From contig JAHBWH010000055.1 in NCBI GenBank assembly GCA_019637115.1, forward strand, positions 1 to 46,277: DNA of 46,277 bases, in the 5' to 3' direction. Shown piece by piece: positions 1-46,277 of the stretch. Origin of the DNA: Myxococcales bacterium (GTDB lineage: Bacteria; Myxococcota_A; Polyangia; Polyangiales; Houyiibacteriaceae). The position numbers and the translations under genes are program-made. Within the stretch, counting starts at the first letter, position 1. Every line of letters begins with the position of its first letter. The notes beneath the pieces were generated by a model that saw nothing but the letters and a program-made list of their open reading frames with translations, ran no database searches and was not told the origin of the DNA.

Positions 1-1068
1 GTTCTCGCGGCTGTCGCGGACGTTGCCGCGCCCCGTGAGCACGTTGCCCAGCCCGTACACCCCAGGGAGCTCGCGGAGGCTGCCCGCCTCGAGATCGTCG
101 AAGTCGTAGAGCTCGCCGCGCGCGGGCACGCCCTCGATCGGCTCGGGCACGCTCCCGATGCTGCTCACGACGAAGGGCGCGCGGACGGCCTCTTCGCTGC
201 CCTCGCGCTCGCGCACGCGACCGTCCACGAGCTCGGTCCGCCGGAGCACGAGGCCGGCCAGGCGCGCCTCGTCCTCGGCGCCGACCACGAGCCCGACCGG
301 CGTCCGCAGGACGAGCACCTCCACGTGGTAGCGCTCGACGACGCGCTCGAGGATCTTCCGGCGGGCCGCGCGCGCCTTCGCGATCTGCGCCTCGGTCGCG
401 TCCGCCGGGGCGTCCGCGAGCGGCATGTCCTCGACGTCGCGCCGATACACGAGCCGCGGGGGCGTGAGCCGGAGCGTCGAGGGGTCCACGCCGTGCGCCG
501 CGCAGAACGAGGGGATGCCGCGATGCTCGAGCGCGACGACGTCGGCCTCGACCCCGCGCGCGCCGAGGGCTCTCGACCACGCCTCGAGCGAGATCAGCTT
601 CACGACGTCGATGGACGCGAGACCGCCGCCGACCACCAGACCACCCTCGCCGCGCGTGATCTCCTCGGGCACGACGCCGTGGTTGAAGTCGCGCACGAGC
701 GGGTTCTGGTAGTGCAGGCCTCGCCCCGCGAACGCCTCCGCCCCCGCGACGGGGAGCGGACGGTCGCGCCACGCGCCGTTCGCCAGGATCACCGCAGCGA
801 AGCCGCTCGCGCGCAGGCGCTCGAGCGAGAGATCCACCCCGATCCGGGTCATCGGCACGAAGCGGATCTCGGGCCGGTCGAGGTTCGCGTCGATTCGCGC
901 GTACTCCTGCTGCCGCAGCTTCACGTGCCACCGCGGCAGGCCGTCCTCGATCTTGCCGTAGGGCCGCGGCCCCTGGTCGAAGACCACCGCGCGCAGGCCG
1001 CGCTCGGCGCAGACCGCCGCCGCCTCGGAACCAGCCACCGCGCCCCCCACGATCGCGACCGTCGCCAT
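1..1068 (-). CDS. FAD-dependent pyridine-nucleotide oxidoreductase, C-terminus cut by window edge
   Basis: The reading frame is open from an ATG at 1068 to the window edge (356 codons) and has no stop, so the C-terminus is missing. The N-terminus MATVAIVGGAVAGSEAA is a Rossmann FAD-binding start in which the usual third Gly of GGGPAG is Ala. A second nucleotide-binding motif, LVVGGGLASIDVV, lies near residue 150. The phrase YGKIEDGLPRWH resembles the region after the FAD motif in GltD-like and ferredoxin-NADP reductase-like flavoproteins. Near the edge, VVSSIGSVPEPIEG and the later GVYGLGNV look like the C-terminal FAD-contact segment. The family moves electrons between NAD(P)H and a carrier, but the partner cannot be seen. 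It is likely cytoplasmic. It diverges from the methyltransferase gene that starts about 100 bp away. Confidence 0.8.
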   Translation of the reverse strand, partial: MATVAIVGGAVAGSEAAAVCAERGLRAVVFDQGPRPYGKIEDGLPRWHVKLRQQEYARIDANLDRPEIRFVPMTRIGVDLSLERLRASGFAAVILANGAWRDRPLPVAGAEAFAGRGLHYQNPLVRDFNHGVVPEEITRGEGGLVVGGGLASIDVVKLISLEAWSRALGARGVEADVVALEHRGIPSFCAAHGVDPSTLRLTPPRLVYRRDVEDMPLADAPADATEAQIAKARAARRKILERVVERYHVEVLVLRTPVGLVVGAEDEARLAGLVLRRTELVDGRVREREGSEEAVRAPFVVSSIGSVPEPIEGVPARGELYDFDDLEAGSLRELPGVYGLGNVLTGRGNVRDSREN

Positions 1069-1170
1069 GCTTCGAGCCTACCAGCTCTACGCTCGCGCAG
1101 GGCCCCTGCGCACGGGGTCCCCCTCGGCGCGTCACCTTTCGCGATGTCCGCGATGTATTAAGGTGAGGAC

Positions 1171-1950
1171 GTGTCATTGGAAACCGTCCCCGCTTCGACC
1201 GCTTGCCCCTCCTACCCCCCCGCGCTCTACGCCGCGGTGCACACGGGGAACCCAGGAGACGCCGCCTACTACCAACGCGCCGCGGCGGGCGCGAGGTCGG
1301 TGCTCGAGCTCGGCTGCGGGTACGGGCGAATCCTCGAAGCGCTGACCGAGCTACCGGCCTTGGAAGTCCACGGGCTCGACCGGGATCCGGGGCTCCTCGA
1401 GCTGGCCGCCCAACGCGCGCCGAAGGCACTGCTCGCGCGCGGTGACATGCGCCGCTTCGAGCTCGACCGCCGCTTCGACCGCGTCTTCATCCCCTACAAC
1501 GGCGTCTACTGCCTCGCGTCGGAGGCGGACTTCCTCGAGATGCTCGGGTGCGTGCGCGCCCACCTCGAGCCCGGCGGCCTGCTGGTCTTCGACGCCTACG
1601 CCGCCGACGCCTTCCACGAGGAGGCGGAGGACGACGACGGCTGGGACGAACCGACGCTGGTCAAGACCGTCCGCGCGCTCGGCGACACGTGGGACGTCTA
1701 CGAGCGCTCGCGCTGGGACCGCGACGCGCAGCGCATCGACGCCCGCTACACCCACGTCGCGCAGAAGGACGCGCGTGAGGTCGAGGCGGCGATCCCGCAG
1801 CGTTACCTCCGCACGACCGAGCTGACGGAGCTCTTGCAGCGCGGAGGGTTCGACCTTGTCGCGCTGCAGGGGGGCTTCGATCAGGTGGCGTACGACGAGT
1901 CGGCGCCGCTCTTCATCGCGATCGCGACCCCGATCGGCGCGGAGGAGTGA
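1171..1950 (+). CDS. class I SAM-dependent methyltransferase
   Basis: The 259-residue protein starts at GTG 1171, preceded by an AGGTGAGG-type ribosome binding site at 1161-1168. Motif I is VLELGCGYGR near residues 45-54, followed by an acidic motif II region (HGLDRDPGLLELA), a GDMRRFEL motif and the post-motif strand LEPGGLLVFDAYA. This is a complete Rossmann methyltransferase fold of ordinary length. The substrate is not evident from the sequence or the neighbours. It should be cytoplasmic, with no signal peptide. Its stop is 14 bp from the convergent stop of the next gene. The fold assignment is firm and any specific reaction would be a guess. Confidence 0.88.
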   Translation: MSLETVPASTACPSYPPALYAAVHTGNPGDAAYYQRAAAGARSVLELGCGYGRILEALTELPALEVHGLDRDPGLLELAAQRAPKALLARGDMRRFELDRRFDRVFIPYNGVYCLASEADFLEMLGCVRAHLEPGGLLVFDAYAADAFHEEAEDDDGWDEPTLVKTVRALGDTWDVYERSRWDRDAQRIDARYTHVAQKDAREVEAAIPQRYLRTTELTELLQRGGFDLVALQGGFDQVAYDESAPLFIAIATPIGAEE

Positions 1951-1964
1951 GCCACGCTCGGACG

Positions 1965-2351
1965 TCAGAACTGGTCCGAGGCCGCGAACTCCTGCTCGAT
2001 CTTGTCGGCGGTGCTCGCGACCACGTGCAGCGGGAGCTCGAACTCGTTCATGTCCATCGTCGCGAGCTGGACGCTGTAGCGGACGACGTAGATGTCGTTG
2101 TCGAGGGCGAGCGCGCCGACCGCGAACTGGTAGTTCTTCTGGAGCGCGACCTCGGGCGACATCTGGCTCGCCTTGCAAGCGGCGCTCGCGAAGTCGCACC
2201 ACTCGACGTTCAGCGCTTCGAAGCGCGAGACGATGACGGCCTGCAGGCGCCGGTTGTCGTACTCGAAGACGAGCTTGAAGCTGTTCTCCTCGTCGTTGGC
2301 CAGCTTGTACTTCGATCGCGCGTACTCTTGGACTTCGGCCCACGTAGGCAT
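1965..2351 (-). CDS. small YbjN / type III chaperone-like protein
   Basis: This 128-residue acidic protein has no signal peptide. It begins MPTWAEVQEYARSKYKLAND and contains alternating strand segments (FKLVFEYDNRRLQAVIVSRF, NYQFAVGALALDNDIYVVRY) followed by a C-terminal helix (VVASTADKIEQEFAA). The strand-strand-helix layout and length resemble YbjN or CesT-like proteins, which bind partner polypeptides. That assignment is inferred from pattern only. The start is the only in-frame ATG that gives this length. The upstream region to 2612 holds no gene but does contain the palindromic element at 2441-2575, which may separate this gene from an older promoter arrangement. Confidence 0.6.
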   Translation of the reverse strand: MPTWAEVQEYARSKYKLANDEENSFKLVFEYDNRRLQAVIVSRFEALNVEWCDFASAACKASQMSPEVALQKNYQFAVGALALDNDIYVVRYSVQLATMDMNEFELPLHVVASTADKIEQEFAASDQF

Positions 2352-2440
2352 TCGGACCCCCTTGCAGGTGCAGACGGCCGTCGAGGCTACTCGCCGTGCC
2401 GATTCGAATCAACGGCGGAATCGGCGCCGGTCCGGGGGTA

Positions 2441-2575
2441 GTGCCCGCAACCCGAAGTTCGTTCCGGCGTTCCGCGGCCATGGGCGGATCTCGCAGGCGT
2501 TAGGCAGGCCGAAGCCCATTCGAGGCCGTCGGCGAGCGTGGCAAACGACCTCCACGCCGATCATCCACGGCAACC
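2441..2575 (-). repeat. dispersed palindromic element, copy 1 (one end lost)
   Basis: The left arm reads GTGCCCGCAACCCGAAGTTC and continues GTTCCGG. It matches the terminal inverted repeat of the second copy at 45446-45608 with one difference over its first 25 bases. The outer segment from about 2540 (GGCAAACGACCTCC onward) to 2575 also matches copy 2 in reverse orientation. The matching right-hand terminal repeat is absent after 2575. The core at 2495-2538 lies in the same window orientation as the core of copy 2 although the arms are inverted. No ORF is supported inside, so this is a non-autonomous MITE- or REP-like element. Strand is arbitrary. Confidence 0.75.
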
Positions 2576-2612
2576 CGCCGTCGCGAGCGGCCCTGCGACG
2601 CGGGTCGCGACG

Positions 2613-4280
2613 TCAGAAGCGGGTGGGCTCGGTGAAGGTCGTGTCCTCCACGAGGTATTGCACGCTCCGTCCGTCGCGGTTGAGCACGCAGTCGCCGCTC
2701 GCCAGGAGCCGCCGGAGGGCGAGCTGGGCGGTCCGGACGCTCACGTCGAGCTCTTGGGCCGCCTGCCGAGTGGTGATGCCGCCATGCCGCGCAATCACCC
2801 GCAAGAGGCGATCCTCGACGTGCTCGACGCAGCGCGGGTCGGGCAGCACGAGCACGCCCTTGGGCTCGAGGCGCAGCCGCCCCCCTTGGCGGTGGACCTC
2901 GGCCGCCTCCTCGAGGCGCGCCCGCATGCGGTGCACGAGCACGTCGAGGATGCCCGCGTGGAGCGTGGGCACGAACTCGAACTCGTACGCGCGCTCGAAG
3001 AGCTCGCTGTCGACGAGGCCCGCGCCGCCCGCGAGCGCGAGCGCCGCGATCGCCGTGTCCACGCGCCCGCGGCGGAGGCGCGTGCGCTCGACCCGGAGGA
3101 TCTCCGCCTCGCCCCCGAGCAACGGGATCGCGACGCGCAGCACCCGGCGCGGGGCCGCACCTGGCCGGCAGACGACGCTGGCGATCGTGGAGTCGGCGGG
3201 GCCATCGGGAGGCCCGACGATGCCGTGGAGCCCCGCGGGGGTGTCGTCGACGTCGCCGCGCGCCCACGGCCGCACCACCTCGGGCGCGTCCTCGCTCACC
3301 AAGAAAGGGTCCAAGGCCGCCGCGAGCGCGGTCGCTTCGGTCGCGAGGTCGGCGAAGCCCGCGACCTCGCGAAGGACCGCGGCGCGGGCGTCGGCGGTCG
3401 CCTCGTGATCGCCGGCGCTGGCCGCGTTGAGCCAACGCAAGAGCGCGCGCGCGCCGCGCGTCGAGGGCTGGTCGGGGGCGTCCGCGAGCGCGAGGTCGAC
3501 CTCGAGCGTCCGCGCGTCCGAGACCGGGCGCCAACCCGCGAGCGCGCGCTCCCACCGCAGCCACCCTTGCCAAGCCCCCGGCGCCATCGGCCCGATGGAG
3601 CTCGCGATCCGGGTCGCGAGGTGGGGGCGGCCGCCACGACGGCGGACCCGCGCGAGCACGAGGCTCGCCAAGATGCGCTCCGCGCGGAGGCCCTCGGTGC
3701 GCGCCATGCGCGAGGCCCGACGAGTGAGCGAGGTGGCCGTCTCGACGTCCCCGCTCGTGAGCGCCGCCATCGCGCGCAGGAGCGTCGCGTCGATCACGAG
3801 CGAGGCGTCCTGCGCCTGCGATCCCTCGGCGTAGAGGGCCTTGCCCTCGGCCTCGAGGTCGTCGACCTCGCCTCGCATCAGCTTCGACCACGACTCGACG
3901 CGGCGCAGCGTCCGCGCGGCGTCCGGCTGGCCCGAGGCCGCGAGGGCGCGGTGCACGTCGCGGATGGCGTCGAGCCGCTCGACGTCCCACGCGACGAGGG
4001 CGGCGCGCGCGGCGTGGCCACACCCGATCACGGCTGGGAGCGCGCAGCCTGGCCCGGCGCCCACGAAGCGCGCGAGCCGCGCGGGCACGGTGCTCGCGTC
4101 AGCCCGATGCGCGGCGGCGGCAGGCTCGACGAGCCAGCGCGCGGTCTCGAGCGCCAGCTTCCACGCGTCGGCCTCGTCGCCAGTCGCGTCGTCGAGAAAC
4201 GACAGGAGGTTGTCGAGGCCCTTGAGCGCGCCGCGACAAACGGCCTCGTGAAGCTCGGATCCGATCTGTGCCACGTCCAT
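2613..4280 (-). CDS. helical-repeat protein with C-terminal winged-helix DNA-binding domain
   Basis: I chose the ATG at 4280 (MDVAQIGSELHEAV, 555 residues) over an upstream extension of 52 Arg/Pro-rich residues that looks non-coding. Residues 1 to about 310 are Ala/Leu-rich amphipathic helices resembling TPR-type or MalT-like arrays. A middle part follows (PGAAPRRVLRVAIPLLGGEAEILRV). The last 75 residues (LLRVIARHGGITTRQAAQELDVSVRTAQLALRRLLASG) form a winged helix-turn-helix. There is no signal peptide, so it is probably a cytoplasmic transcriptional regulator. It is divergent from the Ser/Thr kinase at 4474, with 193 bp between the starts, which suggests a possible functional pair. Target genes are unknown. 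Confidence 0.65.
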   Translation of the reverse strand: MDVAQIGSELHEAVCRGALKGLDNLLSFLDDATGDEADAWKLALETARWLVEPAAAAHRADASTVPARLARFVGAGPGCALPAVIGCGHAARAALVAWDVERLDAIRDVHRALAASGQPDAARTLRRVESWSKLMRGEVDDLEAEGKALYAEGSQAQDASLVIDATLLRAMAALTSGDVETATSLTRRASRMARTEGLRAERILASLVLARVRRRGGRPHLATRIASSIGPMAPGAWQGWLRWERALAGWRPVSDARTLEVDLALADAPDQPSTRGARALLRWLNAASAGDHEATADARAAVLREVAGFADLATEATALAAALDPFLVSEDAPEVVRPWARGDVDDTPAGLHGIVGPPDGPADSTIASVVCRPGAAPRRVLRVAIPLLGGEAEILRVERTRLRRGRVDTAIAALALAGGAGLVDSELFERAYEFEFVPTLHAGILDVLVHRMRARLEEAAEVHRQGGRLRLEPKGVLVLPDPRCVEHVEDRLLRVIARHGGITTRQAAQELDVSVRTAQLALRRLLASGDCVLNRDGRSVQYLVEDTTFTEPTRF

Positions 4281-4460
4281 CGTCGATCGCCTCGGCCCTG
4301 CGCGTGGGCACCGCCCGTTCGCCGGAGGGTACGACAAACGGAGCTCCGCTGGGGATCCCCGGTGCGCGCCCGAGACAACTCGGCGCTCTCGCAGCGCCCC
4401 CGGCACCCTGACCAGGATTTCACGATATCGCGGCACTTCCGGGGGACGTCATCCGACTGT

Positions 4461-4466
4461 TACAGT
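4461..4466 (+). promoter_or_regulatory. candidate -10 element for a leaderless kinase transcript
   Basis: TACAGT lies 7 bases before the kinase ATG at 4474, and no ribosome binding site lies between them. That is the layout expected of a leaderless mRNA. The -35 match (TTCCGG-like, about 18 bases upstream) is poor, so the call rests mainly on the -10 and its spacing. Confidence 0.3.
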
Positions 4467-4473
4467 GCCCCGC

Positions 4474-6129
4474 ATGGCCCCCGGGCGTGGATATCGGCAC
4501 CTGCTCGAGCTCGCTCGAGGGGGGGTCGGCACGGTGCACGTCGCGATCCGTCGCGACGACCCGGCGCGTCAGCTCGTCGCGGTCAAGCGCCTGCACGCCG
4601 AGCACCGCGACGACCCTCGCGCGCGACGCACGCTGGTCGCCGAAGCCGAGCTCGCGGGGGGCGTCTCCCACCCGAACGTCCTCCGGGTCTTGGAGTGCGG
4701 CGAGGACGGCGACGGCCCCTTCCTCGCGATGGAGTACGTCGAGGGCTGCTCGCTCGCGCAGCTGATCTCGCAGGTCGCCCGCGCCGACGAGGAGATCCCG
4801 CTGCAGATCGCGATCGGGGTGGCCCGCCAGATCGCCGCGGGATTGCATGCGATCCATGATCAAATGGGTGGCCTCTTGGTCGTGCACCGCGACGTCTCTC
4901 CCCAGAACGTGCTCATCGGGTACGACGGCCGCGTCCGCGTCGCCGACTTCGGCATCGCCAAGCCGCTGAACCCGAGCGAGGACAACCCCCACGGCGAGAC
5001 CTCGACCGGCCTGCTCAAGGGCAAGATCGCCTACATGGCCCCCGAGCAGCTGCGCTTCGAGACGCCCGACCGACGGGCCGACCTCTTCGCGCTCGGGGTG
5101 ATCCTCTGGGAGATGCTCGCGGGGCGGAGGCTCTACCACGGGCACGATGGCGCCGAGGGCGCACGACGAATCCTCCACGAGCCGCCCCCCGACATCGGCG
5201 ACGAGCGCGAAGACGCGCCGCCCGAGGTCGTGCAGCTCCTCTTCGAGCTGCTCTCGAAGGTTCCCGCGACCCGCCCCGCGACCGCCGCGATCGTCGCCGA
5301 CCGCCTGCGCGTCTGCGGCGAGCTGCTCGCGCAAGAGGAAGGCCCCATCGACCTGGGCGACTACACGCGCTCGTTCTTCGAGCGGGAGCGCGCCGGCCGC
5401 CGCGAGCTGATCGAGCGCGCCCTGGAGCGCTCGCGCGCGCTCGACGTCGCCGAGCAAGAGTTCGGCGCCGCGGCGGACGCGCCACGCCGTCGCGACTGGC
5501 ACGTCAAGGGCGCCGCCATCAAGGCGAGCGTCGAATACCTGCGCGCTGTCTACGGCGAGGCCGGCTATGCGAAGGTCGTGGCCGGCTGCCCGCCCAAGGT
5601 CCGCGCGTCGCTCGAGGGCGCGATCCTCCTCTCGACCTGGTACGACGGCGAGGTGATGGTGGCCCTCACCGAGGTCGCGCAGGCGCTCTTCGACGCCCCC
5701 GACCTCGCCTTCCAGGTGGGCGAAGCCAGCGCCGACTTCGCCTTCGGGGACGGGGGCCCTTACGAGGTCTTCCGGCGCCAGGGGATCCGCGAGGGGGTCC
5801 CTCCCCTCCTCGACGCCTCGGGCGAGATCTACCGACTCTACTACGACGTCGGCACCTGGATCGTCGAGGAGGTCACCGACACGGCGGCGGTGATCCGCAT
5901 CGACGACGGCTTGGTCTTCCCGCGGCCCATCGCCGACCGCATCGTCGGCTACCTGCGCCGCGCGCTCGCGCTCGTCGGCTGCGAGGACGTGGTGGTGAGC
6001 ACGTTGAAGGACGGCGAGGACCTCCTGTTGAGCACGCGCTGGCGCGATCCCGGCGGCGGCCGCGGACGGATCTCGCGCCCACCGAGCCTGACGCCGACGG
6101 GGATCACGACCGGGCAGCGCAAGCGCTGA
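4474..6129 (+). CDS. Ser/Thr protein kinase with C-terminal myxobacterial accessory domain
   Basis: The ATG at 4474 gives 551 residues. Hanks-type kinase motifs are complete: a glycine-rich loop (LARGGVGTV), Lys38 in VAVKRL, the catalytic loop HRDVSPQN with Asp140, DFG with Asp158, and APE at 189-191. The HRDVSPQN wording is typical of myxobacterial kinases. There is no transmembrane segment, so the enzyme should be cytoplasmic. Residues from about 345 to 535 (VKGAAIKASVEYLRAVYGEAG onward) form a second globular domain that resembles the Myxococcales family DUF2378/TIGR02265. That match is from memory of the pattern. The tail is basic. It is divergent from the winged-helix regulator at 2613-4280, whose activity it could control, though nothing in the sequence proves this. 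Confidence 0.9.
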   Translation: MAPGRGYRHLLELARGGVGTVHVAIRRDDPARQLVAVKRLHAEHRDDPRARRTLVAEAELAGGVSHPNVLRVLECGEDGDGPFLAMEYVEGCSLAQLISQVARADEEIPLQIAIGVARQIAAGLHAIHDQMGGLLVVHRDVSPQNVLIGYDGRVRVADFGIAKPLNPSEDNPHGETSTGLLKGKIAYMAPEQLRFETPDRRADLFALGVILWEMLAGRRLYHGHDGAEGARRILHEPPPDIGDEREDAPPEVVQLLFELLSKVPATRPATAAIVADRLRVCGELLAQEEGPIDLGDYTRSFFERERAGRRELIERALERSRALDVAEQEFGAAADAPRRRDWHVKGAAIKASVEYLRAVYGEAGYAKVVAGCPPKVRASLEGAILLSTWYDGEVMVALTEVAQALFDAPDLAFQVGEASADFAFGDGGPYEVFRRQGIREGVPPLLDASGEIYRLYYDVGTWIVEEVTDTAAVIRIDDGLVFPRPIADRIVGYLRRALALVGCEDVVVSTLKDGEDLLLSTRWRDPGGGRGRISRPPSLTPTGITTGQRKR

Positions 6130-6239
6130 GAGACGCTCAGCCGTCTTCGCAAGCCGCCCTACCGGACGGCGCGCAGCGAGCGAAGCGAGCGCTTCGAAGT
6201 GTGGCGACAGCCCCTCGAGGAAGCGGACCCTGGCGCGTC

Positions 6240-6743
6240 TCAGTTCTCGGTGCGAGGCGCGCGGCGACGGACGTCGGGGACGCGCAGCATGAGCGCCGCC
6301 GCCGCCGCGATCTTCTGACGCAGCTCGTCGTCGCCGATCGTGGCCAGCACGCGGCCGAGCTCCTCGGGCAGCGACTCGAGCGAGACCTTGCGCGGTTTCG
6401 GCGGCACGGGCCGGTAGATGTGGGGCAGCTCGGGCAGCGGCCCGACCCGAAACCGGATCGCGTGGATCCGCGCTTGCGGTGAGTGCGCGCGGATCCGAGC
6501 GAGCAGGTCGTCGTGCATGTGGTGCAGCTCCTGCGCCCAGGCGCTCGAGCTCACGTTCACGTGCAGGATCCCGTGCACGAGGCGCACGGGCCGCGCGCGC
6601 ATCACGATCTTCTCGGGGAGCGCGCGCACCCAGAACCCGAAGACCCGCGCCTCGTCGATCTGGTCCGGCGCCGGATGGACGCTCCGCATCAGGTCCGCCA
6701 AGGGGCGGAGCTCGGACTTGCGGCGTCGGCGCGCGGGAGGCAC
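6240..6743 (-). CDS. DciA-like DUF721 protein
   Basis: The GTG at 6743 gives 167 residues (MPPARRRRKSELRPLADLM in translation). The central part FGFWVRALPEKIVMRARPVR and NVSSSAWAQELHHMHDDLLARI carries the hallmarks of DUF721/DciA: a conserved Trp, then a strand and a SxAWAQEL helix. DciA proteins load or regulate the replicative helicase at the origin in bacteria that lack DnaC or DnaI. The C-terminal helix (LGRVLATIGDDELRQKIAAAAALML) is an extra. The frame stays open far upstream through a minisatellite that would encode DPES repeats. A translated acidic extension is possible, but the GTG start is preferred because the repeat varies and shifts frame. Confidence 0.72.
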   Translation of the reverse strand: MPPARRRRKSELRPLADLMRSVHPAPDQIDEARVFGFWVRALPEKIVMRARPVRLVHGILHVNVSSSAWAQELHHMHDDLLARIRAHSPQARIHAIRFRVGPLPELPHIYRPVPPKPRKVSLESLPEELGRVLATIGDDELRQKIAAAAALMLRVPDVRRRAPRTEN

Positions 6744-6773
6744 CCACCCAACGTAGCACCCCGGCCGGCGGCC

Positions 6774-7138
6774 GTCCGACTCCGGGTCCGACTCCGGGTC
6801 CGACTCCGACTCCGGGTCCGACTCCGGGTCCGACTCCGGGTCCGACTCCGGGTCCGACTCCGGGTGCGTGTCCGACTCCGGGTGCGTGTCCGACTCCGGG
6901 TGCGTGTCCGACTCCGGGTCCGACTCCTGGTCCGACTCCTGGTCCGACTCCGGGTCCGTGTCCGGGTCCGACTCCGGGTCCGACTCCGGGTCCGACTTCG
7001 GGTCCGACTCCGGGTCCGTGTCCGGGTCCGACTCCGGGTCCGACTCCGGAGTCCGACTCCGGGTCCGACTCCGGGTCCGACTCCGGGTCCGACTTCGTGT
7101 CCAACTCCGGGTCCGAGTCCGGGTCCGACTCCGGGTCG
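6774..7138. repeat. 12-bp minisatellite (TCCGACTCCGGG units)
   Basis: About 30 units of TCCGACTCCGGG or close variants fill nearly all of the 437-bp gap between the DciA-like gene and the rhodanese gene. Variant units contain GTGCGTG, TCCTGG, TTCGGG and a GTGTCCGGG form, and some show single-base length changes. The unit is a multiple of three, so most frames stay open and read SDSG, PTPG and VRLR on one strand and DPES on the other. I see no start site or composition that makes any of these readings a gene. Replication slippage is the likely origin. Confidence 0.95.
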
Positions 7139-7180
7139 AAGGGCCAGTCCCCCAACGGACGCTCGATGCCCCCGAGGAGG

Positions 7181-7609
7181 TCAGGCCTTCTTCGACAGCT
7201 CGTCCCAGCTCCGGCCCGGCTCCGGCGCCACGCCCATGGGCAGCCCGCACGCCTGCCAGCCCGGCTCCGTCGTCCGCCCGAAGGCGTCCTTCGCGCCGCC
7301 CCAGCCCGCGAGCTGGTCGGCGACCGACGTGAAGCCTACTGCAGCGAGCTCGCGGGCCGCCGCGGCGCTCCGCCCGCCCGCCTGGCAGCCGACGATGATC
7401 TTCGCGTCGAGCGGGAAGGTGGCCCGCATCACGCGCACGAAGTCCGGGTTGTCGACGAGCCCGCTCGGGCCGCGGTGCTTCCACGGCACGTTGAACGCGC
7501 CCTCGGGGTGCCCCGCCTCGAACTCCGGTACGGACCGCACGTCCACATACACCCAGCCCTCGTCTTCCATTCGCGAGAGCGCTTCCTCGGGAGAGATCTG
7601 CTGGACCAT
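7181..7609 (-). CDS. single-domain rhodanese
   Basis: The 142-residue protein starts at ATG 7609 (MVQQISPEEALSRMEDEGWV). It has the rhodanese layout: YVDVRSVPEFEAGHPEGAFNVPW, then the active-site loop CQAGGRS with Cys75, which would carry the persulfide, then the closing WGGAKDAF segment. Rhodaneses transfer sulfane sulfur from thiosulfate or persulfides to cyanide or protein thiols. There is no signal peptide, so it should be cytoplasmic. It lies just after the minisatellite and is divergent from the DUF4132 gene, with 99 bp between starts. The length is normal for the single-domain type. Confidence 0.93.
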   Translation of the reverse strand: MVQQISPEEALSRMEDEGWVYVDVRSVPEFEAGHPEGAFNVPWKHRGPSGLVDNPDFVRVMRATFPLDAKIIVGCQAGGRSAAAARELAAVGFTSVADQLAGWGGAKDAFGRTTEPGWQACGLPMGVAPEPGRSWDELSKKA

Positions 7610-7708
7610 GCCGCTTTCTTGCGGCGCGTCCTCTGCCGGTGCAATGCGCGGCGGCGGGAGGGGCTCCTTCTCGATGGAAGAAGCTCGCGTCGCGTCCGTA
7701 CCCTGCGC

Positions 7709-9832
7709 ATGCTCCCGCCCGTGCCCGCCTCCCCGACCGCCCCTGCGACCGACGCCGCGTCGAGCGCCGCACCGACGACCGACGAAGATTCGCTCACCCT
7801 CCCGGACCATTGGTCCGCCCACCTCGACGCGCGCCCTGGCGGACGCCTCTCGCTCGAGCGCGTGCTTCAGATCTTCGAGGACCCCTACGCGGGGAGCTCG
7901 AGCGACTTCGCGCAGGCGTTCCGCGACCGCCTCGACATCCCCTACACCCTCGTCGCGGCCGGAGGCGCAGGGGCGCTCCCCGGGCTCGAGGACATGGCGC
8001 CCATCGCGTCGTGGGTCGACCCCGGCGAGCAGCGGGCGGTCGCCGAGGCGATGAGCGTCATCCCGACCGACGCGGCGTTCGAGGCGCTGCTCCTGCGCGC
8101 GACCCAGTCGCTCGAAGCCGGCGGCGCGTGGGGCGACCAAGCGGCCCGAAACGAGCGCTACTTCGGCGAGGCGCTCCGCGAGGCGATGGCCCGCTTCCCT
8201 CGCCGCGCGGTGCGCCTGCTCGCGCCGCGCGCGGTCGGGCGCACGATCGCCGCTGACCGCTTCCGCTCCATCCTCGAGCCGCACGTGCGGCGACGTCGCG
8301 ACGCCGCGCGCGACGTCGCTCCGATGCTCGACGCCGAGCCGCGCGCGCTCGTCTACGGGTTGCTCGAGGCGGCCGAGGTCGCCGTCGCGGCGCCCGAGGC
8401 TTTGCCCGGTGCGCTGCGCGACCCGTGGGGCAAGAAGAAGCCCCCGAAGATGCCGGCCTTCTGGGACGCGGCCGCGATGCCGCCGCCCGAGCTCCGCGGC
8501 GGCCAAGGCGCGCTCCCGTTCGCGGCCGTGCAGGCGCTCGGCGAGCTCCTCTCGAAGGGGAAGCCGCGCGCGCCTCACCCCGGCGTCGCGGAGGCGAAGG
8601 CCGCGTGCACGCAGGCCTCGATCGATCGCTTCGCGTGGTCGCTCTTCGAGGCGTGGATGCGCGCCGGCGCGTCGCCGAAGGACAAATGGGCGTTCCTCCA
8701 GCTCGGTTGGCTCGGCGACGACGAGATCGCGCACCGGCTCGTCGCGCGGATCAAGGAGTGGCCTCGACAGGGGGCCGCCAAGCGCGCGGAGCTCGGCCTC
8801 GACGTGCTCGCCGAGATGGACAGCGACGTGGCGTTGATGCTGGTGCATCAGCTCTCGCAGAAGGCGAGCAGCAAGTCGCTCCGCCGCAACGCGGGCAAGA
8901 AGATCGCGACGATCGCGCTCGAGCGTGGGCTCGGCGCCGACGAGCTCGCAGACCGCTTGGTGCCCGACTTCGGCCTCGACGCGGACGGCTCGACCTGGCT
9001 CGACTTCGGACCGCGTCGCTTCCGCGTCGGCTTCGACGCGACCCTGCAGCCCTACGTGCGCGACGAGCAGGGCGCGCGGCGCGCGGGCCTGCCCAAGCCG
9101 GGCAAGAGTGACGACCCGGATCTCGCCGCGGCCGCCGACGCACGCTTCAAGGCGCTGAAGAAGGGCGTGCGCGCCCTCGCCTCGAGCCAACTCAGGCGCC
9201 TCGAGGACGCGATGCGGCGACAGCGCCGGTGGACGCTCGACGAGCACCGCGATCTGCTCGTTCGACACCCGCTGCTCGGCCACGTCGTGCGAGGGCTGAT
9301 CTGGGCCGCGTACGACGACGGGTCGATGGTCGCGTCGTTTCGGGTCGCAGAGGACGGATCCTTCGCCGGCCTCGACGACGAGCCGGTGGCCTTCGAGGGC
9401 GACGTCGAGATCGGCATCGCGCACGCGCTCGAGCTGAGCCCCGAGGCGCGGGCGATCTGGGGCGAGCGGCTCTCGGACTACGAGCAGCTCGCGCCTTTCT
9501 CGCAGCTCGCGCGCGAGACCTTCGTCGCGACGCCCGCGCGCCCCCGGTCGGCGATGATCGCCGACGTGACGAGCGCCGACGTCGAGGCGGTGCGCGTGGT
9601 CGGCCTCGAGAGCCGGGGCTGGATGCGCGGCGCGGTCGGCGACGGGGGGATCTGGGACACGATGATGCTGGGCGCGGTCTCCCTGCGGCTCGATCCGGGC
9701 GTCGGTGTTTACGGGATCGCGGAGGCGCCCCCACAGCAGATCGAGGTGCAGCTCTGGGAGGGCGACCTCGACGGGCTCTCGGCCGTCACCTTCAGCGAGC
9801 TGATGCGCGATCTTCAATCGCTCCGCGGCTGA
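7709..9832 (+). CDS. DUF4132 protein (first of two paralogues)
   Basis: The ATG at 7709 gives 707 residues, whereas the open frame extends upstream only through the minisatellite. Residues 1 to about 400 are helical and Ala/Arg-rich, probably a HEAT/ARM-like solenoid. From about residue 400 the DUF4132 C-terminal module is clear: DRLVPDFGLDADGSTWLDFG, LPKPGKSDD, FKALKKGVRALASSQLRRLE, HPLLGHVVRGLIWAAYD, FRVAEDGSF, then IGIAHALEL and LAPFSQLARETF. E. coli MolR-type proteins share this module, whose function is unresolved. The paralogue at 40775-43966 has the same landmarks in the same order. TACCCT lies 4 bases before the ATG and may be part of a leaderless promoter. Confidence 0.85.
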   Translation: MLPPVPASPTAPATDAASSAAPTTDEDSLTLPDHWSAHLDARPGGRLSLERVLQIFEDPYAGSSSDFAQAFRDRLDIPYTLVAAGGAGALPGLEDMAPIASWVDPGEQRAVAEAMSVIPTDAAFEALLLRATQSLEAGGAWGDQAARNERYFGEALREAMARFPRRAVRLLAPRAVGRTIAADRFRSILEPHVRRRRDAARDVAPMLDAEPRALVYGLLEAAEVAVAAPEALPGALRDPWGKKKPPKMPAFWDAAAMPPPELRGGQGALPFAAVQALGELLSKGKPRAPHPGVAEAKAACTQASIDRFAWSLFEAWMRAGASPKDKWAFLQLGWLGDDEIAHRLVARIKEWPRQGAAKRAELGLDVLAEMDSDVALMLVHQLSQKASSKSLRRNAGKKIATIALERGLGADELADRLVPDFGLDADGSTWLDFGPRRFRVGFDATLQPYVRDEQGARRAGLPKPGKSDDPDLAAAADARFKALKKGVRALASSQLRRLEDAMRRQRRWTLDEHRDLLVRHPLLGHVVRGLIWAAYDDGSMVASFRVAEDGSFAGLDDEPVAFEGDVEIGIAHALELSPEARAIWGERLSDYEQLAPFSQLARETFVATPARPRSAMIADVTSADVEAVRVVGLESRGWMRGAVGDGGIWDTMMLGAVSLRLDPGVGVYGIAEAPPQQIEVQLWEGDLDGLSAVTFSELMRDLQSLRG

Positions 9833-9996
9833 CGCGGCGCTTCGCAGCAGCGCAAGAGGTGCGTTCGTCGCTTCGTGCCGCGCCGTGTCGTGAAGAGACC
9901 CCACAACCGCCCAAGCCCCTCGACGTTACGCCCTACTCTCGATACGGTGTACCGAGCGTCTAGTACCTCACCGGATGGACGCGGAGTTGGGGGAAG

Positions 9997-10572
9997 ATGA
10001 CGACGTCTGGACACCTGTGGGGCCCTCTCGTCTGTGTCGCGACGCTCTGGACCTTCGGCGCTGAGGCCGTCGTCGCGCAATGCACCAACACCTGCACGTA
10101 CGCCTTCGACGGAGACTGCGACGACGGCGGCCCCGGCGCCGACTACTCGCTCTGCGAGTACGGCACCGACTGTGATGATTGTGGGCCGCGCTCGGGCGGC
10201 GGCTCGCTCTGCACCGACACCTGCAGGCACGCCTTCGATGGCGACTGTGATGACGGCGGCCCGGGCTCCGACTACTCGATCTGCGACTACGGGACCGACT
10301 GCGGCGACTGCGGCCCGCGCGCTCCGGGCGGCGCGCGCTCGGGGGAGCTCTGCACGAACACCTGCCGGTACGCCTTCGACGGAGACTGCGACGACGGCGG
10401 CTGGGGATCCGACTTTTCGCTCTGCGACTTCGGCACCGATTGCGCCGATTGTGGCGTTCGGTACGCATCCGACCGCGGCCCCTGCAGCGCCGGGGGGGTG
10501 TCACCCGGCTCGGGCCTCTTCCTCGGGCTCCTCGCCTTCTTCGCGGTCCGCGCGCGCCGTCGACGACGGTAG
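9997..10572 (+). CDS. secreted Cys-rich triple-repeat protein with MYXO-CTERM-like tail
   Basis: The 191-residue protein starts at ATG 9997, preceded by GGGGGAAG. A signal peptide runs to about AVVAQ. Three repeats of about 40 residues follow, each with C-x3-C-x(n)-AFDGDCDDGG-x-G-x-D-x-S-x-C-x(2)-GTDC-x-DCG. The acidic DGDCDDGG core suggests Ca2+ binding and the cysteines suggest disulfides, both by inference. The C-terminus has a Cys (GPCSAGG), a hydrophobic stretch (SGLFLGLLAFFAV) and an Arg cluster (RARRRRR), which is the MYXO-CTERM sorting layout processed by myxosortase. The product is probably anchored at the outer surface. It stands alone and is convergent with the Mrp gene. Confidence 0.82.
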   Translation: MTTSGHLWGPLVCVATLWTFGAEAVVAQCTNTCTYAFDGDCDDGGPGADYSLCEYGTDCDDCGPRSGGGSLCTDTCRHAFDGDCDDGGPGSDYSICDYGTDCGDCGPRAPGGARSGELCTNTCRYAFDGDCDDGGWGSDFSLCDFGTDCADCGVRYASDRGPCSAGGVSPGSGLFLGLLAFFAVRARRRRR

Positions 10573-10679
10573 TGGACGCGCCTCCTCCCAGCCCTCGAGG
10601 GCCGCCGCTCCGCGTCAGGGCGTCGAGCAGACTCGGACTCGACGGGGAGGTCGGGGTCGGAGTCCGCTCGCTCCGCACC

Positions 10680-11786
10680 TCAGCGAAGGATCTTCAGGCG
10701 CCTCGCGCCTTCGGCCTTCGGGGCCTTCTCGCCGCCGCTGCGCTTGAAGTGCTCGACCGCGATCTGATCGGCCAGCGTCTCGGCGATCTTCGCGAACGCC
10801 TCTCCGCTCGGCGAGTCCGGGGCCGCCTGGACCACGGGCGTGCCCTTGTCGCCCCACTCGCGCACCGCGGTGTCCATCGGCACCTGCCCGAGCAGCGTCG
10901 CCTTCGCGTAGTCCGCGATCTTCTGGCCACCGCCGGCGCCGAAGATCTCGTGCTTCACGCCCGCGCTGTCGACGAAATAGCTCATGTTCTCGACCACGCC
11001 GAGGATCGGCAGGTTGAGCTTCTGGCAGAGCGTGACGCCCTTGTAGACGTCCTGGAGCGCGACCTCCTGCGGGGTCGTGACCATCACCACGCCGGTGATG
11101 CGCATCTTCTGGCCGAGGGTGAGCGCCACATCGCCCGTGCCGGGCGGCGAGTCGATGACGAGGTAGTCGAGCTCGCCCCATTCGACGTCGCCGATGAACT
11201 GCTGGAGCGCGCCGTGCAGCATCGGGCCGCGCCAGATGACGGCCTGCTTGTCGTTCTCGAGCAGGAAGCCGACGCTCATCAGCTTCAGGCCGAAGCGCTG
11301 CAGCGGGAGGATCTTCTTGCCGTCGGCGCTCTGCGGCTGGCCCGTGATGCCGAGCATCGTCGGGATCGAGGGGCCGTAGAGATCGGCGTCGAGGAGGCCG
11401 ACGCGCGTGCCGAGGCGTCGCAGCGCGAGGGCGAGGTTCGTGGCGACCGTGCTCTTGCCCACGCCGCCCTTGCCGCTCATCACGAGGATCACGTTGCGCA
11501 CGCTCGGGAGCGGGTCGTCGCTCACGGTCTCGCGGGTCGGGACGCGGACCTTCCACTCGACCTCGGTGAGCGTGACGCCGAGCGGCGCGAGGGCCTCGTC
11601 GACGCGGCGCTTCACCTCGCGGCGGATGGGCTCGGACGGCGAGCTGAGCGCGATGGTGCAGCGCACCCGCGTGTCCTCGACCGAGAGGTCGGAGGTGGTC
11701 CCGAGCTCGCCGAGCGAGCGCTCGAAGGTCGGATCGACGACGGCATCGAGCGCGGCGCGGACTGATTCGATCGAGAGATCGCCCAT
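10680..11786 (-). CDS. mrp: Mrp/ApbC-type P-loop ATPase lacking the CxxC cluster site
   Basis: The ATG at 11786 gives 368 residues. An N-terminal MIP18/DUF59-like domain spans about 1-85. A deviant Walker A motif, SGKGGVGKS, lies at 104-112, and DADLYGPSIPTMLG follows. The segment YLVIDSPPGTGD is the second nucleotide-contact loop. The family carries and transfers Fe-S clusters as a dimer. The usual CxxC pair after ENMSYF is absent here: the sequence runs ENMSYFVDSAGVKHEIFGAGGG. Either this variant works as an ATPase without a bridging cluster or it binds one differently. The frame runs upstream to 12116, but that part reads as Arg/Ser-rich shadow. It is cytoplasmic. Confidence 0.88.
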   Translation of the reverse strand: MGDLSIESVRAALDAVVDPTFERSLGELGTTSDLSVEDTRVRCTIALSSPSEPIRREVKRRVDEALAPLGVTLTEVEWKVRVPTRETVSDDPLPSVRNVILVMSGKGGVGKSTVATNLALALRRLGTRVGLLDADLYGPSIPTMLGITGQPQSADGKKILPLQRFGLKLMSVGFLLENDKQAVIWRGPMLHGALQQFIGDVEWGELDYLVIDSPPGTGDVALTLGQKMRITGVVMVTTPQEVALQDVYKGVTLCQKLNLPILGVVENMSYFVDSAGVKHEIFGAGGGQKIADYAKATLLGQVPMDTAVREWGDKGTPVVQAAPDSPSGEAFAKIAETLADQIAVEHFKRSGGEKAPKAEGARRLKILR

Positions 11787-11920
11787 GGCCACCGGCTCAT
11801 GGGACGCGGCGCGGGGGGTGTCAAGTAGGGGTCGAGAGGCCGAGAGAGGTGCCGAGCGCGACGCAACCGGAGCGGCGAAGGCGGGATGAACGAACGTCAC
11901 GGAGGTACTATCGTGCGCGC

Positions 11921-12850
11921 ATGCGCTTCGCCCCCTTCGCTTCCTCCTGGCTTCTCCTCCCGATCCTGGTCTGCGGCTGCGGCGACGACGACGCACCGAC
12001 CGAGGACGGCGGCGCAGACGCGATGGTCGCGGAGGAGGACGCCGCGACGAGAGACGCGGGCCCGACCTTCCCGACGACGATCGGCGGCGACCGCCCCGCC
12101 CAGGTCGTGCTGCCACGCGAGTACGACGGCGCCCCTGCGCCGCTCATCGTGCTCCTGCACGGCTTCGGCGCGAGCGGCTCCGCGCAGGACCTCTACCTCG
12201 GCCTCTCGCGCACGGCGCGTACGCGAGGCGTCATCACGGTCGTCCCGGACGGCACGCTGAACACCATGGGGCAGCGCTTCTGGAACGCGACGGACGCTTG
12301 CTGTCTCTTCGGAGACACCCCCGTCGACGACGTCGCCTACATCACGGGTCTCGTCGAGGAGGCGAAGGAGGTCTACGCGATCGACGAGGACCGGGTGTAC
12401 CTCTTCGGCCACAGCAACGGTGGCTTCATGAGCTACCGCCTCGCCTGCGACGCCCCCGAGCCCTTCGCGGCGCTCGTCTCGCTCGCCGGCGCGACCTTCA
12501 TCGAAGAGGAGCGCTGCACGCCGAGCCAAGCGCTCTCCGTGCTACAGGTCCATGGCACGGCGGACACGACGATCCTCTACGAGGGCGGCCGCATCGGCGG
12601 CGCTCCCTATCCGAGCGTCGCGGCCACGATGGCGCGCGCGGCCGCCATCGCGGGCTGCCAAGACACCCCGGAGGTCCGCGACCGCTTCGACTTCAACCCG
12701 ATGAACGAAGCCGAAGAGTCGGTCTACCCCGGCTGCGACGAGGGCCGTGACGTCCGCCTCTGGACGATCGAGGAGGGCAGCCACATCCCGGGCTGGGGCG
12801 CGGGGACGATGGATCGGCTGCTCGACTGGTTGCTCGACCGGCGCCGCTGA
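11921..12850 (+). CDS. secreted alpha/beta hydrolase lipoprotein (PHB depolymerase / feruloyl esterase-like)
   Basis: The ATG at 11921 gives 309 residues. The N-terminus MRFAPFASSWLLLPILVCGC is a lipoprotein-type signal with Cys20, followed by an Asp/Ala/Gly linker (DDDAPTEDGGADAM onward). The catalytic domain has LIVLLHGFGASG (oxyanion region), GHSNGG with nucleophile Ser165, an Asp in HGTADTTI, and a His in EEGSHIPGW. This matches the CE1/LpqC-type family of polyhydroxyalkanoate depolymerases and feruloyl esterases. The natural ester substrate is unknown. It probably sits on the cell envelope. GGAGG lies at 11901, rather far from the ATG, and TACTAT lies between, so a short-leader transcript is possible. 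Confidence 0.85.
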   Translation: MRFAPFASSWLLLPILVCGCGDDDAPTEDGGADAMVAEEDAATRDAGPTFPTTIGGDRPAQVVLPREYDGAPAPLIVLLHGFGASGSAQDLYLGLSRTARTRGVITVVPDGTLNTMGQRFWNATDACCLFGDTPVDDVAYITGLVEEAKEVYAIDEDRVYLFGHSNGGFMSYRLACDAPEPFAALVSLAGATFIEEERCTPSQALSVLQVHGTADTTILYEGGRIGGAPYPSVAATMARAAAIAGCQDTPEVRDRFDFNPMNEAEESVYPGCDEGRDVRLWTIEEGSHIPGWGAGTMDRLLDWLLDRRR

Positions 12851-12955
12851 GACATCAACGCGGAGTCCGACCACGACAGAACGCGAAGAAGGCGCCACTC
12901 CGTCGCGCCGCATCTCGGCCAACTCTCGTCACGAGCGAAGGGGAAGCGTTCGTCG

Positions 12956-14977
12956 TCAGCCGGGCGAGCGCCGACGACGGCTGCACGCCCAACCGAGAAG
13001 CACGACCGGAAGCAGCTCGCGCGGGGATCCCCCCTGCCCAGATGTGGCACAACCTCCAGACATCGAACCCACGGAGTCAGTCCCGCCGTCCCCGCGACGT
13101 GACGTGGGCCCAGGTGAGCCCGAGCCTCCTTCGGGCGGCGAGGGCGTGGGTTCACTGGCGCACATGCGCTCCGAACGCAGCGCTCGACATTCTCCTGGAA
13201 TCGTCGAGCAACGCGCATTGGGCACACAGCGGCTCTCCTCCGTGCACCATCCGCAAAAAGCATCGGTCCTGCAAGCACTTTCAGTGCCGTAGTCGCACGG
13301 ATTGCACGAGACCTGGAGAGTCGCGAAGAGCCCGCTTTCGCATCCGATCACCCGACCGTCGACGACCGGCGCACAACGCGCTCCGGCTCCCTCGCTCGTT
13401 GGCAGGCAGTACCCACATTGCGCAGCCGATCCAGGCGCCGGCACACAGTCATTACATGACACATCTTGCGCACATGGAGACGCCGAACAGTCGCATCCCT
13501 CATCGACGACACCGTCGAGGTCGTCGTCGACACCGTTACACCCCTCCGGTTCTCGCTCTCCCGTTGGCGTCGCAGCTCTGAACTGAGTATCGGGCCTCAT
13601 CCTGCCACGCTCCAGCCAGAACTTCAGGAGTGCAGACATGTTCCCTCGCTCGACGGGATCATATCCGAGAGGAGACATCCGGGAGTCATTCATCGTCGAC
13701 GATTCATCACAAGGCCTGAACCGATCGCGACAAGAGCAGACCCCCTGGTAGTAGCCGACAGGTGTCCCGTCGGGACAGTCCTGTGGGCTCACATCCGCGC
13801 CTTCGGAACCGTGAGCTATACACGTCCAGACCGAGCCAAACCGGGCGGTATGGTTCGGTGCATCGAGATTACATCGGCACGAATCCTGATAAGTATCGAA
13901 CAATAAACCCAACGAATGACCCAGCTCGTGAGCAAGCGTGTTGCCAAGGTTACTGAATCGTCCTCGCGGCTGACTCAAATACATGTCCCCGCCAAAAGTT
14001 GCGAATGGAATATTGTGTGCATCACGCGACCCTCCAAGCAAGACATACTGATTTGGCATGCTTCCGCCTAGCTCCGGGTGAGCACTGAGACAGTGTGACG
14101 CAAGCTGAACCCGCTGGTCGCGGTGTTGTCGGCACTCCGGTTGCGTCTGACATGACCGTAGGCTTGCGTCTATATCGTGTTTAAGTGCGAAGAATGAGAA
14201 CCGGTCACTATTCTCACTCCACCATGAGTTTCTGTTCAGGTCTGCGTACATCTGCCGCACCACGGACTCGAACGTCTCGAAGTTCAAGGGCTCAGTGGTA
14301 AAGTCGATCAGCCCGCCGGTCTGCCAAATGTCATCGGGCCCGGGAGTGTTGGAGAAATCTTGGGGAAGGACGACCAGGACGTAGCGCCCGGTCGTATCGC
14401 GAGAGCCCCCGATGTGCACCAGGCTCGACGGGTCGCCGCAGCCAGCGAGGGGTTGGGTCGCGGACGCGACGAGCGGCGAGGGCACGGCGCTCGGCGTGAG
14501 CGGCGGCACGCGGACATCGAAGTTCTCCCAAGACTCGCGTCGCCCATCGGATAGCCGCGCACGCACCCGAACGTCACCGGGGGCGAGGACAGTCGCCCAC
14601 GTCAGCGTCGCACGTGAGGCGCGGACCTCGGCGCCGGGTGCCTCGTCCGTGGCCTCCACCACGTCGGTCAGCCCGTCGGGCCGGTAGCCACGATCGATCA
14701 CCTCGTCGTTCTGGATGATCTCGATCTCGATGTACGAAACCGGCGGGGCGATTGGGAGCAGCTGATGCCCAATGGCCCGGTCCGCGGAGCGAGTGGCGAC
14801 CCACGAGACGGACCGGATCTCTCCATCTTCGACCAGAGCGGTCAGGAAGACGCTCTGCGCCGCGGGCAGCTCCGCGTCGTTGGAGCGGCAGCCTGGGAGC
14901 CCGAGCACGCAGACGAGCGTCATGGACAGCAAGGCGCTCCGCGCTGCACTTCCGAGACCGATCGTGAGGTACTCCAT
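12956..14977 (-). CDS. secreted M64-like zinc metalloprotease with MYXO-CTERM-like tail
   Basis: The 673-residue protein contains HELGHSLGLLFD with zinc ligands His350 and His354 and Asp361. The spacing matches the HExxHxxGxxxD pattern of IgA-peptidase family M64. An STMNDSRMSP segment downstream could be the Met-turn. An N-terminal domain (about 40-170) has beta-sandwich character. After the protease come EGCNGVDDDLDGVVDEGC, the putative metal-binding motif common in myxobacterial secreted proteins, and PSI-like Cys repeats (CGYC, CGWC). The tail GGCATSG, then PVVLLGWA, then CSRRRR is MYXO-CTERM-like. The N-terminus ends in a lipobox (LGLPGC near residue 30). The start is uncertain: ATG 14977 or ATG 14923. 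Base composition is less G/C-rich than in the neighbours. Confidence 0.85.
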   Translation of the reverse strand: MEYLTIGLGSAARSALLSMTLVCVLGLPGCRSNDAELPAAQSVFLTALVEDGEIRSVSWVATRSADRAIGHQLLPIAPPVSYIEIEIIQNDEVIDRGYRPDGLTDVVEATDEAPGAEVRASRATLTWATVLAPGDVRVRARLSDGRRESWENFDVRVPPLTPSAVPSPLVASATQPLAGCGDPSSLVHIGGSRDTTGRYVLVVLPQDFSNTPGPDDIWQTGGLIDFTTEPLNFETFESVVRQMYADLNRNSWWSENSDRFSFFALKHDIDASLRSCQTQPECRQHRDQRVQLASHCLSAHPELGGSMPNQYVLLGGSRDAHNIPFATFGGDMYLSQPRGRFSNLGNTLAHELGHSLGLLFDTYQDSCRCNLDAPNHTARFGSVWTCIAHGSEGADVSPQDCPDGTPVGYYQGVCSCRDRFRPCDESSTMNDSRMSPLGYDPVERGNMSALLKFWLERGRMRPDTQFRAATPTGEREPEGCNGVDDDLDGVVDEGCDCSASPCAQDVSCNDCVPAPGSAAQCGYCLPTSEGAGARCAPVVDGRVIGCESGLFATLQVSCNPCDYGTESACRTDAFCGWCTEESRCVPNARCSTIPGECRALRSERMCASEPTPSPPEGGSGSPGPTSRRGDGGTDSVGSMSGGCATSGQGGSPRELLPVVLLGWACSRRRRSPG

Positions 14978-15171
14978 GCTTTAGCAGGCCACTGCGGCCA
15001 CTGCCCAGCCGCAACAATTTCGAGAACGGCGAATTCTTCGAAAAATTCCGGATCATCGGGTCGCGAATGTCCAACCTTGGGCAAGGTGGCGGTTCGCGCG
15101 ACTCGATACCCTAACGTCGCTCGGCCGCGCGACCGCTTGCTCGCTCGCGCGGCGGTGGCACGACAGCGCGC

Positions 15172-16398
15172 ATGCTCACGGTGCTCGACGCGAACAACTT
15201 CTGGAGCCCCTCGGGCGGCGGCGTCCGCCGCTACCAGCTCGAGAAGCTCCGCTGCTTCGAGGGGCGCGACGACGTCCGCTATGTCTTCGTCCAGAACGAC
15301 GCGCGCCGCTTCACCGAGCGTCGCGGAGAGAACGTCGTCGTCGAGCACGTCGTCGCGCCCAGTCCGCCAGGCGGCGGCGACTACCGCGCGATGGTGCTCC
15401 CGGGCGCGTTGCGGCGCCTCGTCGCCGAGCACCGCCCGGACGTGATCGAGTGCGGCTCGCCCTATGTGATGCCCTTGCTCGTGCGCCTCGCGGGTCGACA
15501 CGTCAGCCCGCGGCCCGCGCTCGTCGGCTTCTGGCACGCGGACTTCCCGCGCGCCTACGCCGGCCGCAAGATCGGCGACCTGAACCCAGCGCTCGCCGAG
15601 CCGGCCGAGCGCGCCGCGTGGTGGTGGGCGCGCCGCGGCTACGGCGCCTTCGACGCGATCTTCGTCGCGAGCCGCGCGGTCGCGCGCAACATGCAGGAGC
15701 ACGGCCTCGACCGGCTCTACTACACGCCGCTCGGCGTCGACGCCGTGCGCTTCTCGCCCGAGCGCCGCGACCCCGAGCTCGTCACGCGCTTCGAGGCGGG
15801 CGTCCCGGGGCGACCGGTGATCTTCTTCCCTCACCGCTTCCAGGACGAGAAGGGTCTGCGCCCCCTGCTCGCGGCCTACGACCGCCTCGCGGAGCGCCTC
15901 GATCCCGTGCCCGCGCTCGTCTTCGCGGGCACGGGACCGGACCAGCCCCTCGTCGAAGCGGCCGTCGCGCGCCATCCCCACGTCCACTACGTCGGCTACC
16001 TCGACTCACCCGAGGCCATCGCGCGCTACTACGCGAGCGCGAGTGTGTCCGTCGCGCTCTCGGCCTTCGAGACCTTCGGTTTGAGCTGCGCCGAGGCGAT
16101 GGCCTCGGGCCTCGCGCTCGTCGCGGCCGACCAGGGCGCCGCGGCCGAGCTCGTCATGGACTCGGGCGCGGGGCTCACGGTGCCCTTCGGGGACGCGCGC
16201 GCGCTCGAGGACGCGCTCGAGACGTTGCTGCGCGAGGGCCGCTGGGCCGAGCGCGGGGCGCGAGGGCGAGCGCACGTCCAGCGCTTCACCTGGGAGGCGT
16301 GCTTCGAGCGTGAGCTCGTCTGCTACCGCGAGGTGGTCGAGCACGTCCGGCGGGGCGAGCGGGTGCCGCGCGGGCTGCACGAGCGCCTCGTGACCTGA
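15172..16398 (+). CDS. family 4 glycosyltransferase
   Basis: The ATG at 15172 gives 408 residues. The N-terminal half begins MLTVLDANNFWSPSGGGVRRY, where the glycine-rich loop is the acceptor and donor cleft entrance seen in GT4 enzymes. The C-terminal Rossmann half has FFPHRFQDEKGLRPLL (beta strand and Lys loop), FAGTGPDQPLVE, and the E-x7-E donor motif in SAFETFGLSCAEAMASGLAL. GT4 enzymes transfer a sugar from a nucleotide sugar with retention. The acceptor is unknown. No other polysaccharide genes lie nearby. Two stretches of this gene (16137-16169 and 16174-16296) recur in rearranged form at 21101-21345. It is divergent from the M64-like protease gene. Confidence 0.92.
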   Translation: MLTVLDANNFWSPSGGGVRRYQLEKLRCFEGRDDVRYVFVQNDARRFTERRGENVVVEHVVAPSPPGGGDYRAMVLPGALRRLVAEHRPDVIECGSPYVMPLLVRLAGRHVSPRPALVGFWHADFPRAYAGRKIGDLNPALAEPAERAAWWWARRGYGAFDAIFVASRAVARNMQEHGLDRLYYTPLGVDAVRFSPERRDPELVTRFEAGVPGRPVIFFPHRFQDEKGLRPLLAAYDRLAERLDPVPALVFAGTGPDQPLVEAAVARHPHVHYVGYLDSPEAIARYYASASVSVALSAFETFGLSCAEAMASGLALVAADQGAAAELVMDSGAGLTVPFGDARALEDALETLLREGRWAERGARGRAHVQRFTWEACFERELVCYREVVEHVRRGERVPRGLHERLVT

Positions 16399-16526
16399 CG
16401 CCTCGACGGGCGGCGCGATACGCACCCTCATCGCGGCGTGAGCGGTCCTCGGCCCGCAGACACTGCCGCGTCTTTGGTCGAGGAGCTGATGTCCTGGGTG
16501 GATGGCCGCCCCGGGCGTCGACCACC

Positions 16527-18362
16527 TCACGACTCGGTCGGAAGCACCGAGCCAACGGAGGGGCCCACGCGTAGCTCGTCGACCACGACACCTGGGAGGT
16601 TGGCGTTGAGACGCACGCGATCGAAGCGGAAGTTGGAGCGGAAGAGCTCGGCGTCCGCGGTCGGCAGCGCTGCGGAGTCCTCGACGAGTGGCGGGTCGAC
16701 CCAGAGCGAGACGAGCGCGGCGATGGAGTTGTGCTGCACGTGCACCAGCAAAAGGTGTGTCTCGAGCTCGTCGGCATCGGGTACTTGGAGGTAATGGATC
16801 GGGATGTCGCCGAGATCCGAACGCACGTAGAGGGGTCGTGGCTCGAGGTCGGGCATTTCAGGGACCGCAACGGAGCTGTGCGCGGTCTCAGCCACGTCCT
16901 TCGACTCGAGCCCGAAGGCCGCGGGGCGCCCGCCCGCGACATCGACTCGCGGGATGCCGATCAGCAAACGTTGCTGCGCCTCGTCGTACCCGCCGTCGTA
17001 CAGGTAGAGGCCACCGCCCTCACCGTCTGGCGCGTCCGAGACGTACCCCGCCATCAAGAACGAAACCCAGCTCGACGCGAAATCGCCGCCGAGCCCGAGG
17101 TTGACCACGTCAGTGCTGAGCCCGCTGCGGTCGATGACCCGTTGGGGCGGAGGGCCTCCCACGAGATAGAGCGCTCCGTCGAGGGTGACGAGGGATCGCC
17201 CGGCGTGGGAGTACTCGAGCGCGCGAACCACAGGCCGGCTGACATACGGAACCCAGCCTGCGCTGCCGCTCCGCGGATCGCTCGGTGTACCCCAACGCTC
17301 GCGGAAGCCAACTCCCCGGTCGGACGCTCGGAGGAGCGCGTCGAAGTACCCCGCGAACGGCTCCCACGCGAAGGGTGCGAGTGCTGGCATCGAGGGAAGC
17401 ACATCTGCGGCGCTCGTACCGACGCGTAGCTCGTCGAACAGCCCCTCGACCCGCTGGAGAGTGTCGAAACGGAGGTCATCGACGGACAGCGCGGCGTGTG
17501 CTGGTCCAAGGGAGGAGCCGTCGAGCCCAGGTCTTACCCAGAGCTCCACGGTCGCCGGCTCCCCAAACGTAACTCGCGCCACCAAGAGCGCGGGGTCACC
17601 CGACCACTGGTCCGAGAGCGCGTAGGTGTCCGCGCGAAGGTCGCGAATCCCGTAGCGCGGCCCATTGTGCTCGGGGTCGTCGCGCCGCGGCACGGGCAGG
17701 TCGGTCACCGGGCCGAGGCGTACGAGGGGCTCATCACCGTCGTAGAGGTCGACGCCCCCGTGCTCACCACCCACCAGCAGGGAGAGCCACACCGCTTGGC
17801 CCGGCGCGCCGATGCGGTCTTCGCGGTCACTGAGCGGGCCGAGGCACGACGTGTCGAGCCGCCGGTGCGCGAGCGGGCCACCCGACACCGAGACCGTCGT
17901 GATGAGCGTCCTGCCGCCGGTCTCTAGGGCGCGGTCGCCTCGCGCATACTGCAGCGTCCCTTCGGCGAGGATTTGACCTGGCCCGCCATGCCATCGATCG
18001 GCCCAGCCGATGCCCCCATCGAGCAGGAAGAGTGGCCCCGTGTCGTAGTCGAAGGGCTCGTAGGCGAGCAGTCCCGTGCGGTGGGCCTCGCAGCCATCTC
18101 CGGCGTCGCCGTCACCGCCGTCAGGCCGAGAGTCGAGGGCGTCGCTCGCACCATCCGGCACTCGCGCGTCCAAGTCGCCGGGGATCGTCCCGTCCAGCAT
18201 GGAGGCGTCGAGGTCCCCGATCGGGCCGCACCGATCCTCGGGGCACGTCGGGCAACACGACCACACCGAGGGGGCGAGGAGCGCGAGACCGAAGCGCAGC
18301 CATCGATGAGCGGGGCGGTCCGGCGAAGAGACCCCCGAGAGTTCGGGCATCAGATGGGCCAT
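16527..18362 (-). CDS. lipoprotein with two LamG-like domains
   Basis: The ATG at 18362 gives 611 residues and is preceded on the minus strand by GGAGGAATCAGC, a strong ribosome binding site. A signal peptide ends in a lipobox-like LAPSVWSC, and the mature start CCPTCPEDRCGP is followed by a long Asp/Gly/Ala linker. Two halves look alike: EPFDYDTGPLFLLDGGIGWADRW near residue 100 and EPFAGYFDALLRASDRGVGFRERW near residue 340. Each is followed by a beta-rich region and ends in a DELRVG phrase. Concanavalin/LamG-like carbohydrate or protein binding is the best inference. The start overlaps the stop of the upstream lipoprotein gene by 13 bp, so the two form one operon. Confidence 0.7.
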   Translation of the reverse strand: MAHLMPELSGVSSPDRPAHRWLRFGLALLAPSVWSCCPTCPEDRCGPIGDLDASMLDGTIPGDLDARVPDGASDALDSRPDGGDGDAGDGCEAHRTGLLAYEPFDYDTGPLFLLDGGIGWADRWHGGPGQILAEGTLQYARGDRALETGGRTLITTVSVSGGPLAHRRLDTSCLGPLSDREDRIGAPGQAVWLSLLVGGEHGGVDLYDGDEPLVRLGPVTDLPVPRRDDPEHNGPRYGIRDLRADTYALSDQWSGDPALLVARVTFGEPATVELWVRPGLDGSSLGPAHAALSVDDLRFDTLQRVEGLFDELRVGTSAADVLPSMPALAPFAWEPFAGYFDALLRASDRGVGFRERWGTPSDPRSGSAGWVPYVSRPVVRALEYSHAGRSLVTLDGALYLVGGPPPQRVIDRSGLSTDVVNLGLGGDFASSWVSFLMAGYVSDAPDGEGGGLYLYDGGYDEAQQRLLIGIPRVDVAGGRPAAFGLESKDVAETAHSSVAVPEMPDLEPRPLYVRSDLGDIPIHYLQVPDADELETHLLLVHVQHNSIAALVSLWVDPPLVEDSAALPTADAELFRSNFRFDRVRLNANLPGVVVDELRVGPSVGSVLPTES

Positions 18363-19126
18363 GCTGATTCCTCCGCACATGCGGTCCGGTCCACGCGATA
18401 GACCGTCACCCACCCTTGGGCCGTCGCTGGCGCACACGCCTCGCTACAGCGGGCTACCTCACCTGGCGTATCAAAGACACATTCCGCGGGGAAGCACGCA
18501 GAATCGTAGATGTCGGGCGGGTGGCCATGGGTAAATACCACCACCTCTGCATACGGTTCGGCAACGAAGCCCGTCGCCAACAAGCCGTTCAGATTTACGA
18601 TCGGATCGCACGCGGTCGGCTCGACGGCCACCGTCCTCTGAGGTCCACCGGAGAACGCAAACAAGGCTCCTTCTGGCCAGCTGCAATCGAACCTGACTCC
18701 GCGAACCAAGCCGTTCCGACTGAAGGTCGGCACAGGCCTCAGCACGCCATCCTCGTCGCGATCGTAGCAATTGCAGATGTCGTAGGTCCCGTCGGCGCGC
18801 CGACGAAAACCTGGCCACTCCTCGTCTTGGCAGCGCGGCCCAAGCTGAACGCTCGGCCCCCCGCCTGCATCACTTCCACCGTCACGCGCAGGGTCGAGCG
18901 TGGCGTCCGGCACCTCGCCATCGCGTAGCGCGCTGGCGTCCGCATCGTGCGCGGCGTCGCCCGCGTCGACGAACGTCGCGTCGAAGCTCGGGTCCGCGTC
19001 CAACGAACCGTCGAGCATCCCTCCGTCACACGCGTCGTCTTCGCAGTCTGGGCACGAGCACCCGAGGGCCGATGCGAACCAACAGAGGCCAACCAACCAT
19101 CTGATCCTCGGGTCTCGCGTCATCAT
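18350..19126 (-). CDS. lipoprotein of unknown function
   Basis: The 258-residue protein starts MMTRDPRIRWLVGLCWFASALGC, a signal peptide with a lipobox-like ending. The mature start CSCPDCEDDACDGG resembles CCPTCPEDRCGP of the next gene. A 60-residue Asp/Ala-rich linker leads to a Cys-containing domain (CQDEEWPGFRRRADGTYDIC onward) that I do not recognise. It probably forms disulfides (CNCYDRDEDG, ACFPAECVFD, CSEAC). The gene lies 26 bp after the subtilase gene and overlaps the LamG-like lipoprotein gene. Codon use is a little less G/C-rich than in the flanking genes. Confidence 0.7.
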   Translation of the reverse strand: MMTRDPRIRWLVGLCWFASALGCSCPDCEDDACDGGMLDGSLDADPSFDATFVDAGDAAHDADASALRDGEVPDATLDPARDGGSDAGGGPSVQLGPRCQDEEWPGFRRRADGTYDICNCYDRDEDGVLRPVPTFSRNGLVRGVRFDCSWPEGALFAFSGGPQRTVAVEPTACDPIVNLNGLLATGFVAEPYAEVVVFTHGHPPDIYDSACFPAECVFDTPGEVARCSEACAPATAQGWVTVYRVDRTACAEESAWPI

Positions 19127-19152
19127 TCACTCCACTTCAGTCGTGATCTCGC

Positions 19153-20382
19153 TCAATACGTGTGCCAAGCAAGGCCGTAGAACGTCGTCTCGCTCGTTAC
19201 CGACGAGTAGTTCGCGAGCGCGATCTCGATTCGGTAGTACCAGAGAGATCCGGTTGGCGTACAGTTGCCTTGAGGGCCTCGAATCAAGAGATCCTCGACG
19301 TGCTCGTAGCTGTTCGTCGTGCTCGAGCTCTGCGCGACGAGCGTTCCGCCAGGCTCCTCGTAGACGCGGAGGTCGAGGTCCATGCCGAGGGTGTCCGTGC
19401 AGGACCCCGTGCTCCCAGCGGTGCAGGTCACGTTGCTATCCCACGCAAGCACGATGCGCAGGTTCTCGAAGCTCGGGCAGCCAGCGGCCGCTTGGGCATA
19501 GTGGGTCGTGCTGAAGAGGTGCGGCGAGCTCGAGCTGAAGTCCGACTTCGCCATGGACCCGAGGTCGTACCCGAAACGCGCGGGGGTGAATGTTCCCGGC
19601 TGCCGATTGGCGGCCATCGAACGGGCGTTCTCCCCATGGACCAGGCCTGTGCCGTCACGCCCGTCCGAGCCAGCGCACGACACGCCATAGGTACCCCAGG
19701 GGCACCCATCCGGGCTGGCGTTCCCAGCCGCGTCGGGACTCGCCATGAGGATCGCCTTGAGGGCCTCGGGCCAGCCCTGCAGGCTGGTCTCGTACTCTGT
19801 GATCCCCGCTGCGATCCCAGCGATCGCGGGCGGTATTACGCTCGACCCGGCGTACTCGAGGCCGACGGCCTGAGTGCATCCGGCGGGCGCGACCAGATGA
19901 GGCAACTCTTGTCCTGCGGCGTCGTTCCTCCAGGTGCTTCGGTATGAGGAAGCGGTCGTGCAACTATCGGCGCCGGGCGGGGCACCATCGGCGATGAGCC
20001 CATCGCTCCAGACGCCACCAACCACGAGCAAGTTGTACCCCTTGTGGTGCATTTCGTCGGCGTCATCGTTTCCTGCGGAGAGCACGTAGAGGCGCGCACT
20101 CTCGCGTGTCCTCCAGTCGAGGTACTGGTCCCGTCCCGAGAACGTAGCGTTCTGGGTCTCGGCCACGTACGCCCAGCTCTGGCTGTGGATGAAGGCTCCT
20201 TGGGCGACGGCCCAGTCGATGTCGGAGGCCTCGCTGTCGCCTAGGACGAAATTCGCCACATGCAACTGCGCGGCGTTTGCGAACCCCGGGTCGGACGTTG
20301 TGTTGGCCAGAAGTCCGGCCATGAATGTCGCCTCGGGCGAGTCGAAGGTGAACCCCCCTGTGCTCCGAATATTCAGGCTCAT
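19153..20382 (-). CDS. subtilase-like (S8 fold) protein, N-terminus disrupted, catalytic His replaced
   Basis: The 409-codon frame starts at an ATG whose TGA-overlapping context (ATGA) joins it to an upstream remnant. It contains the S8-type oxyanion Asn segment (RLYVLSAGND), a Ser segment GSSVIPPAIAGIAAG aligned with the usual GTSxAxP, and WPEALKAILMAS. At the catalytic His position it reads FDSPEATFMAG, so Glu replaces His. The upstream remnant has VGLLEPTY where the catalytic Asp is expected. The C-terminal part (RIVLAWDSNVTC onward) resembles a jelly-roll P-like domain. As it stands the ORF has no signal peptide, so it is likely a broken or inactive protease. It heads the lipoprotein operon that follows. 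Confidence 0.6.
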   Translation of the reverse strand: MSLNIRSTGGFTFDSPEATFMAGLLANTTSDPGFANAAQLHVANFVLGDSEASDIDWAVAQGAFIHSQSWAYVAETQNATFSGRDQYLDWRTRESARLYVLSAGNDDADEMHHKGYNLLVVGGVWSDGLIADGAPPGADSCTTASSYRSTWRNDAAGQELPHLVAPAGCTQAVGLEYAGSSVIPPAIAGIAAGITEYETSLQGWPEALKAILMASPDAAGNASPDGCPWGTYGVSCAGSDGRDGTGLVHGENARSMAANRQPGTFTPARFGYDLGSMAKSDFSSSSPHLFSTTHYAQAAAGCPSFENLRIVLAWDSNVTCTAGSTGSCTDTLGMDLDLRVYEEPGGTLVAQSSSTTNSYEHVEDLLIRGPQGNCTPTGSLWYYRIEIALANYSSVTSETTFYGLAWHTY

Positions 20383-20654
20383 CGGAGGTCAGTGGTGTCG
20401 TCGGGGTACGTCGGCTCCAAGAGTCCAACGTCGACTCCGGTTCCGTCATACGCGGAGTTGCTGTCCCTTGCGGTCAGGGCTCTCGGTGCGCGACGACGCC
20501 AAATCCACGTAGCGGCGGATCCCCGCGCAACTGTCGAACCCGCGAGAGCCAGCGGGAGGAGTTCAACTGCAATCGGAGTCCGCTCGCGTAGATGCTGAGC
20601 TCTGGGTCGCACGCGCGGATCCGAACCGCTCGATCTGGCTCGCCGAGGCACCAT
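20383..20654 (-). pseudogene. frameshifted N-terminal remnant of the subtilase gene
   Basis: Two frames each hold a plausible part. One frame gives DPELSIYASGLRLQLNSS and SRWLSRVRQLRGD with G/C-rich third positions, as expected of a prodomain, and ends at a stop near 20470. Another frame then gives NSAYDGTGVDVGLLEPTY, the strand that normally holds the catalytic Asp, and ends at TGA 20379-20381, which overlaps the ATG of the main frame. At least two frameshifts are therefore needed to restore one protein. A ribosome-binding-like AAGGA precedes GTG/ATG at 20657-20654. Decay or sequencing error could explain it. Confidence 0.55.
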
Positions 20655-21100
20655 CACATCATCCTTCTACAACCGCTCTTTGCTTGCTGAGAACAGCAGC
20701 CATGCCTTGTCATGCACAGCATGTGCCAATGGAACGCACGGAAGTTTCCCGCCGTGCATCACCGACCGTTCGAGAACTAACGCCACTTCGTGCATCGATT
20801 GACGAAGGAGTTTCCTCGAGGCCGTGCGTGCGCACGCGGGTACTCTGTTCCCGCTCGCCGGGGTCGAAGCGCGGCCAACATGCGCCGCCGCGAAGCAGTA
20901 GAGCCAAGGGGCCTTTCGATGCCGACCGTGCAAAGCATGCGGCCGACCTCGAGGGGGGCTTCTTCTGCTCACCCCTCCCGCGCCTTCAGGTGCTGCTATC
21001 GAAACACGCGGGACCCGAAGCCGCGCGTACGCGAGAGTCAGTCGTCGTGAAGCAGCGAAGGGGCGGGACATTCGCGGTGCCGCGTGTCGATGGCGACGAC

Positions 21101-21133
21101 GCGCCCGAGTCCATGACGAGCTCGGCCGCGGCG
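21101..21133 (-). repeat. 33-bp inverted copy of glycosyltransferase codons
   Basis: These 33 bases are the exact reverse complement of 16137-16169, the part of the glycosyltransferase gene around its AAAELVMDSGA codons. A perfect match of this length next to a longer direct match is unlikely to be chance. Confidence 0.85.
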
Positions 21134-21233
21134 TTTTGGTCGGCTGTCCAAACGCGGCGCTCGTTTCCTCAAACGCGTCTACAGCCGCCGAGGCTCTCCG
21201 ACGGCGGGGAGCATCTTCTGCTCCTCCTCGGGC

Positions 21234-21345
21234 CTCACGGTGCCCTTCGGGGACGCGCGCGTGCTCGAGACGTTGCTGCGCGAGGGCCGCTGGGCCGAGC
21301 GCGGGGCGCGAGGGCGAGCGCACGTCCAGCGCTTCACCTGGGAGG
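21234..21345 (+). pseudogene. 112-bp direct fragment of the glycosyltransferase gene
   Basis: This fragment matches 16174-16296 with one substitution and one 12-bp deletion, which falls between two GCGCTCGAG-like repeats and keeps the frame. It carries only the codons for the C-terminal helix region (TVPFGDAR to RFTWE) with no start, catalytic motifs or stop context. Similarity stops abruptly on both sides. The near identity implies a recent copy. Confidence 0.9.
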
Positions 21346-21551
21346 GTACCACTACCGCCTCGCCGTTCTACAGGTCGAGCGCGTACGAGCCGTTGCGTGG
21401 CCCCAGGCGACGTCGCGTGCGCGCGCGTTTGCTGAACGCGATGCGTTGACAAGACGCGGGGCCTCAGACGGTCGTGATTCGCCATGCGACCACGACAAGG
21501 GGCGGTCGAAAGACGATCGCAGTTCATCCGGGGGTCTGCTGGGATCGGCGC

Positions 21552-21890
21552 TCAGGGCGCGTAGGGCTCGCCCTCGGGGCAGAGCCCTCGGTCGCGCACA
21601 TCGTCGAGGGTCAGCGGCGAATAGAACCAGTCGATGACGTTCGAGCTCACGTTGCAGCCAGCGACGATGTTCGCGCGTGGGCAGGCGCCGTCGCGGTAGG
21701 TCCCCTCGCTGGACGAGCAGAGCGAGCGAAACGCGGTCGCGGCGACGGCGCTGGCGTCGGAGCCGGTGCGCTCTTGGCAGCGGCTCTGCGTGGTGAACTC
21801 GCAAGCGATGACATCGTCGCCGAAGCAACCGGACATGGAGAACGCCGCGAGGGCGGCGAGGGTGAGCGCGCGAAGCACGGAGCGGAACAT
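21552..21890 (-). CDS. small lipoprotein, unknown function
   Basis: The ATG at 21890 gives 112 residues. MFRSVLRALTLAALAAFSMSGC is a clear lipoprotein signal peptide with a MSGC lipobox, so the mature protein starts at Cys22. The mature part has five further cysteines (VIACEF, SRCQER, SLCSSS, ACPRAN, GLCPEG and nearby), which suggests a small disulfide-bonded fold. No family is recognised. The frame is open further upstream but those codons look non-coding. It is divergent from the DUF2339 gene with a 256-bp gap. Confidence 0.72.
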   Translation of the reverse strand: MFRSVLRALTLAALAAFSMSGCFGDDVIACEFTTQSRCQERTGSDASAVAATAFRSLCSSSEGTYRDGACPRANIVAGCNVSSNVIDWFYSPLTLDDVRDRGLCPEGEPYAP

Positions 21891-22146
21891 CCCGTGACGG
21901 TGGCCGACACGAACGCAATTGTCCAGTGTCAGCGCACGACGCATGGCAGCGCGCGCGCTGGCCGAGCGGCTGGGCTCCACCGAGTGACCGAGGCGTGCGA
22001 CCCTGCGCGACATCCTCGTCGCGCACGTGTGCTTCCAATGCACACCGCCTGCGCATCGACGCTCCAGTCGCCGCGCCGCCGCGCCACTTTTCCAAATATG
22101 TTCGATGATATGCGCCGGGGCACACTCGGTGCTTTGGGGAGACGAC

Positions 22147-25547
<3,401 letters not shown>

Positions 25548-25551
<4 letters not shown>

Positions 25552-27767
25552 ACCGCCGAATCGACCTCCGCGTCTCCGCGCTCGCTTTCGTCGCGACTCT
25601 CCTCGCGCTCTCGCTCGCGGCCACCACGGCCGCGCAAGCCGAGCGCGACCCGACGCGCATCTTCCCGCACGAGGCCGCGATCGAGGCCGACGCCCGAGGG
25701 CTCGTGCGCTTGCCGCTGCGCCCCGACGTCCTCGAGCGCGCGCGCCCCGATCTGTCGGACCTGCGGGTCTTCGACGGCGCGGGCCACGAGCTGCCCTTCT
25801 TGGTCGATCGCGGCCGCCGCCCCTGGCCGGCGGACGTACGCGCGCGCGTCGTCCTCGTCCCCCTCGACGTACGCGAGCGCGACGTACGACGGCTCGACCC
25901 GACCTCGTTCCAAGAGCTCCGCGTCCCGGCCCCCGACGCGCCGCCGGAGGGCGCGCGCTGGGAGATCGAGGTCGACTCGCCCGAGGCGCGCTTCGTGCGC
26001 CAGCTCGTCGTCCACTGGGAGGACGCGGACGTGACCGTCGAGGTCGCCCGAGGCAGCGTGTTCCGGCTGCCGAGCCCGCTCCGTCAGCGCGTCCGCCTGC
26101 CGCTGCCCGCCCTGCCTCCGCCGAGCCACGACGCGAGGCTCGTGATCTCGATCCTCGGCGAGGGACCGCTCCTCTCACCGACCTTGGCGCTCGTCGGGCA
26201 GCGCGCCTCGTCGCCGGGAGACGTGCTCACGATGCCGCTCGAGATCGTCTCGAGCGTTCGCGAAGGCGATCGCACGATCGTCGAGCTCGCGCGTCCCGTC
26301 GGTCTCGTGCCCGAGCGCGTCCTCGTCCAGACTCGGACCGCGACCTTCCACCGCGAGGTCACCGTCGAGGACCTCCGGCGAGGCCGCGAGCCCACGCGAC
26401 TCGGCGGCGGCTCGGTCTTCCGGATCGACGATCTCGACGCCGAGGCGCTCGACGTTCCGCTCGGGCGCGCCACGGGAGAGGCGCTCCGCGTCGTCCTGCA
26501 CGACGGCGACGCGCCCAGCCTCGAGGCGCTCTCGTTCGTCGCGCAGATCGAGCTGCCCTCGCTCGTCTTCGAGCATCGCGAGGGGGCCCGCCTGCTCTTC
26601 GGTGGGGGTCGCGCGGGCGCCCGACGTCACGACCTCGAGCGCTTCGCGGGCACGACGCTCGGCGAGCAGGTCCTCGAGCGTCCGCTCCCGGAGGCGCGGC
26701 TCGGCGCGACCGGTGACAACCCTCGCTTCGATCAGCGCCCCGCCCTCGGCTTCGCGACCGCTGGGCGCGCCGTGCCCCTCGCGCGTTTCTCGAGCGTGGC
26801 TGCGCTCGAGGTGCGCGGCGCACGAGAGGGCTCGAGCCACTTCGTCCCGAGCCCCGCGCTCCTGGCGCTCGCGCGTGACGACCTCGCAGATCTGCGCGTG
26901 GTCGACGGGGCAGGGAACGCCCGACCCTACGTGCTCTCGCCCGCCGACACCCGCGCCCTGATCGACGTGCCCATCGGCGCGCCCGCGACCAGCCCGCGCC
27001 GAAGCCGCTACGCGATCCCACTCGACCCTGGCCCGCTCCCGACCACGAGGCTCGAGCTCGACCCGGAGGACGCCTTCGTCTCGCGCCCTTGCGTGCTCTA
27101 CGGCTTCGACGAGCGCGGCGAGCGACGACGCCTCGCGAGCGTCACGCTCGCGCGCGGCCCCGACGACGACGCGCGGGTCATGATCCCGCTCCCGCGCGAG
27201 CGCGTCGCGGCGCTCGAGCTCGAGGTCGAGGACGGCGACGACAGCCCGCTGACCTTCCGCGGCGCGTGGGTCGAGGTCGTCACCCGCACGGTCTTCGTCG
27301 CGGCCCCCGACGGCGACTATCGCGTCCTGGTCGGAGATCCAGAGGCCGAGCATCCGCGCTACGCGCTCGAGGACGCGCTCGAGCTCGTGCTCGCGATCGA
27401 CTCGGCGCCCGCCGCGCTCGGCGCGGTGGAGCGCAACCCCGCCCACGAGCCGCCGCCCTTCTGGGAGCAGGTCGACCTCGCGTCCGGCGCGGTCTGGGGC
27501 GTGCTCCTCTTGGCGGTCGTCCTCCTCGGCGGCCTCACCCTGCGGCTCGCCCGCCACGCGCCCGACGCTCCGTCGCCCGACGCGACACCAAACGCGCCAT
27601 CGCCCGACGCGACGCCACCGCACGCGCCATCGCCCGACGCGACGCCACCGCACGCTCCGTCGCCCGACGCGACGCCACCGCACGCTCCGTCGCCCGATGA
27701 GGCCACCTCGAAGGCCGAGGCCGCGGGCGAGGAGGACGAGCGGCGAAACGAAGGGACCGCGAAGTGA
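25548..27767 (+). CDS. DUF3999 membrane-anchored protein, partner of DUF2339
   Basis: The ATG at 25548 overlaps the DUF2339 stop (TGA at 25549-25551) and gives 739 residues. A signal peptide (MNRRIDLRVSALAFVATLLALSLAATTAAQA) is followed by a beta-rich periplasmic region with repeated phrases: LSDLRVFDGAGHELPFLVDRG near residue 65 and ADLRVVDGAGNARPYVLSPAD near residue 450. A C-terminal transmembrane helix (VWGVLLLAVVLLGGLTLRL) and a short cytoplasmic tail of HAPSPDATPP repeats complete it. This matches DUF3999, whose function is unknown. It likely works with the DUF2339 protein in one envelope complex. Confidence 0.87.
27574..27690 (+). repeat. 30-bp in-frame repeat in the DUF3999 tail
   Basis: One 27-bp and three 30-bp units starting CGCCCGACGCGACGCCACCG encode PDATPPHAPS repeats in the cytoplasmic tail just before the stop. 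The frame is kept. The last two full units are identical, which suggests a recent expansion. Confidence 0.9.
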
Positions 27768-27819
27768 CGCTCGGCCACTCCGCGGTCTCGGTCCCCGTCT
27801 CGGGTGGAGGGCGCGCCCG

Positions 27820-28197
27820 TCAGGAGCGCTGCTTCGCCTCTTCCTCGGCGATCTTCCGGTTCACCTCGTCCATGTCGAGCGCCGCGGCTTGCTGCACGAG
27901 ATCCTCGAGCGCGGGCTCGGGGAGCGCCCCGGCGTCGCGGTAGAGCAGCACGCCGTCGCGGAAGACCATCAGCGTCGGGATCGACTGGATGCCGAGGCCC
28001 GCCGCGATCGCCTGCTCGACGTCGGTGTTCACCTTGAGGAACTTCGCGTCCGGGTGCTTCGCGGCGACCCGCTCGAAGATCGGCCCGAACATCTTGCAGG
28101 GGCCACACCACGGGGCCCAGAAGTCCACGAGGACGAGCCCGCCGCCTTCGACGGCGCTCTGGAGGGTCGCTTCGTTCGCTTCGATCGCAGTTGCCAT
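27820..28197 (-). CDS. thioredoxin
   Basis: The ATG at 28197 gives 125 residues and is preceded by AAAGGAGAACC, a strong ribosome binding site. The active site WCGPC is at 30-34 in VLVDFWAPWCGPCK, and the cis-Pro loop reads SIPTLMVFRDG. The length is near the usual 105-110 plus an extra C-terminal helix (DMDEVNRKIAEEEAKQRS). It reduces protein disulfides in the cytoplasm. A perfect palindrome, AGAACC-A-GGTTCT, lies at 28217-28229 just upstream of the ribosome binding site and could be an operator. The universal stress protein gene lies upstream on the same strand with a 252-bp gap, so they are probably separate transcripts. Confidence 0.95.
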   Translation of the reverse strand: MATAIEANEATLQSAVEGGGLVLVDFWAPWCGPCKMFGPIFERVAAKHPDAKFLKVNTDVEQAIAAGLGIQSIPTLMVFRDGVLLYRDAGALPEPALEDLVQQAAALDMDEVNRKIAEEEAKQRS

Positions 28198-28216
28198 GGT
28201 TCTCCTTTCCACACCG

Positions 28217-28229
28217 AGAACCAGGTTCT
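28217..28229 (-). promoter_or_regulatory. palindrome upstream of thioredoxin gene
   Basis: AGAACC-A-GGTTCT is a perfect 6+6 inverted repeat about 10 bases upstream of the thioredoxin ribosome binding site. It may be an operator or a short mRNA hairpin. No binding family is recognised. Confidence 0.3.
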
Positions 28230-28398
28230 GGGTGCGCCCGCGTTCCCGCGCGGGGCGTGTAGGCTGGGTCGTAACATTGGACGCGCTCGGCGTCTCGTCG
28301 TGACGAGGTCGTAGAGCGTCGTGCTGGGCCGGTGTCGGGGGCCGGCCTGCCCGACTGCCCGGCCCCAGCGACTCGACGACGAGGCGGAAACGTCGGCA

Positions 28399-28428
28399 GG
28401 GGCAGGGGCAGGGGCCAGGGGGCAGGGG
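28399..28428 (+). other. G-quadruplex-forming run
   Basis: Five runs of four or five G separated by CA or CCA make a classic G4 motif on the plus strand between the thioredoxin and universal stress protein genes. It lies 22 bp from the 3' end of the stress protein gene, so it would be C-rich in that transcript. Confidence 0.6.
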
Positions 28429-28449
28429 CACAGGACTCGCACCCCGAGA

Positions 28450-29220
28450 TCAGTGCAGCGGGACCGCGAGCACCGGGCACGGGGCGGCGTGGAAGACGCG
28501 CTCGGTGCGCGTGCCCACGAGCGCGTCGAGCAGCGAGTCCTGCCCGTGCGTCGCCATCACGATGAGGTCCGCCGACTCGGCCGCCTCGGCGATCGCGTCG
28601 GGGACCGACCCCGAGCTGTGCTCCGTCCGACAGGTCCAGCCAGGAGGCAGCGGCAGCCCCTCGACCGGCGGCACCTCGCCGACCTGTACGAGCACCACCT
28701 CGCCGGTGGGCGCGGTTGCGCTGATCAGCAAGCGCGAGAGCGCCTCGCAGGCGGCCTTCGCGCTGCGCGCGTCGCCAGCCGGCACCACGACGCGCTCGAT
28801 CCGCGGCATCCCCTCGCGCACGAACGAGCGCGCGCCGGTCGGGATGACGAGGGTCGGCATCGGGAGGTTCTCGGCGATGGCTTCGGCGCGGCTCGCCATC
28901 ATCCAGCGCGCGATCCCGTGGCGGGCGTGCGTGCCTACGACGACCAGGTCTGGACCGAGGCGGCGCAGCGCGTCGAGCGTCGTGTCGACCGGGTCGTCGC
29001 AGCACTCGTGCACCAGCTTCTCGTGCTGCACCGGCCGCGACACGCCCCACGCCCTCAGGACCTCGTCGGCGCCGAGGATGCGCTCGGCGGCGTCCGGCTC
29101 GGTGCCCGCGTGCACGGACACGACCCGCGCCCCCGAGGTCGTGGCCAACGCGAGCGCGTGCTCGAAGGGGATGCGGTCCTCGTCTCGGCGGGCCGCGGCG
29201 GCATGAGCGATGGTGGTCAT
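28450..29220 (-). CDS. tandem universal stress protein
   Basis: The ATG at 29220 gives 256 residues (MTTIAHAAAARRDEDRIPFE). Two UspA domains occupy about 1-145 and 146-256. Domain 1 holds DLVVVGTHARHGIARWMMAS and lacks the usual Gly-Ser of the ATP loop. Domain 2 has LIVMATHGQDSLLDALVGTRTE, with a G-x9-GT spacing compatible with ATP binding, followed by the signature PCPVLAVP. Universal stress proteins are cytoplasmic and are induced by starvation or oxidative stress. The gene lies between thioredoxin and the suf operon on the same strand. Confidence 0.9.
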   Translation of the reverse strand: MTTIAHAAAARRDEDRIPFEHALALATTSGARVVSVHAGTEPDAAERILGADEVLRAWGVSRPVQHEKLVHECCDDPVDTTLDALRRLGPDLVVVGTHARHGIARWMMASRAEAIAENLPMPTLVIPTGARSFVREGMPRIERVVVPAGDARSAKAACEALSRLLISATAPTGEVVLVQVGEVPPVEGLPLPPGWTCRTEHSSGSVPDAIAEAAESADLIVMATHGQDSLLDALVGTRTERVFHAAPCPVLAVPLH

Positions 29221-29439
29221 GGCCCCTATTTCAGCAAGGGGCGTGCCTCGAAAATACTCAATCAATTCGGGTCACCACGTGGGACCATCCGTCGCAACGG
29301 ACGCAAGCGACGTCGCGAAACGTCGCAGCTTCTGCGCCGCCCCCGTGCCGGCCACCGCTCCCAACCCCGCGGCTCGCCCCACCCGCGGCTCGCCCCAAAC
29401 CCGCCGCTCGACCCCCACAGCTTGCCCCAGGGCCCGCGG

Positions 29440-30666
29440 CTACCCGAAGAACGAGCGGACCTTCTCGAGGCCGCGGACGAGGGCGTCGAGGTCGGCCTTC
29501 GTGTTGTAGAGCGCGAGGCTCGCGCGCGCGGTCCCGGTCACGCCGAAGTGGTCCATCACGGGCTGCGTGCAGTGGTGGCCCGTCCGGATCGCGACGCCCT
29601 CGGCGTCGAGGATCGTGCCCGCGTCGGTCGGGTGGATGCCCTCGAGCAAGAACGCGAGCACGCTCGACTTCTTGCGCGCCCGACCCACCAGCGTGAGGCC
29701 CGGCAGCGCGCTCAGGCGCTCGGTCCCGTACGCGAGCAGCTCCGCCTCGTGCGCGAGGACGGCGTCGAGGTCGAGCCCTTCGAGCCACTCGATGGCCGCG
29801 CCGAGCCCGATGGCCTGCGCGATCGCCGGCGTCCCCGCCTCGAACTTGTACGGCAGATCGTTCCAGGTGGAGCCCTCGAAGGTCACGCGATCGATCATGT
29901 CGCCGCCGCCCTGCCAGGGCGGCATCGCCTCGAGCAGCGCGCGCTTGCCATAGAGCACGCCGATGCCGCTCGGCCCGTAGAGCTTGTGGCCGCTGAAGAC
30001 GTAGAAGTCCGCGTCGAGGGCGCGGACGTCGACGCGCGCGTGCACGACCCCCTGCGCGCCGTCGACGAGCGCGACGGCGCCCACCTCGTGCGCGCGACGG
30101 ATCATCGTCGCGACCGGCAGCACCGTGCCGAGGCTGTTGGAGACGTGCGCGAAGGCGACGAGCTTGGTCCGCTCCGAGAGGCGCGCGGTGAACGCCTCGA
30201 GCGTGACCTCGCCCTCATCGGTGATCGGCGCGACCACCACCTTCGCGCCCGTGCGCGCGGCGACGAGCTGCCAGGGGACGATGTTCGAGTGATGCTCGAG
30301 CTCGGTGATCAGGATCTCGTCGCCCGGCTGCAGGTTCGCGCCACCCCAGCTCGCGGCGACGAGGTTGATCGCCTCGGTCGCACCGCGGGTGAAGACGATC
30401 TCCTCGCGCTCGGCCGCGCCGAGCCAGCGCATCACGCGATCACGCGCGCCCTCGAAGCGCGCCGTCGCCCGCTGGCTGAGCACGTGCACCGCGCGATGGA
30501 CGTTGGCGCAGTCCTGCGCGTAGACGCTCGTGACCGCGTCGATCACCGCGCGCGGCTTGAGCGCGGTCGCCGCGCTGTCGAGGTAGACGAGCGGCTTGCC
30601 AGGGTGCGCCTCCTGCGCGAGCGCCGGGAACTGCGCCCGCACGGCCTCGACGTCGAAGCCGCTCAC
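29440..30666 (-). CDS. sufS: cysteine desulfurase SufS
   Basis: The GTG at 30666 gives 408 residues. It overlaps the sufD stop in a GTGA junction, so translation is coupled. It is a PLP enzyme: Schiff-base Lys228 in FSGHKLYGPSGIG and active-site Cys366 in RTGHHCTQP, which accepts sulfur from cysteine as a persulfide. The HHC context and the extended loop identify SufS rather than IscS. It supplies sulfur to the SufBCD scaffold. No sufE or sufU acceptor gene is present in this operon, so the sulfur relay protein must be encoded elsewhere or transfer is direct. It is the last gene of the operon. The next gene downstream starts 220 bp away. Confidence 0.96.
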   Translation of the reverse strand: MSGFDVEAVRAQFPALAQEAHPGKPLVYLDSAATALKPRAVIDAVTSVYAQDCANVHRAVHVLSQRATARFEGARDRVMRWLGAAEREEIVFTRGATEAINLVAASWGGANLQPGDEILITELEHHSNIVPWQLVAARTGAKVVVAPITDEGEVTLEAFTARLSERTKLVAFAHVSNSLGTVLPVATMIRRAHEVGAVALVDGAQGVVHARVDVRALDADFYVFSGHKLYGPSGIGVLYGKRALLEAMPPWQGGGDMIDRVTFEGSTWNDLPYKFEAGTPAIAQAIGLGAAIEWLEGLDLDAVLAHEAELLAYGTERLSALPGLTLVGRARKKSSVLAFLLEGIHPTDAGTILDAEGVAIRTGHHCTQPVMDHFGVTGTARASLALYNTKADLDALVRGLEKVRSFFG

Positions 30667-31885
30667 GAGAGCTCCTCCTCGAGCGCGCCGAGCGCCTCGC
30701 CGCCAGGGAGCTGTGAGAGGAGCGCGTCGCGCATCGCCGCGCGGAGCGCCGACCCGCCCTGTCCGTCGACCGCGTCGACGAGCTCCTTCAAGAACGCGTA
30801 CGTGAGCAGCGCGCGCGCCTCGCTCTCGGGCAGGCCGCGGCTTCGCGCGTAGAAGAGCGCGTCCTCGTCGAGCGCGCCGACCGTCGCGCCGTGCGAGGCG
30901 ACGACCTCGTCGACGTGGATCTCGAGGTGCGGCTTGGTGTGCACGGTCGCCGTCGGATCGACGAGCAGGTTGCGGTTCTGTTGGTGCGCCTCGCAGCCGA
31001 CCGCGCCGGGGTGCACGTGCGATTGGCCATCGAAGATGGCCGTCGCGCGCTCGCGGGCGAGCCCGCGGTAGCGCATCGCGCTGCGCGAGCGAGGCGCGCG
31101 ATGATCGACGCGCACGTGGTGGTCGAGGTGCGTCGCGCCCGCGGCGACGTAGACGCCGTCGAGCCGGCACTCGGCGCCCTCTCCTTCGAGGTGCACGCCG
31201 AGGTCGAGCCGCGCGGGCGCGCCTCCGAAGGAGAAGACGTGGCTGGCGTAGACGCTGTCGCGCGCCTGGCGGACGTCGACCGCGCCGAGCAGGGCGCCCT
31301 CGTCCTCGTGCGTGCGCAGGTGCGTCAGCTTGGCGCCGGGGCCGAGGACGACCTCGAGCACGGCGCTCGTCAGGCTGCTCTGCCCGCGGAAGCGCTCGAC
31401 GAGCGTGAGCTCGGCGTTCGCCTCGAGGACGACCAGCGCGCGCGGGTACGCCGCGTGCCCCGCGATCCCCTCGTAGTCGAAGAAGAGCGGGCTCTCGTGC
31501 GCGCCCGTCACCCGCGCGACGACGCCATCGGCGAAGAGCGCGCTGTTGAGGGCGGCGAACGCGGCGCCGACCCGGAGGTGCTCGCTGCCCGCCCCGTCGC
31601 CGAGGCGCCCGAGCACGAGCGTCGTCGCGCCTGGCGCCACGAAGCGCGCGTGCCCACCGCGGAAGCTCACGACGTCGTGGCCGCTCGGCGGCGCCGCCGT
31701 CGGGGCGAGCTCGAGCGGCGCGGGCGCGAGGTCCGCGCTCACGAGCTCGCGGACGCTCGTGAAGCGCCACGCCTCGGTCTTCTTCATCGGAAGCCCCAGC
31801 TCTTGGAGCGTCGCGGCGGCCTCGACGCCGAGGGGCGCGAGCGCACCCTGCCGCGGGGGCGCGGACGCGAGCGTGTCGAGCAGGC

Positions 31886-31889
<4 letters not shown>
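30663..31889 (-). CDS. sufD: Fe-S scaffold subunit SufD
   Basis: The GTG at 31889 gives 408 residues and overlaps the sufC stop in a GTGA junction. The C-terminal beta-helix core is typical: DHHVRVDHRAPRSRSAMRYRGLARERATAIFDGQ, then HPGAVGCEAHQQNRNLLVDPTATVHTKPHLEIHVDEV, with the conserved His in EVVASHGATVGALDEDALFY. SufD pairs with SufB and the ATPase SufC to assemble clusters and is linked to iron entry. It is cytoplasmic. A 4-base overlap at both ends makes sufC-sufD-sufS one coupled translational unit. Confidence 0.95.
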
Positions 31890-32650
<761 letters not shown>

Positions 32651-32851
32651 GGTGTTTCGTCGATGTGTTCGTCGATGGTGTTCGTCGAAGACGGGATTCG
32701 TGGAAGGCGGGCGTCGAAGGTGCGCGTCGACGTTCGTCGAGGGTGGGCAGCGAGTCTGCGTCGATCCGCGCGTTGGTCGCGCGCGTCACTCGGGGGTTCG
32801 TGGGTGAGTGTTCACCGGTGGTGCGCCGCGACTCGCCGACGCGAAGGAGCT

Positions 32852-32867
32852 GTACGGGGAGCCGTAC
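32852..32867 (-). promoter_or_regulatory. hairpin directly after sufB
   Basis: GTACGG-GGAG-CCGTAC is a 6-bp perfect stem with a 4-base loop that abuts the sufB stop codon. It has no T-run, so it is not a standard terminator. It may stabilise or separate the sufB part of the message. Confidence 0.4.
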
Positions 32868-34328
<1,461 letters not shown>

Positions 34329-34359
34329 GGGACTGCTCTCGGCGGGTCGGAGACGATGC

Positions 34360-34407
34360 GATCTGGGGCTCGGGCGATCTGGGGCTCGGGCGATCTGGGG
34401 CTCGGGC
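34360..34407. repeat. three perfect 16-bp units
   Basis: Three contiguous units of GATCTGGGGCTCGGGC lie between the regulator stop and the sufB start. They occupy the sufB 5' leader within the operon. I see no coding role. Confidence 0.95.
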
Positions 34408-34409
34408 GC

Positions 34410-34886
34410 TCAGGCGTCGGGCGCGGAGGGCTCGGCGGTGTCCACGTGCGTCGCGCGCGTGCGGAGCTGGACGAGGGGCGCGGAGTGGCCGCGCACCATG
34501 TCGGCGAGGGTCACCGCCTCGAGGGCGGTCTGCACGGCAGCGTTGATGCGCTGCCAGTTGGCGCGCACGCCGCAATGCGGCTCGTGCGCGCAGGAGTCGG
34601 AGGTGTCGTCGGTACACTCGGTCACGGCGATCGGGCCCTCGAGCGCGGTGATGATCTCGGCGACGTTGGTCTCTCTAGGCGAGCGGGCCAGCGCGTAGCC
34701 ACCCCGCGCGCCGCGGGTCGCGGCGACGACGCCGGCGCGGCCGAGCGCCTTGAGGACCTTGCTCACCGTGGGCTGGGGGATGCCCGTCTCGTCCGCGAGC
34801 TCGCGGACGGAGAGCGACGCCTCGTGCGAGGCGAGCTGCGTCGCGAGCACGATGCCGTAGTCGGTGAGGCGCGAAATTCTCAGCAT
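34410..34886 (-). CDS. Rrf2-family Fe-S-sensing regulator of the suf operon
   Basis: The 158-residue protein begins MLRISRLTDYGIVLATQLA, a typical Rrf2 start. A winged helix follows (SVRELADETGIPQPTVSKVLKALGRAGVVAATRGARGGYALAR). Three cysteines lie in CTDDTSDSCAHEPHCGV, spaced C-x7-C-x5-C, which matches the cluster-ligand arrangement of IscR and SufR. It likely represses the suf operon when its own cluster is intact. It heads the operon, so it is probably autoregulated. A candidate promoter and overlapping inverted repeat lie at 34925-34975. The exact name (IscR or SufR) is left open. Confidence 0.9.
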   Translation of the reverse strand: MLRISRLTDYGIVLATQLASHEASLSVRELADETGIPQPTVSKVLKALGRAGVVAATRGARGGYALARSPRETNVAEIITALEGPIAVTECTDDTSDSCAHEPHCGVRANWQRINAAVQTALEAVTLADMVRGHSAPLVQLRTRATHVDTAEPSAPDA

Positions 34887-34924
34887 TTCCGAGGACTAGG
34901 GTCGGCGGCTGGGGAGCGCCGCAC

Positions 34925-34948
34925 AATCAGGACCCATCTGGTCCGATT
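34925..34948 (-). promoter_or_regulatory. candidate Rrf2 operator
   Basis: An imperfect inverted repeat with half sites AATCAGGACC and GGTCCGATT separated by CATCT lies just downstream of the -10 element, where a bound repressor would block transcription. It is 39 bp from the regulator start. Binding by the Rrf2 protein is inferred from position and symmetry. Confidence 0.5.
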
Positions 34949-34975
34949 TATGGAGCGCGGCGGGGGGAGCGTCAA
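34947..34975 (-). promoter_or_regulatory. candidate suf operon promoter
   Basis: On the minus strand TTGACG (34970-34975), a 17-base spacer and CATAAA (34947-34952) form a sigma-70-type promoter. Transcription would begin near 34940, giving a leader of about 54 bases and placing the inverted repeat over the start site. Confidence 0.55.
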
Positions 34976-35044
34976 GGTCGCCTTCGACGCCGCGCCGGAT
35001 CGGCGACCGCGGGCGTGCTTCCTCGCGCGGGCTATGCTCGGTCC

Positions 35045-36043
35045 GTGCTCGCCGAAGCATCGTCCGCCGCTCGGCGACCGTACCCCGCGCCGTCGCGCCC
35101 CACACCATCGCGAGCGCACCCCGCGCCGTCGCACCCCGCGCCGTCGCACCCCGCGCCATCGCGAGCGCACCCCGCGCCGTCGTACCCCGCATTGTGCTTA
35201 GCCCCGCCGCGACCTCACCCCGCGCCAATCGCGCCTCGGCGACCCGCGCGGTGGGCGCTCGCGCTCGTGTTGGCGGGCTGCGTGCCGAGCTTCGACGCCT
35301 TCACGCGCGTCGACGCAGACGGCGCGGTCGAGCACGACGCGGCGGTCGATGCCCCCCTGGCGGACGGGCCTCCCAGCGACGCGCCGGCGGACGCGACGCC
35401 ACACGACGCCGGCCCCCTCGACTGCGCGCGCGGGCTGCTGGCGTGCGCGCGCCGCTGCGCCGACCTGATGGTCGCGCCCACCGTCGTCGACTTCGACGGC
35501 GACACGGGCGCCCTGAATCTCCGCGTCATCGACGGCGCTCGCGAGGTCGAGGATGGCCACCTCTTGCTCCACGCGCCCGAGACCTGGCTGCTCTCCTCCC
35601 AGTCGTGGTCCTTCGGCGCGGCCATGACCTGCGCCGAGGTCGAGCTCACCTTCGAGGAGACCGACGCGACGTCGGCCTTCCTCCTCGGGCTGCGCGGACC
35701 CGAGCACGGCGTCCTCGCGCGGCTCCGCCCCGCGATGACGCGCGCCCACCTCGTCAGCTTCGAACCCGGCGCGACGGTCCTCGACGAGGCGCCCTTCGCG
35801 CTCCCCGCGGGCCCCGAGCGCTACCTCGTCCAGGCCTACGTCACGGACGACTACGCGCACGCCGAGGCCGTCCGGCTCTCGACGAGCGAGCACGTCGTGC
35901 TCCACGACACCTACCGCGGCGCGATGAGCACGCTCGAACTCGAGCTCTCGTTCTACGCCGTCCGCGGCCGCGCGCGCGTCGACTGGCTCGAGGTCGGCCG
36001 CCCGACGAGCGGCGCGCGCGAGATCATGGAGCGCGGCCGATGA
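35045..36043 (+). CDS. lipoprotein with LamG-like domain and repeat-expanded N-terminus
   Basis: A hydrophobic stretch WALALVLAGC is a clear lipobox. The mature protein has an Asp/Ala linker (DADGAVEHDAAVDAP) and a beta-rich domain (VDFDGDTGALNLRVIDG, WSFGAAMTCAEVELTFEE, LLGLRGPEHGVLARLR, ARVDWLEVGRP) resembling a LamG sandwich. The start is uncertain. GTG 35045, with TATGCT six bases upstream, gives an abnormally long pre-signal region made of HPAPS repeats. TTG 35192 would give a normal 21-residue n-region but has no ribosome binding site. The 3' end lies in a 91-bp tandem duplication. The end of the frame (GREIMERGR-type tail) is duplicated downstream. Confidence 0.65.
   Translation: MLAEASSAARRPYPAPSRPTPSRAHPAPSHPAPSHPAPSRAHPAPSYPALCLAPPRPHPAPIAPRRPARWALALVLAGCVPSFDAFTRVDADGAVEHDAAVDAPLADGPPSDAPADATPHDAGPLDCARGLLACARRCADLMVAPTVVDFDGDTGALNLRVIDGAREVEDGHLLLHAPETWLLSSQSWSFGAAMTCAEVELTFEETDATSAFLLGLRGPEHGVLARLRPAMTRAHLVSFEPGATVLDEAPFALPAGPERYLVQAYVTDDYAHAEAVRLSTSEHVVLHDTYRGAMSTLELELSFYAVRGRARVDWLEVGRPTSGAREIMERGR
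35085..35190 (+). repeat. 15-bp-type repeat (CACCCCGCGCCGTCG variants)
   Basis: Tandem and partly degenerate units of GCACCCCGCGCCGTC and GAGCGCACCCCGCGC lie upstream of the lipoprotein signal region. In the lipoprotein frame they encode HPAPS repeats. Confidence 0.8.
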
Positions 36044-36140
36044 CGCGCCACGGACAGGCCGCGCGCGCGTCGACTGGCTCGAGGTCGGCCGCCCTGACGC
36101 GCGGCGCGCGCGAGATCCTGGAGCGCGGCCGATGACGCGC
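35966..36140 (+). repeat. 91-bp tandem duplication at a gene junction
   Basis: The segment 35966-36048 recurs at 36057-36140 with four or five changes including one inserted base. Copy 1 holds the 3' end of the lipoprotein gene and its GATGA junction. Copy 2 ends with the same GATGA at the start of the TPR gene. The ancestral state was probably a direct ATGA overlap of the two genes. Confidence 0.88.
36040..36135 (+). CDS. 31-codon ORF created by the duplication
   Basis: The ATG at 36040 overlaps the lipoprotein stop (ATGA) and the TGA at 36133-36135 overlaps the TPR gene ATG at 36132 (ATGA). The product, starting MTRHGQAARASTGS, is an out-of-frame reading of duplicated codons and is unlikely to be functional as a protein. 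It could, however, maintain translational coupling between the flanking genes. Confidence 0.25.
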   Translation: MTRHGQAARASTGSRSAALTRGAREILERGR

Positions 36141-37064
36141 GCACGCACGGGCCCCGCTCGCGGGCGCCGTCCCCGCGCGGGCCGCCCCTCCGGCGGCGGC
36201 GCTCGAATCGTCGCCGCGGCGGCGCTCTCGGTGCTCACGCTCCTTCCCCTCGCGGCGCGAGGGCAACGCCCTCAGCCCGCGGCCACCGACGAGTCCACCG
36301 CGCACTTCGAGCGGGGCGTCGAGCACCTCCGCGCCGAGCGATACCGAGAAGCCGTCGACGCCTTCCGCGCTTCGTACCGGATCGCCCCTCGCGTGACGAC
36401 GATGTGCAACCTCGCCCTCAGCTACGATCGCTGGGGGCCCGAGCACCGCGAGAACGCGGCGCGCGCCTATCGCACGTGCGCGACCGAAGACGAGACGGGC
36501 CGCTTCGCGGACTTCGCGCGCGAGCGGGTCGCCGCGATCGAGCGCGAGCTCGTCCTTGAAGAACCAACCGACGAATCGACCGGCACAGCAACCGACGCAT
36601 CCGCGAGCACGCTGGCTGACGCGACGGGGCCCACCGACGGGGTCGACGCCTCCGAGCGAGCCACGGACCCGCTGTCGCGCCTGCCCGCGCCCAGCGAGCC
36701 CCACGCCGCCCGCCCACGCCCCCTCGCGTGGGTGAGCCTCGCCTCGGCGGTGCTCGGCGCGGCCGCCTTCGCGACCGGCGTCGCGCTCGCGCTCGAGGCC
36801 CGCGCGACGCGCGATCGGCTCGGAGAAGAGGTCGGCGCCGGAGGGCTCGTCGTGCGAGGCACCGACGCCGACCGCCTGCTCGGGCGCGGCGAGTCCTTCG
36901 CGCGTGGGGCCCGCGCGGCCTACGCCATCTCGGGCATCGCCGCCGCCGCGGCCGGTGTGTTCCTCGCGCTCGATCTCGTCCTCGTCGAGCGCGGCGCCGA
37001 CGCCCGCGTCCGCCTCTCGCCCGGGCTGGGCGGCGCGACGCTGCACCTCGACCTCCGCTTCTGA
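36132..37064 (+). CDS. TPR-containing envelope protein
   Basis: The ATG at 36132 gives 310 residues. An Arg-rich n-region and the hydrophobic segment IVAAAALSVLTLLPLAARG form a signal peptide or anchor. Residues about 50-140 contain TPR-like helices (STAHFERGVEHLRAERYREAVDAFRASYRIAP, then TTMCNLALSYDRWG). A Thr/Asp/Ala linker is followed by two hydrophobic helices (WVSLASAVLGAAAFATGVALAL and AAYAISGIAAAAAGVFLAL) and a short beta segment. This arrangement is common in myxobacterial proteins encoded next to kinases or lipoproteins. The exact role is unknown. It was probably once coupled directly to the upstream lipoprotein gene. Confidence 0.75.
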   Translation: MTRARTGPARGRRPRAGRPSGGGARIVAAAALSVLTLLPLAARGQRPQPAATDESTAHFERGVEHLRAERYREAVDAFRASYRIAPRVTTMCNLALSYDRWGPEHRENAARAYRTCATEDETGRFADFARERVAAIERELVLEEPTDESTGTATDASASTLADATGPTDGVDASERATDPLSRLPAPSEPHAARPRPLAWVSLASAVLGAAAFATGVALALEARATRDRLGEEVGAGGLVVRGTDADRLLGRGESFARGARAAYAISGIAAAAAGVFLALDLVLVERGADARVRLSPGLGGATLHLDLRF

Positions 37065-37237
37065 GCCCCACCAGCGTTCGCCCGGCCTCGCTGCGGATTC
37101 GCTGCAGGACGAGCTTCGAGAAGAGCGCCTCGCATCGCTGGTCGATCTGCGCATCCGAGAGCTTCGAGAGATCGTCGGCCAGACCCCCCTCCTCGGCGCC
37201 GGCTCGTCTCGGTTGCGCGGACGCAGCAAGTCCCTGC

Positions 37238-37265
37238 TTGACACCCACGATCCGTTGAGTAACTT
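37238..37265 (+). promoter_or_regulatory. tRNA-Phe promoter
   Basis: TTGACA (37238-37243), a 16-base spacer and TAACTT (37260-37265) precede the tRNA by 28 bases. The -35 element is consensus. Transcription would start near 37272, at a 7-bp hairpin (37273-37289) in the 5' leader. Confidence 0.6.
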
Positions 37266-37293
37266 CCGCGCTCCTCGTCATCGACGAGGGGTT

Positions 37294-37369
37294 GCCCAGA
37301 TAGCTCAGTTGGTAGAGCAGGGGATTGAAAATCCCCGTGTCGGCGGTTCGACTCCGTCTCTGGGCACCA
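37294..37369 (+). tRNA. tRNA-Phe (GAA)
   Basis: The 76-base cloverleaf has acceptor stem GCCCAGA with TCTGGGC, D-arm GCTC-AGTTGGTA-GAGC, anticodon stem GGGGA with TCCCC and loop TTGAAAA (anticodon GAA), and T-arm CGGCG-GTTCGAC-TCCGT-type pairing. CCA is encoded at 37367-37369. It has its own promoter and terminator. Confidence 0.98.
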
Positions 37370-37371
37370 CC

Positions 37372-37400
37372 GAACCCGCGGCCTCCGCGGGTTCTTTCGT
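37372..37400 (+). terminator. rho-independent terminator after tRNA-Phe
   Basis: A perfect 10-bp stem, GAACCCGCGG with CCGCGGGTTC, and a 3-base loop (CCT) are followed by TTTCGTT. It starts two bases after the encoded CCA. Confidence 0.85.
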
Positions 37401-37557
37401 TCCGTCCGCCTTCCGTTGCGTCCGGTCGGCCGTCAGCCTCCGCTTCGTCGCGTCGCTGGCCCCGACGCTGACGCGCGGCGCGACGAAGCCTTCGGCCCCC
37501 AGCGTCCGTACGACTTCGTCCGCGCGGACTGAGCGCGCACGGCGACTGGGGGCGCCT

Positions 37558-38088
37558 TCAGCGGATCCGGAGCGCGTGGCCCACGCCATGGAGCACGGCC
37601 GCGATGCGCACGGCGTCGTGGACCTGCTCCGCGGTCATGCCGCCCTTGCGGACGACCGACTCGTGGCTGCGCACACAGGCCTCGCAGCCGTTGATGGCGC
37701 TGACCGCGAGGCAGAGCAGCTCGAAGGCGACCTTGTCACCCGCGGGCCGCGCGATGCGGTTCATGCGCAGGCGCGCGGGGAGCTTGTAGTCGCCCTCGAC
37801 CTCGGTGCCCTCCACGAAGTGCCGGAAGCGATAGTAGACGTTGTTCATGCCCATGAGCGCGGCCGCGGCCTTCGCGTCGTCGAGCGTCGCGTCGCTCACC
37901 TTGCCCGCCGCGTCGGCGACGACCGCCTGCGTGAGCTCGTCCTCGCCGACGGCGTAGGCGCACGCGAGCGCCACGCCCCAGCGGACGTCGTCGTCCAGCT
38001 TCGAGTCGGTGAGCACGGCCTGGAGGTTGAGCTTGAGGTCCTTGGCGGCCTCGGGGAGGCGCTCGCGGAGGGCGTCGATGTTCTGCAT
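37558..38088 (-). CDS. ahpD: alkylhydroperoxidase AhpD
   Basis: The ATG at 38088 gives 176 residues (MQNIDALRERLPEAAKDLKL). The CxxC pair Cys135 and Cys138 in NGCEACVRSHE with His142 is the AhpD catalytic and proton-relay site. The length is typical. AhpD reduces AhpC in several actinobacteria and proteobacteria by coupling to lipoamide systems. The gene lies downstream of ahpC on the same strand with a 273-bp gap, and AAAGGAT lies near -14. A 9-bp hairpin (38128-38148) and an 18-bp direct repeat (38268-38303) occupy the gap. Confidence 0.95.
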   Translation of the reverse strand: MQNIDALRERLPEAAKDLKLNLQAVLTDSKLDDDVRWGVALACAYAVGEDELTQAVVADAAGKVSDATLDDAKAAAALMGMNNVYYRFRHFVEGTEVEGDYKLPARLRMNRIARPAGDKVAFELLCLAVSAINGCEACVRSHESVVRKGGMTAEQVHDAVRIAAVLHGVGHALRIR

Positions 38089-38127
38089 GAGGAGGATCCT
38101 TTCTCTGAGGTCTCGATGATGTCGGCG

Positions 38128-38148
38128 TCGAAGGACCCCGTCCTTCGA
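38128..38148 (-). promoter_or_regulatory. strong hairpin between ahpC and ahpD
   Basis: TCGAAGGAC-CCC-GTCCTTCGA is a perfect 9-bp stem with a 3-base loop. There is no T-run on the coding strand, so it is more likely an mRNA stability or processing element, or an attenuator, than an intrinsic terminator. Confidence 0.45.
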
Positions 38149-38267
38149 GCCGGCCGTGTAGGGGTCTGGTTCGTATTCGCCCGGGAGGCTCGCGGAGCGA
38201 GAGCCCGAGGGGAAGAAGTCGTCGTGCGATGCTCCAAAGAGGCCCGGAGGGTCGGCGCGTCGCCCCC

Positions 38268-38303
38268 TCGGCGTGGTTGGACGCTTCGGCGTGGTTGGAC
38301 GCA
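38268..38303. repeat. two 18-bp direct repeats
   Basis: TCGGCGTGGTTGGACGC occurs twice in immediate tandem (the 18th base differs) in the ahpC-ahpD gap. Role unknown. Confidence 0.85.
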
Positions 38304-38361
38304 CCGCGGGGATCGCCGTGACCACCGAGGCCCGCGACGAGTCGCCCCAGAGCGCGAACGC

Positions 38362-38889
38362 TCAGACGTCGAGTGTGGCCTGGCCCTTCTCCCAGTTGCA
38401 CGGGCAAAGCTCGTCGGTCTGGAGCCCGTCGAGCACGCGCAGGACCTCCGGGACGCTCCGGCCCACGCTCAGGTCGTTCACCGAGGCCCAGCGGATCACG
38501 CCCTCCGGGTCGACGATGAAGGTGGCGCGCAGGGCGACGCCGTCGGTCTTGTGCAGGATGCCGAGCGCGCTCGCGAGCTCCTTCTTCGTGTCTGCGAGCA
38601 TCGGGAAGGGGAGCGCGCTCAGGTCGGGGTGGTCGTTGCGCCAGGCGAGGTGGACGTACTCGGTGTCCGTGCTCGCGCCGAGCACCACCGCGTCGCGGTC
38701 CGCGAAGTCGCCGTGGCGACGGCCGAACTCGGCGATCTCGGTCGGGCAGATGAAGGTGAAGTCCATCGGCCAGAAGAAGATCACCTGCCACTTGCCGCGG
38801 TGCGTCTGGTCCGTGATAGGCGCGAAGCTCTTGTCCGCGAGGACGGCCTGGAGGTCGAAGGGAGGAAGCGAGTCGCCGATGGTGAGCAT
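38362..38889 (-). CDS. ahpC: peroxiredoxin AhpC
   Basis: The ATG at 38889, preceded by AGGAGA, gives 175 residues. Peroxidatic Cys48 sits in PMDFTFICPTE. The C-terminal DELCPCNWEKG has Cys162 and Cys164, the resolving-Cys arrangement of the AhpC group that partners AhpD. It reduces H2O2, organic peroxides and peroxynitrite in the cytoplasm. It is divergent from the NorR-like activator at 39079. Two palindromes and a -24/-12-like sequence lie between them, suggesting sigma-54-dependent induction. An upstream extension of the frame to 39012 crosses those elements and is rejected as coding. Confidence 0.97.
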   Translation of the reverse strand: MLTIGDSLPPFDLQAVLADKSFAPITDQTHRGKWQVIFFWPMDFTFICPTEIAEFGRRHGDFADRDAVVLGASTDTEYVHLAWRNDHPDLSALPFPMLADTKKELASALGILHKTDGVALRATFIVDPEGVIRWASVNDLSVGRSVPEVLRVLDGLQTDELCPCNWEKGQATLDV

Positions 38890-38943
38890 GAGGTCTCCTG
38901 AGAGGTCGTTGGGGCGGGAGCGCCCAATCCTCCTCCCTCCCAA

Positions 38944-38959
38944 TACAAGAGGTGGGCCA
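38944..38959 (-). promoter_or_regulatory. candidate sigma-54 (-24/-12) promoter for ahpC
   Basis: On the minus strand TGGCCC-ACCTC-TTGTA resembles the TGGCAC-N5-TTGCW consensus. The -24 GG is intact but the -12 GC is GT, so it is a weak match. Transcription would start near 38931. The two palindromes upstream and the adjacent sigma-54 activator gene add support. Confidence 0.4.
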
Positions 38960-39003
38960 CGAGAACAGTTCAGCAATATCGATGACTTGGATGGTTCCGC
39001 CAT

Positions 39004-39019
39004 CACCGACATTTCGGTT
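39004..39019. promoter_or_regulatory. palindromic activator site 1
   Basis: ACCGA-CATT-TCGGT is a perfect 5+5 inverted repeat about 50 bp upstream of the candidate -24 element. The same CATT-centred sequence recurs at 39042-39057, 38 bp away centre to centre. Confidence 0.55.
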
Positions 39020-39041
39020 CACCCAAATATCGTCGCTTCAC

Positions 39042-39057
39042 CACTGACATTTCGGTG
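39042..39057. promoter_or_regulatory. palindromic activator site 2
   Basis: CACTGA-CATT-TCGGTG is a 6+6 inverted repeat with one mismatch and shares GACATTTCGGT with site 1. It overlaps a possible GTG start (39055) of the activator gene, which supports the downstream ATG at 39079 as the real start. Confidence 0.55.
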
Positions 39058-39078
39058 ACGAGACCCCATGCTCGACTC

Positions 39079-40647
39079 ATGTCCGCTCATGCGATCCCGC
39101 CCGCGCCCGACCTCGCGCCCGACCTCGCCACCCTCGCCACCCTCGCCGCTGGCCGCGGCGACCGCAGCCTCGACGACCTCCTCCGCCGCGGCCTCGACTG
39201 GCTCGCCCGCTTGGCCGACTACGACGTCGCCACGGTCTTCGAGCTCGACGGCGATGACCTGATCGTCCGCGCCGCGCGAGGCCCGCTCGCGCCGAAGGTC
39301 CGCTCGCACCGCCTCTCGCTCGCGCGATTCCCCACGCTGCGCGAAGCGCTCGAGACCCGCCGCGCGCGCGCCTTCACCGAAGACGACCACGCACACGGCG
39401 ACGGCGACCCCTTCGACGGCGTGCTCGACCTGCCGCCCGGGCACTCGTGCATGGTGGTGCCGCTCTGCGCGGGCGAGCAGCGCTACGGGGTGCTGACCCT
39501 CGACCGGACACGCTGCGAGACCTACCGCCCGGAGGTCGTGAGCCTCGTCGAGGTCTACGCGCAGATCCTCGCGCTCGCGATCGAGAACGCGCGACAGCGC
39601 GCCGACCTCGAGCGCCTGCACGCGCAGGAGCAGGCCTTCTCGGCCACCCTGCAGACGGAGCTCGAAGGCGCCGGCATGCTGACGCGCAGCGAGAGCCCCG
39701 CGATGCGACGGCTCGTGGAGCGCGCGCGGCAGGTCGCGCGGACCGCGACGCCGGTGCTCGTGCTCGGCGAGACAGGCACTGGCAAGGAGCGCCTCGCGCG
39801 CGCGCTCCACCGCTGGAGCGACCGCGCCGAGCGCCCCTTCGTCACCCTGAACTGCGCCGCGATCCCCGAGGCCCTGCTCGAGAGCGAGCTCTTCGGCCAC
39901 GTGAAGGGCGCGTTCACGGGCGCCACGCGCGACCGCCCAGGTCGCTTCGCGATCGCCGACGGCGGCACGCTCCTGCTCGACGAGATCGGCGAGCTCTCCC
40001 TCCCGCTGCAGGCGAAGCTCCTGCGCGTGCTCCAGGAGGGCACCCTGCAGCCGGTCGGCTCGGACGCCACGCGCAAGGTCGACGCGCGCGTGATCGCGGC
40101 GACGCACGTCGACCTCGACGCCGCCGTGCGCGACGGACGCTTCCGCGAGGATCTCTACTATCGCCTCGCGGTCTTCCCGCTCGAGCTCCCGCCGCTGCGC
40201 GCGCGCCTCGAGGACCTCCCCGCGCTCGCCGAGGTGATGCTGGCGGAGCAGAGCGCGCGCACCGGACGCCGCGCGCGGCTCACCGACGACGCGCTCGACG
40301 CGCTGCGCACCTACGCTTGGCCGGGCAACCTGCGAGAGCTCGCGAACGTGCTCGAGCGCGCGACCATCCTGAGCCGCGACGGCCGACTGCGTCCGGGCGA
40401 CCTGGATCTGCCGCGCCGCGGGAGGACGTCGTCGGACGCGACGGAGCCCGCGCCCTCGATGGATCCCGCCCCTGCGTCCGAGCTCCAGACGATGGAGGCC
40501 GTCGAGCGCGCACACCTCGAGCGCGTCCTCCGCCACACGCAGGGCAAGATCTACGGCGCCGGAGGCGCCGCCGAGATCCTCGACCTCAAGCCGTCCACGC
40601 TGCAGAGTCGCATGAAGAAGCTCGGCGTCGCGCGCCGAGCGCGCTGA
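39079..40647 (+). CDS. NorR-like sigma-54-dependent activator (GAF-AAA-Fis)
   Basis: The ATG at 39079 gives 522 residues. A GAF domain spans about 30-175 and has cysteines at 124, 130 and 146 that might serve sensing. The AAA+ domain has Walker A GETGTGKE at 230-237, the sigma-54-contact loop GAFTGA at 277-282, Walker B LLLDEIGE at 298-305, and the REDLYYRLAVFPLELPPLR motif. A Fis-type HTH ends the protein (HLERVLRHTQGKIYGAGGAAEILDLKPSTLQSRMKK). This is the NorR-like architecture, where the GAF domain senses a small redox signal. Its divergent position to ahpC suggests control of peroxide defence. Confidence 0.93.
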   Translation: MSAHAIPPAPDLAPDLATLATLAAGRGDRSLDDLLRRGLDWLARLADYDVATVFELDGDDLIVRAARGPLAPKVRSHRLSLARFPTLREALETRRARAFTEDDHAHGDGDPFDGVLDLPPGHSCMVVPLCAGEQRYGVLTLDRTRCETYRPEVVSLVEVYAQILALAIENARQRADLERLHAQEQAFSATLQTELEGAGMLTRSESPAMRRLVERARQVARTATPVLVLGETGTGKERLARALHRWSDRAERPFVTLNCAAIPEALLESELFGHVKGAFTGATRDRPGRFAIADGGTLLLDEIGELSLPLQAKLLRVLQEGTLQPVGSDATRKVDARVIAATHVDLDAAVRDGRFREDLYYRLAVFPLELPPLRARLEDLPALAEVMLAEQSARTGRRARLTDDALDALRTYAWPGNLRELANVLERATILSRDGRLRPGDLDLPRRGRTSSDATEPAPSMDPAPASELQTMEAVERAHLERVLRHTQGKIYGAGGAAEILDLKPSTLQSRMKKLGVARRAR

Positions 40648-40774
40648 TCGATCACGCGTCGAAATACGCCTGCTCGGCGGCGAGTGCCCCCCGCGACTCG
40701 GCTCGCTGCACACGCCGGAAGAACGCGAGTGCCGCATGGTACCGCCCCGCGATACGGTCCGCGCCGGAGGGCAC

Positions 40775-43700
40775 ATGACGACCTGGACGGACCTGCAGCG
40801 CGCGCTCACACCCGCGAAGACACCCATCGAGGACGGAATCGCGCACGCGCCCGAAGCCACGCGCGAGCTGCAGCGCACCTTGCTCGACCTCTTGTCGCGA
40901 CCGACGCCTCCTGCGCCCGACGTCGCGCTCTACGGCGCGATGCTCGCGCTCTTCGGCCCCCGCCCGACCTACCGACACCCGAGCCGCGCGATCGAGGTCG
41001 CGCGCTTCGCCGCTTCGGTCGGTGGAGGCGGCTTCTTGGTCGACGTCGTGATGGCGTCGCGCGCTTGGTCGCAGTCGTCGGCCTCGAGCGTGGGCATCTA
41101 CACGCAGGAGCTGTCGTGGATCGAGCCGGCGAGAGCCTCGGACGACGACGAGGGGTGGCTCGCGCTGCGCGAGGTGCTCCGCGAAGATCCGACCCTGCGT
41201 GACGAGGCGACGAAGCGTGCACACGCTCACCTCACCGAGCACGGCCGACACACCGCGGTGCATTGGGCCCTCGCCGCCGCGCTGCCGTTCGCGGACGACC
41301 TCCTGACCGACGACGACCTCCGCCACGCGCTCCGCGCCGACGACGATCCCGGCACGCTCTTCTCGGTGGCCGTGCTGCGCGAGCCGTCGCGACGCGTCGC
41401 GCCGCCCGCGGAAGGGTGGGGCGTCGACGGGCTCCCGAGCGTGGCCGAGCTCGCGTCCCTCGGAGGCCTACGCGCGCTCGCCGCGCTCCGCAGTCACGTG
41501 CGTGGCTTCGCCTACGATCCTGCCGCGCACGACTACGAGCCCTACGGATCCGACGGAACGCCGAACGCCACCCTCGAGCTCACCAGCGCGACCGATCACG
41601 TCGCGCGCCTCGGCGGCGTCGACGCTTTGCGCATCCTCGCGGAGGCCGCCCACCGCGAGAAGGAGGTCCTCCCGGTGCTGCTGCGCGCGATGGAGCGCGA
41701 CCCCGACTCCGCGCGCGCCGCGATCGACGGGCTCCTCGCGGCCCGTCTGCCGAAGCTCGACCGCTACCGCGAGTCGGTGATCCGCCGCCCGCTTCTGGTG
41801 GCCCTGCGGTCGATGCTCATGACCGACGACGTGCCGGAAGCCGACACGTTGCCGGATGATCTCGCGAGCCCGCCCTGGAGCGCGGCGAAGAAGCCGGCGA
41901 AGACGGCGAAGACGAGCAAGAAGGGTGCGCCAACCGAGTTGCGCGAAGTGCCACACGAGGAGCGGCTCGACTGGGGCAAGCGCGATCCCGCGACGCTCTT
42001 CGCAGACGAGGTCGCCGAAGACGAAGCCGCGACCCTGAAGTGGATCGACGCCGAAGACGACAAGACCTTCTTCCTCTTCCAAGTGATGCGATTGAAGGAA
42101 GAGACTGCCCTTCGACTTCTCCGCGAGATCCCACAAACACGTTGGTACGGACAGATCGACGACGTCGACGCGATCCTCGCGCGCTTCGGGCTCGTCGCGA
42201 TCGAGCTGCTCTTGCCTTACGTCAAGCGCCAGCCCGATCGTTTCCCCGCGCTCCTCCCCGTCGACTCCCCGCGCGTCGCGCCCCTCGCGGGGCACCTCTT
42301 CGCGACCTCGAAGAAGGTCGGCGATGACGCGGGCAAGTGGCTGACGAAGCACCCCCGCGCGGCCGCGATCGGTCTGGTCGCCGCACTAGCGACCGCGAAA
42401 GGGAAAGACGCGACGAGCTTCGCGCGCGCGCTGGAGCACGTGCGCGCGAAGGCCCCGAAGGTGGTCGAGGAAGTGCTCGCCGCGGCGGGCGCGGAGACGA
42501 TCGCGGCGGAAGCGAGCGCGAGCACCAAGGCCGCGCCGAAGAAGGCCCCGAAGCTGCCGAGCTTCGTGAACGTCGAGATGCTCGCGCGTCCGCGCCTACG
42601 TGACGGCCGCGTGTTACCAACCCACGCGACGCGCACCCTCGTCGAGCTCCTCGCGCTCTCGGACCGAAGAGCGCCACATCCCGCGCTCACGCGGATCGCG
42701 GAGGCCTGCGATCTCGCGTCGCTCGATCGGTTCGCGTGGGGCCTCTTCGTGCTCTGGCTCGCCGCCGGTGGTCCGCCGAAGCACGGCTTCGGTCTCGACG
42801 TGCTCGGCCTCTTCGGCGCGCCCGCGACGCTGCGCGTCCTGGGAGAACGCGCGCGCGAATGGGCGCCGGGCGGGCTCCCGCAGCGCGCCCAAGCGGCCGT
42901 CGACGTGCTCGCGCTCGCGTCGGGGATCGCGGGGGTCGCCGCGATCCATCGCCTGACTCAAGCCCGCTCGCGTGCGCTCGCGAAGCACGCACAGAAGGTG
43001 CTGACCGCGCGCGCGAAGCAGCTCGGTCTGACCAAGGACGATCTCGTCGATCGCTTGGTGCCGGATCTCGGCCTCGACGCCGACGGCAGCGCGAGCTTCG
43101 ACTACGGGAAGCGCTCGTTCGCGATGATCGTGGACGACGGTCTCGCGCCGGTGATCGTGGACGCGCAGGGTAAGCGCCTCGCGGATCTGCCCAAGCCGCG
43201 CGCGGACGAAGAGGAGCTCGGCCAGGAGGCGATCGCGCGCTGGAAGGCGCTCAAGAAGGACATCAAACGCGCGCTCCGCGAGCAGGCTCCGCGCCTCGAG
43301 CAAGCGCTCGCGCTCGGGCGCCGCTTCTCCGTCGAGCACTTCGAAGCGAGCTTCGCGCGGCACCCGCTCCTGCAGCACCTCGCTCAGCGCCTCGTGTGGT
43401 GCGCGTACGACGGCGACACCCGCGTGGCGACCTTCGGCGTCACCCCGGACGAGTACCTCGACCTCGACGACCGCCCGTACACGCCAAACCCCCGCTTCTC
43501 GATCGGCCTCCTCCATCCGATCGAGGCCACTGAGGACGAGGTTCGTCGCTGGGGCGATCGCCTCGCGGACTACCGCGTCGTGCAGCCCTTCCCGCAGCTC
43601 GCACGCTCGATCCATCGCCTCACCGACACCGAGCGCGCGTCACTGACGCTGATGCGCTTCGCAGGGCGCGTGGTCCCGACCGGCAAGATCCTCGGCCTCG

Positions 43701-43966
43701 ATCGCCGCGGCTGGCGACGCGACGCCTCCGAGCAGGGCGGCCGCGTGTACGCTTGGCAGAAGGACCTCGGTGAGCTCGTCGTGGTCCTCCCGCTCGACCC
43801 CGGCGTCTACCTCGGCGCTCCGCTCGACGAGCCGCAACAAACGCTCGGCCCAGTGCGCCTGACGAACGAGAGCCTGACGAACGAAGACGCCCCGGAGGTC
43901 TGGGGCGATCTGAGCCCCGTCCAGGTGAGCGAGCTGCTCGCCGACCTGGAAGACCTCTCGAGCTGA
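40775..43966 (+). CDS. large DUF4132 protein (second paralogue)
   Basis: The ATG at 40775, preceded by GGAGG five bases upstream, gives 1063 residues. A long helical N-terminal part (to about 750) is probably a HEAT/ARM-like solenoid and contains Lys/Ala-rich segments (KKPAKTAKTSKKGAPTE). The DUF4132 module follows: DRLVPDLGLDADGSASFDYG, LPKPRADEEE, WKALKKDIKRALREQAPRLE, HPLLQHLAQRLVWCAYD, IGLLHPIE and VVQPFPQLARSIHRL. It shares landmark motifs with the protein at 7709-9832 but is about 350 residues longer. Function is unresolved, and a regulator or scaffold role is only a guess. No signal peptide is seen. Confidence 0.88.
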   Translation: MTTWTDLQRALTPAKTPIEDGIAHAPEATRELQRTLLDLLSRPTPPAPDVALYGAMLALFGPRPTYRHPSRAIEVARFAASVGGGGFLVDVVMASRAWSQSSASSVGIYTQELSWIEPARASDDDEGWLALREVLREDPTLRDEATKRAHAHLTEHGRHTAVHWALAAALPFADDLLTDDDLRHALRADDDPGTLFSVAVLREPSRRVAPPAEGWGVDGLPSVAELASLGGLRALAALRSHVRGFAYDPAAHDYEPYGSDGTPNATLELTSATDHVARLGGVDALRILAEAAHREKEVLPVLLRAMERDPDSARAAIDGLLAARLPKLDRYRESVIRRPLLVALRSMLMTDDVPEADTLPDDLASPPWSAAKKPAKTAKTSKKGAPTELREVPHEERLDWGKRDPATLFADEVAEDEAATLKWIDAEDDKTFFLFQVMRLKEETALRLLREIPQTRWYGQIDDVDAILARFGLVAIELLLPYVKRQPDRFPALLPVDSPRVAPLAGHLFATSKKVGDDAGKWLTKHPRAAAIGLVAALATAKGKDATSFARALEHVRAKAPKVVEEVLAAAGAETIAAEASASTKAAPKKAPKLPSFVNVEMLARPRLRDGRVLPTHATRTLVELLALSDRRAPHPALTRIAEACDLASLDRFAWGLFVLWLAAGGPPKHGFGLDVLGLFGAPATLRVLGERAREWAPGGLPQRAQAAVDVLALASGIAGVAAIHRLTQARSRALAKHAQKVLTARAKQLGLTKDDLVDRLVPDLGLDADGSASFDYGKRSFAMIVDDGLAPVIVDAQGKRLADLPKPRADEEELGQEAIARWKALKKDIKRALREQAPRLEQALALGRRFSVEHFEASFARHPLLQHLAQRLVWCAYDGDTRVATFGVTPDEYLDLDDRPYTPNPRFSIGLLHPIEATEDEVRRWGDRLADYRVVQPFPQLARSIHRLTDTERASLTLMRFAGRVVPTGKILGLDRRGWRRDASEQGGRVYAWQKDLGELVVVLPLDPGVYLGAPLDEPQQTLGPVRLTNESLTNEDAPEVWGDLSPVQVSELLADLEDLSS

Positions 43967-44025
43967 CGTAGTCACCGGTGCGTCGGCCTCGATCGCCGTC
44001 TCCGTCTCCCTCTCGGAGCCCACGC

Positions 44026-45633
44026 TCAGCGAACGACGCGTAGGATGTGGACGCGATCGGGCGCGTTCGACCGCGGCTCGGCGACGACGAGCCAGGCCTC
44101 GCGCTCCCCCCCGTGCTCGCCGAGGGACCATGCGTCTCCCTCGGTCCTCAGCACGACGCGCTCGCCGACTCGAGCTTCGCTGCCTCCGCGGTCTCGTCGA
44201 AACGTGAAGACGTCGAGGGGCGCCGCCGCGCGGCCACTCCGATCGCTGGAGGTCCTGTCCCGGCCCAGGCTCACCTGGCCTCCGTCCGCGATCACGACGA
44301 ACGGTCCCTCGGCGGTTTCTTCGGCGATGAGGGCGCCATCCGTGGACCGGACGCGCTCGATGCGCGAGAAGTCGCTCAGTCCGTCCCCTGGCTCGGAGAC
44401 CCGCAGGTGTTCGGGGACGAGCAACGTGTGCACGTCGATGCCCCGCCGATGCCAGATGGCTTGGCCGCTCGGGTCGAGCAGCCACGCCTCGTGCGCACCC
44501 TGTACGAACACGCCGACCGGGCTGGTGACGGCACCTGTCATCGTCGCAGGGAAGCGCTCGGCGGCGCCCTCGAACGAGCGCTCGAACCGGAGGCGTCCGG
44601 TCGAGCAGGTGAAGGCACGAAGCCGCGCAGAGGGCCGCTCGTAGCGAACGGTCCAGCACAGATCCTCCTCGGGATGAACCCCGACGTCGAACGCGCCGCA
44701 GGTCCCGCACGAGACCTGTCCAGAGCGCCAGCGCTCCGCGCCCTGTGCGTCGCGCGCGATGAGCGTTGGCTCCTCCATCGTGCCCGCGAGGTAGAACGAC
44801 AGGCCGCGCGCGCCCCCCACGACGCGGAACGGGGATTCGCAGTGCGATGACGCACGGCCGCGGCTCCCGTCCAGGCGGTGGTACCGGTGGGTGCGCTGGC
44901 CGAAGAGCGGCGCGCCGAGCGGCGCCCCGTCCTCACAAGAGATCGGCTCGAACGCACAGTCCGTCCGCAGCGCACACGCCCCGTGGTTGCGCCAGACGAA
45001 ACGCCAGCCGATCGGGGCGGGGCGATCGGCGACTCGCTCTCCGGAGGGCGTGTCGACGGTGACGAAGCGCTGCTGCGTCTGGACCAGCACGCGCGTGCCT
45101 TCGAGCGCATGAATGAGCGCCAGCTCCGCGTTCGGTACGTCCTCGTCCGTCGAGCGGGCGTGCTCGACCAGCGACACCCGCCACCGCTCGCCGCGGCGCT
45201 CGAGGTCGTACCCCACGAGCGCGTCACCGCCGGGGCTCACGTAGAGCAGCAGCTCGCCGCGGAGGGTCGCGTCGCGGGCCTCGAAGACGATGTGATCGTC
45301 TTCCGGCGCTGGAGCCTGCGCGCTCGAGCTCTCCGCACCCGACCGGTCCTGCTCGGTGACGACCCGCGGTTCGGACGCGGGCGGCGAGGGGCGCACGCAC
45401 GCCGCCGCCGCGAGCCAGCACGCCAACGCGAGTCGGCCGTAGCCCGTGCCCCCAGCCCGAAGCTCGTTCCAGGTTGTCGTGGATGATCGGCGTGGAGGTC
45501 GTTTGCCGCGCAGGCGTTGGACAGGCCGAAGGCTATTCGAGCAGGTCGGCGAGCGAGATCCGCGCCCTTGGCCGCGGATACCCGGAACGAACTTCGGGTT
45601 GGGGGCACCAGCTCGCGATCTACGAAGCTCCAT
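44026..45633 (-). CDS. beta-propeller-like lipoprotein whose 5' end carries an inserted repeat element
   Basis: The hydrophobic LALACWLAAAAC is a lipobox-type signal ending. The 450-residue mature part after a Pro/Ala linker has repeated YDLERRGERWRVS-like and QGAERWRSGQV-like blades, consistent with a PQQ/WD-type propeller. Cys pairs (CALRTDCAFEPISC, CGTCG) suggest export. No ATG or GTG with a normal leader lies just before the signal. The open frame instead runs through the element at 45446-45608 to an ATG at 45633 (MELRRSRAGAPNPKF). The native start may have been removed or displaced by the insertion. Translation from 45633 would place about 63 extra residues before the signal. Confidence 0.65.
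   Translation of the reverse strand: MELRRSRAGAPNPKFVPGIRGQGRGSRSPTCSNSLRPVQRLRGKRPPRRSSTTTWNELRAGGTGYGRLALACWLAAAACVRPSPPASEPRVVTEQDRSGAESSSAQAPAPEDDHIVFEARDATLRGELLLYVSPGGDALVGYDLERRGERWRVSLVEHARSTDEDVPNAELALIHALEGTRVLVQTQQRFVTVDTPSGERVADRPAPIGWRFVWRNHGACALRTDCAFEPISCEDGAPLGAPLFGQRTHRYHRLDGSRGRASSHCESPFRVVGGARGLSFYLAGTMEEPTLIARDAQGAERWRSGQVSCGTCGAFDVGVHPEEDLCWTVRYERPSARLRAFTCSTGRLRFERSFEGAAERFPATMTGAVTSPVGVFVQGAHEAWLLDPSGQAIWHRRGIDVHTLLVPEHLRVSEPGDGLSDFSRIERVRSTDGALIAEETAEGPFVVIADGGQVSLGRDRTSSDRSGRAAAPLDVFTFRRDRGGSEARVGERVVLRTEGDAWSLGEHGGEREAWLVVAEPRSNAPDRVHILRVVR
45446..45608 (+). repeat. dispersed palindromic element, copy 2 (complete)
   Basis: The 163-bp element is bounded by inverted ends: left GTGCCCCCAGCCCGAAGCTC, right arm as the reverse complement of GTGCCCCCAACCCGAAGTTC, with two mismatches over 25 bases. 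Its arms match copy 1 (2441-2575) in reverse orientation. The 44-bp core 45512-45555 matches the copy 1 core in the same orientation. No transposase is encoded. No clear target-site duplication is seen. Confidence 0.85.
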
Positions 45634-45680
45634 GCCGGCCACATCACGAGAGGAAGTCTGCCTACCATGACGAAACACAA

Positions 45681-46016
45681 TCACAATCCCGCGGCCCCAA
45701 CATAGGCGAGAGCGACGCTTCCCGCCGCGACGACGATGTTTGCAACCAGGAGAGCGATGATCAGACCTGCAACACGTCGCCCCGCTCTCATGGCAATGCC
45801 GACCCTGACTCCGCTTCCCAGCAAAACCACCGGCGTCAGCAGGAAGCCGCCAACGAGGCCAAGCCCGTGGAGCGTGGGATGGGAGAGGTGGCCAGCGAGC
45901 AGGGTGAACGCGCAGGCGGCGGCAACGACGACGCAAACGACTCCACCCAGGAGGACCCAAATGATTCCCACTGTCCAGGAGACACGAGCCCGTCTCACAT
46001 CAGGATCAGACATCAT
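45681..46016 (-). CDS. small membrane protein
   Basis: The ATG at 46016 gives 111 residues (MMSDPDVRRARVSW). Three hydrophobic helices follow: WTVGIIWVLLGGVVCVVVAAACAFTLLA, LGLVGGFLLTPVVLLG and LIIALLVANIVVAAGSVALAY. There is a short basic loop (MRAGRRVAG). No family is recognised and the length rules out most enzymes. A GTG slightly upstream is an alternative start. Third positions are less G/C-biased than in the neighbouring large genes. It lies just upstream of the repeat-interrupted lipoprotein gene. Confidence 0.6.
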   Translation of the reverse strand: MMSDPDVRRARVSWTVGIIWVLLGGVVCVVVAAACAFTLLAGHLSHPTLHGLGLVGGFLLTPVVLLGSGVRVGIAMRAGRRVAGLIIALLVANIVVAAGSVALAYVGAAGL

Positions 46017-46039
46017 GGCCTCGAGGGTCTTGGTCGTCT

Positions 46040-46267
46040 TCACCAGGATCGATTCGAAGCATCTGGCCCTTGTCGGTTGGAGCCTAAGACATTCGAACCG
46101 CCGAGAGCAACCTGGACCCCGCTCGCGAGCTGCGCGAAGGAGAGCGCGGTGAAAGGCCCGATCCGCCCCCCCGCGGCACGCCTCCACCCGGTCGCGGGGT
46201 CGAGACGCAGCAAGATGCGGCGTGGGAGGGTGACCTCACGCCACGAAGCGGCGGAGCGAACGGTCAC
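46040..46267 (-). CDS. short ORF at the right edge, uncertain
   Basis: The 75-codon frame starts at GTG 46267. It has good G/C-rich third positions in its first 55 codons (LPRRILLRLDPATGWRRAAG, IGPFTALSFAQLASGVQVAL) but less so afterwards. It may be the 3' remnant of a gene that continues beyond the window, after a frameshift, or a small protein. No domain is recognised. Confidence 0.25.
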   Translation of the reverse strand: MTVRSAASWREVTLPRRILLRLDPATGWRRAAGGRIGPFTALSFAQLASGVQVALGGSNVLGSNRQGPDASNRSW

Positions 46268-46277
46268 CTCACTTCAC

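Follow-up and report, generated by a model that had tools for sequence, protein, structure and literature searches.

In the window, the 46,277-nt stretch of DNA analyzed here, one of two copies of a ~163-bp palindromic MITE-like repeat (copy A, the other being copy B; Table 1) carries a core that is inverted relative to both of its own arms. The inversion in copy A is precise and conservative, and comparison with the rest of the family indicates a derived, unique and one-off state. The core loop of copy A was probably inverted once, through a two-step replication template switch at this palindromic hairpin repeat. An original prediction had located both copies and their cores at these positions and had proposed that the core had flipped within the element. 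This is borne out, with copy A as the flipped copy and copy B in the normal orientation of the family, although the two are not equivalent, as copy B is a full copy with both terminal repeats and copy A lacks one.

Table 1. Features of the two repeat copies and of the genes that flank copy A, in window positions.
Feature	Position	Strand	Remarks
Conserved 128-aa gene	1965-2351	-	flanks copy A
Copy A of the ~163-bp palindromic MITE-like repeat	2441-2575	-	decayed, inverted core; between two minus-strand genes
Retained terminal inverted repeat of copy A	2441-2465	+	GTGCCCGCAACCCGAAGTTCGTTCC, 1 mismatch to family terminus
Right arm of copy A	2441-2491	-	normal relation to left arm
CGC, one inversion breakpoint	2492-2494	.	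3-bp inverted microhomology; four equal-scoring breakpoint pairs
Core segment of copy A	2495-2535	+	inverted relative to both own arms; minimal extent, 41 bp
GCG, other inversion breakpoint	2536-2538	.	3-bp inverted microhomology
Left arm of copy A	2540-2567	-	identical to family consensus; terminal repeat beyond it absent
607-aa gene	2613-4436	-	weak HTH-domain match; flanks copy A
Copy B	45446-45608	+	full-length, both terminal repeats, core in canonical orientation; forms a single hairpin
Left arm of copy B	45480-45507	+	
Core of copy B	45512-45555	+	apical loop region of hairpin, canonical orientation
Right arm and right terminal inverted repeat of copy B	45556-45608	+	

This MITE-like element is palindromic and non-coding and forms one hairpin, with a conserved 44-bp core as the apical loop (consensus positions 64-101). 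The terminal inverted repeats are ~29 bp long, and pairing continues along the entire element. As single-stranded DNA, copy B folds over its whole length into one hairpin (z = -5.6), and a consensus-like sequence forms a hairpin over the whole element with z = -10.8. Among 26 ungapped full-length copies from four genomes, standard pairs fill 96% of the pair cells of the stem and compensatory types occur at 20 pairs, chiefly as a result of terminal repeats that vary from genus to genus in a symmetrical manner; these counts come from an ungapped stack of related sequences and lend support without amounting to a formal test. The core itself is not self-palindromic, with 28% identity to its own reverse complement and a local alignment score of 14 against it, versus 86 against itself. 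At up to three mismatches, the 8.88-Mb genome (434 contigs) contains 41 arm sites and 33 core sites.

ERIC and other palindromic intergenic repeats, like bacterial MITEs, are non-coding sequences of ~100-200 bp with terminal inverted repeats that can fold into hairpins and occur as dozens of dispersed copies. The present repeat resembles them in its general features: it is short (~163 bp per copy), has no coding capacity, bears terminal inverted repeats, folds into one hairpin and is present in dozens of dispersed copies. Unlike these elements, its interior is conserved between genera and its terminal repeats vary in concert. The termini differ from genus to genus yet remain symmetrical (GTGCCCCCAACCC, GTACACCCGCCCG, GTACCTCTGCCCG and AGGCCCACGGTCC; L139, L140, L141, L148, L151 and L160 versus L001 of the same genome as the window), and a conserved interior with divergent termini is the opposite of the usual MITE pattern. 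The same interior core is also found inside elements with quite different terminal repeats, GTACACCCGCCTGG and GTACCTCCCCACAGG (L127 on C388, L137 on C257 and L134 on C275), some of which directly adjoin partial copies of the main family. Within the genome, the cores fall into two subfamilies, GCGCCGACGAAGGACAGG and GCGCAGGCGTTGGACAGG (for example, L112 and L113 versus L001). The former is probably ancestral, because it is also present in relatives; the latter is confined to this genome and includes the flipped copy A. Other copies are partial and comprise one terminal repeat, the right arm and a portion of the core (L166, L168, L169, L170, L171 and L180), and in several of them CGAATGGGC of the core, or a similar sequence, seems to lead into the beginning of a downstream reading frame, as though the start codon came from the remnant. 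Searching the literature for a comparable named repeat in Myxococcota returned nothing relevant, and Rfam matched only one tRNA in the window.

The extent of the inversion was determined by inverting every possible segment of the consensus and aligning each result to copy A. The alignment score rises from 123 for the uninverted consensus to 220 for the best inversion, in which consensus positions 64-110 (or equivalent nested choices) are inverted and the length of the core is unchanged. Four breakpoint pairs tie at this score and thus define a 3-bp inverted microhomology, CGC/GCG, in agreement with the short inverted repeats that had been predicted at the breakpoints. The inverted segment accordingly spans 41-47 bp, from a minimum of 2495-2535 to anywhere up to 2492-2538. 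Taken alone, the core of copy A reaches a score of 62 when aligned to the inverted consensus, compared with 11 for the canonical direction, and the best of 5000 shuffles reaches 27; these scores and shuffles rule out chance resemblance or a self-palindromic core as the cause of the apparent flip. In the hairpin, the left breakpoint (consensus 63-66) is at the stem top; its counterpart on the right (consensus 107-110) lies 5-8 nt down the opposite stem strand. An exact symmetrical flip of the loop at the top of the stem was rejected, as the breakpoints are ~4 nt off the axis. No inserted or lost bases, and hence no end-joining footprint, are seen at either core junction. Inverted homology at the exact breakpoints is limited to 3 bp, and longer inverted recombination sites are not found there. 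On the side beyond position 2567, where copy A has no terminal repeat, the alignment begins at consensus position 25. Copy A also carries private substitutions: GGCGTTAGGCAGG in its core is unique among the 33 core matches, and its arms have changed privately as well.

A tabulation of core orientation, which the original prediction had put forward as a check, was made by scoring the core beside each arm in ~68 copies told apart by their flanks. The core is canonical in 46 copies of the genome and inverted in one, copy A; in relatives, all 21 scored copies are canonical and none is inverted, with one further chance match of undetermined orientation. An independent count by sequence-distinct copies gives 52 canonical cores versus one inverted, plus one chance match. 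The inverted junction, GTCGGCGAGCGNGGCAAACGACC, has an exact match only at window positions 2528-2550 across 34 family genomes, where its remaining matches have 3 mismatches each and are chance-like. These genome comparisons indicate that the inverted state is derived, unique and a one-off rather than a switch, because it stands at 46:1 within the genome and 21:0 in relatives and its junction is unique in 34 genomes. The remark that no named element behaves in this manner is thus correct in the sense that the flip is a single mutation of one copy; it does not describe the behavior of an element.

Copy A is a decaying insertion between genes. At its locus the element is absent from a congener (G001) and from a more distant genome (G010), and because both keep the flanking genes, this comparison indicates that copy A was inserted within this lineage. 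Several copies lie in 4-bp C..G targets, mostly CTAG, some of them repeated on both sides. The same 4 bp (CTAG, CCAG or CTCG) occurs on both sides of 8 of 41 copies; CTAG is itself palindromic, so that two non-palindromic cases are the informative ones. A transposase flanked by the terminal inverted repeats of the element was not found, and a scan of a congener with its own terminal inverted repeat gave 15 places, with no autonomous element among the part of these that was read. RAYT/Y1-like genes with an HHHT motif and their own GGCGGATCCGCC repeats upstream were noted (L201 at C422:31300-32255, L202, L222, L225 and L226); the fragment of such a gene that was compared with Pfam had no match. 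Two contigs join a terminal inverted repeat of the element to a RAYT-like gene region, and on C422 this repeat is ~570 bp upstream of the RAYT/Y1-like gene, with an intervening stretch that is common to C201. No link to the RAYT-like gene is claimed, because the repeat unit of the gene itself starts at a distance of ~390 bp and its other copies lack a terminal repeat at this place.

For the inversion itself, a replication step and its timing relative to insertion are what we infer from these features. The loop probably inverted after insertion at the present site. The nascent strand would copy one arm, jump at the CGC/GCG microhomology onto the complementary strand, copy the core in the wrong direction and then return, again at this 3-bp homology, on the opposite side of the core. 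Template switching is favored because the change is a length-neutral reverse complement of a hairpin spacer and both switch points show short inverted homology; the reverse complement is exact, the site is a hairpin and the inverted state is the derived one. Against it stand the microhomology of only 3 bp, the position of the inversion ~4 nt off the hairpin axis and the lack of the same inversion in a second copy, so that the event has no phylogenetic replication. Since the breakpoints are displaced from the axis, the event is described as a microhomology switch near the apex.

A different rearrangement is seen in a copy on contig C404 (G000:C404:21690-21845, L123), which contains a perfect 28-bp inverted repeat around a spacer of 9 nt, derived from core and right arm. 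This fold-back is unlike the window inversion and is consistent with what template switching would produce at the inner GATCCGCG/CGCGGAT hairpin. Given this copy, the pattern is consistent with a repeat family that may be prone to fold-back events.

Small inversions in plastids are the loops of stem-loops that flip between flanking inverted repeats, which are usually longer and perfect, and such inversions are often recurrent in both directions. Copy A differs in showing a single event. Small inversions of chloroplast genomes are the subject of a survey (PMC6824564). Inversion of a loop or spacer through template switching of DNA polymerase belongs to the documented quasipalindrome-associated mutations. 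Spacer inversions attributed to two-hop intermolecular template switching have been described in yeast; all of those reported had arms that exceed 9 bp, and the inverted stretches were far shorter, appearing as 2-5 bp substitutions (PMC8604942). Loop inversion is also reported for rRNA genes, including bacterial ones, mostly with 4-nt loops and with loops of up to 7-8 nt (PMC8794818). As in the yeast and rRNA cases, the segment between inverted sequences in copy A has become its own reverse complement with its length kept, at a hairpin-forming sequence; unlike them, the flip is longer (41-47 bp), the homology at the exact breakpoints is 3 bp and the inversion is off the hairpin axis.

Because of this greater length, shorter microhomology and off-axis position, a break-and-rejoin origin is kept as a rival, although we regard it as unlikely. 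Here a nuclease, such as an SbcCD-like or a Holliday-junction enzyme, would cut the extruded hairpin or cruciform close to its apex, and the apical piece would be religated in reverse by microhomology-mediated or non-homologous end joining. The 3-bp microhomology and the position at the hairpin apex fit this equally well, and the missing terminal repeat of copy A is compatible with a break in the element; two double-strand cuts and a retained free piece of ~45 bp would, however, be required, and the two core junctions show neither insertion nor loss of bases. The original prediction had also considered recombination, template switching and an active inversion mechanism. Of these, template switching at a hairpin or cruciform accounts best for the observations. 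A site-specific recombinase that reversibly inverts the core would explain a precise and conservative event, but this is very unlikely and was rejected on the orientation counts and the missing recombination sites: the core is inverted in 1 of 47 copies of the genome and in 0 of 21 in relatives, the breakpoints share 3 bp, the arms beside the core are not long inverted recombination sites, and copy A is decayed and situated between genes. It is also highly improbable that the apical loop flips repeatedly in living cells, for example in mobilization hairpin intermediates prone to template switching, with the inverted copy as a snapshot.

Two further readings concern other copies of the repeat as a source of the inverted core. 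Recombination or gene conversion between two oppositely oriented copies could have reversed the core, and the family offers numerous dispersed copies that bear long terminal inverted repeats. Such conversion would run through the homologous arms and replace them, whereas both arms of copy A keep their relation and only its interior is inverted, at 3-bp homologies; no donor whose core matches the private variants of copy A is present among the 33 core matches, and this origin is barely credible. The original prediction would have been abandoned if all other copies had one orientation and one of the two window copies were an assembly artifact. The other scored copies do share one orientation, but an assembly or sequencing artifact in this repeat-rich draft genome is very unlikely. 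Several copies are at contig ends, so the repeat does disturb assembly; the element is nonetheless short enough for single reads to span, and the private substitutions in the core and arms of copy A show that it is not a chimera of other copies.

The flip most likely arose when a palindromic repeat underwent a known kind of mutation, with no new element or switch involved. Copy A is a clean natural loop inversion, several times longer than those described in yeast and in rRNA genes, and its dozens of unflipped sister copies reveal the ancestral state. Repeat families of this type could serve to measure the rate at which template switching flips the tips of hairpins.
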